A stretch of 39,822 bases of DNA. Source: Pirellulales bacterium (GTDB lineage Bacteria > Planctomycetota > Planctomycetia > Pirellulales > JADZDJ01). Both the position numbers and the translations under genes were made by a program. Positions 1 through 39,822 of the stretch are shown here, piece by piece. How positions within the stretch are numbered: the stretch's first letter is position 1; the number at the start of each line of letters is the position of its first letter. The notes under the pieces are model-generated. The model did not search any database. It saw nothing but the letters and a program-made list of their open reading frames with translations, and was not told where the DNA came from. Location of the stretch: the NCBI GenBank assembly GCA_035656635.1, contig DASRSD010000188.1:1-39822 (forward strand). The letters are read 5' to 3'.

Positions 1-730
1 GGTTCACTATCGAAAGGGTTCGCTGTTGGAGTACAATGGCGTTTACCTAGCGGAAGGTCCTTGGCCAGCCAAGGCGTATTTCGATGCCAAACGCCGTGCC
101 CGGGCGCGCGATGCCGGCTTGTACTTAGATTACGGCTTCTCGCGGCCAGCGGTGTTCAGCACCGGACCGTTCCCGCAATTCCAGAATTCCGATGGCACCG
201 CGGGCCACGCCGGTGGCCAGCCGGTCGAAGCAGCCGGCGAGGGAATTTCGACACCAGCGCCGCAGCCCGAAATGGTGCCGAACAAGCAGGAACTGCCGGC
301 TCCGATGCCCGGTCCGGCGGCTACTCGCCCCGGATCGCGGTATTCGCCGGTCGGCAATAATCCAACTCCTGCTGCCGCAGTGCCTGGCGTTGGAGTGGCT
401 GGCCAGCCGGAAGGCCCTCGCAGTACCTTGAAAGTAAGCAGTGTTTTGCCCAGCGCTAGCTTGAAAAATACTGGCGCAACGGGCAGTATACAAAAGAATA
501 CAATGTTGCCGGCAAGCACGGCCAAGAACGTTTTGATCGATAACCAAATTCGTCAGGCCAGTGGAGAGGCCCCGTTCGATTGGGGCGATTTATCGCTAAA
601 TTCCCACACCACTAACACTAGTTCCAGCAACGGCGGATGGAAATCGACTGGCACCGATGAATCTGACGCGACTTCAACGACTTCTACGAATGATCAGCCT
701 GCTTCAGGCTGGAAAAGGGCACAACGTTGA
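1..730 (+). CDS. Hypothetical protein, C-terminal part (5' end outside window)
   Basis: The frame is open from base 2 to a TGA at 728-730, so the gene starts before the window; the TTG at 26 is only an internal codon. The first 45 residues are dense and conserved-looking (YNGVYLAEGPWPAKAYFDAK, then RRARARDAGLYLDYGF). I associate this block with a family of planctomycete hypothetical proteins of unknown function. The remainder (about residues 55-230) is low-complexity, rich in Pro, Ala, Gly, Ser and Thr, as in a disordered tail of an envelope protein. Its last 74 bases overlap the start of the downstream regulator in another frame. No catalytic motif is visible and I assign no function. Confidence 0.6.
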   Translation, partial: VHYRKGSLLEYNGVYLAEGPWPAKAYFDAKRRARARDAGLYLDYGFSRPAVFSTGPFPQFQNSDGTAGHAGGQPVEAAGEGISTPAPQPEMVPNKQELPAPMPGPAATRPGSRYSPVGNNPTPAAAVPGVGVAGQPEGPRSTLKVSSVLPSASLKNTGATGSIQKNTMLPASTAKNVLIDNQIRQASGEAPFDWGDLSLNSHTTNTSSSNGGWKSTGTDESDATSTTSTNDQPASGWKRAQR

Positions 731-1628
731 TTCGTTGGCAGTTCATTGCAACATTGGCCGACGGACAGTATTTCGCGATCTTGATGTGCTGCGCCAAGCC
801 GGCGTGCCGCTGAAGCACGACGATGAATTTCAGGTCTATCACCTGGCAGACACATACTTTCTGCCTCCTACTAAATTCACCATCAGCGAAGCCTTGGCGG
901 TTTTGGTTTTGTGCCACGAGTTGGGCGATGTCCGCAAAATGCCTTTCCTAGCGCCCGCCCACACTGCCGCCCTGAAATTGGAAGGCAGTTTGCCCGCTGC
1001 CTTGCGTAAGCAATTGCACGGCATGGCGGACGCAGTGCGCATTCAGCTGCACCAACTCAGCCCTGTAGCAGATAAAGTTCCCTATTATGAAGGGCTAATC
1101 GATGCCATAACGAATCGTCGTTGCGTCCGCATTGACTACGACGACATTAAAGCCAGAATGGCCATTCAAACCCGGCTTTCTCCTTATCGATTGTTTTTTA
1201 GCAAGCACGCCTGGTATGTGGTCGGCCGCTCGAGCCTTCACCGCTCGGTGCGGACATTTAACATGAAGCGTTTTCTTCGTATGGAGCCGACGGCAGATCA
1301 CTACCAAATTCCCCGCAACTTTTCGCTCGAGCGGTATTTCGGGAATGCTTGGCACTTGATTCCAGAGCGCGGCCCAGAGTATGAGGTGTGCGTTCAATTC
1401 TCGCCCATGGTAGCGCCCAATGTAGGCTCTGTCAGGTGGCACAAAACGCAACGCTTGGAGTGGAAGGAGGATGGTACATTAAAGTTTTTCGCCAAGGTGA
1501 AAGGCTTGAAGGAAATCTGTTGGTGGATTTTGGGATACGGCAAAGAAGCTCAGGTTCTTCAGCCGCCGCAGTTGCAAAAGCTAATTGTCGAACACGCCAA
1601 ACGGGTGCTGACAACCTACGATTGGTAA
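657..1628 (+). CDS. HTH/WYL-domain transcriptional regulator (YafY-like)
   Basis: A 323-residue protein with an N-terminal winged helix-turn-helix (about residues 1-60; the core is the CNIGRRTVFRDLDVLRQAG segment typical of HTH_11/DeoR-like readers). A linker containing YFLPPTKFTISEALAV follows, then a central WYL-type domain (about residues 140-225) in which the signature appears as AWYVVGRSS. A C-terminal WCX-like part ends the protein. WYL regulators bind DNA and sense small ligands or nucleic acids; the target here is unknown. The ATG at 657 lies inside the preceding gene (74-base overlap). I prefer it to the ATG at 690 because the first 11 residues (MNLTRLQRLLR) belong to the usual first helix of the family. 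It is followed by tmk after 67 bases and may be co-transcribed with it. Confidence 0.85.
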   Translation: MNLTRLQRLLRMISLLQAGKGHNVDSLAVHCNIGRRTVFRDLDVLRQAGVPLKHDDEFQVYHLADTYFLPPTKFTISEALAVLVLCHELGDVRKMPFLAPAHTAALKLEGSLPAALRKQLHGMADAVRIQLHQLSPVADKVPYYEGLIDAITNRRCVRIDYDDIKARMAIQTRLSPYRLFFSKHAWYVVGRSSLHRSVRTFNMKRFLRMEPTADHYQIPRNFSLERYFGNAWHLIPERGPEYEVCVQFSPMVAPNVGSVRWHKTQRLEWKEDGTLKFFAKVKGLKEICWWILGYGKEAQVLQPPQLQKLIVEHAKRVLTTYDW

Positions 1629-1695
1629 ACCTTCGCCAAGCAATCGGCCCACGATCACGCACATTCGTTATCCGCGCTTAGGCTGGTTTCATTTC

Positions 1696-2301
1696 ATGTT
1701 TTTTTCTTTCGACGGAATCGACGGCGGCGGCAAATCGACGCAAATGCAGTTGTTTTGCAATTGGCTGCGCGGGCTGGGGCACACGGTGGTCCAGTGCCGC
1801 GATCCTGGAGCAACACCGTTGGGCGAAGCGGTCCGCAATCTGCTTCTTAATCGCCAGGACTTAAGTATCAGCCGCATGAGCGAAATGCTGCTGTACATGG
1901 CCGCTCGGGCACAACTTGTAGAGGAAGTTATTCAACCGGCGCTAGCAGCCGGCAGCATCGTTGTGTCCGATCGTTACTTGCTGGCCAATGTCGTTTATCA
2001 GGGGCATGCCGGTGGGCTGGAAGTACCTGAGCTATGGGAAATTGGCCAGTTCATTACGCGCGGGTTGGAACCCGATCTCACATTCCTGCTCGATATGCCT
2101 CCGACCGCTGCCCACGGCCGCATTCAGCGTGAGCTAGACCGCATGGAGCAATCCGGCGACGCCTTCCGCCAACGTCTGCGCGCTGGTTTTCTAGCGGAAG
2201 CTGCTCGCCGGCCTGAGCAAATTGTCGTCGTCGACGCAAACCGTCCCATTGAGCAAGTGCAGGCCGACATCCGTTGCGCCGCGGAAAAAGTGCTGAAATA
2301 G
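1696..2301 (+). CDS. tmk: Thymidylate kinase (dTMP kinase)
   Basis: Converts dTMP to dTDP with ATP, an essential cytosolic step of dTTP synthesis. The 201-residue length is normal. The P-loop is GIDGGGKST at residues 7-15. RDPGATPLGE at 35-44 corresponds to the usual REPGGTPLGE motif; the Arg-Asp in place of Arg-Glu is a small deviation. SDRYLLANVVYQG at 91-103 is the DRY segment that positions the nucleotide. The Arg-rich RIQRELDRMEQSGDAF stretch matches the lid and C-terminal region. The start is the ATG at 1696, giving the canonical MFFSFDGIDG N-terminus. The neighbours cmk and plsC form a nucleotide and lipid metabolism group on the same strand. Confidence 0.95.
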   Translation: MFFSFDGIDGGGKSTQMQLFCNWLRGLGHTVVQCRDPGATPLGEAVRNLLLNRQDLSISRMSEMLLYMAARAQLVEEVIQPALAAGSIVVSDRYLLANVVYQGHAGGLEVPELWEIGQFITRGLEPDLTFLLDMPPTAAHGRIQRELDRMEQSGDAFRQRLRAGFLAEAARRPEQIVVVDANRPIEQVQADIRCAAEKVLK

Positions 2302-2507
2302 AAGAGGTGCGAGGGACGAGGTGGAAGACGCGAGGTAAGGGCAGATTCAATGCACTCATCTCTCGCCCCTAACCCTCTCGAGACGATTCGCACATCCTCC
2401 CTCTTCCTGCACTTGACGGACTGTATATTTTTCTCGACCCTAAGCATTGCAATTATTCTCTTAGCCACCCTCATCCCTCGCCTCTAACCCCTTATCACTG
2501 ACTCCGC
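2302..2507. repeat. Degenerate CTCATCCCTCGCC-type repeat between tmk and cmk
   Basis: This 206-base gap holds two forward copies of a pyrimidine-rich unit, TCATCTCTCGCCCCTAACCC at about 2357-2375 and TCATCCCTCGCCTCTAACCC at 2471-2490. An inverted, weaker copy lies at 2305-2322 (GAGGTGCGAGGGACGAGG), so transcripts could fold 2305-2322 against either forward copy. No ORF of substance is present. It looks like a small dispersed intergenic repeat; that it is dispersed in the genome is inference. Confidence 0.5.
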
Positions 2508-3161
2508 ATGATCGTTACTGTCGATGGACCCGCTGGCGCTGGAAAGAGCACCGCGGCCCGCGCCCTGGCGTTACGGTTAGGCTTCCGATTGCTAAACACC
2601 GGCGCTATGTACCGGGCCGTAGCATTGGCGGCAATCCGCTCGGGTCTAAATTGGAACGATGCTTCTGGACTGGCGGAACTAGCGCGGCGACTGAAAATTG
2701 GGCTTGCGCCTGACCGCGTGATGCTTGATGGCCAGGACATAACTCTCGAAATTCGTAGTTCGCAAATTACCGAGGTCACGCATTACGCTGCCAATAATCC
2801 GCAGGTTCGCGAGCATCTCGTTCAATTGCAACGAAAGGCAGCTGGCAACGACGACATTGTGGCCGAAGGGCGCGACCAAGGCACGGTGGTGTTTCCGCAT
2901 GCCCAGTGCAAAATTTTTCTTACCGCGAGTCCCGAGGAACGCGCCCACCGGCGTTTGCTCGATCTCCAAGCTCGCGGCGAAGCAATCTCTTTGGACGAAG
3001 TACTCCGCCAGCAGCAAGAGCGTGACCGCAGCGACAGTTCCCGAGCCATTGGTCCGCTGGTACCCGCCACCGACGCCATCCGCTTCTCGACAGACGGTTT
3101 AAGCGAAAACGAAGTTGTCGACCGGCTTGAAGCCATCGTGCGATCTAAAATGCAACACTGA
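2508..3161 (+). CDS. cmk: Cytidylate kinase (CMP/dCMP kinase)
   Basis: Phosphorylates CMP and dCMP with ATP. At 217 residues it has the normal bacterial length. Visible motifs are the P-loop GPAGAGKST at residues 7-15, the CMP-binding LNTGAMYRAVAL at 29-40, the EGRDQGTVVFPHA motif near residue 120 (family consensus GRDIGTVVFP), and the Arg-rich lid with RRLLDLQARGE and RDRSDSSRAIGPL, which matches the RDxxDxxRxxxPL signature. The start is the ATG at 2508, immediately giving MIVTVDGPAGAGKST. plsC follows after 24 bases, which suggests co-transcription. Confidence 0.96.
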   Translation: MIVTVDGPAGAGKSTAARALALRLGFRLLNTGAMYRAVALAAIRSGLNWNDASGLAELARRLKIGLAPDRVMLDGQDITLEIRSSQITEVTHYAANNPQVREHLVQLQRKAAGNDDIVAEGRDQGTVVFPHAQCKIFLTASPEERAHRRLLDLQARGEAISLDEVLRQQQERDRSDSSRAIGPLVPATDAIRFSTDGLSENEVVDRLEAIVRSKMQH

Positions 3162-3185
3162 ATCAGCCAAACGATTAACTTAGCC

Positions 3186-3848
3186 ATGCCCCAGCGTTCT
3201 CTTTCTAAACGCCTTTGGTACGATTTCCTGCGCGTCCTGTGCCGCGTGGTGGGCGTGACTTTCTTTCGCATTCGGGTGTTCAATCGGCAGTGTATTCCAC
3301 GAACCGGCAGCGCGCTGGTCGTGTCAAATCATCAAAGCCATTTCGATCCAATCTTGGTTGGCCTATCGTGTGATCGCCGGTTGAATTATGTGGCTCGCCA
3401 AACGCTATTCGGCTTTGCGCCGTTTCGCTGGCTCATCAATTCGCTGGATGCAATTCCCATCGATCGCGAAGGGACCGGCTTGGGTGGCCTGAAAGAAAGT
3501 TTGCGTCGTCTCAAAGCGGGCGAAATGCTGCTCATTTTTCCAGAAGGCACTCGTACCCCCGATGGCGAAGTCGGTCATCTGAAATCTGGTTTTTTGGCGC
3601 TGGCTCGCCGCTCGAAAGTGCCACTTTTGCCAGTAGCAATTGATGGCGCTTACGACGCCTGGCCCAAGCGTCATAGGCTACCAGGCTTAGCTGTCATCCA
3701 CGTTCGATTTGCCCAGCCCTTCTCGCCCGAGGAAGTCGCCCAGTTCGACGATGTGTCGCTTTTGGCCGAAGTCGACCGTCGCATCCGCGACTGCCATGTA
3801 TTTACTCGACGAATTCGGCTGAGAGCTGTCTGCCACAAAGCACGGTGA
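3186..3848 (+). CDS. plsC: 1-acyl-sn-glycerol-3-phosphate acyltransferase (PlsC-like)
   Basis: Transfers an acyl chain to lysophosphatidate to make phosphatidate, at the cytoplasmic face of the inner membrane. The 220 residues contain the HX4D catalytic motif NHQSHFD (His49, Asp54), the substrate motif FPEGTRTPDGE at 118-128, and a hydrophobic N-terminal segment (about residues 12-28). The final PLLPVAIDGAYDAWPK block is typical of the C-terminal part of the family. The gene lies 24 bases behind cmk on the same strand. The exact acyl acceptor cannot be read from sequence. Confidence 0.92.
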   Translation: MPQRSLSKRLWYDFLRVLCRVVGVTFFRIRVFNRQCIPRTGSALVVSNHQSHFDPILVGLSCDRRLNYVARQTLFGFAPFRWLINSLDAIPIDREGTGLGGLKESLRRLKAGEMLLIFPEGTRTPDGEVGHLKSGFLALARRSKVPLLPVAIDGAYDAWPKRHRLPGLAVIHVRFAQPFSPEEVAQFDDVSLLAEVDRRIRDCHVFTRRIRLRAVCHKAR

Positions 3849-4115
3849 ACCATGCAGTATGAGCTTTCGTTTCATTTGAAAATCGAAGATGCAACTATAT
3901 TAACTGCAATGACTTACAATTTTTGCATTTTCTCCTGAACCTTTTCGGCCGATACGGTCTCTTAGTGGAGCCGAGTCGTCTTCGCGCTTCGGCAGGGCAG
4001 GGTTAAGCTCGAAAATTCGAAAATTTCTCGAACTTGACACCTGACGCCGCACAAGCGACAGTTGAATGCAGGTTCTGTTTTTCTCTCCAACCGCGCCCAT
4101 GCGCAGGAGTAGGTC
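3849..4115. other. Intergenic region upstream of the sigma-factor locus
   Basis: No credible gene. The first 50 bases after plsC contain an imperfect hairpin (CTTTCG..TTTC/GAAA..CGAAG, about 3860-3888) with no T-run behind it. The right half contains tandem AT-rich octamers and a promoter-like hexamer, listed separately, and ends in a strong Shine-Dalgarno for the ORF at 4116. Confidence 0.4.
4009..4063 (+). promoter_or_regulatory. Possible promoter with tandem TCGAAAAT repeat
   Basis: Two tandem copies of TCGAAAAT (4009-4016 and 4017-4024) are followed by TTCTCGAA (4025-4032), which is partly the reverse complement. A perfect -35-like TTGACA follows at 4034-4039. The -10 region about 17 bases downstream (around 4057-4062, GACAGT) is poor, so this may depend on an activator or an alternative sigma factor. 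The tandem repeat directly against the -35 is where an activator would sit. Confidence 0.35.
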
Positions 4116-4412
4116 ATGAATCGCTCGTTAAACGCCATCGCGAATCGCATTGTTTTTGCCAACCGCAAAAACCGCGTCGATATTCGCAAGGCGAAAACGA
4201 ACGACCATACGTCGCTCCATGCGCGCACCGTACATGCGTTCTATTGCCTGTACGGTAGTTTGCGCGGATTGCTGGGCGCAGGTACGCAAAAGCGTACTCG
4301 TACCACGGCATGGCAAACCGAATGTTCCACGGCCCGTTGGTCGTGGATGTCGGGGATGCAGCCGTGCCCAGTGGTACGGCGCCGGTCACCGGCAGTCGTC
4401 GTAGTGGCGTAA
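4116..4412 (+). CDS. Small ORF preceding the ECF sigma gene; probable frame change inside
   Basis: It has one of the clearest ribosome sites in the window: AGGAG at 4105-4109, six bases before the ATG. The first 55 residues (MNRSLNAIANRIVFANRKNR onward) look protein-like. The rest of this frame, rich in Arg, Trp, Cys and Ser, looks out of frame, while the -1 frame from about 4283 to 4468 reads well (see that entry). A combined product of about 116 residues would result if ribosomes, or a sequence indel, join the two near the hairpin at 4282-4304. I do not recognise a family. It sits 173 bases before the sigma gene and could be a co-transcribed regulator or a leader ORF. Confidence 0.4.
   Translation: MNRSLNAIANRIVFANRKNRVDIRKAKTNDHTSLHARTVHAFYCLYGSLRGLLGAGTQKRTRTTAWQTECSTARWSWMSGMQPCPVVRRRSPAVVVVA
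4282..4304 (+). promoter_or_regulatory. Tight hairpin with two alternative stems
   Basis: GTACGC (4282-4287), AAAA loop, GCGTAC (4292-4297) is a perfect 6-bp stem. An alternative stem pairs GGTACG (4281-4286) with CGTACC (4299-4304). It lies exactly where the likely reading frame of the small ORF changes. No classical X-XXY-YYZ slippery heptamer is seen just upstream. Confidence 0.5.
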
Positions 4413-4468
4413 CTCAACGTTCGCCACGGGCCAAAAAGCCCGACATCACGACGAAACCCGCCTGGTGA
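4310..4468 (+). CDS. Second-frame small ORF (possible continuation of the 4116 ORF)
   Basis: The frame is open from 4259 to TGA at 4466-4468, with ATG codons at 4310 and 4322. The product MANRMFHGPLVVDVGDAAVP then a Ser/Arg/Lys-rich tail ending TTKPAW looks more like protein than the overlapping frame. There is no Shine-Dalgarno before either ATG, which favours translation arriving from the upstream frame. No family is recognised, and the confidence that it is translated is low. Confidence 0.3.
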   Translation: MANRMFHGPLVVDVGDAAVPSGTAPVTGSRRSGVTQRSPRAKKPDITTKPAW

Positions 4469-4499
4469 CGGCTCCCTAAGCGGCCGCCACTGGCTGCTT

Positions 4500-4576
4500 G
4501 CCGTAACTGGGCTTCCCGACTAACGGCCACTCGCTTTCAAGCGTTTGGCAACCGCTAGCTCGGTTTTCCCGGAGAG
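4500..4576 (+). promoter_or_regulatory. Structured leader and ribosome site of the sigma gene
   Basis: A nested hairpin pairs GCCGT (4500-4504) with ACGGC (4523-4527), with an inner GGG/CCC at 4509-4511 and 4515-4517. A second short hairpin, CGCTT-TC-AAGCG, lies at 4532-4543. The purine-rich GGAGAG at 4571-4576 is placed 8 bases before the ATG at 4585 and is a good ribosome site. Confidence 0.4.
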
Positions 4577-4584
4577 AACCAATC

Positions 4585-5172
4585 ATGAACACGATCACAT
4601 ACGAACCGAACACTTACGAATCGAATACCACCGCAGAACTTGTGGACCTCGTACTGGCCGCCCAGGATGGCGATCGCGCCGCCTTCGGCCAGCTGTGCGT
4701 CCGGTTCGAACGCATGGTGTACAGCATCGCGCTAGTGCGGTTGGGCAATCATGCCGAAGCGCAGGAGCTGTGCCAGGAAGTGTTCATTCACGCTCTGGAA
4801 AAGCTCAATCAGCTCCGCGAACCGGAATGTTTCGGCGGCTGGTTGCGGTCGATGGCTGGACGGATGGCCATTAACCGGGCTATGCGCCGGCAGCCGCTGA
4901 TCACCGCCGAGGCCGAAACGTTGGAGGGTTCTGCCGTAGAGCGGCACACTCCGCTCGATCGAGCTTTGGCCGGCGAACGGCAGCGGCAAGTGCGGGCTGC
5001 GTTGAAGCGGCTCAAGCTGATGGACCGTGAAACACTCGTGGCGTTTTACGTCAAGGGTCATTCGTTAGTCGAAATGAGCGATCGCTTTGATTCCCCCGTC
5101 GGCACGATCAAGCGCCGGCTGCATGTGGCCCGCAAGCGGTTGGCCAAGGAACTTTCGGCGATAGCGCCATAA
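4585..5172 (+). CDS. ECF-type sigma-70 family RNA polymerase sigma factor
   Basis: A 195-residue two-domain sigma factor. Sigma-2 spans about residues 20-95, with DRAAFGQLCVRFERMVYSIA and the EAQELCQEVFIHALEKL segment that matches region 2.2-2.3; the WLRSMAGRMAINRAMRR block that follows matches region 2.4. Sigma-4 spans about residues 130-190, with the helix-turn-helix SLVEMSDRFDSPVGTIKRRL. There is no C-terminal extension and no adjacent anti-sigma gene; the next gene is a DUF423 membrane protein on the other strand. It would direct RNA polymerase to a dedicated promoter set that cannot be named here. A good Shine-Dalgarno (GGAGAG) fixes the start, and an intrinsic terminator follows 41 bases after the stop. 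Confidence 0.9.
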   Translation: MNTITYEPNTYESNTTAELVDLVLAAQDGDRAAFGQLCVRFERMVYSIALVRLGNHAEAQELCQEVFIHALEKLNQLREPECFGGWLRSMAGRMAINRAMRRQPLITAEAETLEGSAVERHTPLDRALAGERQRQVRAALKRLKLMDRETLVAFYVKGHSLVEMSDRFDSPVGTIKRRLHVARKRLAKELSAIAP

Positions 5173-5212
5173 ATGTAACGATTGCGTTTTGACCGGGTGA
5201 CTTCCCCCATGT

Positions 5213-5264
5213 GCCCCGCGTGGATGGTGCTTTCGAGTGCTTTCCGCGCGGGGCCTCTTATTTG
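5213..5264 (+). terminator. Intrinsic terminator of the sigma-factor transcript
   Basis: A perfect 8-bp GC stem, GCCCCGCG (5213-5220) with CGCGGGGC (5247-5254), and an inner GGA/TCC pairing are followed by CTCTTATTTG. The structure overlaps the 3' end of the opposite-strand DUF423 gene, whose stop codon is at 5258-5260. Confidence 0.65.
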
Positions 5265-5677
5265 TCGGCTGAATCGTTTCGGCTCACAATCGCGCCAATT
5301 GCCAGCGCCACCCATCCAGCGATAAATGCCGCGCCGCCGGCTGGCACAATAAACCAAGGAAGTTTCATGTCGAGCAGCACGGCCGTCTCCAAGCTGGCAG
5401 AAAAGAGTAATGTGCCAAATGCGAAGAAAAACGCGGAAATGTCCAAGCACTTACAAGTCGCATGCAGGCCCATTAAACCCACCAGAATCAATCCGATTGC
5501 ATGCATTGCCTGATAGCGCACCGCCACGTCAAAATTGTGCATCGCGTGTTCGATATCGGCCGGATCCATGCCTCGGGCGTCTAGCAGCTTGATTAAACCG
5601 TGGGCATGAAATGCGCCCCAGCCCACCGCTGCGGCGGCTGACAAAGCGCCCAAAACAATCCAGATGCGTGGCGACAT
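5258..5677 (-). CDS. DUF423 family small membrane protein
   Basis: A 139-residue integral membrane protein with four predicted hydrophobic segments. The N-terminus MSPRIWIVLGALSAAAAVGW, then GAFHAHGL, and the central VAVRYQAMHAIGLILVGL carry the G-A-F-x-A-H-G-L and Y-Q-x-x-H features of DUF423 (YgdD-like). Molecular function is unknown for the family. The frame extends to a GTG at 5797, but the ATG at 5677 matches the family N-terminus. One odd point is that its 3' end lies in the sigma-factor terminator. Confidence 0.85.
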   Translation of the reverse strand: MSPRIWIVLGALSAAAAVGWGAFHAHGLIKLLDARGMDPADIEHAMHNFDVAVRYQAMHAIGLILVGLMGLHATCKCLDISAFFFAFGTLLFSASLETAVLLDMKLPWFIVPAGGAAFIAGWVALAIGAIVSRNDSADK

Positions 5678-5820
5678 GGTGATGAAAGAGCAAGATGGGG
5701 CAGGGATAAGCAAATGACGGCTACGGCAATAATAGCTTAGCAAATACAAATAACCAATGACGAAGCCACCAATGACCACTGAAGCAGCAGATTTCACTCG
5801 CTATTTGGAGGGCATTGCGC

Positions 5821-5866
5821 AAAAAAGCCGCCGGCAGTCGCACATCAGTCACGACCACCGGCGGCT
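5821..5866 (-). terminator. Intrinsic terminator of the pilM-secretin operon
   Basis: On the reverse strand a perfect GC stem (CCGGCGGC at 5858-5865 on the plus strand, with GCCGCCGG at 5827-5834) carries an inner GTCG/CGAC pairing. It is followed directly by six T residues (plus-strand A-run 5821-5826). It lies 62 bases beyond the secretin stop codon. Confidence 0.85.
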
Positions 5867-5928
5867 CGGGGGGAATTTTGGTTTACGGACCGTACCTCCG
5901 CTGGGAAGACTCCCAAGACAGTGGCTTT

Positions 5929-8900
5929 CTATGGCGACGGCGGCCCTATTAAGTTTTCCTCTTCTTCCTCTTCAATAATAATGCGCGGCGTGACCATCAT
6001 CATCAGGCTGCTAGTGGTCCGCCCAATGCCTGTATTGCGAAATAGGCGGTTAATGTAGGGCAACTTGCTAAGCACTGGCACGCCTTCCTCAACTCGCCCT
6101 TCGCTTAATCGCTTAATGCCGCCCAACAGCACCGTGCCACCGTCCGGCACACTGACCGTGGTCGTGACAGTGACAAACGAGAATTGGGGCAATTGCACCG
6201 TGGTAGCAGCGCTGGATGAATCATTTTCACTGCTGTTGGCAGTACTTTGGTCGGTGCTATTTTTTGCTTCCGATGATTTTTGTGTCGATGAACTCGACCC
6301 GGTAAACGTGAACGTGTTGACCTGGCCAATGTTGCTAAAGAACGGCACCACAGTCAGACGAACAAACCGTCGATCATTCGAGACGACCGCCTGCACCGTC
6401 AGCGATGTACCTTCGGATAGCACCACAATCACCGGCTGTTGTGCGGCGGCAAAATCACCTACGACTGGAATAACGCTCGTGACGAATGGCACCTGCGTGG
6501 TATCGCTGACCGTGGCTTGCTGGCCGTTGAATAATGTTACTTTGGGCGCTTGCATTACGTTGCTGCGGTTGTCGCCTTGCGCCGCCTGCACCACAAAAAA
6601 CGCTTGAATATCGCTAAGGATGGCAAAGCCAAAAGTGGCCGCCGAACCAGCATCAAACGTCCCGGGAAACGGCGGTAATGTCGAACCAAAACTGCCTTGG
6701 CGGAACTGAACGTCCTGAAACTGCGTGATCGCTCCGGTAGGATCCAAGCCAACTACGGCACTGGGCTGCACCGGGCCGAACGACGGGGGCGCCGTAATCG
6801 TCGAAGGCACCGGATTGGGCACCGTCGTGTTGGTTGGAATATTAAATTGGAAGTTCACGCCGATACGTTCGAAGAAATCATCGTCGAGCGTGATGAACCG
6901 CACTTCAATGGTCACTTGCAAATCTTCCAATTTGCGGAGTTGCGCCAGCAGGTCGGCAATTTGCTCATGCACTTCCTGAGTTTGGCTCACGACCAAGCTC
7001 AAGTTGGTATCGTAGCCTTGAATCGTGCCGGGACCGCCCATCTCTGACCAGCTTTGTGGAGCGATGGTGGAAGTGATCAGGTCGATAAGCGTGTCGAAAT
7101 CGGCCTGCGCGCCCCCTTTCATGCCTCCAGGGCCAAACGGAATATTTTGCGGCGATCCTGACTGCGATTGCCCGCTGCCGCTCATCGGAAAAGGAATGCC
7201 GCGCGTGCTCATTTGCTGGCTCAACACCGTCGAGCTAATGCCACCGTTGCTGGCAGGCTCATTGACCGCCAGTGCAGGCGATGGAGCACCAAAGCCGCCG
7301 CCCGCTGCGCCGCCCCATCCCATGCGTGCCATGGCCTCGCGGAAAGCACCGTTAATGCCTTCCTGGCCAGTGGGCGCGAAATTCGGGATGCGAATAACCA
7401 AATCGCCGACCGAGTAGGTTTGCGTATATACTTGCCCACGCTTGACATCAATGGTCGTAATTTTCAGCACTTCGTCGCTAATGATGTAGGTTAGCCGCAA
7501 GGGATCCAGAATCAACTTAAGTGCGCTTTTCAACGAAATATCTTGGCTCAAATCAATGCTAATAGGCGTGTCGCTTTGCACGCCCTCCGCTTGCAATCCT
7601 TGCGGATCAAGGAAGGTTGGAACTTGCGCAATTTTGCCCAGTTTGTCGATGACTTCCGACAACGGAATTTTATCGAATCTCACCGCCACCGGAGTGCTCA
7701 GACGCTGCTCGATATCCTGTTCCTTGGCCGAACGACGGTGGAATTCTTGCTTCCGCCGCGCCGGACTGATGCTGAGCTCATGCCATTTTTTTGCATCGGG
7801 CATTTGGAAATCGCCGGAGAACGGAATCGCCGATTTGTCAACCTCGTTCATCGTCAGCCAAAAGCCGTCTTCTTGCGAGTCCTTCACTTGCTGATTGATC
7901 GCCACGCGCGAAACCATCTTCGACATCACCTGCAGTTGCACGACAACCGGATCATCTGGATCGAGTTCGGTGGCTCGCTTGGCGACCACTTGTGCTTCGG
8001 CGTACCGTTGTTCGTCCAAAAGCTTGTTAAAATCTTTGACCAATGCCAAAACTTTTTCCTGCGTCTCAAGTTTTTCCTTGCGGGTGCGGTCGACATCTTG
8101 CTGCACCTGCCGATTCTTTTCTTCCTGTTCAATTTCCGGCGCGTTGGCGGCGATGTATTGCTGCAAATCGTGAATACTTAAATCCAACCGACGCAACATT
8201 TGCTCCTTCGCGGGCGCATCTAGCCCATTCACCGAGGCCACCATTTCGCGAGTGCGTTGCAGTAATTCCAGCGCTTGCTTGGGTTGTTTTTCGCGCATGT
8301 CGCGAGCCAAGGTTTGTTGCCGGGTTACTTCCGCAGCCACTTGGCGCGAAAGCGTAGCACTGGAAACCGTCACACCATCCAAGGGTGTTGCCGGTGCAGC
8401 AATCGGCGGAGCAGCGGATGTCGAGGCCATCAATGTTCCTGATGCCAGCGCAGCGGGTGGTAGGCCGCCGTTCTGCGGAGCCGCTCCAACGATAGGGCTA
8501 AGGGTTTGCGGATGGTCGAGCGAATTTGCCGAATTACTGGCTGGTAAGTTGCGAGTCGGATCTTGGTCGGGGTTATACAAGGCTTGAATTCCCGGATAGC
8601 GGTTCTCGGCTGTCGGTGCCGTCCCACCAACCGGCACGGCTTCATACGTTCCGGCCTGGATTACTCCGTTGGCCCCCTCCGCATGGCCACCACCCGGGGC
8701 AATTCCACTTCGTTTAGCGCGTTCAATATCCAACAGCACCAGTGTCGGCCGATCTTCATTCACCGAAAACGCCGTGTCAGGAGCCAGCATTTCGGCTTGG
8801 CGTGCAATCAGTTCCGCGGTAGCCAAATCACCCCGCGCCATAGCAGCCCGCGCCTGCTTGGCCATATCGATCGCGCCTTGTTTGTTTATTGTTCCGGCAG

Positions 8901-10416
8901 AAACTGCCGGCATGGTCGCTGGATTCATCGGCAAAGCAGGCGCCGCTGCTAAGCTTGCTTGAGGAGGCAATTCTAAAATGCCTGCGGTGTGCATGCCGGT
9001 AGAAATTCGATCCAACAACTGCTCCGGCCGGGGCTCAAACGGAGTGTAATTGATTGCCAAGCGCTGCACTTCAAGAGCCAACCGTTTGGCTTCGTCATAC
9101 TCATGCCACCGCAACAACCCCTCTGCTTGCTCCATAAGCACTTCAGCGCGCAATCGACGGGCGGTTTCTGAATCTGCGGCGGTTATGTTGGGAGGAACTT
9201 TTTTGGTTTTGACAATCAGCGCTTCAACTTTTGCGGGGCTGTCGTCCAGTGCGCTGTAGCTCACGCCCAAGCCCTGGGCCTGATTCACTTTGATTTCGGC
9301 ATTGCGAAGATCGTTCTGCGCCAACAACCGTCGTGCCTCCAGCAACAAATTATCGCTTTGAATTTTGACGGCGTTTTGATTTTGTGCAGCGGCATCTTCC
9401 AGGCGCGGCTGGACTGGAGGCAATGTATTGCTAGTTGGAGGCAAAACATTATTGACGTCGGCGATGACATTCGCTCTCGTTGGACCTCCAATTTCCCACG
9501 GATTGGAATCATCCGCAGAACCCCGTCCTGAATTAATCAAGCTGTTAGGTGCAATTGCCAACCCGAGGCCTGCAGGCAATGGTGCGGCTGCAGCGCCAGG
9601 CATTTGTAGGCCGACCGGGGGTGAGCTATTGGCTGGGTTGATAGAGTTTGAGGCCGGCAATTTGCTAACCGGATTACCCGCCCAAGGCGAACTTTGTGAA
9701 TTCGGCACGCCCGCGGGACGTGCGCTTGGACCTGGCGCCGGCAATATAGTGGGTTGCGAAGCTGCCATCCCACGCGAGATTGGTTGCAAGTTCTGTGTGG
9801 CCGTTGGCGGCGATTGCGAGCCACCGGTGGAGGGCAGCGGCAAACTGGGCGTTTTGGCCGCTCGATCGGCCGTTCCGTCGAGAGCCTTTCCTGCGGCGTT
9901 GGCAGTGCCCTGGTTAACGGCATTAGATTTTTGAGTGTTTCCACTCCCGGAATTGGTGGCATCGGGTTTGGCATTCAACGATTCGGTATTCATCAACGAC
10001 GGGTGGCCGAGAAATGGATCTTTCGGTCCCGTCGTTTGTGATTTGGCCATCGGCTTTTGGCCGCTGTGATCCGTGCCTACGGCTTTTTCCCCGAGCAGGC
10101 GGTCAAGATCGGCGCGGGCTTTTTTGGGCGTATCGCCAATATGCAGCGGCAGATATTTGGGCTGCAAAGCTTCGGCACGCGAAATTTTAGAGTCCGCAAT
10201 TTCGTAATTTCCCTCCGTCATTGCCGCACGCGCTTCGCGCAACAATTCATCGGCTTGGGCGGTGGCGGAGCGGCCATCGTCTCCCAAACTGGCGGCGCCG
10301 AGCAATAGCGGCAAAGCCGATTGAACCCCGGCCCAACCACAGACGGGCGACAAGCAAATTATCGCCAGCAAAATCGCGATAAGTTTGGACGTGAGTTTAT
10401 ACACACGATCCTCCAT
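5929..10416 (-). CDS. Giant GspD/PilQ-type secretin with repeat-rich N-terminus
   Basis: Outer-membrane secretin subunit of a type II secretion or type IV pilus-like machine, here 1495 residues against about 600-750 in classical GspD/PilQ. A signal peptide (TSKLIAILLAIICLSPVCG region) is followed by TPR-like helical pairs near residues 40-110, 350-400, 420-480, 520-580 and 760-820. Long Pro/Ser/Asn-rich linkers separate them, with a charged coiled-coil at about 690-780. A secretin N-type domain (IPLSEVIDKLGKIAQVPTFL) lies near residue 915. The secretin core begins near residue 1165 (VTIEVRFITLDDDFFERIGV) and ends with VSVPDGGTVLLGGIKRLSEG near residue 1420 and PRIIIEEEEEEN at the C-terminus. 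The ATG at 10416 has AGGGGA seven bases upstream; the TTG at 10464 is rejected because it would mask the signal peptide. It is the last gene of the operon. Confidence 0.9.
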   Translation of the reverse strand: MEDRVYKLTSKLIAILLAIICLSPVCGWAGVQSALPLLLGAASLGDDGRSATAQADELLREARAAMTEGNYEIADSKISRAEALQPKYLPLHIGDTPKKARADLDRLLGEKAVGTDHSGQKPMAKSQTTGPKDPFLGHPSLMNTESLNAKPDATNSGSGNTQKSNAVNQGTANAAGKALDGTADRAAKTPSLPLPSTGGSQSPPTATQNLQPISRGMAASQPTILPAPGPSARPAGVPNSQSSPWAGNPVSKLPASNSINPANSSPPVGLQMPGAAAAPLPAGLGLAIAPNSLINSGRGSADDSNPWEIGGPTRANVIADVNNVLPPTSNTLPPVQPRLEDAAAQNQNAVKIQSDNLLLEARRLLAQNDLRNAEIKVNQAQGLGVSYSALDDSPAKVEALIVKTKKVPPNITAADSETARRLRAEVLMEQAEGLLRWHEYDEAKRLALEVQRLAINYTPFEPRPEQLLDRISTGMHTAGILELPPQASLAAAPALPMNPATMPAVSAGTINKQGAIDMAKQARAAMARGDLATAELIARQAEMLAPDTAFSVNEDRPTLVLLDIERAKRSGIAPGGGHAEGANGVIQAGTYEAVPVGGTAPTAENRYPGIQALYNPDQDPTRNLPASNSANSLDHPQTLSPIVGAAPQNGGLPPAALASGTLMASTSAAPPIAAPATPLDGVTVSSATLSRQVAAEVTRQQTLARDMREKQPKQALELLQRTREMVASVNGLDAPAKEQMLRRLDLSIHDLQQYIAANAPEIEQEEKNRQVQQDVDRTRKEKLETQEKVLALVKDFNKLLDEQRYAEAQVVAKRATELDPDDPVVVQLQVMSKMVSRVAINQQVKDSQEDGFWLTMNEVDKSAIPFSGDFQMPDAKKWHELSISPARRKQEFHRRSAKEQDIEQRLSTPVAVRFDKIPLSEVIDKLGKIAQVPTFLDPQGLQAEGVQSDTPISIDLSQDISLKSALKLILDPLRLTYIISDEVLKITTIDVKRGQVYTQTYSVGDLVIRIPNFAPTGQEGINGAFREAMARMGWGGAAGGGFGAPSPALAVNEPASNGGISSTVLSQQMSTRGIPFPMSGSGQSQSGSPQNIPFGPGGMKGGAQADFDTLIDLITSTIAPQSWSEMGGPGTIQGYDTNLSLVVSQTQEVHEQIADLLAQLRKLEDLQVTIEVRFITLDDDFFERIGVNFQFNIPTNTTVPNPVPSTITAPPSFGPVQPSAVVGLDPTGAITQFQDVQFRQGSFGSTLPPFPGTFDAGSAATFGFAILSDIQAFFVVQAAQGDNRSNVMQAPKVTLFNGQQATVSDTTQVPFVTSVIPVVGDFAAAQQPVIVVLSEGTSLTVQAVVSNDRRFVRLTVVPFFSNIGQVNTFTFTGSSSSTQKSSEAKNSTDQSTANSSENDSSSAATTVQLPQFSFVTVTTTVSVPDGGTVLLGGIKRLSEGRVEEGVPVLSKLPYINRLFRNTGIGRTTSSLMMMVTPRIIIEEEEEENLIGPPSP

Positions 10417-10729
10417 GATCGATTCCCCTCGAGAGCCTGAACAGGCACGAACGACGAAAAGCATTTACACGGTCGCGTCTGGCACAATTTGCGTCGGGAA
10501 CGAATCGGTAAGCTTGGCCTTTGCGAACGCTCCGACCGGTTTCACTAGTTTTCGTTCTACGTCGGCGCAATCGTGCCGACGAGGCTTACCGGCGGCAAAA
10601 AAATGCCGGCCGGGAAAACCGCAGACGAGGGCGGGATAAATACCGGCTGGAAAATGACCGGTCAAGCCCAACTCGAACGATTGAACAAAAAAATCGCCTG
10701 CCTGCTGCTAGCAAATGCACGTCACGGAC
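10417..10729. other. Intra-operon spacer rich in hairpins
   Basis: The 313 bases between the 706-aa gene and the secretin carry no convincing gene; a 68-codon reverse frame lacks a ribosome site. A hairpin pairs CGTCGGC (10560-10566) with GCCGACG (10575-10581). A second, GC-rich one spans an A7 run at 10588-10613 (CCGGCGGCA with TGCCGGCCGG, imperfect). These could be processing or attenuation sites that set the level of secretin relative to the upstream genes, which is inference. Confidence 0.4.
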
Positions 10730-12850
10730 CTACTTCTGGCCCTTTGGCGTGCCAGGTCCCGGTGGACCTTTGCCTGCCCCGGGATTGCCCAAGCGATTAC
10801 CTCCATAAGGCGTACCAGGACCAGGTCGACCATGCTCGTTGCCAGGCCGAGGAACGAGAGGAGTCTCGGCGCCGGGCGATTGCGCCATATCCGCTGGCGG
10901 CTTGGACCGCTCGAGGTAATCGTCAAGCATCAGCTTATCTGCCGCACGGCTCGCGTTGTAAACGCGTCCAGAACTGTCCATCAGCAACAATTCGGTAGCC
11001 TCTTTCAATTTGCCGTCGCCCAGCGGCTTGTCGTTACGCGCATCGAGCAAAATGGTTTGATTGGTGTCGATGTTAAGTTTGTCGGCCTTACGAACCTGTT
11101 CGGACGACATATCGAGCACCTTGTCAACATCCCCATCGTGCACATAGATAAGTCCGCCCAGGGGTATATCTGCAATATCCTTTACCACTTCGATCCATGT
11201 GTCCGAATTGGCCGGCGTCGCGCCAGATGGCAATTCAGCTGCGGAGGTTTTGGCATACGCCAGCAGATTTATCCTGGCTTTCACGTCCGCAGGCCGGTTA
11301 CCGATTAAGCTATCGGCCAGAACATGAAATGTCGCTGGAACAGCAACCGGCGGCGTTTCCACCCAAGACGACCAGTCGGTGAATTTTTTCCCTACGCTGC
11401 CGGCTTGGATTGCCTTTGGATCCAAGCAATCTTCCCGCAACGCGTAATTAGGATTGTATAGCAGCAGTTGAATTCTGTATCGGTAAGTTTTGCCGGGTTC
11501 CGCCGTCAGATCGACAAAGCGAAACAACTTGTAGGGATCAACGTATAAGTCGCCTTGTTGCATTCCTCCCATCATGCCCACGCCGGGACCGCGAATTCCG
11601 CCGCCGGGACCTGCAATGGGAACCTGTGGCATGCGCACCGGCGGTACCACACCATGTTCCATGCCTGGCAGCATTCGCCCGCCACGACCTGGCGTGAGGG
11701 TGTCCAAATTCCCATTTTGATTCGCATCCGGTTGATTTTCGGGAACAGCGGCGCCGGCCGAATTCAGTTTTACTTTGGGATGCGCGGCTTCCAGGCCCCA
11801 ATTCTTCAAAAACAAAGGAGGCAATGGCCAAGTGGTATAAAATAGCTGGTCGCCGAATTGCGCGGGCTCGAAGATGTCGTCAGGATGCACAATTTCAGGA
11901 GACTGTGTCGCCCACTTCTCCAAATCTTTCTTGACCTCCGAGTTCACAATATTCGTCTTGGACAAAATCGGCGTCCAACTGCGGGCAGCATCTTTGGCGT
12001 CTTTGACTTCAGATCGCTCGATCAGAAAACAAAAATAATGCGGCAATTCCGGTTGGCCAGGCGGCGGCGACGGGATTAAGGGTTGCTTCTTGCCATCTGT
12101 GTCGGGAAAGCCCGGCACCGCGGCTTCGAATTTGCGGCGATATTCGTCTACCTCTTTTTCCACCGGAACAGCGCCGGTAATAATCACGTAGGATTTTGGT
12201 TGGGGATCTGAGCCCGGCGCACGAACGCCGGCGATCACACTGTTTTGGTCAAATCGCGATTGCGCTCCTCCCATGCCTCCATAAGCGCCGCCTACTCCTG
12301 GCCCGTGAACGGCGCCGCCGGGGCCAGCAACTCCAGCACCGGGCCCCGCCACCCCCGGACCACCAACTCCAGGGCCAGCAACGGCCGGACCAATTGTTCC
12401 AGCAGCCGCCGGCGCAGCAACAGCTTCCTGCTTGTAAGGGACAAGGCCGCTTCCAGCGGCAATTTGCAGTTCCTCGACCGGGTATATTTCTGGATCAACC
12501 CGTTTGATTAACTCCGGAAACAAAGGTGGATCCCATTCATGCGGATCGTGAAGCGGCTGGCCGGAAATGGGCCGCATGAATTCGTCGATCCGATCTTTGT
12601 AATGCGTTTGCAACAAGCCCATTTCGTTGCGATGCGCCGTCCAGGTGGGCGACTGAATGGTCGATACCACCTGGCTGCTTTCGTGTTTGATGGCGTCAGG
12701 CGATTTGCTGTCGTCCAACGGTTTGGCGGTAATCGTCGAGTATAGAAACAGCAAAAAGATGATCACGGTCAGGCCGAGAACGATCTTCTCGCCATTACCT
12801 AGAAAAAAACGTTTCATTCCGTCGGCGTTGAGGCTGATTTTTGCTTTCAT
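10730..12850 (-). CDS. Membrane-anchored low-complexity protein of the pilM-secretin operon
   Basis: A 706-residue protein with a short cytosolic N-terminus, one membrane helix (about residues 23-42, KIVLGLTVIIFLLFLYSTIT) and a large periplasmic part. Residues 145-195 form a Gly/Pro/Ala repeat (units of GPGVGGPG and similar). A second Gly-Pro-Met patch lies near residues 390-430, and residues 660-706 are Pro/Gly-rich. Between them are globular-looking stretches (SYVIITGAVPVEKEVDEYRR and DLTAEPGKTYRYRIQLLLYN). By position (after PilM and the 530-aa protein, before the secretin) it may act as a PilP/GspC-like connector to the secretin. There is no clear sequence similarity I can name, so that role is inference from order. 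Confidence 0.75.
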   Translation of the reverse strand: MKAKISLNADGMKRFFLGNGEKIVLGLTVIIFLLFLYSTITAKPLDDSKSPDAIKHESSQVVSTIQSPTWTAHRNEMGLLQTHYKDRIDEFMRPISGQPLHDPHEWDPPLFPELIKRVDPEIYPVEELQIAAGSGLVPYKQEAVAAPAAAGTIGPAVAGPGVGGPGVAGPGAGVAGPGGAVHGPGVGGAYGGMGGAQSRFDQNSVIAGVRAPGSDPQPKSYVIITGAVPVEKEVDEYRRKFEAAVPGFPDTDGKKQPLIPSPPPGQPELPHYFCFLIERSEVKDAKDAARSWTPILSKTNIVNSEVKKDLEKWATQSPEIVHPDDIFEPAQFGDQLFYTTWPLPPLFLKNWGLEAAHPKVKLNSAGAAVPENQPDANQNGNLDTLTPGRGGRMLPGMEHGVVPPVRMPQVPIAGPGGGIRGPGVGMMGGMQQGDLYVDPYKLFRFVDLTAEPGKTYRYRIQLLLYNPNYALREDCLDPKAIQAGSVGKKFTDWSSWVETPPVAVPATFHVLADSLIGNRPADVKARINLLAYAKTSAAELPSGATPANSDTWIEVVKDIADIPLGGLIYVHDGDVDKVLDMSSEQVRKADKLNIDTNQTILLDARNDKPLGDGKLKEATELLLMDSSGRVYNASRAADKLMLDDYLERSKPPADMAQSPGAETPLVPRPGNEHGRPGPGTPYGGNRLGNPGAGKGPPGPGTPKGQK

Positions 12851-12924
12851 TGGAACACCTTTGGTTCCTCATGAGTTTTGTGTGCTAAGTGATTGCTTCG
12901 GCAGCGTGCTGCTACCCTCGGGAG

Positions 12925-14517
12925 TTATGGATTGGGAGGTGCTGCTCCCGTCGCTGGCGGCGCAGCAGGCTCAGTTCCAGCGGGCGGAGTCGCCGGAGCA
13001 GGCGTTGTGGTTGGGCCTGGAGCGGTTGTCGTCGGTGCAGGAGATGCTGGAGACTCAGGCGTGCTTGTTGTCGTCGGTCCTGTGGCGGCTGGCGCGGTTT
13101 CGGCTGGCGCTCCCGGGGTTGGCGCTGTTGGGATTGGCGCTCCGGCAGCTGTGGCATCTCCACTGGCTGCGGCAACGGGCAGTTTTTGTGGATCAACCGG
13201 ACGAATCAAATAAACAACTCCACGGATTTCCACGGTCACAAAGCGATCTTGCTGCGTCGTACTGGCAGCAGCGGCTGCATGATCGCTGCCTCGGCCAGGC
13301 CCTAAAATTGCCGGCCCCGAATGAGCAAAACCTCCTCCGCCACCACCATTGACATGTTCGGGATTGATTCGCACTTGCTGTACTTCCATGGGCAGCACTG
13401 AATTGCGAAATGCCACCAGCAAGCGGTCGATGGAACGGCTATCCATTTTGAGGAGTAAGCGGAACGGCATCAGCCGATACTCGCCAGTGTCGGCATCGAC
13501 TTCTTCTTTTGTCAGCGGAGTGCCGTCGGCCTTGACGTAACGACGGCTTTTAAGCAAATCGTCGGGATTGATCTCTGCACTGGCCCCTCCGAAGCCGCGA
13601 CTAGATAATTCTCGTTTCCCGCGAGATTTGGGGTCCAGCCGGATATTGCTGCTATCGCCCGGCGCCCCGGGGCTGGTTGGCGCGGGCCCTGCCGTCGGGG
13701 CGCTGGTGCCTAGCGACTCCACGCGATTTTGCCCGGCACCGCCCGGCGAATCTTCCACGGCGTTGTAGGCAATGTCCAGGGCGTTTATTTCTGTGATATG
13801 GGCATCTTGCCTTCCGTTCGTCCCCTCATTCACGGACTTAATCACATTGCACAGCGCGCGATATACCCACAATTCTTCCTGCGCGTATTTGACGAGCAAT
13901 GTCGAGGGGCGTTCGGTCCATTCGAACGATTGCCCAATTTCTTGCTGCGATGCCGTCGACCAATCGACTTTATGATCCGGTCCGCCGCCGCCGGGCGCAC
14001 CTGCCCCGGGACCAAAAATGCCTAGAACACCCGCGAAGCCTCCGCCATTGCCAGCTTGGCCGGCCGGCTCGGCGTCCACGATTGCCGGAAGCTGTTCAAC
14101 CAATTGCTTCACACGCCGCTGATAATACTCGCGCAAATTGCGAGGCAACTCTGCTTGTGGATCGTCCAACCGTGCGGCAGCATCGAGAAAATCGGCGCTT
14201 AAAACGTCTTTGGGCCACACGAAGATTTTTTCTTTTTGTTCCTTGTATAAAGCAGCCCAGGCGTCTCGAACGTCCGCAGCCACTGCAGCCGTCTCTTTTT
14301 TAATTCCGTCCGGCCAGTCATCGTGCGGCCCCTGGGAATCAACTCCTCGCAAGCTTGAGAATACGCCATTGATGGCTTGGCTATCTTGATCGAATTGCGC
14401 CTTCAATTTTCCGCTGGCCAAATACCATGCCAGCACGCCGGCAAACGCGGATACTGCGCACAGAATCCAAAAGTGATGCTTGCGGGCGATTTCGAGGTAT
14501 TGCTTGACTTTATCCAT
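12925..14517 (-). CDS. PilO-like membrane-anchored protein of the pilM-secretin operon
   Basis: A 530-residue protein: short N-terminus MDKVKQYLEIARKHHFWI running into one membrane helix (residues 15-32), then a helical periplasmic region (about 35-160, LKAQFDQDSQAINGVFSSLR onward) of the kind seen in PilO/GspM. A globular middle follows (FRLLLKMDSRSIDRLLVAFR near residues 360-400, a ferredoxin-like alpha/beta look), and a Pro/Ala/Thr tail of about 90 residues. The ATG at 14517 is preferred to the GTG at 14559 because it puts the membrane helix at the usual place. A PilO-like role is inferred from topology and operon order, not from a diagnostic motif. Confidence 0.75.
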   Translation of the reverse strand: MDKVKQYLEIARKHHFWILCAVSAFAGVLAWYLASGKLKAQFDQDSQAINGVFSSLRGVDSQGPHDDWPDGIKKETAAVAADVRDAWAALYKEQKEKIFVWPKDVLSADFLDAAARLDDPQAELPRNLREYYQRRVKQLVEQLPAIVDAEPAGQAGNGGGFAGVLGIFGPGAGAPGGGGPDHKVDWSTASQQEIGQSFEWTERPSTLLVKYAQEELWVYRALCNVIKSVNEGTNGRQDAHITEINALDIAYNAVEDSPGGAGQNRVESLGTSAPTAGPAPTSPGAPGDSSNIRLDPKSRGKRELSSRGFGGASAEINPDDLLKSRRYVKADGTPLTKEEVDADTGEYRLMPFRLLLKMDSRSIDRLLVAFRNSVLPMEVQQVRINPEHVNGGGGGGFAHSGPAILGPGRGSDHAAAAASTTQQDRFVTVEIRGVVYLIRPVDPQKLPVAAASGDATAAGAPIPTAPTPGAPAETAPAATGPTTTSTPESPASPAPTTTAPGPTTTPAPATPPAGTEPAAPPATGAAPPNP

Positions 14518-14598
14518 TGGAATGCTGATCTGATGGTTATCTGCTGAATGTGCCCGCACTTGTGCTTTATCTAACTGACCTGCCGGGCATCACACTTC

Positions 14599-16845
14599 TT
14601 ATCCGGCCGGCGCTGCGGCAACTTTCGGTTGTTCCTGTTCGGGTGTTTTTTGTTTTTCTGCGGTAAGACGATTTTTTTGCCGTTGCAAATACGGAGTTGG
14701 CTTCCAGATGAATTCAATCACGAAGGGGAACTCCGGCACTTCCTGTGACACCGCTTTGGCCGCTGCTGCCGCAGCGGCGTTGGCCCCCATTCCTGGACCG
14801 GACGGTCCTGTAACCACGCCGCCATTGCCCGGAATATTCGGATCGGTAACAGTGGTCATGATGGTATTGGTTTGGGTGCTGACAAGCACTGGCATGTCGA
14901 TTCCCAAATCCTTGGTCGAAAGCAAAATGGGCCGGCCCTTGTCGTCGACGTCGGCCAACTGAATGTCGTTCTTTTCGCGCAGTTGCTTGAGCAACGTTCC
15001 ACGGACATATTCGGCCGCACTATTTTGATCGTCGCTATGGTTGTGGTAATGGTGCGCCTTAATCATCACGATCCACCCGCTATTGCCCGAGGCGTCAAGC
15101 AGCCCGTTGCCGCTGGAATCCACAACAGCCGCTGGCGCCGCAGTCCCATCGGGAGCAGGAGTGGCTGCGGGAGGTCCGCCAGCAGGAGCTGGCGCGGGGG
15201 CGGCTGGCGGGGCGCCTCCGGCATTAGGGTCGGGCTGGGCGGCGTCGGGCGGCGCGGCTGCGGCTTTCGGTTTTTCATCGGTGGGCATCAATTGCTGCGC
15301 CGCGGCAATCCAATCGGTCAGATCAGAGCGTTTTTCGCAGTCGATGGAATCCACGTAAATAATGTTGCGCTTATCAATTTCGGGCGGCGGTTTTCCGTCA
15401 TCTTTGGGCAGGCAATCGTTCACTGCTTTTAGCAATTCCGCCCATACCACACGGTGATCGCCAATAGCCGATAATCGCTGGCCGACAGTCTGCACCTTGT
15501 CGTAGCTGTTGGGGTCGTCTTCTTTGGCGGCTTTAAAAGCAGTTCCCGCTGCGCTGGCCATGGCGGTAGCGCTTTTCGCGGCGCTAAAGGCTGGCTGGTA
15601 AGCATCAAGTTGGGCTGAATTCCATTCGCGCCACCGGGCCAAGTAGCCGAAGGTGCAACCCAACAACAGCATTGCGACCGCCACAACCGCCCAGGGCTTT
15701 TTGGCGCGGATCATGCGATCTTTAACAATTTCGCGCGGCAACAAATTAGTGCTTAATCTGGAGAGTCCCAGGCCTTGCACGCACAAGCCGTAGCAGGCGC
15801 CGAACGAAAGGAAGTTATCTTTGAACGCTGGCGAAGAAGTCACCGCGGAACCACTGAGTTGTCGGTAGCCATCCAATTCCGCCACTTCCAAACCGAGATT
15901 TTGCGCGAGGTATTTGTGCAAGCCACGGAGCTTCATCGCATTCCCTAGCGGAATAACGCGTCCCAATTTGGCGGTGCGATCTAAGTTTTGAAAGAAGCTC
16001 AAAGAGCGCTGCACTTCTTCCAAAAGTTCGCCAAAGACCGGCCGCATGGCCTGAAATACGGCCTTAGGGTCTTCGGCCTTCATGGCGTTCCGCTTCAAAT
16101 GCTCCGCCTTGGCAAACGTCAGCTTCATTTGCTTGGTCAGCGCTTTGGTGAAATTGTTTCCACCCAGGTTCACGGTGCGCTGCCAAACGCGGTAACCGTT
16201 GGTGACCACCAGGTCCGACATGCCCGCGCCCAACGACATCACAATCACGCTCGGCGGCGGGTCTTCCGGATTGTATTGCTCGACCGGCGGAATATCCGGC
16301 ATTTGGTCGAACGTGACAAAGTTGTACAACGCCACGGGCGTGAGCTGTACAATTTCCACTTCAATGCCGGCATCGGTAAATGGTCTTAGCGCGCGATTCA
16401 CTTGATCGCGCTTCATGGCAAACAAGCCAACTTCGGTTTCCAGCGCAAAGCCTTCCTCCACGCTGCCGCCCGCCATTTGCTGGTAGTCCCACACCACATC
16501 TTCCAGCGCAAAAGGAATTTGCTGCCGGGCTTCATATTTGACAATGTCGGGGACCTTTTTCGATTCCACCGGCGGCAATTTGATGAACCGCGCCAAGCCG
16601 CTTTGGCCGGAAACGGAAATTGCCACCTTCATCCCCTTGACCGTGTTGCGCGACAGGAACGTCTCCAGCGCCTCCTTCATCAACTCGGCGGGATTGGCGT
16701 CGGGCTGGCCGAGAATTTTCGGATATTCGATAAAATCGAACGCTTCGGCGACAATTTTTCCCGGCTCGTCGCCGGCGCGGCAAAGCAAAGCCTTGAGCGC
16801 ACATTGCCCCAGGTCGATTCCCCAAATAGACCCCGTCTTCGCCAT
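14599..16845 (-). CDS. pilM: PilM-type actin-like protein fused to a PilN/GspL-like membrane part
   Basis: A 748-residue protein. Residues 1-360 are the cytosolic PilM/GspL actin-like fold (IDLGQCALKALLCRAGDEPG; VAISVSGQSGLARFIKLPPV; PSVIVMSLGAGMSDLVV, the phosphate-2 loop). A membrane helix follows at about 384-402 (PWAVVAVAMLLLGCTFGYLA), then a periplasmic helical region and a Pro/Ala-rich segment near 545-590. A final alpha/beta domain contains SGWIVMIKAHHYHNHSDDQN. Classical PilM is about 350 residues and cytosolic, with PilN separate; the single chain here resembles GspL in layout. PilM binds ATP and couples the cytoplasmic ATPase ring to the membrane platform. GAGGGA lies about seven bases before the ATG. 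First gene of the operon. Confidence 0.9.
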   Translation of the reverse strand: MAKTGSIWGIDLGQCALKALLCRAGDEPGKIVAEAFDFIEYPKILGQPDANPAELMKEALETFLSRNTVKGMKVAISVSGQSGLARFIKLPPVESKKVPDIVKYEARQQIPFALEDVVWDYQQMAGGSVEEGFALETEVGLFAMKRDQVNRALRPFTDAGIEVEIVQLTPVALYNFVTFDQMPDIPPVEQYNPEDPPPSVIVMSLGAGMSDLVVTNGYRVWQRTVNLGGNNFTKALTKQMKLTFAKAEHLKRNAMKAEDPKAVFQAMRPVFGELLEEVQRSLSFFQNLDRTAKLGRVIPLGNAMKLRGLHKYLAQNLGLEVAELDGYRQLSGSAVTSSPAFKDNFLSFGACYGLCVQGLGLSRLSTNLLPREIVKDRMIRAKKPWAVVAVAMLLLGCTFGYLARWREWNSAQLDAYQPAFSAAKSATAMASAAGTAFKAAKEDDPNSYDKVQTVGQRLSAIGDHRVVWAELLKAVNDCLPKDDGKPPPEIDKRNIIYVDSIDCEKRSDLTDWIAAAQQLMPTDEKPKAAAAPPDAAQPDPNAGGAPPAAPAPAPAGGPPAATPAPDGTAAPAAVVDSSGNGLLDASGNSGWIVMIKAHHYHNHSDDQNSAAEYVRGTLLKQLREKNDIQLADVDDKGRPILLSTKDLGIDMPVLVSTQTNTIMTTVTDPNIPGNGGVVTGPSGPGMGANAAAAAAAKAVSQEVPEFPFVIEFIWKPTPYLQRQKNRLTAEKQKTPEQEQPKVAAAPAG

Positions 16846-17255
16846 GTGAATGTCCCTCGAACTCTGTTCCGCTTACGTGCGCATGAAAAGCGGGTCGTTC
16901 GCTGTGCCGATCGACAATTTCCTCAGGGTGCCAAACTCCCGCCGTGAACTGTTGCCATCGAAGCCAATCGCTACTGCACGAAAGTCGTTCGCCTTTCGCA
17001 CCGCCGTTGCCAGGGCCCAGCGGTTCCGTATTGGTGATGCCATGACGAGATAAAATCGCGCGAAACCGCACACCTTCTTCTCTCTAACCCAATGTACTGA
17101 GGGGAGATAGCGATTGTCAATCTTTTTGGCCGAGAATGGGGCTTCCAGCCGCGATGTCCCCCTGGGATTGGGTTGCGGCTGGTCCAAACACTAAACTTCT
17201 TTGGGTACTCAGACTTATTGCCCCGTATTCCACACCTAATACTCCGCACTGGCAA
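16846..17255. other. Divergent intergenic region between the pilM operon and the sugar-lipid genes
   Basis: Both flanking genes start here and point outward, so promoters for both are expected. I see no confident -35/-10 pair. Overlapping 67-105-codon frames on both strands lack ribosome sites and recognisable content and are not called. The only AT-rich -10-like word is GATAAAAT near 17048-17055. Confidence 0.35.
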
Positions 17256-18230
17256 ATGCGATCATCTTATCGCCGCTTGGGAGTGTTCGTGTTCAAGTTG
17301 GCCATTTTGGCCCTGGTTCTCTGGGGCGGCCACCGAACCATTGTCGCTGGCCTGGCCGATTTACATCAAAATGGCTGGCAAATAAGCCACCTACAACCCG
17401 CTTGGGCTGCACTAGCCGCGTTGCTGTATTTGCTTAGCCAATTTCCCTGCGGGTGGTTTTGGCACAGTGTTTTAGTCGCACTCGGTCAACCAATTGCGTT
17501 GCTTCAAGCACTGCGAGCTTACTACATCGGACACTTGGGGAAATACGTGCCCGGCAAAGCAATGGTTGTTGTGCTCCGGGCCGGTTTGCTCGGCCGAACG
17601 CACGTGAAAACGTCGCTGGCCGTGGTGGCTGTATTTTACGAAACATTTACCACGATGGCGGTAGGTGCAATGGTAGCGGCGATTATTCTGCTATCGGGGC
17701 ACCGCGAGCAAAAGTGGTTGATCGCAGGTTCGCTGGGCTTGGCATTGGTCGTCGGCCTGCCAACACTGCCGCCAATATTCGCACGGGTGATGCGCTTGCT
17801 GCGATTATCGCCCAGCGGAACTGAATCGGCTCCGGCATTTGTTCATCTCAGTATTGGATCGCTTGTGGCCGGATGGCTGGCCATTGCGATTGGCTGGTTT
17901 TTTGCCGGCGCTAGCTTGTGGGCAGTATTGCGGGCCATCGGAGTTGAGAATGTCGAGTTTACCAGCGACGTGCCGCTCGACACCGCTACGGTGGCGCTGG
18001 CCATTGGGCTAGGATTTGTGTCAATGCTACCGGCCGGCTTCGGGGTTCGGGAGGTCGTTTTATTGCAGTTGCTCGCGCCACGATTGGAGCAGTTGATGCC
18101 CCAACAAGGGCAAGCATTAGCCCTGATAGCCGTGATCATGCTGCGGCTGGTATGGTTGGCTGCCGAAATCGCTCTGGCTGCAGTTTTATATCCGCTGGCA
18201 AGAGCTGCAAAACCGCTCGACCGCAAGTGA
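17256..18230 (+). CDS. Flippase-like / lysylphosphatidylglycerol synthase TM-domain family protein
   Basis: A 324-residue polytopic membrane protein with about eight hydrophobic segments. Landmarks are LRAYYIGHLGKYVPGKAMVV (residues 87-106; Y-x-x-G-x-x-x-K-Y-x-P-G-K is the hallmark of the LPG_synthase_TM/UPF0104 family) and the GFVSMLPAGFGVREVVLLQL segment near 252-271 (PAGxGxRE, also diagnostic). Family members sit with glycosyltransferases and are proposed to move lipid-linked substrates across the membrane. A DPM-type glycosyltransferase follows after 74 bases. The ATG at 17256 is chosen; the frame runs open to 17136 but that extension is polar and unlike the family. Confidence 0.85.
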   Translation: MRSSYRRLGVFVFKLAILALVLWGGHRTIVAGLADLHQNGWQISHLQPAWAALAALLYLLSQFPCGWFWHSVLVALGQPIALLQALRAYYIGHLGKYVPGKAMVVVLRAGLLGRTHVKTSLAVVAVFYETFTTMAVGAMVAAIILLSGHREQKWLIAGSLGLALVVGLPTLPPIFARVMRLLRLSPSGTESAPAFVHLSIGSLVAGWLAIAIGWFFAGASLWAVLRAIGVENVEFTSDVPLDTATVALAIGLGFVSMLPAGFGVREVVLLQLLAPRLEQLMPQQGQALALIAVIMLRLVWLAAEIALAAVLYPLARAAKPLDRK

Positions 18231-18304
18231 ATTTCGGCGCGAATTGGTGTATTCTAAGAGTTTGCATCAAACATCCCTGCCCCCCAGATCCTCGTCTTCT
18301 TTGC

Positions 18305-19381
18305 ATGCTCTCCGTTGTCATTCCCATACTTAACGAAGCGGAAAGCCTGGCGGCGCTGCATCGTGAATTGGAAGCCACAATCGCGGCTCAGCATTACGAA
18401 GCGGAAATTATTTTTATTGATGATGGATCAAGCGATGGCTCTTGGAATGTAATCCGCGAACTGGCGGCCGCCGACCCGCGCGTGCGGGGCATCCGGTTTC
18501 GCCGGCGCTTTGGCAAAGCCGCCGCGTTAAGCGCCGGCTTTCACGCGGCCCAAGGCGAAACCTTTGTCACACTGGACGCCGATTTGCAGGACGACCCGGC
18601 TGAAATTCCCAAGCTGCTGGCCAAAATGGACGAAGGCTGCGATGTGGTTAGCGGCTGGAAGCAGGTTCGGCATGATCCGGCCCATAAAGTGTTTGCATCT
18701 CGCGTTTTCAACTGGCTTGTGAGCCGACTCACAGGCGTTCAATTGCACGATCACAATTGCGGACTGAAAAGTTGCCGCCGCGAGGTTTTTGACGAAGTGC
18801 GGCTGTACGGCGAGTTACACCGCTTTCTGCCGGTTCTGGCTGCTGCCCGAGGTTTTCGCGTGGGAGAAGTGGTCGTGCAACATCGGCCGCGACGGTTTGG
18901 CCGTTCAAAGTATCGCGCCGGCAGATACATCAAGGGCTTTCTCGATTTGTTGACCGTGAAATTTCTCACCGGCTTTGGCCAGCGCCCGCAACATTTATTG
19001 GGAGTAGCCGGCTTGCTGTTCGTTTTGCTAGGGCTCGTGGGCTTGGCCTATTTGGCAGTTTATTGGATTCTGACTCAATTGCATCCTGATTGGCACTGGC
19101 CGCCACTGCACGAACGGCCCGCGCTGCTGTATTCCTTGGGAGCGCTATTGTTTGGCGGGCAAATGATGTCGATCGGTTTTTTGGCCGAATTGATTACCTC
19201 GTACTACGGGCGCGATACCGACACCTATTCCATCGCGGAACGCTTGAATAACACAGCGGAAAATCGGGAAACTCGCAAAAATCCGCCAGCGACTTCCGAC
19301 ACCGGTAACGGTGAACGTCATGCTCCCGATTTAACCTCATCTTCCGCACGGCAACGGACTGGAAGCGATCAATTGAACTGA
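18305..19381 (+). CDS. GT2 polyprenyl-phosphate glycosyltransferase (DPM1/GtrB-like)
   Basis: A 358-residue enzyme. The N-terminal GT-A domain starts at once with MLSVVIPILNEAESLAALHR; EIIFIDDGSSDGSWNVI near 36-52 and the metal-binding TLDADLQDDPAEIPKLL near 88-104 are the classic dolichyl/undecaprenyl-phosphate sugar transferase motifs. Two hydrophobic helices at about residues 229-255 and 278-305 anchor it, as in GtrB/ArnC. A polar, probably disordered tail of about 45 residues ends it. It should load a hexose from a nucleotide sugar onto a polyprenyl phosphate in the inner membrane. Its stop shares a base with the next start (TGATG), so the two are translationally coupled. Confidence 0.9.
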   Translation: MLSVVIPILNEAESLAALHRELEATIAAQHYEAEIIFIDDGSSDGSWNVIRELAAADPRVRGIRFRRRFGKAAALSAGFHAAQGETFVTLDADLQDDPAEIPKLLAKMDEGCDVVSGWKQVRHDPAHKVFASRVFNWLVSRLTGVQLHDHNCGLKSCRREVFDEVRLYGELHRFLPVLAAARGFRVGEVVVQHRPRRFGRSKYRAGRYIKGFLDLLTVKFLTGFGQRPQHLLGVAGLLFVLLGLVGLAYLAVYWILTQLHPDWHWPPLHERPALLYSLGALLFGGQMMSIGFLAELITSYYGRDTDTYSIAERLNNTAENRETRKNPPATSDTGNGERHAPDLTSSSARQRTGSDQLN

Positions 19382-21252
19382 TGAGCAACGTTCCTTCGTC
19401 CAATCCCCCGGCGCGGCCAAATCCTCCCTTGCGGCCAACCGATTTGCCGGCAAGCCGACCTGCCGGCGGAAATTCACCCGCCGCAACTCCGCCATCTGCG
19501 AAGCCAACCGTGATGGGGAAGACCCCGTCCGCCTCGCCCCCCAGCGCTATAAAAATCGATAACAGCCCTGCCGCAAAGCTTCGCCGCAGCGTGTATGGCA
19601 TTTTGATTGCGCTATCGGTCGGCACGATGACAGGTCGCATTTTGGCGGTCAATTCGATCGATGTTATCCGTTCCCAAGGCCGGCTGAAATCAGACACCAT
19701 CGAGCAAGAAAAACAGAAGCTGCAGGCCGCCGGTCAACTGGCGGGAAAAACCGATCACGATTTGGAAGAACTGACTCGTGCCGATTGGCAAAAGGAGCGC
19801 CCTTTCCTCAGCGCGAACGATCGCAGCCGTTGGCTCACCATACGAGCGCTAGTGGAAAAGGGAACGTATGCCATCGAGCAATATGTCGCCGATCCAGTCA
19901 CGTATCCGAATTGGGACTCCATCGACGTCGTCATGCACACCGATGCCGCTGGCGCGCCGCACATCTACAGTAGCAAGCCGCCATTGCTCACCACGCTGTA
20001 TGCCGCGCCCTACTGGCTGTTTTGCAAAATTGCCAGTGCCGTGCACGGTCCGCCGGTGACGCTGGGCACCAATCCGTACGAAATTGATCGGGCGATGCTG
20101 CTGTTGGTAAATGTTCTGCCGCTGATCGTCTATTTTTGGGTCTTGGGAAAAATTCTGGAACGGTATGGACGGACCGATTGGGGTCGAATTTTCGTAATGG
20201 CCGCCGCCACATTGGGCACGTTTCTTACTACGTTTGCCGTAGTATTGAATAATCATTTGCCCGCCGCCGTGTGCGCGGTCATCACACTATACGCGAGTTT
20301 GCGAATTTGGTACGACGGCGAGCGCCGGGTGCGATATTTCTTGCTGGCCGGCTGCTTCGCTGCGTTAGCTGCTGGTTGTGAACTGCCGGCGCTTTCGCTT
20401 TTTGCTCTGGCGACCGTCGCGGCTTTGTGGAAGGCTCCGCGGCAAATGTTGATCGGTTTTGTGCCGGCGGCGCTCGTTGTGCTGGTCGCGTTTTTTGCCA
20501 CGAATTGGCTCGCCCATCACAGCCTAAGTCCTGCCTATGCGCATCGGCAGCACGGGCAGGAAGTTCCGCGCCCCATTGCCACCGCCAGCGGAACGCCTGC
20601 CCCGAGTGACGATACGGCGCCAAACGCGGCAATAACACCCGGTGCCAATTCGGGCGGTTCGGCTACCACTAATGGCCGCTTTGAAGGCACGGTCACGCTC
20701 GATTCCGGCCAAACGGTTACACTCCGCGGGAACTCGAACAACTGGTACGACTACGAATTCACGCGCAGCGACGGTCGGCTCATCGAAAGTTATTGGCGTC
20801 ATGCGCAAGGCATCGATGCCGGAGAAGCTTCCATCGGAAAATATGCGTTCAACGTCCTCATCGGCCATCACGGTATTTTTTCGCTAACTCCTATTTGGTT
20901 GCTGGCGATCCCCGGCTTGTTACTGTGGCTTGGAAGCAAAAACTACAATCTTCCTGCGGTGGCGATGTCGATCACTTTGATTTCGGTCGTCTGCATCACG
21001 TTTTACATCCTGCGCCCCTTGGACGAACGCAATTACGGCGGAGCCACCAGCGGTTTTCGCTGGGTGTTTTGGTTAGCACCGCTGTGGCTTTTAGCCCTAC
21101 TTCCCACGGCCGATAAGCTCTGCAACTGGCGGCCAGCCCGCTGCCTGGGCTATTTGCTGTTGGCGCTGTCGGTTCTGTCGGCAGCCTATCCCATTTGGAA
21201 CCCATGGACGCCTCCCTGGTTGATGAACTTAGGGACGTATATGGGTTGGTAA
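19381..21252 (+). CDS. Polytopic membrane protein, GT-C/GT39-like, with soluble insert
   Basis: A 623-residue protein. It has a disordered Pro/Ser-rich N-terminus (1-60) and about nine to ten membrane helices from residue 70. A first large exoplasmic loop (about 85-210) contains SANDRSRWLTIRALVEKGTY and HIYSSKPPLLTTLYAAPYW, which resembles the first loop of GT-C transferases that use polyprenyl-phosphate sugars. A soluble insert (about 380-475) has a Thr/Asn/Gly linker and a small beta-looking piece (FEGTVTLDSGQTVTLRGN). GT-C catalytic acids cannot be fixed from one sequence. The 1-base overlap with the DPM-like enzyme, which could supply its donor, supports a final sugar-transfer role. This is inference. 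Confidence 0.75.
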   Translation: MSNVPSSNPPARPNPPLRPTDLPASRPAGGNSPAATPPSAKPTVMGKTPSASPPSAIKIDNSPAAKLRRSVYGILIALSVGTMTGRILAVNSIDVIRSQGRLKSDTIEQEKQKLQAAGQLAGKTDHDLEELTRADWQKERPFLSANDRSRWLTIRALVEKGTYAIEQYVADPVTYPNWDSIDVVMHTDAAGAPHIYSSKPPLLTTLYAAPYWLFCKIASAVHGPPVTLGTNPYEIDRAMLLLVNVLPLIVYFWVLGKILERYGRTDWGRIFVMAAATLGTFLTTFAVVLNNHLPAAVCAVITLYASLRIWYDGERRVRYFLLAGCFAALAAGCELPALSLFALATVAALWKAPRQMLIGFVPAALVVLVAFFATNWLAHHSLSPAYAHRQHGQEVPRPIATASGTPAPSDDTAPNAAITPGANSGGSATTNGRFEGTVTLDSGQTVTLRGNSNNWYDYEFTRSDGRLIESYWRHAQGIDAGEASIGKYAFNVLIGHHGIFSLTPIWLLAIPGLLLWLGSKNYNLPAVAMSITLISVVCITFYILRPLDERNYGGATSGFRWVFWLAPLWLLALLPTADKLCNWRPARCLGYLLLALSVLSAAYPIWNPWTPPWLMNLGTYMGW

Positions 21253-21450
21253 GGGTGCAGGGATTGCCCATCGAACCCAAAAAAACCTTCCTTTTTCATA
21301 CGTCGAGCTTGCCTGTCGGCCTTCTTTTAGTGATATTAGGGGGTGGTTAGGGAGGCAAGGCATTTAGCCACGGAACGGAGATACTGCGCACCGCGTCGAT
21401 CTTTTGATCAGTTGTTCCAGCACCAACGGGCCAACCATCCCGGTGCGGCT

Positions 21451-22101
21451 ATGATCCAGATTCGACACAAATCGACAGGCGCCGTCCTGTTGGAATTGGA
21501 GTCCGACACGCTGGCCGGCGCAAAGCTGTCTGGCGCCCATCTGCAAGGCGCCAGCCTTCAGGGGCAAGATTTGCGCGCGGTGATCGCCAATAACTGCGAT
21601 CTGCGCGATGCCGATCTGCGCGGCGCGAATCTCGTCAATGCAATTTTCAACGCCGCCTCTTTGGACGCCGCCAACGTCTCTCATGCCAATTTGACCGGCG
21701 CCGATCTCACCGATTGCACTTTAGTCGGCGCCGATTTTTCCGCCGCCATCATGACGAAAGCGAATTTACGCTATGCGCGCTTGGCGGGTGCGAATTTGTC
21801 CAATGCCGACTTAACGAAATCCGATCTCAGCATGACCGACCTGCGGGCCAACCTCACCGGCGCTACGCTGTTGGGGGCCGATTTGCGAGCCGCCGATTTG
21901 AGCGGCGCCAATTTAATGGGCGCGAATTTAGAAGGCGCCAATCTAACCAGCGCGAATTTGAATTGTGCCGTTATGACTCGGGCTCGAATGCGGGGAGCCA
22001 TCGACAAATCGGGCCGCACGGCAGCGCTCGTATCGGCAACCGGCGGTAACGCAAAGACAACGGCCAAGGCCGCCCGTCCCTGGTGGCAATTCTGGGGTTG
22101 A
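21451..22101 (+). CDS. Pentapeptide-repeat protein
   Basis: A 216-residue protein made mainly of A(D/N)LXX pentapeptides from about residue 22 to 182 (for example LRDADLRGANLVNAIFNAAS, NLSNADLTKSDLSMTDLRAN, ADLSGANLMGANLEGANLTS), which predicts a right-handed quadrilateral beta-helix. One repeat is one residue short near residue 133 (TDLRANLTGATL), which would make a kink. The last residues, ARPWWQFWG, are an aromatic tail after a short linker. Known members include gyrase-protecting proteins and many of unknown function; nothing here shows a target. The ATG at 21451 is preferred to the frame's first codon at 21343. The following HIT gene begins 68 bases later. Confidence 0.9.
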   Translation: MIQIRHKSTGAVLLELESDTLAGAKLSGAHLQGASLQGQDLRAVIANNCDLRDADLRGANLVNAIFNAASLDAANVSHANLTGADLTDCTLVGADFSAAIMTKANLRYARLAGANLSNADLTKSDLSMTDLRANLTGATLLGADLRAADLSGANLMGANLEGANLTSANLNCAVMTRARMRGAIDKSGRTAALVSATGGNAKTTAKAARPWWQFWG

Positions 22102-22169
22102 GCGGAGTTCACGTTCGCGCCGGCTCGGTTGCTCTACCTTCCGGTCTACCGGCCGCATACAATCGCGGC

Positions 22170-22739
22170 ATGAACTTCGAGCAACTTTGGGCACCTTGGC
22201 GGATTGGTTACATCACGGGTGGCGACAAGCCAAAATCGCCGCCGAACGCTGGCGAACTCGCCTGGATGCCGGAAGCGGATCGAACTTGCTTTTTGTGTCG
22301 CGCCGCCGCCGATTTGGCAACCGATCAGCAAAACCAACATCAGTCTGACCGGCAGAATCTGGTCGTGTATCGCACGAAACTGGCCGTCGCTGTGCTCAAC
22401 CGCTACCCGTATAACAACGGTCACCTGTTGGTGGCCCCGGTTCGTCACGTAGCCCGATTGGATGCACTTTCTAACGAAGAGCATGTCGAGTTGATGCGGT
22501 GCATTTCCCGCCTCAACGTCACACTTGAACGGCTAATGAAACCGGAAGGGTTCAACATCGGCCTGAATTTGGGTCGCGTGGCCGGCGCCGGCGTGCCGGG
22601 ACACGTGCATTGGCACATTGTCCCGCGCTGGAACGGCGATACCAATTTCATGCCTGTGCTGGCCGGCGTGAATGTCATTCCCCAATCGCTGGAAGCGCTG
22701 ATGGAATTGTTGCATGCTGAGTTGGACCGCTCGACATGA
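22170..22739 (+). CDS. HIT-family nucleotide hydrolase/phosphorylase (Ap4A-type)
   Basis: A 189-residue HIT protein with the catalytic HVHWHIVPRW (H-x-H-x-H) near residues 147-156 and the N-terminal MNFEQLWAPWRIGYITG typical of the Ap4A phosphorylase-like branch. CFLCRAA near 46-52, with the His residues, may form a zinc site as in other HIT proteins. It is expected to cleave dinucleoside polyphosphates or nucleotidyl adducts in the cytosol. The ATG at 22170 gives the conserved N-terminus; the longer frame from 22083 overlaps the pentapeptide gene. Confidence 0.9.
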   Translation: MNFEQLWAPWRIGYITGGDKPKSPPNAGELAWMPEADRTCFLCRAAADLATDQQNQHQSDRQNLVVYRTKLAVAVLNRYPYNNGHLLVAPVRHVARLDALSNEEHVELMRCISRLNVTLERLMKPEGFNIGLNLGRVAGAGVPGHVHWHIVPRWNGDTNFMPVLAGVNVIPQSLEALMELLHAELDRST

Positions 22740-22805
22740 ACCACTCATCGCTTCCCAAATCGCGGCGACGATGAATTTTAAAATTCTAACACTCAATCCG
22801 ACACC

Positions 22806-23873
22806 ATGAATCGCGTGATCTCTCTTATTGTGCTGCTGTTCCTGGTGTTATTGTTTGGCGGCCTGTTTTATTTGGTCGTGTTTCGCTTTTTTGTGCCGCT
22901 GTTCCTCGCGGCGCTGTTTGCCATGCTGTTTCAGCCCTTGCACAATTGGGTACTGGCGAAGTGCCGCGGCTACAACCGGCTGGGCTCCACGCTGACGACG
23001 CTGGCCATTTTACTGATCGTTTTAATTCCCACGGTGATTGTCGTTTATCAGGGGGCGCACGATGCCGTGCGGTTGATGCGGAATACCGACCGGGTGCATT
23101 TCGAAACGCAATCGTTCGATCGCTTGGTGGAGCAGGTCAACTCGTGGTTTTCGTTGCAGCTTGATCCCAAGGAAATTCGCACCGAAATGGGAACCAAAAT
23201 CAACGAATGGCTGGCCCCCATTGCCACGAAAACGCCAACGGTATTGTTGGATTTTCTAATTGGCTGTTTTGTGTTCATTCTAGCGTTGTATTATTTTTTG
23301 GCCGACGGCCAGCAAATGTTGAACACCGTGACGAAGCTGGTTCCCCTGGAACAGCGTCATCAGCAGCGGCTGATTGACGAGTTCGAGGAAATCAGCCGGG
23401 CTGTGGTCGGCGCACATTTGCTCGGCGGCTTGGCAATTGCCATTCTGGCCGGTTTGGGATTCGCCATCGTCGGGGCAAAATCGGTTTTCTTGCTGATGAT
23501 GCTCACCTTTCTGGGCTCGATGGTGCCCATTGTCGGCTCGGCCAGCATTTGGGTGACGGTTTGCGCCTGGCTGGCGTTTGTCGACGATCGGATTCCGGCA
23601 GCCATTGTTCTGGGCGTGTATTGCCTGGTGGTGGTGACGGTGGTCGATTCAATTCTCAAGCCGATGTTGCTGCATGGCCAATCGAAGCTGAATCCGCTAT
23701 TGGCAGTCCTGAGCGTGCTTGGAGGTGTGGAAGCGCTGGGCCCGATTGGCGTGTTCGTGGGACCCATGGCCGTGGCGTTTCTGCAAGTTGGCTTGAATAT
23801 GCTACAAACTCAATTAGCCGATTTGAACGAGCCGAAGCACGAAGCAAGCGAATCGCACCGCCGGCAGAAGTGA
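22806..23873 (+). CDS. AI-2E family transporter (PerM/UPF0118)
   Basis: A 355-residue membrane protein with about eight helices in the AI-2E exporter pattern: two N-terminal helices (ISLIVLLFLVLLFGGLFYLV and FVPLFLAALFAMLFQPLHNW), a third helix (STLTTLAILLIVLIPTVIVV), and a polar region (about 90-140). A C-terminal cluster follows with LLMMLTFLGSMVPIVGSASI and KPMLLHGQSKLNPLLAVLSV (the P-x-x-x-G-x-x-x-x-x-x-P segment). Members export quorum signals or act as Na+/H+ antiporters; the substrate is not readable. The short charged tail after the last helix is ordinary for the family. Confidence 0.9.
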   Translation: MNRVISLIVLLFLVLLFGGLFYLVVFRFFVPLFLAALFAMLFQPLHNWVLAKCRGYNRLGSTLTTLAILLIVLIPTVIVVYQGAHDAVRLMRNTDRVHFETQSFDRLVEQVNSWFSLQLDPKEIRTEMGTKINEWLAPIATKTPTVLLDFLIGCFVFILALYYFLADGQQMLNTVTKLVPLEQRHQQRLIDEFEEISRAVVGAHLLGGLAIAILAGLGFAIVGAKSVFLLMMLTFLGSMVPIVGSASIWVTVCAWLAFVDDRIPAAIVLGVYCLVVVTVVDSILKPMLLHGQSKLNPLLAVLSVLGGVEALGPIGVFVGPMAVAFLQVGLNMLQTQLADLNEPKHEASESHRRQK

Positions 23874-23965
23874 ACTCCGATTGCAGCCCGCACGCCCAGA
23901 ATGTTAATTTGGCGGCAAAGCTTTATTCGCTGCGTTTAACTAAACTCATTCCCTTCACGCTTCTT

Positions 23966-24820
23966 ATGTCTCACCGCATTTTGTTTTGCGCAGTCTTCGC
24001 GCTAATGATGATTGGCTTCCTGTGCATTCCCACGCCCGCCAGTGCGGTGCAATTTGGCTGGCAATCGTTGCCCGAGGGAGGCATTGAGTATTTGGTGCAG
24101 GTCGAACCCGATTTGCTCGACTCGTTCCGCCAGCAAGGCTTCACCAGCGACATCCCGCCAGGTCTGCAAGGACAACTGCGCCGCATTCATATTTCCATCG
24201 GCGATGCGAAATTGCCCAATCAAGGCGATGTGGTTGGCCCTAAAAATTCCGGCGCCGCCAGCGTGAATCCTTCACGAGAGAAAACTTTCCCTCCAACCAC
24301 CCAACCGCCGATCGAAAGCGCGCCGCCTGCCAGCGATCGGTTAAATTTGCCCCCGCCGCCGGGAATGGATGAACCGAAAGCGAAGTCGAGTTCGCCCACT
24401 GCCGAATCGGCGCCGGCGGAACTGCCAAAATCACTCTCTTCGCCGTTTTTTCATTCAGGGCCAATCAAGAAGTTGGAGCCCGATTCACTTCCTGCCACAG
24501 CCGGCGGCGGTACCGTGACAACAGCAGCACAAACCGCTCCGGTTTCACCGCCGCGGTGGCCAGCCAATGAAAGCTCTGTCAGCGGTTCCCAAACTTTTGC
24601 ATCCAACCAGATCGCCGTGGATGCTGACAAGCCTGCGGTCTCCGACGCGGGCTGGACTCCCGCCACGTCAAAACCTTGGCTTGCTTTGATGGCTACCCTG
24701 CTGGCGCTATTTGCCTCACTGGGTGCTAATGCGTATTTGGTGTGGATTCACCAAGACGTGCGCGCAAAATATCGAGCTTTGGTGCAGCGGATGGGAGCGA
24801 ATGGAACCGCAACCAGCTAG
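23966..24820 (+). CDS. Secreted, tail-anchored hypothetical protein
   Basis: A 284-residue protein with a signal peptide (MSHRILFCAVFALMMIGFLC, cleavage near ASA-VQ at about 27-29). A small globular part follows (30-80, FGWQSLPEGGIEYLVQVEPD then FTSDIPPGLQGQLRRIHISI). The next ~150 residues are a Pro/Ser-rich linker. A C-terminal membrane helix (about 236-260, PWLALMATLLALFASLGANA) is followed by a basic cytosolic end. Planctomycetes carry similar proteins of unknown function, so the globular part may be periplasmic. The ATG at 23966 is chosen over the open frame back to 23549 because it starts a signal peptide and does not overlap the permease. Convergent with the next gene, 5 bases apart. 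Confidence 0.7.
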   Translation: MSHRILFCAVFALMMIGFLCIPTPASAVQFGWQSLPEGGIEYLVQVEPDLLDSFRQQGFTSDIPPGLQGQLRRIHISIGDAKLPNQGDVVGPKNSGAASVNPSREKTFPPTTQPPIESAPPASDRLNLPPPPGMDEPKAKSSSPTAESAPAELPKSLSSPFFHSGPIKKLEPDSLPATAGGGTVTTAAQTAPVSPPRWPANESSVSGSQTFASNQIAVDADKPAVSDAGWTPATSKPWLALMATLLALFASLGANAYLVWIHQDVRAKYRALVQRMGANGTATS

Positions 24821-24825
24821 TTGCG

Positions 24826-25788
24826 CTATCGCTTGCTGGCTTTGCCGGCCGGCGCGTCGACCGCAGTGGATTGTACAATTTCCGATAGCGGCGGATTTTC
24901 CTCGTCTTCGGAATACTTGACGCCCGCCAGCTTGCCGGCCACCTGATCGCTTACGGCGACAAGCTGCTCGCGGCGATCGGAATCTACCCGATCCAGTCGC
25001 GCCGCCATGTGCCGCATGCCGCGAGGATTCAATTCCGCAGTGCGCGACACGCTGCCGATGAATGACACGGTTTCCACAAAATTGTGATCGATTGTCCGCC
25101 CTACCAAGCCTTGGAACAACTTGGTCAGCAATTCCACGCCGAAATTGTCGACGTGTAAAAACGTATCTAATTGCGCTGTTTCCTCAAAGCGACCGCTGGC
25201 TTTGCGATTGGTCGTGTACTGCAGCACCGCGACGCATTGCCCGCGAATTGGGCGCGGAAAAAGGGGCCCATCGTATAGCCCTTCCGCAAAAATAATTTGG
25301 AGTTGCGGGGTGCGCAGCAGCACTTCCACACGTGCCGTTGTGCCATCGCCATCGGTGCACCGGAAGTGATTGGCGTCAACTCGGTCCAGCGAAACATTCG
25401 TTACCCCCATCACCCGCCACATGTTTACCATCACATCGGGATTATCCATGATGAAGCGAAACATATCTGGCTCGCAATCGATCGATTGGATAGGCAGCCG
25501 GCGGTATAGGCTGACATTGTCAAGTACAGCCGTAACTTTGCCACGAGCCTCGGCGGGAAGTTTATCCAATGGGATGACGCGCAAAGCTTCATCACGAGCG
25601 CTGCGCGACGTAGAAGGCTTGCCAATCGGTTCACCGGCGAATATGAAATCAGCCGGCGAGCCCACCAGGAGCACGGCCGTGCAAAAAACCGCCGCTAACG
25701 GCCGTTTCGGCAATAGTAGCAGACGCCGCAGTACTGCAGCGCTTTGAAGCCGGCGCGCAGCGCCAACCGAGCCAATCCCGGTAAACAT
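24826..25788 (-). CDS. Conserved planctomycete hypothetical protein with signal sequence
   Basis: A 320-residue protein. A basic N-terminus and hydrophobic stretch (about residues 29-51, PLAAVFCTAVLLVGSPADFI) suggest export or a membrane anchor. The body (65-290) is alpha/beta and well ordered; LPIQSIDCEPDMFRFIMDNP and LFPRPIRGQCVAVLQYTTN, then FGVELLTKLFQGLVGRTIDH are its most distinctive stretches. I believe it belongs to a family confined largely to Planctomycetes with no known function. AAGGGGGGG a few bases before the ATG at 25788 supports the start. A DedA gene lies upstream on the same strand. Confidence 0.7.
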   Translation of the reverse strand: MFTGIGSVGAARRLQSAAVLRRLLLLPKRPLAAVFCTAVLLVGSPADFIFAGEPIGKPSTSRSARDEALRVIPLDKLPAEARGKVTAVLDNVSLYRRLPIQSIDCEPDMFRFIMDNPDVMVNMWRVMGVTNVSLDRVDANHFRCTDGDGTTARVEVLLRTPQLQIIFAEGLYDGPLFPRPIRGQCVAVLQYTTNRKASGRFEETAQLDTFLHVDNFGVELLTKLFQGLVGRTIDHNFVETVSFIGSVSRTAELNPRGMRHMAARLDRVDSDRREQLVAVSDQVAGKLAGVKYSEDEENPPLSEIVQSTAVDAPAGKASKR

Positions 25789-25809
25789 GTCCCCCCCTTA
25801 CCAAACACA

Positions 25810-25828
25810 GCCGGCAACCTTTGCCGGC
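25810..25828 (-). other. Perfect 8-bp palindrome in a 5' leader
   Basis: GCCGGCAA (25810-25817), CCT, TTGCCGGC (25821-25828) lies 22 bases upstream of the start codon at 25788 and after the DedA stop. In mRNA it forms a stable hairpin. With no T-run it is not a convincing terminator; an RNA-stability or operator role is possible. Confidence 0.5.
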
Positions 25829-25924
25829 TATAGGGATCATTCGGCTTACGGAGGGCGCTGCGGCTACTGAAATTTTTCCGGGCCGCGCGAGATTCTGCCA
25901 GCACTGCTGGCGGTCACACTTAGT

Positions 25925-26611
25925 TTAGGCAGAACTGGATGTGCCGGCATTGTCAGCGGCCGGTGGAACATGGCTCGCTGCCGCGTGCATCTTCTTGCGC
26001 CGCCGTATGTAAAGCCACGCTGCAATGCCCCCGCCGATGATGCAAGCAGTCACCACGGCAATGGTGAGCCATCCCTCGCCGCGATGAATAGCGTCGATGA
26101 TTTTCGCGCCGTACCAATAGCTCAACGCGAAAAACAGCGTGACGACCAAAGTGGCACAAAACAAATCTGCCGCAACGAACCGGCGGAACGGCACTTTTAA
26201 GATGCCCGCCGTGATGTACATGGGCCCGCGCAAACCGACTAAAAATCTGGCCCCCAATAGCACTTTCACGCCATGCTGTTTGAGCAGTTCTTCCACTTTT
26301 TTTTCGCGGTCCGGAGTAATCAACCGATTCCAAAACCGGTTCTGCTGCAGCAATCGCCGGCCAAAGTGATAGCCGATGTAATACATCACGCAATCGCCCA
26401 GCAGCGCCCCAATCAGCAGCGAGCCCAACGTTAACCCCCAGTGCAGTTGCCCTTTAGCCGCCAGCGCCCCGCCGGCAATAATTGCCACTTCTTCCGGCAT
26501 AGGAAAGCCGCAGCCGGTAAGAATCATGTACAAAATGATTCCGGCGTAGCCGTAAGCCATCAGGCCCGCGAACATTTCGACAGCAATGAACATGTACGAA
26601 AGATAGCTCAC
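25925..26611 (-). CDS. DedA family membrane protein
   Basis: A 228-residue inner-membrane protein of the DedA/SNARE-associated superfamily, thought to move lipid carriers or phospholipids across the bilayer. Diagnostic pieces are the re-entrant motif GCGFPMPEEVAIIAGGALAA near 33-52 and GARFLVGLRGPMYITAGILK near 117-136 (the R-x3-G-x-R-G/P-x-x-AG motif). A G-D-x-x-x-Y-x-x-G segment (GDCVMYYIGYHFG) sits at 72-84. The C-terminus is a basic, disordered tail. The frame opens with GTG at 26611; the ATG at 26593 (residue 7) is an alternative. It sits 132 bases downstream of the apbE-like gene. Confidence 0.9.
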   Translation of the reverse strand: MSYLSYMFIAVEMFAGLMAYGYAGIILYMILTGCGFPMPEEVAIIAGGALAAKGQLHWGLTLGSLLIGALLGDCVMYYIGYHFGRRLLQQNRFWNRLITPDREKKVEELLKQHGVKVLLGARFLVGLRGPMYITAGILKVPFRRFVAADLFCATLVVTLFFALSYWYGAKIIDAIHRGEGWLTIAVVTACIIGGGIAAWLYIRRRKKMHAAASHVPPAADNAGTSSSA

Positions 26612-26743
26612 AGCGACTCACCGCGGACATCTGGAAAGGCGATTTTGTGCAACAACAGCCCGGCGAAGGAAATCAAAATCAAGCGTGCATTCGCCGGCAC
26701 TTGGTTGCGAACATTCTAGCGAGATTGGTGCGCCGCGCCGCGG

Positions 26744-27991
26744 TTAAATTCCCGGTTTTTTAGGCAAATCTAATACGTTTTTGCCAGCAATTTCAAAAAT
26801 CGGTAGCGCTGGACGATTTGCTTCTCTCATAAAAGTAATCGAGAGTGAGGCGTCGTTCATATCCATTCGCACTTGCTCGCTAGATAAACCCCATAAGGCG
26901 ATCTCAACGCGGCCGCTTTCCTCAGCTGGCCACATCAACACCGCCGATAGATTCGGATTTGCCCGGCAATACTCGATCGCCTTTTTCGGACCCAAAACGT
27001 AAAGCGCGGTCGCCAGGGCATCTGCTTCAGCGGCAGTTCCGGCCGCCACCGTCGTGGAAAGCATTCCCTCGGCCGGCCAACCGCTGCGCGGATCCAAGAT
27101 GTGCCCGTAGCGGTGCCCCTCGTGAATGAAAAATTGAGTGTTGCTCCCCGAGGTGCCCAAGGCTCGATCGCATAATTGCAATTCGCCAATCCGCCGCTGC
27201 GGCTCCAACGGATGCCGCAACCCAATCCACCAAGCGTGCGGCGATGGTTTAGATAGTTCTCGTCCGAAGCCTTTCCTGCCACGCGCTAAAACGCTGCTAT
27301 TTCCGCCGTGAAGCAAATAGTCTCGAATTCCTCTCTCCCTTAGCAGTTCCGCCATGCGATCCAGCGCATAGCCCTTCCCAATGCTTCCCAAATTGAACTC
27401 CACGTCCGGGGCTAGGAAACGGACCGTGCGGCGATTTTCATCCAATTTCACATTGCGCATGCCGCCATGTTGCAAAACCGCGTCCAGCCCTTGCGTGTCG
27501 GGCATGTTTCCCTGGCGACGATAAAACCCCCACAACTTAGTAATTTTTCCTGTCGCGATGTCGTACGCTCCTTCCGTCGCGTCATAAATTTTTTTCGCCC
27601 GCACGAGCAGTTCGAACAGCCGCGGCTCCACTTCCACTTCCGCTGTCTGCGCCGTCTGGTTAATGCGGACTATTTCACTGGTATCGCGGAACACGGTGAG
27701 CTGCGATTCCAACTGCTCGACCAAATCGAGCGATTCCAGCGCCGCTTCCGTTCCCTGCGGATACTGCCCGGCGTTTAAGAACACTGCAAATTCACACGCC
27801 ATCGCCCGACGGGTGAATGTCGTTAAATAACCTGTGTCCTCCGCCTCGGACAGCGACAGTGCTGCTTCTTCGCCAGACGTGGTTGCAGTATCTCCCAAAA
27901 CTTTCGCACTGTCGGCCAAATCCGCCAGCGCATCAACCGCCGCCTTGCCACGCAAAAAATCTCGCCTGTTAGGTTTATGGAGTTCAGACAT
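26744..27991 (-). CDS. ApbE-type FAD:protein FMN transferase
   Basis: A 415-residue protein. ApbE enzymes attach FMN from FAD to Thr or Ser of partner redox proteins in the periplasm. The N-terminus NRRDFLRGKAAVDAL has the twin-Arg R-R-x-F-L pattern, but the stretch after it is not clearly hydrophobic, so Tat export is uncertain. The ApbE core runs from about residue 58 (TRRAMACEFAVFL) to 370. It has VEFNLGSIGKGYALDRMAEL near 197-216, RYGHILDPRSGWP near 293-305 (consensus H-I-x-D-P-x-T-G) and TAAEADALATALYVLG near 317-332, which supplies the acidic metal ligand. A tail of about 45 residues is unassigned. It is divergent from a cytochrome c'-like gene 110 bases away. Confidence 0.88.
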   Translation of the reverse strand: MSELHKPNRRDFLRGKAAVDALADLADSAKVLGDTATTSGEEAALSLSEAEDTGYLTTFTRRAMACEFAVFLNAGQYPQGTEAALESLDLVEQLESQLTVFRDTSEIVRINQTAQTAEVEVEPRLFELLVRAKKIYDATEGAYDIATGKITKLWGFYRRQGNMPDTQGLDAVLQHGGMRNVKLDENRRTVRFLAPDVEFNLGSIGKGYALDRMAELLRERGIRDYLLHGGNSSVLARGRKGFGRELSKPSPHAWWIGLRHPLEPQRRIGELQLCDRALGTSGSNTQFFIHEGHRYGHILDPRSGWPAEGMLSTTVAAGTAAEADALATALYVLGPKKAIEYCRANPNLSAVLMWPAEESGRVEIALWGLSSEQVRMDMNDASLSITFMREANRPALPIFEIAGKNVLDLPKKPGI

Positions 27992-28101
27992 CGAAGATCA
28001 CATCTTTACTTGGCATCGCAGATTTCTGCCGTCCATTATACGTTGCGAGCAATGGCCATTTATGGAATAATGAAAACTGTGGGGCGTCGTCTTCCAGAGC
28101 T

Positions 28102-29130
28102 ATGGCAATGCAACAAGCACGCTTGAACTTGTTAAGTGCCTCAGCGATTGCAGTCGCAACGCTGATGGTCTTGGCGATTGGTCGCTTTCCGGTCGTTGCC
28201 GCCGACCCGCCCAAAAAAGACGCCCCTCCGCTCACGTATGTGGCTCCGCCTGCTCAATGGGATCGGCACGTTCTGGATGCTTTTCCACCCGACCCCGCCA
28301 GTCTGCTGAAAGGTCCGCGGCCACAGTGGATGACCGATGCCGCCTTGGGCAAGGGGAAGCCTGGACCTAAAAATAATGGAGTTGCGGGAGTGGGACAGGG
28401 TGGCAAGTCCACCAGCGGCGCCGCGGCCGGCGGCGCGCTTCCCTGGTCCAAAATCATCTCCGCCGATACGCTCCAAGACGAAATCAAATCGCTGCAGCCG
28501 CTGTTGGCTGAAGACGTAAAAACTCAGCAAGCTTTCCTCGGCGGCGAATATAAAAAATCGCGCCACACGCTCAGCCTGCTGGCCGTGGCCTTCGCCATTA
28601 TTAACGAGTACGACGGCGATGTGAAATGGAAGAGCCAGGCCCCAATTGCCCGCGACATGTTCGCCCGTTCCGGCTTCAACTGCAAGGCCAGCACGGAGCA
28701 AACATTCCGAGATGTCAAGCAGCGCAGTGAAGATTTAGCCGCACTGCTAAGCGGCGAAACCATTGGGAGCGCCAAAGCGGAAACCACCAACGATTGGAGC
28801 AAAGTATCAAACTTGCTGCCGTTAATGAGTCGCCTGGAGCTGGCCCAGCGGGACCGTATCGCCCCGTGGACCGCCAACGCGGGCGATTTCAAAAAGAATT
28901 CCGCCGCCATCACGCATGAAACAGAAATGGTAGCGGCTCTGGCCGAAGCCATTTCGCGCCCCGGCATGGAAAATGCCGATGACGAAAAATTCCGCGGCTA
29001 CGCCAAAGCGCTGCAGCAAGCAGCTCTCGAACTGCGCGATGCTGTAAATGCCAATAACTACGCCGTTGCGAACACGACCGCTGGGAATCTCAGCAAAGCC
29101 TGCGCTAACTGCCACAACGATTTCCGCTGA
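28102..29130 (+). CDS. Secreted c-type cytochrome, cytochrome c'-like
   Basis: A 342-residue protein with a signal peptide (LLSASAIAVATLMVLAIGRF, cleavage near VVA-AD at about residue 34). A Pro/Gly-rich linker (about 60-112) follows. The body is all-helical (118-330), and a single haem-binding C-A-N-C-H lies at residues 334-338, close to the C-terminus. A helical body with the CxxCH at the far C-terminus is the cytochrome c' / cytochrome c-prime-like layout, so it should bind haem c in the periplasm. The ApbE-type gene is divergent 110 bases away, though no flavinylation site is evident in this protein. The ATG at 28102 (or the one two codons later) starts it. Confidence 0.75.
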   Translation: MAMQQARLNLLSASAIAVATLMVLAIGRFPVVAADPPKKDAPPLTYVAPPAQWDRHVLDAFPPDPASLLKGPRPQWMTDAALGKGKPGPKNNGVAGVGQGGKSTSGAAAGGALPWSKIISADTLQDEIKSLQPLLAEDVKTQQAFLGGEYKKSRHTLSLLAVAFAIINEYDGDVKWKSQAPIARDMFARSGFNCKASTEQTFRDVKQRSEDLAALLSGETIGSAKAETTNDWSKVSNLLPLMSRLELAQRDRIAPWTANAGDFKKNSAAITHETEMVAALAEAISRPGMENADDEKFRGYAKALQQAALELRDAVNANNYAVANTTAGNLSKACANCHNDFR

Positions 29131-29140
29131 TGTGCAAATC

Positions 29141-29311
29141 AACCGCAGAGACGCAGAGGCATACAGCAGACAGGGAAAATTTATAAGGAATCCAGGAAGA
29201 CAGGAAGAGCGAGATTCCGTTCGCGTGGATTAACGCCTCAACAAAATATCCCTGGTTTCCTGGCTTCCTAATAACTTTCTTTATTGCTGGCTCTGTGCCT
29301 CCGTGGTGAAA
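29141..29311. repeat. Long imperfect inverted repeat (nested) between convergent genes
   Basis: The outer arms AACCGCAGAGACGCAGAGGC (29141-29160) and CTCTGTGCCTCCGTGGTG (29291-29308) are imperfect reverse complements. Inner arms, AAGGAATCCAGGAAGACAGG (29185-29204) against TTTCCTGGCTTCCT (29256-29269), are also complementary. The left outer arm sits 10 bases after the cytochrome stop. The AACCGCAGAGACGCAGAGG and CTCTGTGCCTCCGTGGTG words resemble an intergenic repeat I associate with many planctomycete and related genomes (memory, not search). It could double as a bidirectional terminator. Confidence 0.65.
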
Positions 29312-29319
29312 ACTTCGCA

Positions 29320-29964
29320 TCACTTCCGCTTCGCCGCCCGTTTATTCCGTTCCACGTTGCGCGGTTGGTCTCCGCGGGGCTTGGGCATGGAGATAATTTG
29401 CCGCCGCGGCATGCCTGCCCGGCCAGCATGGCCGGTGCGGAACATGTCGAGCATTTTGAAGTCGATCAGTTCCGCCAATCCGGCGGAAGCCAACTCGCTC
29501 CCGGAAACGTAACGGTGCGAAATAATCCATTGCTGGATATCGCTTTTCGAGGGCCCAAACAATTCGGCCAAAAACCGATCCATGTCGGTTTCCAATTGGG
29601 CAAAATGGCGGGCCCATTCTGAAGCTTCGTGCAGCCCCACGTGCTCCTCGCTTTGCCACTTCATGGGGTGGAACAATAGCACGCTGTATGGCGTAACCAT
29701 CCGCCGCCGGCAGGCCGCAAAAGGCCATAACGCAGCCGAGGAGCATTCCCCCGTCACAATGCCGGTTACCCGCAAACCTCGTAGCATAATGAGTGACGTC
29801 AGCGACATGGCGCAGTACGGGCTGCCACCTGGCGAATCAATGTACAGAGTGCATTCGCCGCCCGGTTCGACGGCGAGCAATTTATCGGTGAGCTCGGCCT
29901 CGCTTTCGGTCAAATCACCGCATAGCGCGAGTTCCAACGGCCCTTCAGATTGTGCTTCGTCCAT
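29320..29964 (-). CDS. ClpP-like (S14) serine protease family protein
   Basis: A 214-residue protein with the ClpP/crotonase fold. LYIDSPGGSPYCAMSLTSLI at 40-59 matches the ClpP N-S-P-G-G core. The nucleophile region GECSSAALWPFAAC places Ser76 where ClpP has GQAAS, LFHPM gives His99, and KSDIQQWIISHRYVSGSELA gives Asp142, so the triad looks complete. The basic C-terminal tail (RGDQPRNVERNKRAAKRK) is not typical of ClpP. The gene is not next to clpX or tig. It may be a free-standing ClpP paralogue, of which Planctomycetes carry several (inference). Confidence 0.8.
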   Translation of the reverse strand: MDEAQSEGPLELALCGDLTESEAELTDKLLAVEPGGECTLYIDSPGGSPYCAMSLTSLIMLRGLRVTGIVTGECSSAALWPFAACRRRMVTPYSVLLFHPMKWQSEEHVGLHEASEWARHFAQLETDMDRFLAELFGPSKSDIQQWIISHRYVSGSELASAGLAELIDFKMLDMFRTGHAGRAGMPRRQIISMPKPRGDQPRNVERNKRAAKRK

Positions 29965-30203
29965 GTTGCCTTTTCCTCAAACAGTGCATAATCGGCCCAC
30001 TTCACAAACATTAACTGGTGATTGCCACTTCGGCAAGCAAATTCTGGCCCGGCAGCCTTTTCACCCGGACATTTAGGGAAAATTTTGAGCTAGCCTGCTA
30101 GTACCGCGGGGTTCGCTGCAAAAAAAATCGCGAAAATTGGGCCACTCGTTTGCTATGATGTCGCGCAACCACGGATAAGAATCATCACTTGAACCGTATA
30201 AAT

Positions 30204-30286
30204 GCCGTGGACGGCGACGGTAAACAATCGTAGTGGTTCACCCCATTGTGATTTGCTCCATGATCTGTACCCGCGTCGTCCACGGC
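30204..30286 (+). ncRNA. Possible structured leader or small RNA upstream of thrS
   Basis: Perfect 10-base inverted repeat GCCGTGGACG (30204-30213) and CGTCCACGGC (30277-30286), with further imperfect pairing inward (GCGACGG with the CGCG side). The loop holds a second pair, ACAAT (30224-30228) with ATTGT near 30245. It sits between a -10-like box at 30154 and a terminator-like hairpin at 30401. Whether it is read as part of the thrS leader or as an independent RNA cannot be decided by eye. Confidence 0.35.
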
Positions 30287-30400
30287 TATCTTTTGGCGCC
30301 TTCGTCCGTCTGGACATTTCGGCACCGACGTCGAAAATGGCAGTCTTAACCCTCGGCGGTATTTACGCCCGCAAACAGCCATAGATAAGCCCCCGATCCT

Positions 30401-30434
30401 GCACCCAAAGCAAGGATTGTGGTGTCATTTTTTT
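30401..30434 (+). terminator. Terminator-like hairpin ahead of thrS
   Basis: GCACC (30401-30405) pairs with GGTGT (30421-30425), and CAA (30406-30408) with TTG (30417-30419), one base bulged. After CA comes T7 (30428-30434). An alternative stem pairs ATCCT with AGGAT (about 30397-30416). The stem is short, so efficiency may be modest. It lies 87 bases before the thrS start. Confidence 0.45.
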
Positions 30435-30521
30435 ATCTCCCTGAACTTGAAATATAAATTTAGCTAAGCTCTGGTCTCACTGTAATTTTGCTTCCCACGC
30501 CCTGGAACCCTCAATTTTCCC

Positions 30522-32525
30522 ATGCTCACGGTTAAACTTCCCGACGGATCGGTAAAAACATATTCTCAACACATGCGGGCCAAAGATGTTGCTGCCGATA
30601 TCGGCCCCGGTCTGGCCAAGGCCGCCGTTGCCGCGGTGGTCGATGGCAAAACCGTCGGCCTAGATACGCCCCTGCCGGCCGAAGGCGAAATCGCCCTCAA
30701 AATTCTCACCCGCAAAGATGCTGCCGCACTAGGCGTCATGCGGCATTCGTGCGCCCATGTGATGGCCCGGGCCGTCATGCGGCTGTTTGACGGCGTGCAG
30801 TTAGCATTCGGCCCGACCGTGGGCAGCGGCTTTTATTACGACATGATGTTGCCCCGTTCGCTCACCGAAGAAGATTTTCCCGCCATCGAGTCCGAAATGG
30901 CCAAAATCGTCAAAGCCGACGAAGCTTTCGAGCGCATTGAAGAGCCGCGCGAAAAAGCCCTGCAACTGTGTCAGGAGCTGCATCAAAACTTCAAAGTGGA
31001 GCACATCAACACCGGGCTGAAAGATCACGCTTCCATGTCGTTTTATCGCCAGGGAGAATTCATCGACCTCTGCCGCGGCCCGCATGTTCCCAGTGCCGGT
31101 TACATCGGTGCATTCAAGCTCACCAGCGTGGCTGGCGCCTACTGGAAAGGGGACCAATCTCGCGAGCAGTTGCAGCGTCTGTACGGCACCGCCTGGTTCT
31201 CCAAGGAAGATTTAGACAACTACCTCGCCGCGCTGGAAGAAGCCAAGCGCCGCGATCATCGTGTGCTGGGCAAGCATCTGGAACTGTTCGCCGTGAACCC
31301 GCTGGTCGGTTCCGGCCTGATTTTGTGGTTGCCCAAAGGCGCACTGGTGCGCGGCCTGCTGGAGCAGTTCGTCAAAGAGGAACTCATCAAGCGCGGCTAC
31401 GAGCCGGTTTACACGCCCAACATCGGCAAGGTCGATCTCTACAAAATCTCCGGCCACTATCCGTATTACGCCGACAGCCAGTTCAAACCCATCGTGATGT
31501 CCGACGACGAGCAGTATTTGCTCAAGCCCATGAACTGCCCGCATCACATCATGATTTACAAAAACAAACCCCGCAGTTACCGCGAGCTGCCGGTGCGTTT
31601 GGCCGAATTCGGCACCGTTTACCGCTACGAACAATCCGGCGAGTTGGGCGGCATGACCCGAGTGCGCGGCTTTACCCAGGACGATGCCCACATTTTCTGC
31701 ACGGAAGATCAGGTTGCCGACGAAGTCCGCGGCTGCCTCGATTTCACGCAAACCGTGCTCAAGGCGCTGGGTCTGGCCGATTACCGGGTGCGCCTCGGCT
31801 TCCGCGACCCGACCAGTAATAAATACGTCGGCACCGATGCCGCCTGGAACAAGGCTGAGGAGGCGATTCTCAACGTGGCCCAAGGCGCGAACTTGCCGCA
31901 CCTGACGGTGGAGCGCGGCGAGGCGGCTTTTTACGGTCCGAAAATCGATTTCGTCGTCCGCGATTGCCTGGGCCGCGATTGGCAACTGGGCACCGTGCAA
32001 GTCGATTACAACTTGCCCAGCAAGGAACGGTTCGATTTGGAATATATCGCCGCCGACAACCAGCCGCACAAGCCGGTGATGATCCACCGTGCCCCGCTCG
32101 GCTCATTGGAGCGTTTCGTGGGCGTGCTGATCGAGCATTTCGCCGGTGCTTTCCCGCTGTGGCTGGCGCCGGAGCAAGTTCGCGTGTTAACGGTCAGCGA
32201 AAAGAGTGAAGAATACGGCCGCCGCGTGGAAAGCGAACTTAAAGCTGCCGGCCTCCGCGTCATGGGCGATTATCGGGCGGAAAAACTCGGCGCCAAAGTC
32301 CGCGACGCCCAATTGCAGCTCATTCCCTACATGTTCGTGGTCGGCCCCAAAGACGCCGAAGCCGGCACCGTGAGTGTCCGCGACCGCATCGAGGGGGACA
32401 AAGGCGCTATTCCGCTGGCCACCGCCATTTCCCAACTGCAAACCGAAATTGCCACCAAGCAAGTGCGCGGCCTCAAACCCCCGCCGCGCCTCGGCGAAGG
32501 CGAATCCGCCGGCGATGAGTATTGA
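30522..32525 (+). CDS. thrS: Threonyl-tRNA synthetase
   Basis: Charges tRNA-Thr with threonine in the cytosol. The 667-residue length is normal. Order: TGS domain (about 1-62, [17 protein letters not shown]), second additional domain with [11 protein letters not shown] near 76-86 (H-x-x-x-H editing/zinc motif), class II core with [20 protein letters not shown] near 338-357 and the [14 protein letters not shown] motif near 382-395, and the anticodon-binding domain from about 560 to 650. The first ~230 residues thus include the N-terminal editing region. The start codon at 30522 follows a structured leader (see 29965-30521). A RAYT element begins within 10 bases of its stop. Confidence 0.97.
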
Positions 32526-32530
32526 TCCCC

Positions 32531-32568
32531 TATTTAGCCCCCGACGACTCGCCGGGGTCATGCACTGG
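32531..32568 (+). repeat. REP copy 1 (direct)
   Basis: TATTTAG head, then CCCCCGACGACTCGCCGGGG (an imperfect stem with one mismatch), then TCATGCACTGG. It differs from copy 3 by A/G, C/G and T/G substitutions. Located 6 bases after the thrS stop, so it also lies where a terminator would be expected. Confidence 0.85.
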
Positions 32569-32604
32569 CAACACATTCCGCCATTCATTGCGGCTCCCCG
32601 AACC

Positions 32605-32632
32605 CCCCCGGTCATTGACCGGGGGCTAAATA
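32605..32632 (-). repeat. REP copy 2 (inverted)
   Basis: CCCCCGGTCA (32605-32614), one T, then TGACCGGGGG (32616-32625) is a perfect 10-bp stem. It is followed by CTAAATA, the reverse complement of the TATTTAG head of the other copies. The arm sequence GGTCA differs from the GGCGA of the direct copies, but pairing is conserved, so the substitution is compensatory. Confidence 0.85.
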
Positions 32633-32651
32633 TTGCGATCGGTCAAATGTC

Positions 32652-33143
32652 ATGGGCAACACGTTGGCTACGATGCTCACCATGACCACTTACGGCACAT
32701 GGCTGCGCGGCGACAAACGTGGTTGGGTCGAAGACGGCGTCATTTATCCGCCTGATCCGGAATTGCAATCGGCTGACCAATCTCGAATGCAACATGCTCC
32801 CTTCCGATTCGAGCAATCCGACTTATCCCGAATTGGTCAGTCAATCAGCGATTCGCTCCTCCAACGCCTGCAACAGTGCATCTATGCTCTGACGGTACAA
32901 ACATGGCACGTTCATGTTGTGATCAGCACAACAACAAACCCCATCAGCGCAGTCGTTAAGTGTGCCAAAGATGTTGCCCGCTACACGCTTCGTCCCGGTC
33001 GCACCATTTGGACCGATGGCTACGACAAACGCTTTTGCTTCGAAGAACAAACCGTCCGCAACCGCATTGCCTATGTCGAACGTCACAATCTTGAGCGCGG
33101 TTGGCCGGCCAAACCTTGGCCTTTTATCGTTCCCTTTGGTTAA
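32652..33143 (+). CDS. REP-associated tyrosine transposase (RAYT, TnpA_REP/IS200-like)
   Basis: A 163-residue single-strand transposase of the Y1-HUH class. Features are TTYGTWLRGDKRGWVEDG near the N-terminus (residues 12-29), the HUH motif in QTWHVHVVISTTT (His-Val-His, near residue 86-88), and the nucleophilic-Tyr region RIAYVERHNLERGWPAKPWP near 136-155. RAYTs are domesticated relatives of IS200/IS605 transposases that cut and move REP palindromes. An ATG at 32673 (MLTMTTYGTW) is a likely alternative start. It appears intact and, with REPs on both sides, could still act on them. Confidence 0.88.
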   Translation: MGNTLATMLTMTTYGTWLRGDKRGWVEDGVIYPPDPELQSADQSRMQHAPFRFEQSDLSRIGQSISDSLLQRLQQCIYALTVQTWHVHVVISTTTNPISAVVKCAKDVARYTLRPGRTIWTDGYDKRFCFEEQTVRNRIAYVERHNLERGWPAKPWPFIVPFG

Positions 33144-33149
33144 TCTACC

Positions 33150-33187
33150 TATTTAGCCCCCGGCGAGTCGCCGGGGGCATGCACTGG
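33150..33187 (+). repeat. REP copy 3 (direct, perfect stem)
   Basis: TATTTAG head followed by CCCCCGGCGA (33157-33166), one G, TCGCCGGGGG (33168-33177), then CATGCACTGG. It is the cleanest of the three copies and lies 6 bases after the transposase stop. Confidence 0.9.
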
Positions 33188-33662
33188 TGTAAAAAGAAGT
33201 GTCTGCACCCTCAAACCACCCACACTTCGACGAACGCTTAGTCTCTAGCTCTTATCGTGATCGTTACCACTGGCCCAATTCGGGCGCTTGCTTTGTATAC
33301 GCATATACACTACTCTGCAAGCGCTCAGGAAGATCGCCTGAGTCTGCTCTTTGGCAATCTAACCAGTGCATCAAACAGCGGCCGACAGCGGCACGCCGGC
33401 TCGTTCCACATCTACGGAAGGCTTTATAGCCGCACGCGCGGCAAAGACTTAACGGTCTGCGCCAAGCAAAAAATCTTGGCGCGAGGGGAAAGATTGCGGA
33501 AAGTTAAATCCGCCAATGCTCTGTTTTTCTCGACCGAAGCAGCGCCATATTTTCCCATTGAATTCTCGCGCGATATTTCCGCCATGACGAAGCGTGCAGT
33601 TTTCCCGCAGAAAACAATCTGTGATGTCAAGAAAAAATTGCGCCTGGGAAATCGTGGATGCG
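33188..33662. other. Gene-free stretch between RAYT and the DNA polymerase
   Basis: About 470 bases without a convincing gene; a 147-codon plus frame and a 68-103-codon minus frame have no recognisable content and no ribosome site. A perfect palindrome, GCGCCAAG (33459-33466), CAAAAAAT, CTTGGCGC (33475-33482), and a hairpin CTCAGG (33324-33329) with CCTGAG (33337-33342) are the only clear structures. The T-run of the first lies in its loop, so it is not a terminator. Confidence 0.4.
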
Positions 33663-34880
33663 CTACGCATCGGCCAAATCCAAATCCGGAATTTGGTTGA
33701 AGGCAATCGCTGTTCCCCCTTCCTCCTGGCTGCCGTGCATGCCGCCGAAGTACACCGCATGGGCGCCGAATTTTTGATTCACCCGGTCCATCGCCGCAGC
33801 CAGTGCCGAAAGTTGCCGGTCCTGGTCGAACAGCATGCCCGTCACGCTGCCTGCGGGAATTAATTCGGCCAGCACTACGCTTACCCGCAAAGGCGGAGCC
33901 GGAAATTCATTTGGCCACAAGGCGGCGGCAAATTCCAACAGCGTGAGCGTGTCGTGGCAGGGAGACATTCGTAAACTGCTATGGCACGCTCTGCCCCCCA
34001 GGCATTCGACCAGCACGCTGATCGATCGGGCGAAATAACCGATGTGCCTAAGCCGGGCCGCCGCTTTATGCAGCAGGCGCATGAGCACGCCCCGAGCCAA
34101 TTCCGGGGTGCGCAGCTCCGGTCCTAGCACGTGCGAATTACCCACCGAGCTGCGATGCGTGGGCACAATCGGCAAATCATAACCCCGCAGTTGCCGCCAC
34201 CAGGCATGGCCGATGATCCGGCTGCCCCACAACTGCGACAATTCCACCGTCGACAGCCCACACAACTGCTGTACTTCCCGAATGCCCGCCCGATACAGCC
34301 GCTGCCCCATCCGCCGGCCGATGCCGGGCAAGTCAATCAGTTCCAGCGGATACAATCGCTGCGGCAGTTCGTGAGCCTGAATCAACGTCAGCCCGTCGGG
34401 CTTTTGCATGTCGGCGGCCACTTTGGCCAAAAACTGATTCGGTGCAATGCCAATCGACGAGCGCAGAAATTCGCCCACCTGGGTGCGAATCGCCAGTTTC
34501 ACTTGCTGAGCCAATCGTAATGCAGATGCCGCATCGCGCCGGTCGGCAGATAAGCGACAAGCGAATTCGTCAATCGACATCACGCTTTCCACCGGCAAGC
34601 ACGTTTCGATGGCTGCTTTAAGATCAGCGTGAATTTGGATGTACTTGGTCGGCCGGGCCGGCACAATTTTAATGCCCGGACACATCCGCCGCGCCAGGTA
34701 AACCGGCGTGCCACATTTCACCTCGAACCGCTTGGCCTCGTAACTGGCGGCAATGCAACAGGTGGTTTCCGCATTGACGGGCGAAACCGCCACCGGCCGG
34801 TTCCGCAGCGGCGGCTGCAAATGCTGCTCCGCCGAAGCGAAGAACGAATTCATGTCGACAAAGAGATATCGCAGATTCAT
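33663..34880 (-). CDS. Y-family (translesion) DNA polymerase
   Basis: A 405-residue DinB/UmuC-type polymerase. Motifs: FVDMNSFFASAEQ with Asp9; Tyr-x-Ala-Lys/Arg region CCIAASYEAKRFEVKCG (41-57); and SIDEF with Asp104-Glu105, so both metal-binding acids are present. HhH segments LIDLPGIGRRMGQRLYRAGI follow, then the little-finger domain from about residue 240. It should copy damaged templates with low fidelity. It is not clearly DinB or UmuC by eye, and there is no imuA/imuB-type partner beside it. The ATG at 34880 is chosen over the TTG at 34886. AT-rich palindromic sequence directly upstream may bind a regulator. Confidence 0.9.
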   Translation of the reverse strand: MNLRYLFVDMNSFFASAEQHLQPPLRNRPVAVSPVNAETTCCIAASYEAKRFEVKCGTPVYLARRMCPGIKIVPARPTKYIQIHADLKAAIETCLPVESVMSIDEFACRLSADRRDAASALRLAQQVKLAIRTQVGEFLRSSIGIAPNQFLAKVAADMQKPDGLTLIQAHELPQRLYPLELIDLPGIGRRMGQRLYRAGIREVQQLCGLSTVELSQLWGSRIIGHAWWRQLRGYDLPIVPTHRSSVGNSHVLGPELRTPELARGVLMRLLHKAAARLRHIGYFARSISVLVECLGGRACHSSLRMSPCHDTLTLLEFAAALWPNEFPAPPLRVSVVLAELIPAGSVTGMLFDQDRQLSALAAAMDRVNQKFGAHAVYFGGMHGSQEEGGTAIAFNQIPDLDLADA

Positions 34881-34886
34881 ATACAA

Positions 34887-34894
34887 ATGTACAT
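34887..34894 (-). promoter_or_regulatory. AT-rich palindrome at the polymerase start
   Basis: ATGTACAT is a perfect 8-base palindrome six bases before the polymerase start codon, within the larger near-symmetric ATACAAATGTACATAT (34881-34896). A site here could serve as a repressor operator; translesion polymerases are often under LexA control. The planctomycete LexA consensus is not known to me, so this is only a candidate. Confidence 0.3.
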
Positions 34895-35076
34895 ATCACA
34901 TATCGACGCGGCGAGCAAGCAACTTTTACCGAAAATTTAAGATCGATCCGCCGCAGCCCATGAAAAATGAAAATGGCGATGCCGCGCCGGCCCATTGCTT
35001 GCCAACCGACGAGCGACCAACTACAACAATTCACAGGCTTGTCAAAACAACACGTTTACCGAAAGGCTGCCCGGCC

Positions 35077-36330
35077 ATGCACATGCGTCTAAAACAACCA
35101 TTGTTGATTTGCTTATCCACATTTTTTCTTTGTGGTTGGATTTTCGCCGCTGCTTCCGCCTGCGCCGCGCCGCCGAAGTTCGATGCCGAAAAACTTGCGG
35201 CCATTGGCCCGGGCATGCAGAAGTTCGTCGACGGGCACGAAATTGCCGGAGCGGTGATGGTCATCGGCACCTCAGATGGAATTGTTTACCAGGAAGCGAT
35301 CGGCAAGCGGACTTTAGAAGCCGATCAGCCAATGCCTAAGGACGCCATTTTCCGCATTATGTCGATGACTAAGCCCATCACGGCCATGAGTCTGATGCTG
35401 TTGCGTGATGAAGGCAAGCTTTCGATTGACGATCCGGTGGAGAAATACATTCCGGAGTTTAAAGGGCAAATGGTCGTGGCTTCGACGGATAAAGATGCCG
35501 GCACGGTAACGCTGAAAAAGCCCGACCGACCGATCACGCTGAAAGACTTGCTCACGCATACCTCCGGTCAGCCCGAGTATCCGGACGGATTGAAAGCATT
35601 GATGCGAACCCGCGATCACACGCTGGCCGAGGTGGTGCTGGTTTCTTCGCAACGGCCGCTGGAGTTTGAGCCGGGGAGCAAATGGAAATATTCCTCCGCC
35701 GGGATCGACGTGCTGGGGCGCGTGATCGAAATTGCCTCGGGCCAGCGCTACGAGGATTATTTGGCGGAGCGATTTTTTCAGCCGCTGGAAATGCACGACA
35801 CCGCATTTTTTCTTTCGCCCGAGCAAGCCCAACGATTGGCGGAACTATATGGCACGAAAAACGGTCAGTTGGTGTTGGCCAGTTCACTCCCCGATTTTCG
35901 AGCCGCCGTGCCGACGGCAAAGCCGCTTTATCCTTGTCCGGCCGGCGGATTGTATTCCACAGGCGCCGATTTGGCCCGGTTGTATCAGGCCCTGCTGAAT
36001 GGCGGGCAACTCCACGGCAAGCGAATTATTGCCGAAAAAACGTTGCACGAGATGACGGAAAATCAAACCGGCGATTTGAAAGCCGGATTCACGCCCGGCA
36101 TGGCCTGGGGATTGGGAATTGGCGTGGTGAACACGCCGGAAGGAATCACGGAAATGCTTTCGCCAGGGACGTTCGGCCACGGCGGAGCGTTCGGCACGCA
36201 AGGCTGGATCGATCCAATGAAAGACGTGTTCGTGATCCTGCTGATCCAGCGCAGCAACCTGAAAAATTCCGACGGTAGCGATATGCGGCGCGAATTCCAG
36301 CGGCTGGCCATGCAAGCCATTCAGCCGTAA
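35077..36330 (+). CDS. Secreted serine hydrolase, beta-lactamase/PBP class C-like
   Basis: A 417-residue protein with a signal peptide (MHMRLKQPLLICLSTFFLCG, cleavage near ACA-APP at about residue 30). Catalytic motifs of the serine beta-lactamase-like/esterase family are present: S-M-T-K at 96-99 (Ser nucleophile, Lys base), Y-S-S at 205-207 (Tyr of the Y-x-N position) and H-G-G at 368-370. FEPGSKWKYSSAGIDVLGRV and GLYSTGADLARLYQALLNGG are other conserved blocks. The family includes esterases, D-Ala-D-Ala peptidases and lactamases; substrate is not readable. An open frame runs back to 34753, but the ATG at 35077 starts the signal peptide. Confidence 0.88.
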   Translation: MHMRLKQPLLICLSTFFLCGWIFAAASACAAPPKFDAEKLAAIGPGMQKFVDGHEIAGAVMVIGTSDGIVYQEAIGKRTLEADQPMPKDAIFRIMSMTKPITAMSLMLLRDEGKLSIDDPVEKYIPEFKGQMVVASTDKDAGTVTLKKPDRPITLKDLLTHTSGQPEYPDGLKALMRTRDHTLAEVVLVSSQRPLEFEPGSKWKYSSAGIDVLGRVIEIASGQRYEDYLAERFFQPLEMHDTAFFLSPEQAQRLAELYGTKNGQLVLASSLPDFRAAVPTAKPLYPCPAGGLYSTGADLARLYQALLNGGQLHGKRIIAEKTLHEMTENQTGDLKAGFTPGMAWGLGIGVVNTPEGITEMLSPGTFGHGGAFGTQGWIDPMKDVFVILLIQRSNLKNSDGSDMRREFQRLAMQAIQP

Positions 36331-36399
36331 CCACACAACAAAAAAACCAACGACAGGTAGCCGGCATGGAAAATGCAGCTCGACGCCGATTGGAAAAGG

Positions 36400-36759
36400 C
36401 TACTTTGCGCCCAGTGCGGCTTTGACCAGCATGACGACGGCATCAAAAGCGGCCACATCGGTCACGGCCATTTCAGAAAGCGATTTGCGATCGAGCTCAA
36501 TTTTCGCCTTGCCTAAGCCATTCACGAATTCGCCGTAGCGCAGGCCGCGCTCCCGAACGGCGGCATTGATGCGAATGATCCACAGGGCCCGCAAATCACG
36601 GCGACGGCGACGGCGATCGCGGAATGCATATACGCCGCTGCGAACCAGCGTTTCGGTCGCAGTGCGGTACAGCCGGCCACGCCCGCCGACAAAGCCCTTT
36701 ACCTTGCGGAACAGCCGCTTTTTGGCACGATTACGAGGTACTGCAGAGGTAGTTCGCAT
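36400..36759 (-). CDS. rplT: 50S ribosomal protein L20
   Basis: A 119-residue, strongly basic protein with the full L20 pattern: basic N-terminus ([20 protein letters not shown]), [20 protein letters not shown] near 48-67 and the helical C-terminal domain ([20 protein letters not shown]). It binds 23S rRNA early in assembly and in many bacteria represses its own operon. It is the last gene of infC-rpmI-rplT and is convergent with the serine hydrolase gene. Confidence 0.97.
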
Positions 36760-36827
36760 GATTATTTGGTATTCGTTTGGAATGCGGAATGGCGTTTGGT
36801 TTCGTCATTCGAATTTCGTCATTTTGC

Positions 36828-37031
36828 CTAGTAGCTGTTGCCGGCCAACGCTTCCAAAATTCGGTGCGTGTCGGGCTTTTCCATTACGCCGGTTCGCCGC
36901 AAATGTCGGATTCGTTTCTGCGTCATGCGGCTATTTAAGTGGCTGGTGCCCGCGCGGCGATGCTTCACTTTGCCTTTGGCGGTAGCGCGGAAGCGTTTTT
37001 TTACGCCCTTGTGGGTTTTCATCTTCGGCAT
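36828..37031 (-). CDS. rpmI: 50S ribosomal protein L35
   Basis: A 67-residue basic protein starting MPKMKTHKGVKKRFRATAKG, with RRAGTSHLNSRMTQKRIRHL in the middle, all typical of L35. rplT follows after 68 bases. Upstream, an unusually long 360-base gap separates it from infC. Confidence 0.97.
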   Translation of the reverse strand: MPKMKTHKGVKKRFRATAKGKVKHRRAGTSHLNSRMTQKRIRHLRRTGVMEKPDTHRILEALAGNSY

Positions 37032-37117
37032 GGCGGCGATCCTTAATGCGGATTTTCAGAATCAAGTATCTTAGCTGTTTTTCCGCCCTCGGAAAAGGGG
37101 ATCCATCACAAGGGGTC

Positions 37118-37244
37118 GTGATGCACTTTGCTTCCTCAGGGTGGCTGGGGTCGACCGAAGGGAGCCCCCAGCGGGCAGCATTCCGCGGGCTCGGCGGCAC
37201 TCGACCCCCGACCACCCAATGCAGTTCACTTCAAAATGCATCAC
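37118..37244. repeat. Palindromic intergenic element in the infC-rpmI gap
   Basis: Two nested inverted pairs: outer GTGATGCACTTTG (37118-37130) with CAAAATGCATCAC (37232-37244, one mismatch), inner GGGTGGCTGGGGTCGA (37139-37154) with TCGACCCCCGACCACCC (37201-37217). The central 46 bases are GC-rich. This is a MITE- or REP-like structure of about 127 bases with no ORF. The inner arm resembles a repeat I associate with planctomycete genomes (memory, not search). Confidence 0.65.
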
Positions 37245-37292
37245 TACCCATCACAGGTGGTGGGACAATTTGCGTTTTACGTGGCAGAAATA

Positions 37293-37311
37293 CCCGACAG
37301 AAACAGTCGGG
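37293..37311 (-). terminator. Hairpin downstream of infC, weak terminator candidate
   Basis: CCCGAC (37293-37298), 7-base loop, GTCGGG (37306-37311) on the plus strand. Read on the reverse strand it lies 81 bases beyond the infC stop and is followed by TATTTCT, a poor U-tract. It may attenuate rather than stop transcription into rpmI-rplT. Confidence 0.3.
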
Positions 37312-37391
37312 CTATTGTGCAAATTATCCCTGTGCCTGTTCACGTGGAATCTTCGCACGCGGCTTCCTTAACACCTGCCCGCCACAGTGCG

Positions 37392-37901
37392 TTACTTCGG
37401 CACAATGGTGCACACAATGCGTTTGCCTTGGTGCGAAGGGGGCGATTCGGGCTTGCCGGTCGAATCGAGCAACTCCAGCACGCGCTTCAGCACCCGGTGC
37501 CCTTCCTCAATGTGTGCCAATTCCCGGCCGCGGAACACAACGGAGATAATGACCTTATCTTTGTGGGCCAAAAAACCTCGGGCTTGGTTGACCTTGGTTT
37601 CAATGTCGTGATCGCCGGTTTTGGGACGCACGCGAATTTCTTTGATCTTCGTGTGATGTGAATGCTGCTTGTGTTGTTTCTTCTTCTGTTGGTATTTGAA
37701 CTTACCGAAATCCATGATTCGGCAAACGGGTGGCTTTTCCGTGGGAGCAACTTCCACCAGATCCAATTCTTGCTCCCGCGCCAAGCTCAATGCCTGATCG
37801 GTCGAAAGAACTCCAAGTTGTGCCCCGTCGGCGGCAATGACCCTCACTTGTGGAACGCGAATTTGTTCGTTAATGCGATTGTGCTTATCGATGGCTAGCA
37901 T
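37392..37901 (-). CDS. infC: Translation initiation factor IF-3
   Basis: IF-3 binds the 30S subunit, keeps it apart from 50S and checks the start codon. The coding part is about 166-170 residues (normal). IF-3 N-domain ([20 protein letters not shown]), linker ([20 protein letters not shown]) and C-domain ([40 protein letters not shown]) are all present. The start is ambiguous: AGGAGG at 37902-37907 directly abuts the ATG at 37899-37901, which is too close to work normally, while an in-frame ATC at 37892-37890 is nine bases away. The in-frame GTG at 37937 has only a weak upstream site. First gene of infC-rpmI-rplT. Confidence 0.95.
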
Positions 37902-37907
37902 CCTCCT
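37902..37907 (-). promoter_or_regulatory. Strong Shine-Dalgarno that decides the infC start
   Basis: On the reverse strand this is AGGAGG, touching the ATG at 37901 with zero spacing but nine bases from the in-frame AUC at 37892. The spacing therefore favours AUC as the used start codon (see findings). Confidence 0.6.
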
Positions 37908-38017
37908 CGACAAAGGCTTGCAAAACGTTAACTGCACCCGGCTGCCATTGCCACGGCCGCCGGCTTGCAGGAACTACTGAGTATGGCCGTCTAAGGGCCA
38001 TTAAGTCAACCGGTGAA

Positions 38018-38023
38018 ATTATA
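38018..38023 (-). promoter_or_regulatory. Perfect TATAAT box upstream of infC
   Basis: On the reverse strand TATAAT lies about 120 bases upstream of infC. No clear -35 is seen 17 bases further upstream, so promoter assignment rests on the -10 alone. Confidence 0.4.
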
Positions 38024-38116
38024 CAACACATATGGGCTGACCACGGTTGGGATTAAACGGCATTCTGGACGGAAGGTGAGGCGGCTCCCACGTCAACTGC
38101 ACAATCCGTGGCATTA

Positions 38117-39520
38117 TTACCCTGCTGCGCGTGGGGCTTCCGATTGCGAGGCGTCGGCAACAACGGTCTCCGACGGCGAAGGGGCGTGCGATGAACCGGC
38201 CACGCCGCTGTCTAATTTACCGTAACCTCGTAACTGCGGAAAAAGCCAAGCAATAATCGCCACGACGGCCAGCGTGCCCGCCCCGCCGGTCACCGCAGAG
38301 ATTGTGGCCGAACTGGCCGTGGAGAAATTTGCCGAGCGAAAGGCTTGTGCCACGGTGCCCGATTCAATATCGCCCACTTCGTTCGAGACCGAAATGAACA
38401 TGCCGTTGATGGCCGATACACGACCCCGCATTTCGTCCGGGGTCAACAATTGAATCAATGATTGTCGCACCACCACGCTAATGTTGTCCATGGCCCCGGT
38501 CATAAATAGCATGGCCAGCGAAAGCGGAAACCAGCGCGAAAATCCAAACACAACGGTCGCCACGCCAAAACCGGTGACGGCGCACAATAGCGTCTTTCCC
38601 GCGTGCTGCATTGGGGGCAAATGGGAGAGCACAAACGACATGGCCACCGCGCCGGCTGCCGGAGCGGCCATCATCATGCCATAACCTATGTTGCCAACTT
38701 TTAGAATGTCGTCAGCGTAAATTGGCACCAAGGCCACGGCCGCGCCGAACAAGACGCCGAACATATCCAGGCTGCTGGCGGCCAAAATAACTTTATTGCG
38801 CCATACAAATCGTATTCCAACCGCCAAATTTTCGGCCGTGAAGGGCTGCTTTTCAACATTCCGCCGGCGATAGTGAATGGTCGATAGAATTCCGAAAAAA
38901 CAGAGCGCGAAACTGGCGTCGAACACGAACACCATTGCCGCCCCTTTGAAAATGGAAATCACGATGCCCGCCATCGCCGGTCCCAATACCGAAGCCAATT
39001 GAAACGCGGCGGAATTCCACGTCACTGCATTAGGAAAATCGCGCCGCTTTACCAATTGCGGCAACATGGACGCTTTCGCCGGCTGCTGAAACGCCCGTGC
39101 CAGCCCGGCGAAGAATAAACAGCCGTACATCCAAGCCACCGGCGCATGGGCAGCCGATAAATTTGCCAATCCGGCCGACCCCGCCGAAATGATCAGCACG
39201 GCCGTCATAATCACGTTTCGCCGGTTGAACCGGTCGGCCACATGCCCGGCAACCACGGCCAACCCTAACACGGGCAAGACCTGCACCAAGCCCACTAACG
39301 CCAATGCAATGGGGGCTTTCGTACGGCGATACAGCTCCAGGCCAATGGCAGCCGACTGCATTTGCAATCCAAGAATCGCCAAGAAATTGCCAATCATGTA
39401 GCGGCGAAATGCCGGCACTCGCAATGCAGCGTAAGGATCGTGGCGCGCGATGGCGTGCGAATCGGAGGTCGCTGAAGCCAGAGCTTTCAATTCGCCGGAG
39501 TCGGAATCAGGATGAATCAT
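38117..39520 (-). CDS. MFS transporter, MFS_3 (enterobactin/macrolide-exporter-like)
   Basis: A 467-residue permease with about 12 membrane helices after a polar N-terminus (1-38). Landmarks: YAALRVPAFRRYMIGNFLAI at the first helix, GHVADRFNRRNVIMTAVLII (loop 2-3 G-x-x-x-D-R-x-x-R-R, the MFS signature), and the second-half SLIQLLTPDEMRGRVSAING near 377-396, where the P-D-x-x-R-G-R-V motif is typical of MFS_3. Probably drug or siderophore efflux, substrate unknown. The ATG at 39520 is preferred to the TTG at 39529. Confidence 0.88.
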   Translation of the reverse strand: MIHPDSDSGELKALASATSDSHAIARHDPYAALRVPAFRRYMIGNFLAILGLQMQSAAIGLELYRRTKAPIALALVGLVQVLPVLGLAVVAGHVADRFNRRNVIMTAVLIISAGSAGLANLSAAHAPVAWMYGCLFFAGLARAFQQPAKASMLPQLVKRRDFPNAVTWNSAAFQLASVLGPAMAGIVISIFKGAAMVFVFDASFALCFFGILSTIHYRRRNVEKQPFTAENLAVGIRFVWRNKVILAASSLDMFGVLFGAAVALVPIYADDILKVGNIGYGMMMAAPAAGAVAMSFVLSHLPPMQHAGKTLLCAVTGFGVATVVFGFSRWFPLSLAMLFMTGAMDNISVVVRQSLIQLLTPDEMRGRVSAINGMFISVSNEVGDIESGTVAQAFRSANFSTASSATISAVTGGAGTLAVVAIIAWLFPQLRGYGKLDSGVAGSSHAPSPSETVVADASQSEAPRAAG

Positions 39521-39619
39521 CAAAGGCAAGTGTGACCGAGGGAGTATCTTGCTGCAACGTCAATTCGATGGTGCTTTCGGCCGCTGCATTTATGGTGCCG
39601 GCATGTGGGCAAGTTCCAT

Positions 39620-39822
39620 TTACTCCGCATACAATCCGTCAATTTCCTGTGCGAAATGTTGCTGTACAATTCCGCGACGCAATTTCAATGTAGGGGTAAG
39701 CTCTTCTTCCTCGATCGTAAAACCGCGCGGCAGCAGGGCAAACTTCTGAATTTGCTCGCACTTGGCCACATTCTCCAGGCGTTTGTCGATTTGTTGACGA
39801 TACAACTCCATCACCGCCGGAT
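39620..39822 (-). CDS. Long-chain acyl-CoA synthetase, C-terminal end (5' end outside window)
   Basis: The reverse-strand frame is open to the window edge. The last ~64 residues read VMELYRQQIDKRLENVAKCE then QIQKFALLPRGFTIEEEELT and PTLKLRRGIVQQHFAQEIDG. This is the end of an AMP-forming long-chain fatty acid-CoA ligase (the F-x-x-E-x-x-x-L-T-P-T-L-K-x-R-R motif, with the catalytic lysine). The N-terminal AMP-binding domain must lie beyond 39822. Confidence 0.8.
   Translation of the reverse strand, partial: PAVMELYRQQIDKRLENVAKCEQIQKFALLPRGFTIEEEELTPTLKLRRGIVQQHFAQEIDGLYAE

Follow-up and report, generated by a model that had tools for sequence, protein, structure and literature searches.

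A conserved planctomycete PilM-secretin operon as the probable scaffold of a type IV pilus-like machine, and a candidate motor cluster elsewhere in the genome

A four-gene operon from a Pirellulales bacterium represents a divergent, phylum-wide variant of the type IV pilus (T4P) alignment and secretin module, related to MUL2 of Akkermansia muciniphila. We consider it probable that the products of this operon form an envelope-spanning scaffold for a machine resembling a type IV pilus, with the motor and fibre provided in trans, most likely by a gene cluster on another contig (C107). The observations behind this reading are the gene content, the predicted fold of gene 2, the conservation of gene order and a motor cluster without scaffold genes. 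From these we infer how the machine would assemble, its pairing with C107 and its function.

The window, that is, the whole stretch of DNA analysed (39,822 nucleotides), is contig C188 of a 4.9 Mb genome in 190 contigs that is 95.6% complete, and where relatives of gene 1 carry a name, they belong to metagenome-assembled genomes (MAGs) of Pirellulales and other Planctomycetota, so that the host is taken for one of these. An earlier note, made from the letters of the window, had proposed four genes of 748, 530, 706 and 1495 residues on one strand that end at a good terminator, and both the minus-strand layout and the terminator are borne out:

14599..16845, minus strand: gene 1, long-form PilM, 748 aa
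12925..14517, minus strand: gene 2, predicted PilO/Amuc_1100-like single-pass protein, 530 aa (longest frame 544)
10730..12850, minus strand: gene 3, single-pass protein with a probable fibronectin-III-like domain, in the PilP/GspC/Amuc_1099 position, 706 aa
10590..10665, minus strand: hairpins and T-run in the gap between gene 3 and the secretin gene, possible internal terminator (fold z -3.3)
5929..10416, minus strand: gene 4, giant secretin, 1495 aa (longest frame 1511)
5825..5867, minus strand: intrinsic terminator after the secretin gene, predicted from the sequence (fold -34.7 kcal/mol, z -5.4)

None of 200 shuffles equalled the terminator stem (5867-5825). The stem is absent from the output of a consensus terminator scan with a loop limit of 8, in which terminator-like sites were no commoner than in shuffles. 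Gene 3 and the secretin gene are separated by 313 nt (265 with the longest frame), and since this gap holds hairpins and a T-run, the secretin gene may be a transcription unit of its own. As the earlier note had stated, Pfam matches above cut-off are restricted to genes 1 and 4 (PilM_2 at 96.1 bits and Secretin at 85.7 bits, respectively), and genes 2 and 3 each have one transmembrane (TM)-like stretch (residues 16-34 and 23-41) and Pro/Gly/Ala-rich segments that include the C-terminal tail. The absence of a nearby ATPase, platform protein or pilin is likewise upheld, as all T2SSE, T2SSF and N-methyl pilin matches of the genome lie off contig C188. The broader proposal of a diverged machine with its ATPase encoded elsewhere stands as regards PilM, the conserved order and the distant ATPases, but the membership of the secretin is looser than that note assumed, because of the hairpin-bearing gap and because the secretin is often encoded elsewhere in relatives.

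By its sequence, gene 1 is a long-form PilM with a TM segment and a periplasmic part of its own. An actin-like PilM domain (residues 9-356) is followed by a TM stretch (385-403) and a periplasmic part with two low-complexity stretches. The combination of PilM domain, TM segment and periplasmic part in one protein is the architecture of GspL or of a PilM-PilN fusion. The top NCBIfam match of gene 1 is the Amuc_1101 family (NF045709; 190.8 bits over residues 29-481 and 436 of 608 positions), below the equivalog cut-off of 650; the generic PilM model scores 139.3 bits, and M. xanthus PilM is matched at 1e-30. A second long PilM-like protein, with open frames of 870-885 aa, is encoded elsewhere in three genomes of family f16 (L224:3969-6587, G017:C10:1655664 and G240:C1:438909), and recognised partner genes are absent beside it in the single region examined.

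Sequence searches with genes 2 and 3 against Pfam, NCBIfam (E 1) and the PDB gave nothing useful, and their scans list no Amuc_1099-type match; one of 17 members of the gene 2 family matches Amuc_1100_fam (E 0.0089). The AlphaFold2 model of gene 2, built from a 17-sequence alignment, has a mean pLDDT of 65, with folded blocks mostly at 77-96 and 200 of 530 residues below 50. The top ten Foldseek hits of this model in the PDB are all Amuc_1100 chains (best E 6.6e-5, probability 1.0), and VIA places three Amuc_1100 entries at Z 11.1, 10.7 and 10.4, the first two corresponding to an rmsd of 7.3 over 180 residues and of 3.6 over 170 residues. PilO structures score in the middle range, under Amuc_1100 (2rjz, Z 6.2; 5uvr, Z 5.2), and the periplasmic domain of EpsL reaches Z 4.6. 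Neither GspM nor GspC occurs among the VIA rows listed for gene 2, which still leaves room for a GspM-like relationship. The predicted fold of gene 2 thus matches Amuc_1100, a PilO-type protein.

Gene 3 probably contains a fibronectin-III-like domain. Its AlphaFold2 model has a mean pLDDT of 61, and the VIA rows listed for it are nearly all FN3-type, with a best Z of 7.5 that is weak by itself; no PilP or GspC is found among the listed fold-search rows. The assignment is supported by the third-gene protein of a distant family (L205:8477-9412), which matches Pfam fn3 at 31.6 bits (cut-off 25) and is not detected by the gene 3 sequence model.

The secretin encoded by gene 4 begins with a signal or TM stretch (residues 13-31), continues through about five spaced TPR-like units (66-848) and an N0-like region assigned by eye (about 907-1005), and ends with the secretin domain (1279-1480). 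It scores 91 bits against PilQ and 88 bits against GspD (NCBIfam), and 60.1 bits against the Amuc_1098 model NF042912 (cut-off 750). The TPR-like units that the earlier note had placed before the ring domain recur in relatives: a model made from five units of the window's secretin recognises between two and five in every one of 22 other Pirellulales secretins, against none in three shuffled sets, a control that excludes composition only. The same window-derived model finds few units in the shorter secretins of other families; Pfam TPR_2 exceeds its cut-off of 27 in both other-family secretins checked (41.1 and 27.4 bits). When the C-terminal part of the secretin was searched in 22 genomes, 19 gave a strong match (in G049 only a contig-edge fragment), two matched in pieces (G074 and G187) and one gave weak matches only (G012). 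Apart from G049, the homologues in relatives have open frames of about 950-1730 aa.

Further secretin-like genes came to light. A group of open frames, about 1330-1440 aa long, shows partial similarity to the N0-like and ring parts of the secretin (G000:C160:18842-20962, and similarly in G008, G017, G019, G028, G035 and G053). On contig C60 of the window's own genome, a protein of about 655 aa contains a secretin domain (L235:4996-6960), and inspection of the ORFs of this 12-kb contig by eye revealed no other secretion genes. Elsewhere, two or three secretin-family genes stand in tandem after a PilM-type operon (L214:10682-18591, L211:2006-7837 and L216:10445-15690; one Pfam-checked).

Across Pirellulales, genes 1-3 are found as a group, and the gene pattern points to the same grouping in most of the 40 regions from the wider phylum; the secretin gene is often unlinked. 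A gene 3 match is present in 49 of 57 genomes, that of the window included. We fetched 40 regions by place, chosen from these 49 genomes, and genes 1-2-3 stand in this order in 38 of them, the other two being cut at a contig end. The secretin gene comes next after gene 3 in 20 of the 40; at least four of the remaining regions (L063, L065, L084 and L090) end too early to judge, and a strong secretin copy lies elsewhere in 12 of 13 searched genomes without an adjacent one. Among 195 genomes of the phylum, each at least 90% complete, 189 have a PilM match, the weak ones of which (for example in family f42) may be ordinary PilM. Of the 40 phylum regions, 37 each represent a different family outside the class, two belong to family f21 and one (L224) is a paralogue. 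In 36 of the 40, both ORFs that follow PilM have a TM-like stretch at the N terminus; these include L194 and L198, in which the second ORF is itself the secretin. L196 and L206 (wrong frame probably picked), L223 (just under threshold) and L224 do not conform. A secretin follows within 6 kb in 23 of these regions. The earlier note had named a lack of conserved order, or strong matches of the middle proteins to unrelated families, as grounds for abandoning its proposal; the order is conserved in planctomycetes, and the middle genes gave no strong match to an unrelated family.

At 29 of 49 distinct Pirellulales loci, some of which are cut at this point, a large conserved gene diverges from the pilM operon (L041:6878-9778 and equivalents), and seven of 17 scanned members match Glyco_hydro_38N at 0.001; this gene is not found beside the operon of the window. 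We dropped this GH38-like neighbour as functional support, as no signal peptide is obvious by eye and the gene is absent from the window.

The best candidate for the missing motor was reached by elimination. Contig C107 encodes PilB-PilT-PilB-PilC together with pilin-like genes, and genome-wide searches found no PilM_2 or Secretin match on it. Three other sets in the same genome are differently equipped: on C123, a PilM and a secretin stand with an ATPase and a platform gene of their own, the genes on C57 make up a T2SS-like set, and the gene content of C93 is Tad-like. The two C107 PilBs score 636 and 630 bits, under the PilB model cut-off of 675.65, which was passed in only one of 40 genomes searched; the C107 PilT is over its own cut-off. 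Similar clusters are conserved in planctomycetes (L101:7612-14280 on C107, and L236-L255), with two PilB-type ATPases that usually flank PilT and are followed by PilC. Models of genes 1-4 match nothing in 20 of 20 other motor-cluster neighbourhoods, and PilC is present in 17 of the 20 fetched. A PilB-PilT-PilB run occurs in 19 of 34 searched genomes with a long-form PilM and PilB-PilB in six more; the remaining nine show neither run among the matches listed. We regard the C107 cluster, itself lacking PilM and secretin, as the likely motor of the operon. Weighing against this are the PilB scores under the cut-off and the nine genomes without a listed run. In other families, moreover, the operon is linked to ExbB/ExbD, and no PilB, PilT or PilC was found beside it, save a PilT-like gene in L221.

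Operon and motor cluster do not co-occur strictly across genomes, as a test showed. The cluster is found in four genomes with no detected long-form PilM, namely G111, G175 and G202 (family f56) and G081, so that the pairing is not obligatory, and in the stretches read beside the cluster in these genomes the models of genes 1-4 detect nothing. None of the four searched genomes of family f71 has a PilB-PilT-PilB run. Weak PilM matches are seen in G155 of that family (4.9e-4) and in G081 (1.1e-4).

The closest known locus is Amuc_1098-1101 (MUL2) of Akkermansia muciniphila, which the operon resembles in its PilM with a long C-terminal part, the predicted Amuc_1100 fold of gene 2 and a secretin with TPR-like units in its N-terminal part. 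Amuc_1098 has 907 aa, with a secretin domain at 650-876 and three TPRs (PMC4960237), whereas the planctomycete secretin has 1495 aa; the operon also stays below the equivalog cut-offs, and other planctomycete families have additional TPR, ExbB and ExbD genes. There is no N-methyl pilin match on contig C188, and Amuc_1102 is itself described as archaeal-pilin-like (PMC13174399). The MUL2 locus of Verrucomicrobiales (amuc_1099-1102) has been connected with attachment and with mul-dependent uptake of glycans (PMC13174399); mentions of planctomycetes were found in that paper at two places, both in the reference list. In comparison with type IVa PilMNOP and PilQ, the operon has PilM, a secretin and single-pass partners, and the predicted fold of gene 2 may be of the PilO type. 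PilM and secretin are in the operon, and PilB, PilT, PilC and pilins are in the genome (C107). Unlike type IVa systems, the operon has no separate recognised PilN or PilP gene, the TPR units are inside the secretin, and the motor genes are unlinked and often have two PilBs around PilT. PilP is a lipoprotein that connects to the secretin, whereas gene 3 encodes an N-terminal TM protein with a probable FN3-like domain, and no PilP match is listed for it.

Taken together, these features suggest how the machine might be assembled. The long-form PilM would sit under the inner membrane and extend into the periplasm, much as GspL or a PilM-PilN fusion does, and the PilO/Amuc_1100-like protein would pair with it. 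The FN3-type protein could then bridge towards the outer membrane in place of PilP/GspC, and the TPR-extended secretin would form the outer-membrane pore, its own TPR units perhaps replacing a separate TPR pilotin. The PilB-PilT-PilB-PilC-pilin cluster on C107 most likely supplies the motor and fibre in trans. Extension and retraction of such a fibre by way of the secretin may serve attachment and also glycan capture, the latter as proposed for the Akkermansia locus. By analogy with these relatives, the machine may plausibly act in attachment and in the uptake of glycans.

Outside Pirellulales the operon is often extended. Eighteen phylum regions continue for 6.2 kb or more beyond the secretin, a limit that was chosen after the data had been seen, and 13 of them have a same-strand ExbB homologue downstream (L194, L196, L198, L199, L203-L206, L208, L209, L212, L218 and L219); L200, L214, L216, L220 and L221 have the room and no ExbB match. 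ExbB is followed by two ExbD-motif ORFs in all 11 loci examined (L196 and L206, which end near ExbB, were left out) and is usually preceded by two TPR genes. Models of these, built from six and seven of the 13 loci, match 11 (TPR1) and 12 (TPR2) of the 13, with L218 matched by neither. Pfam confirmed ExbB (MotA_ExbB) in two loci and both ExbDs of one. The operon-linked ExbBs have a mean identity of 39% to each other. The extension suggests a second, proton-driven partner, and these same data favour a reading in which the scaffold, TPR proteins and ExbB/ExbD form a proton-driven secretin machine that moves polymers across the envelope, the pilus being secondary or absent. We hold this to be unlikely, as the Pirellulales regions searched show no ExbB/ExbD link and eight of the 13 extended genomes also have a PilB-PilT-PilB (four) or PilB-PilB (four) run, the other five showing neither among the matches listed. 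Moreover, the genome of the window has five MotA/ExbB matches, and the three compared were rejected as members of the operon-linked group (C14 and C174 at 18-28% and a C153 fragment at 19-35% identity). On C174, a TPR protein (1102 aa), ExbB and ExbD stand in a row (L231:5097-9889), and the 121.6-bit score of this TPR protein against a TPR model may reflect general TPR similarity.

Two further readings concern the kind of machine and the place of the secretin in it. The operon could encode a type II-like exporter, in which the long-form PilM is GspL-like, genes 2 and 3 correspond to GspM and GspC, and the secretin exports enzymes. Gene 1, with its actin-like domain, TM segment and periplasmic part, the single-pass partners and a secretin of nearly equal score to PilQ and GspD all resemble GspL-GspM-GspC-GspD. 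We nevertheless think such an exporter quite unlikely, given that gene 2 is closest to Amuc_1100 and then PilO, and that a separate T2SS-like set exists on C57. The secretin might instead be a separate unit serving another system, its neighbourhood incidental, with genes 1-3 forming a complex of their own. The hairpins and T-run before the gene, the 20 Pirellulales regions in which it is not next and the strong copies elsewhere speak for this reading. Against it speaks that the gene is linked in 23 of the 40 phylum regions, the majority of them belonging to distant families, and we judge it distinctly improbable.

If the operon is the scaffold of a type IV pilus-like machine, as we favour, it bears on several features of planctomycete biology. 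Crateriform structures carry 12-nm pili-like fibres that bind dextran, and the available text of the paper assigns no gene to these structures (PMC5394234). One paper terms the mechanism of selfish polysaccharide import in some planctomycetes unknown and cites the type IV pili of Fimbriiglobus in connection with adhesion to chitin (PMC11131199). Among open-access titles and abstract openings, we found no planctomycete PilM-secretin-ExbBD operon, the exact combination not having been a query. What appears to be new is a Planctomycetota-wide relative of the known MUL2/T4P scaffold, together with an unexpected ExbBD-linked form.

A bolder idea, which we find rather doubtful, is that a dual-energised machine of Planctomycetota, combining the PilM/Amuc_1100/FN3/TPR-secretin scaffold with PilB-PilT-PilB and, in many families, TPR-TPR-ExbB-ExbD-ExbD, is the basis of crateriform structures, dextran-binding fibres and selfish polysaccharide uptake, and shares one ancestral PVC system with mucin uptake by Akkermansia. 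If true, macromolecule uptake by planctomycetes and mucin uptake by Akkermansia would be brought together. The pilQ-like genes of Planctopirus limnophila are non-essential and have been deleted singly and as a triple mutant, and these existing deletions, for which the available text gives no fibre or uptake phenotype, make the role proposed for the operon directly testable (PMC11958385). The operon and the candidate motor cluster offer concrete candidate genes for the building of fibres by planctomycetes and perhaps for their uptake of polysaccharides, and the predicted Amuc_1100 fold ties a much-studied probiotic protein to what would be a structural role in a pilus-like machine that is conserved outside Verrucomicrobiota.
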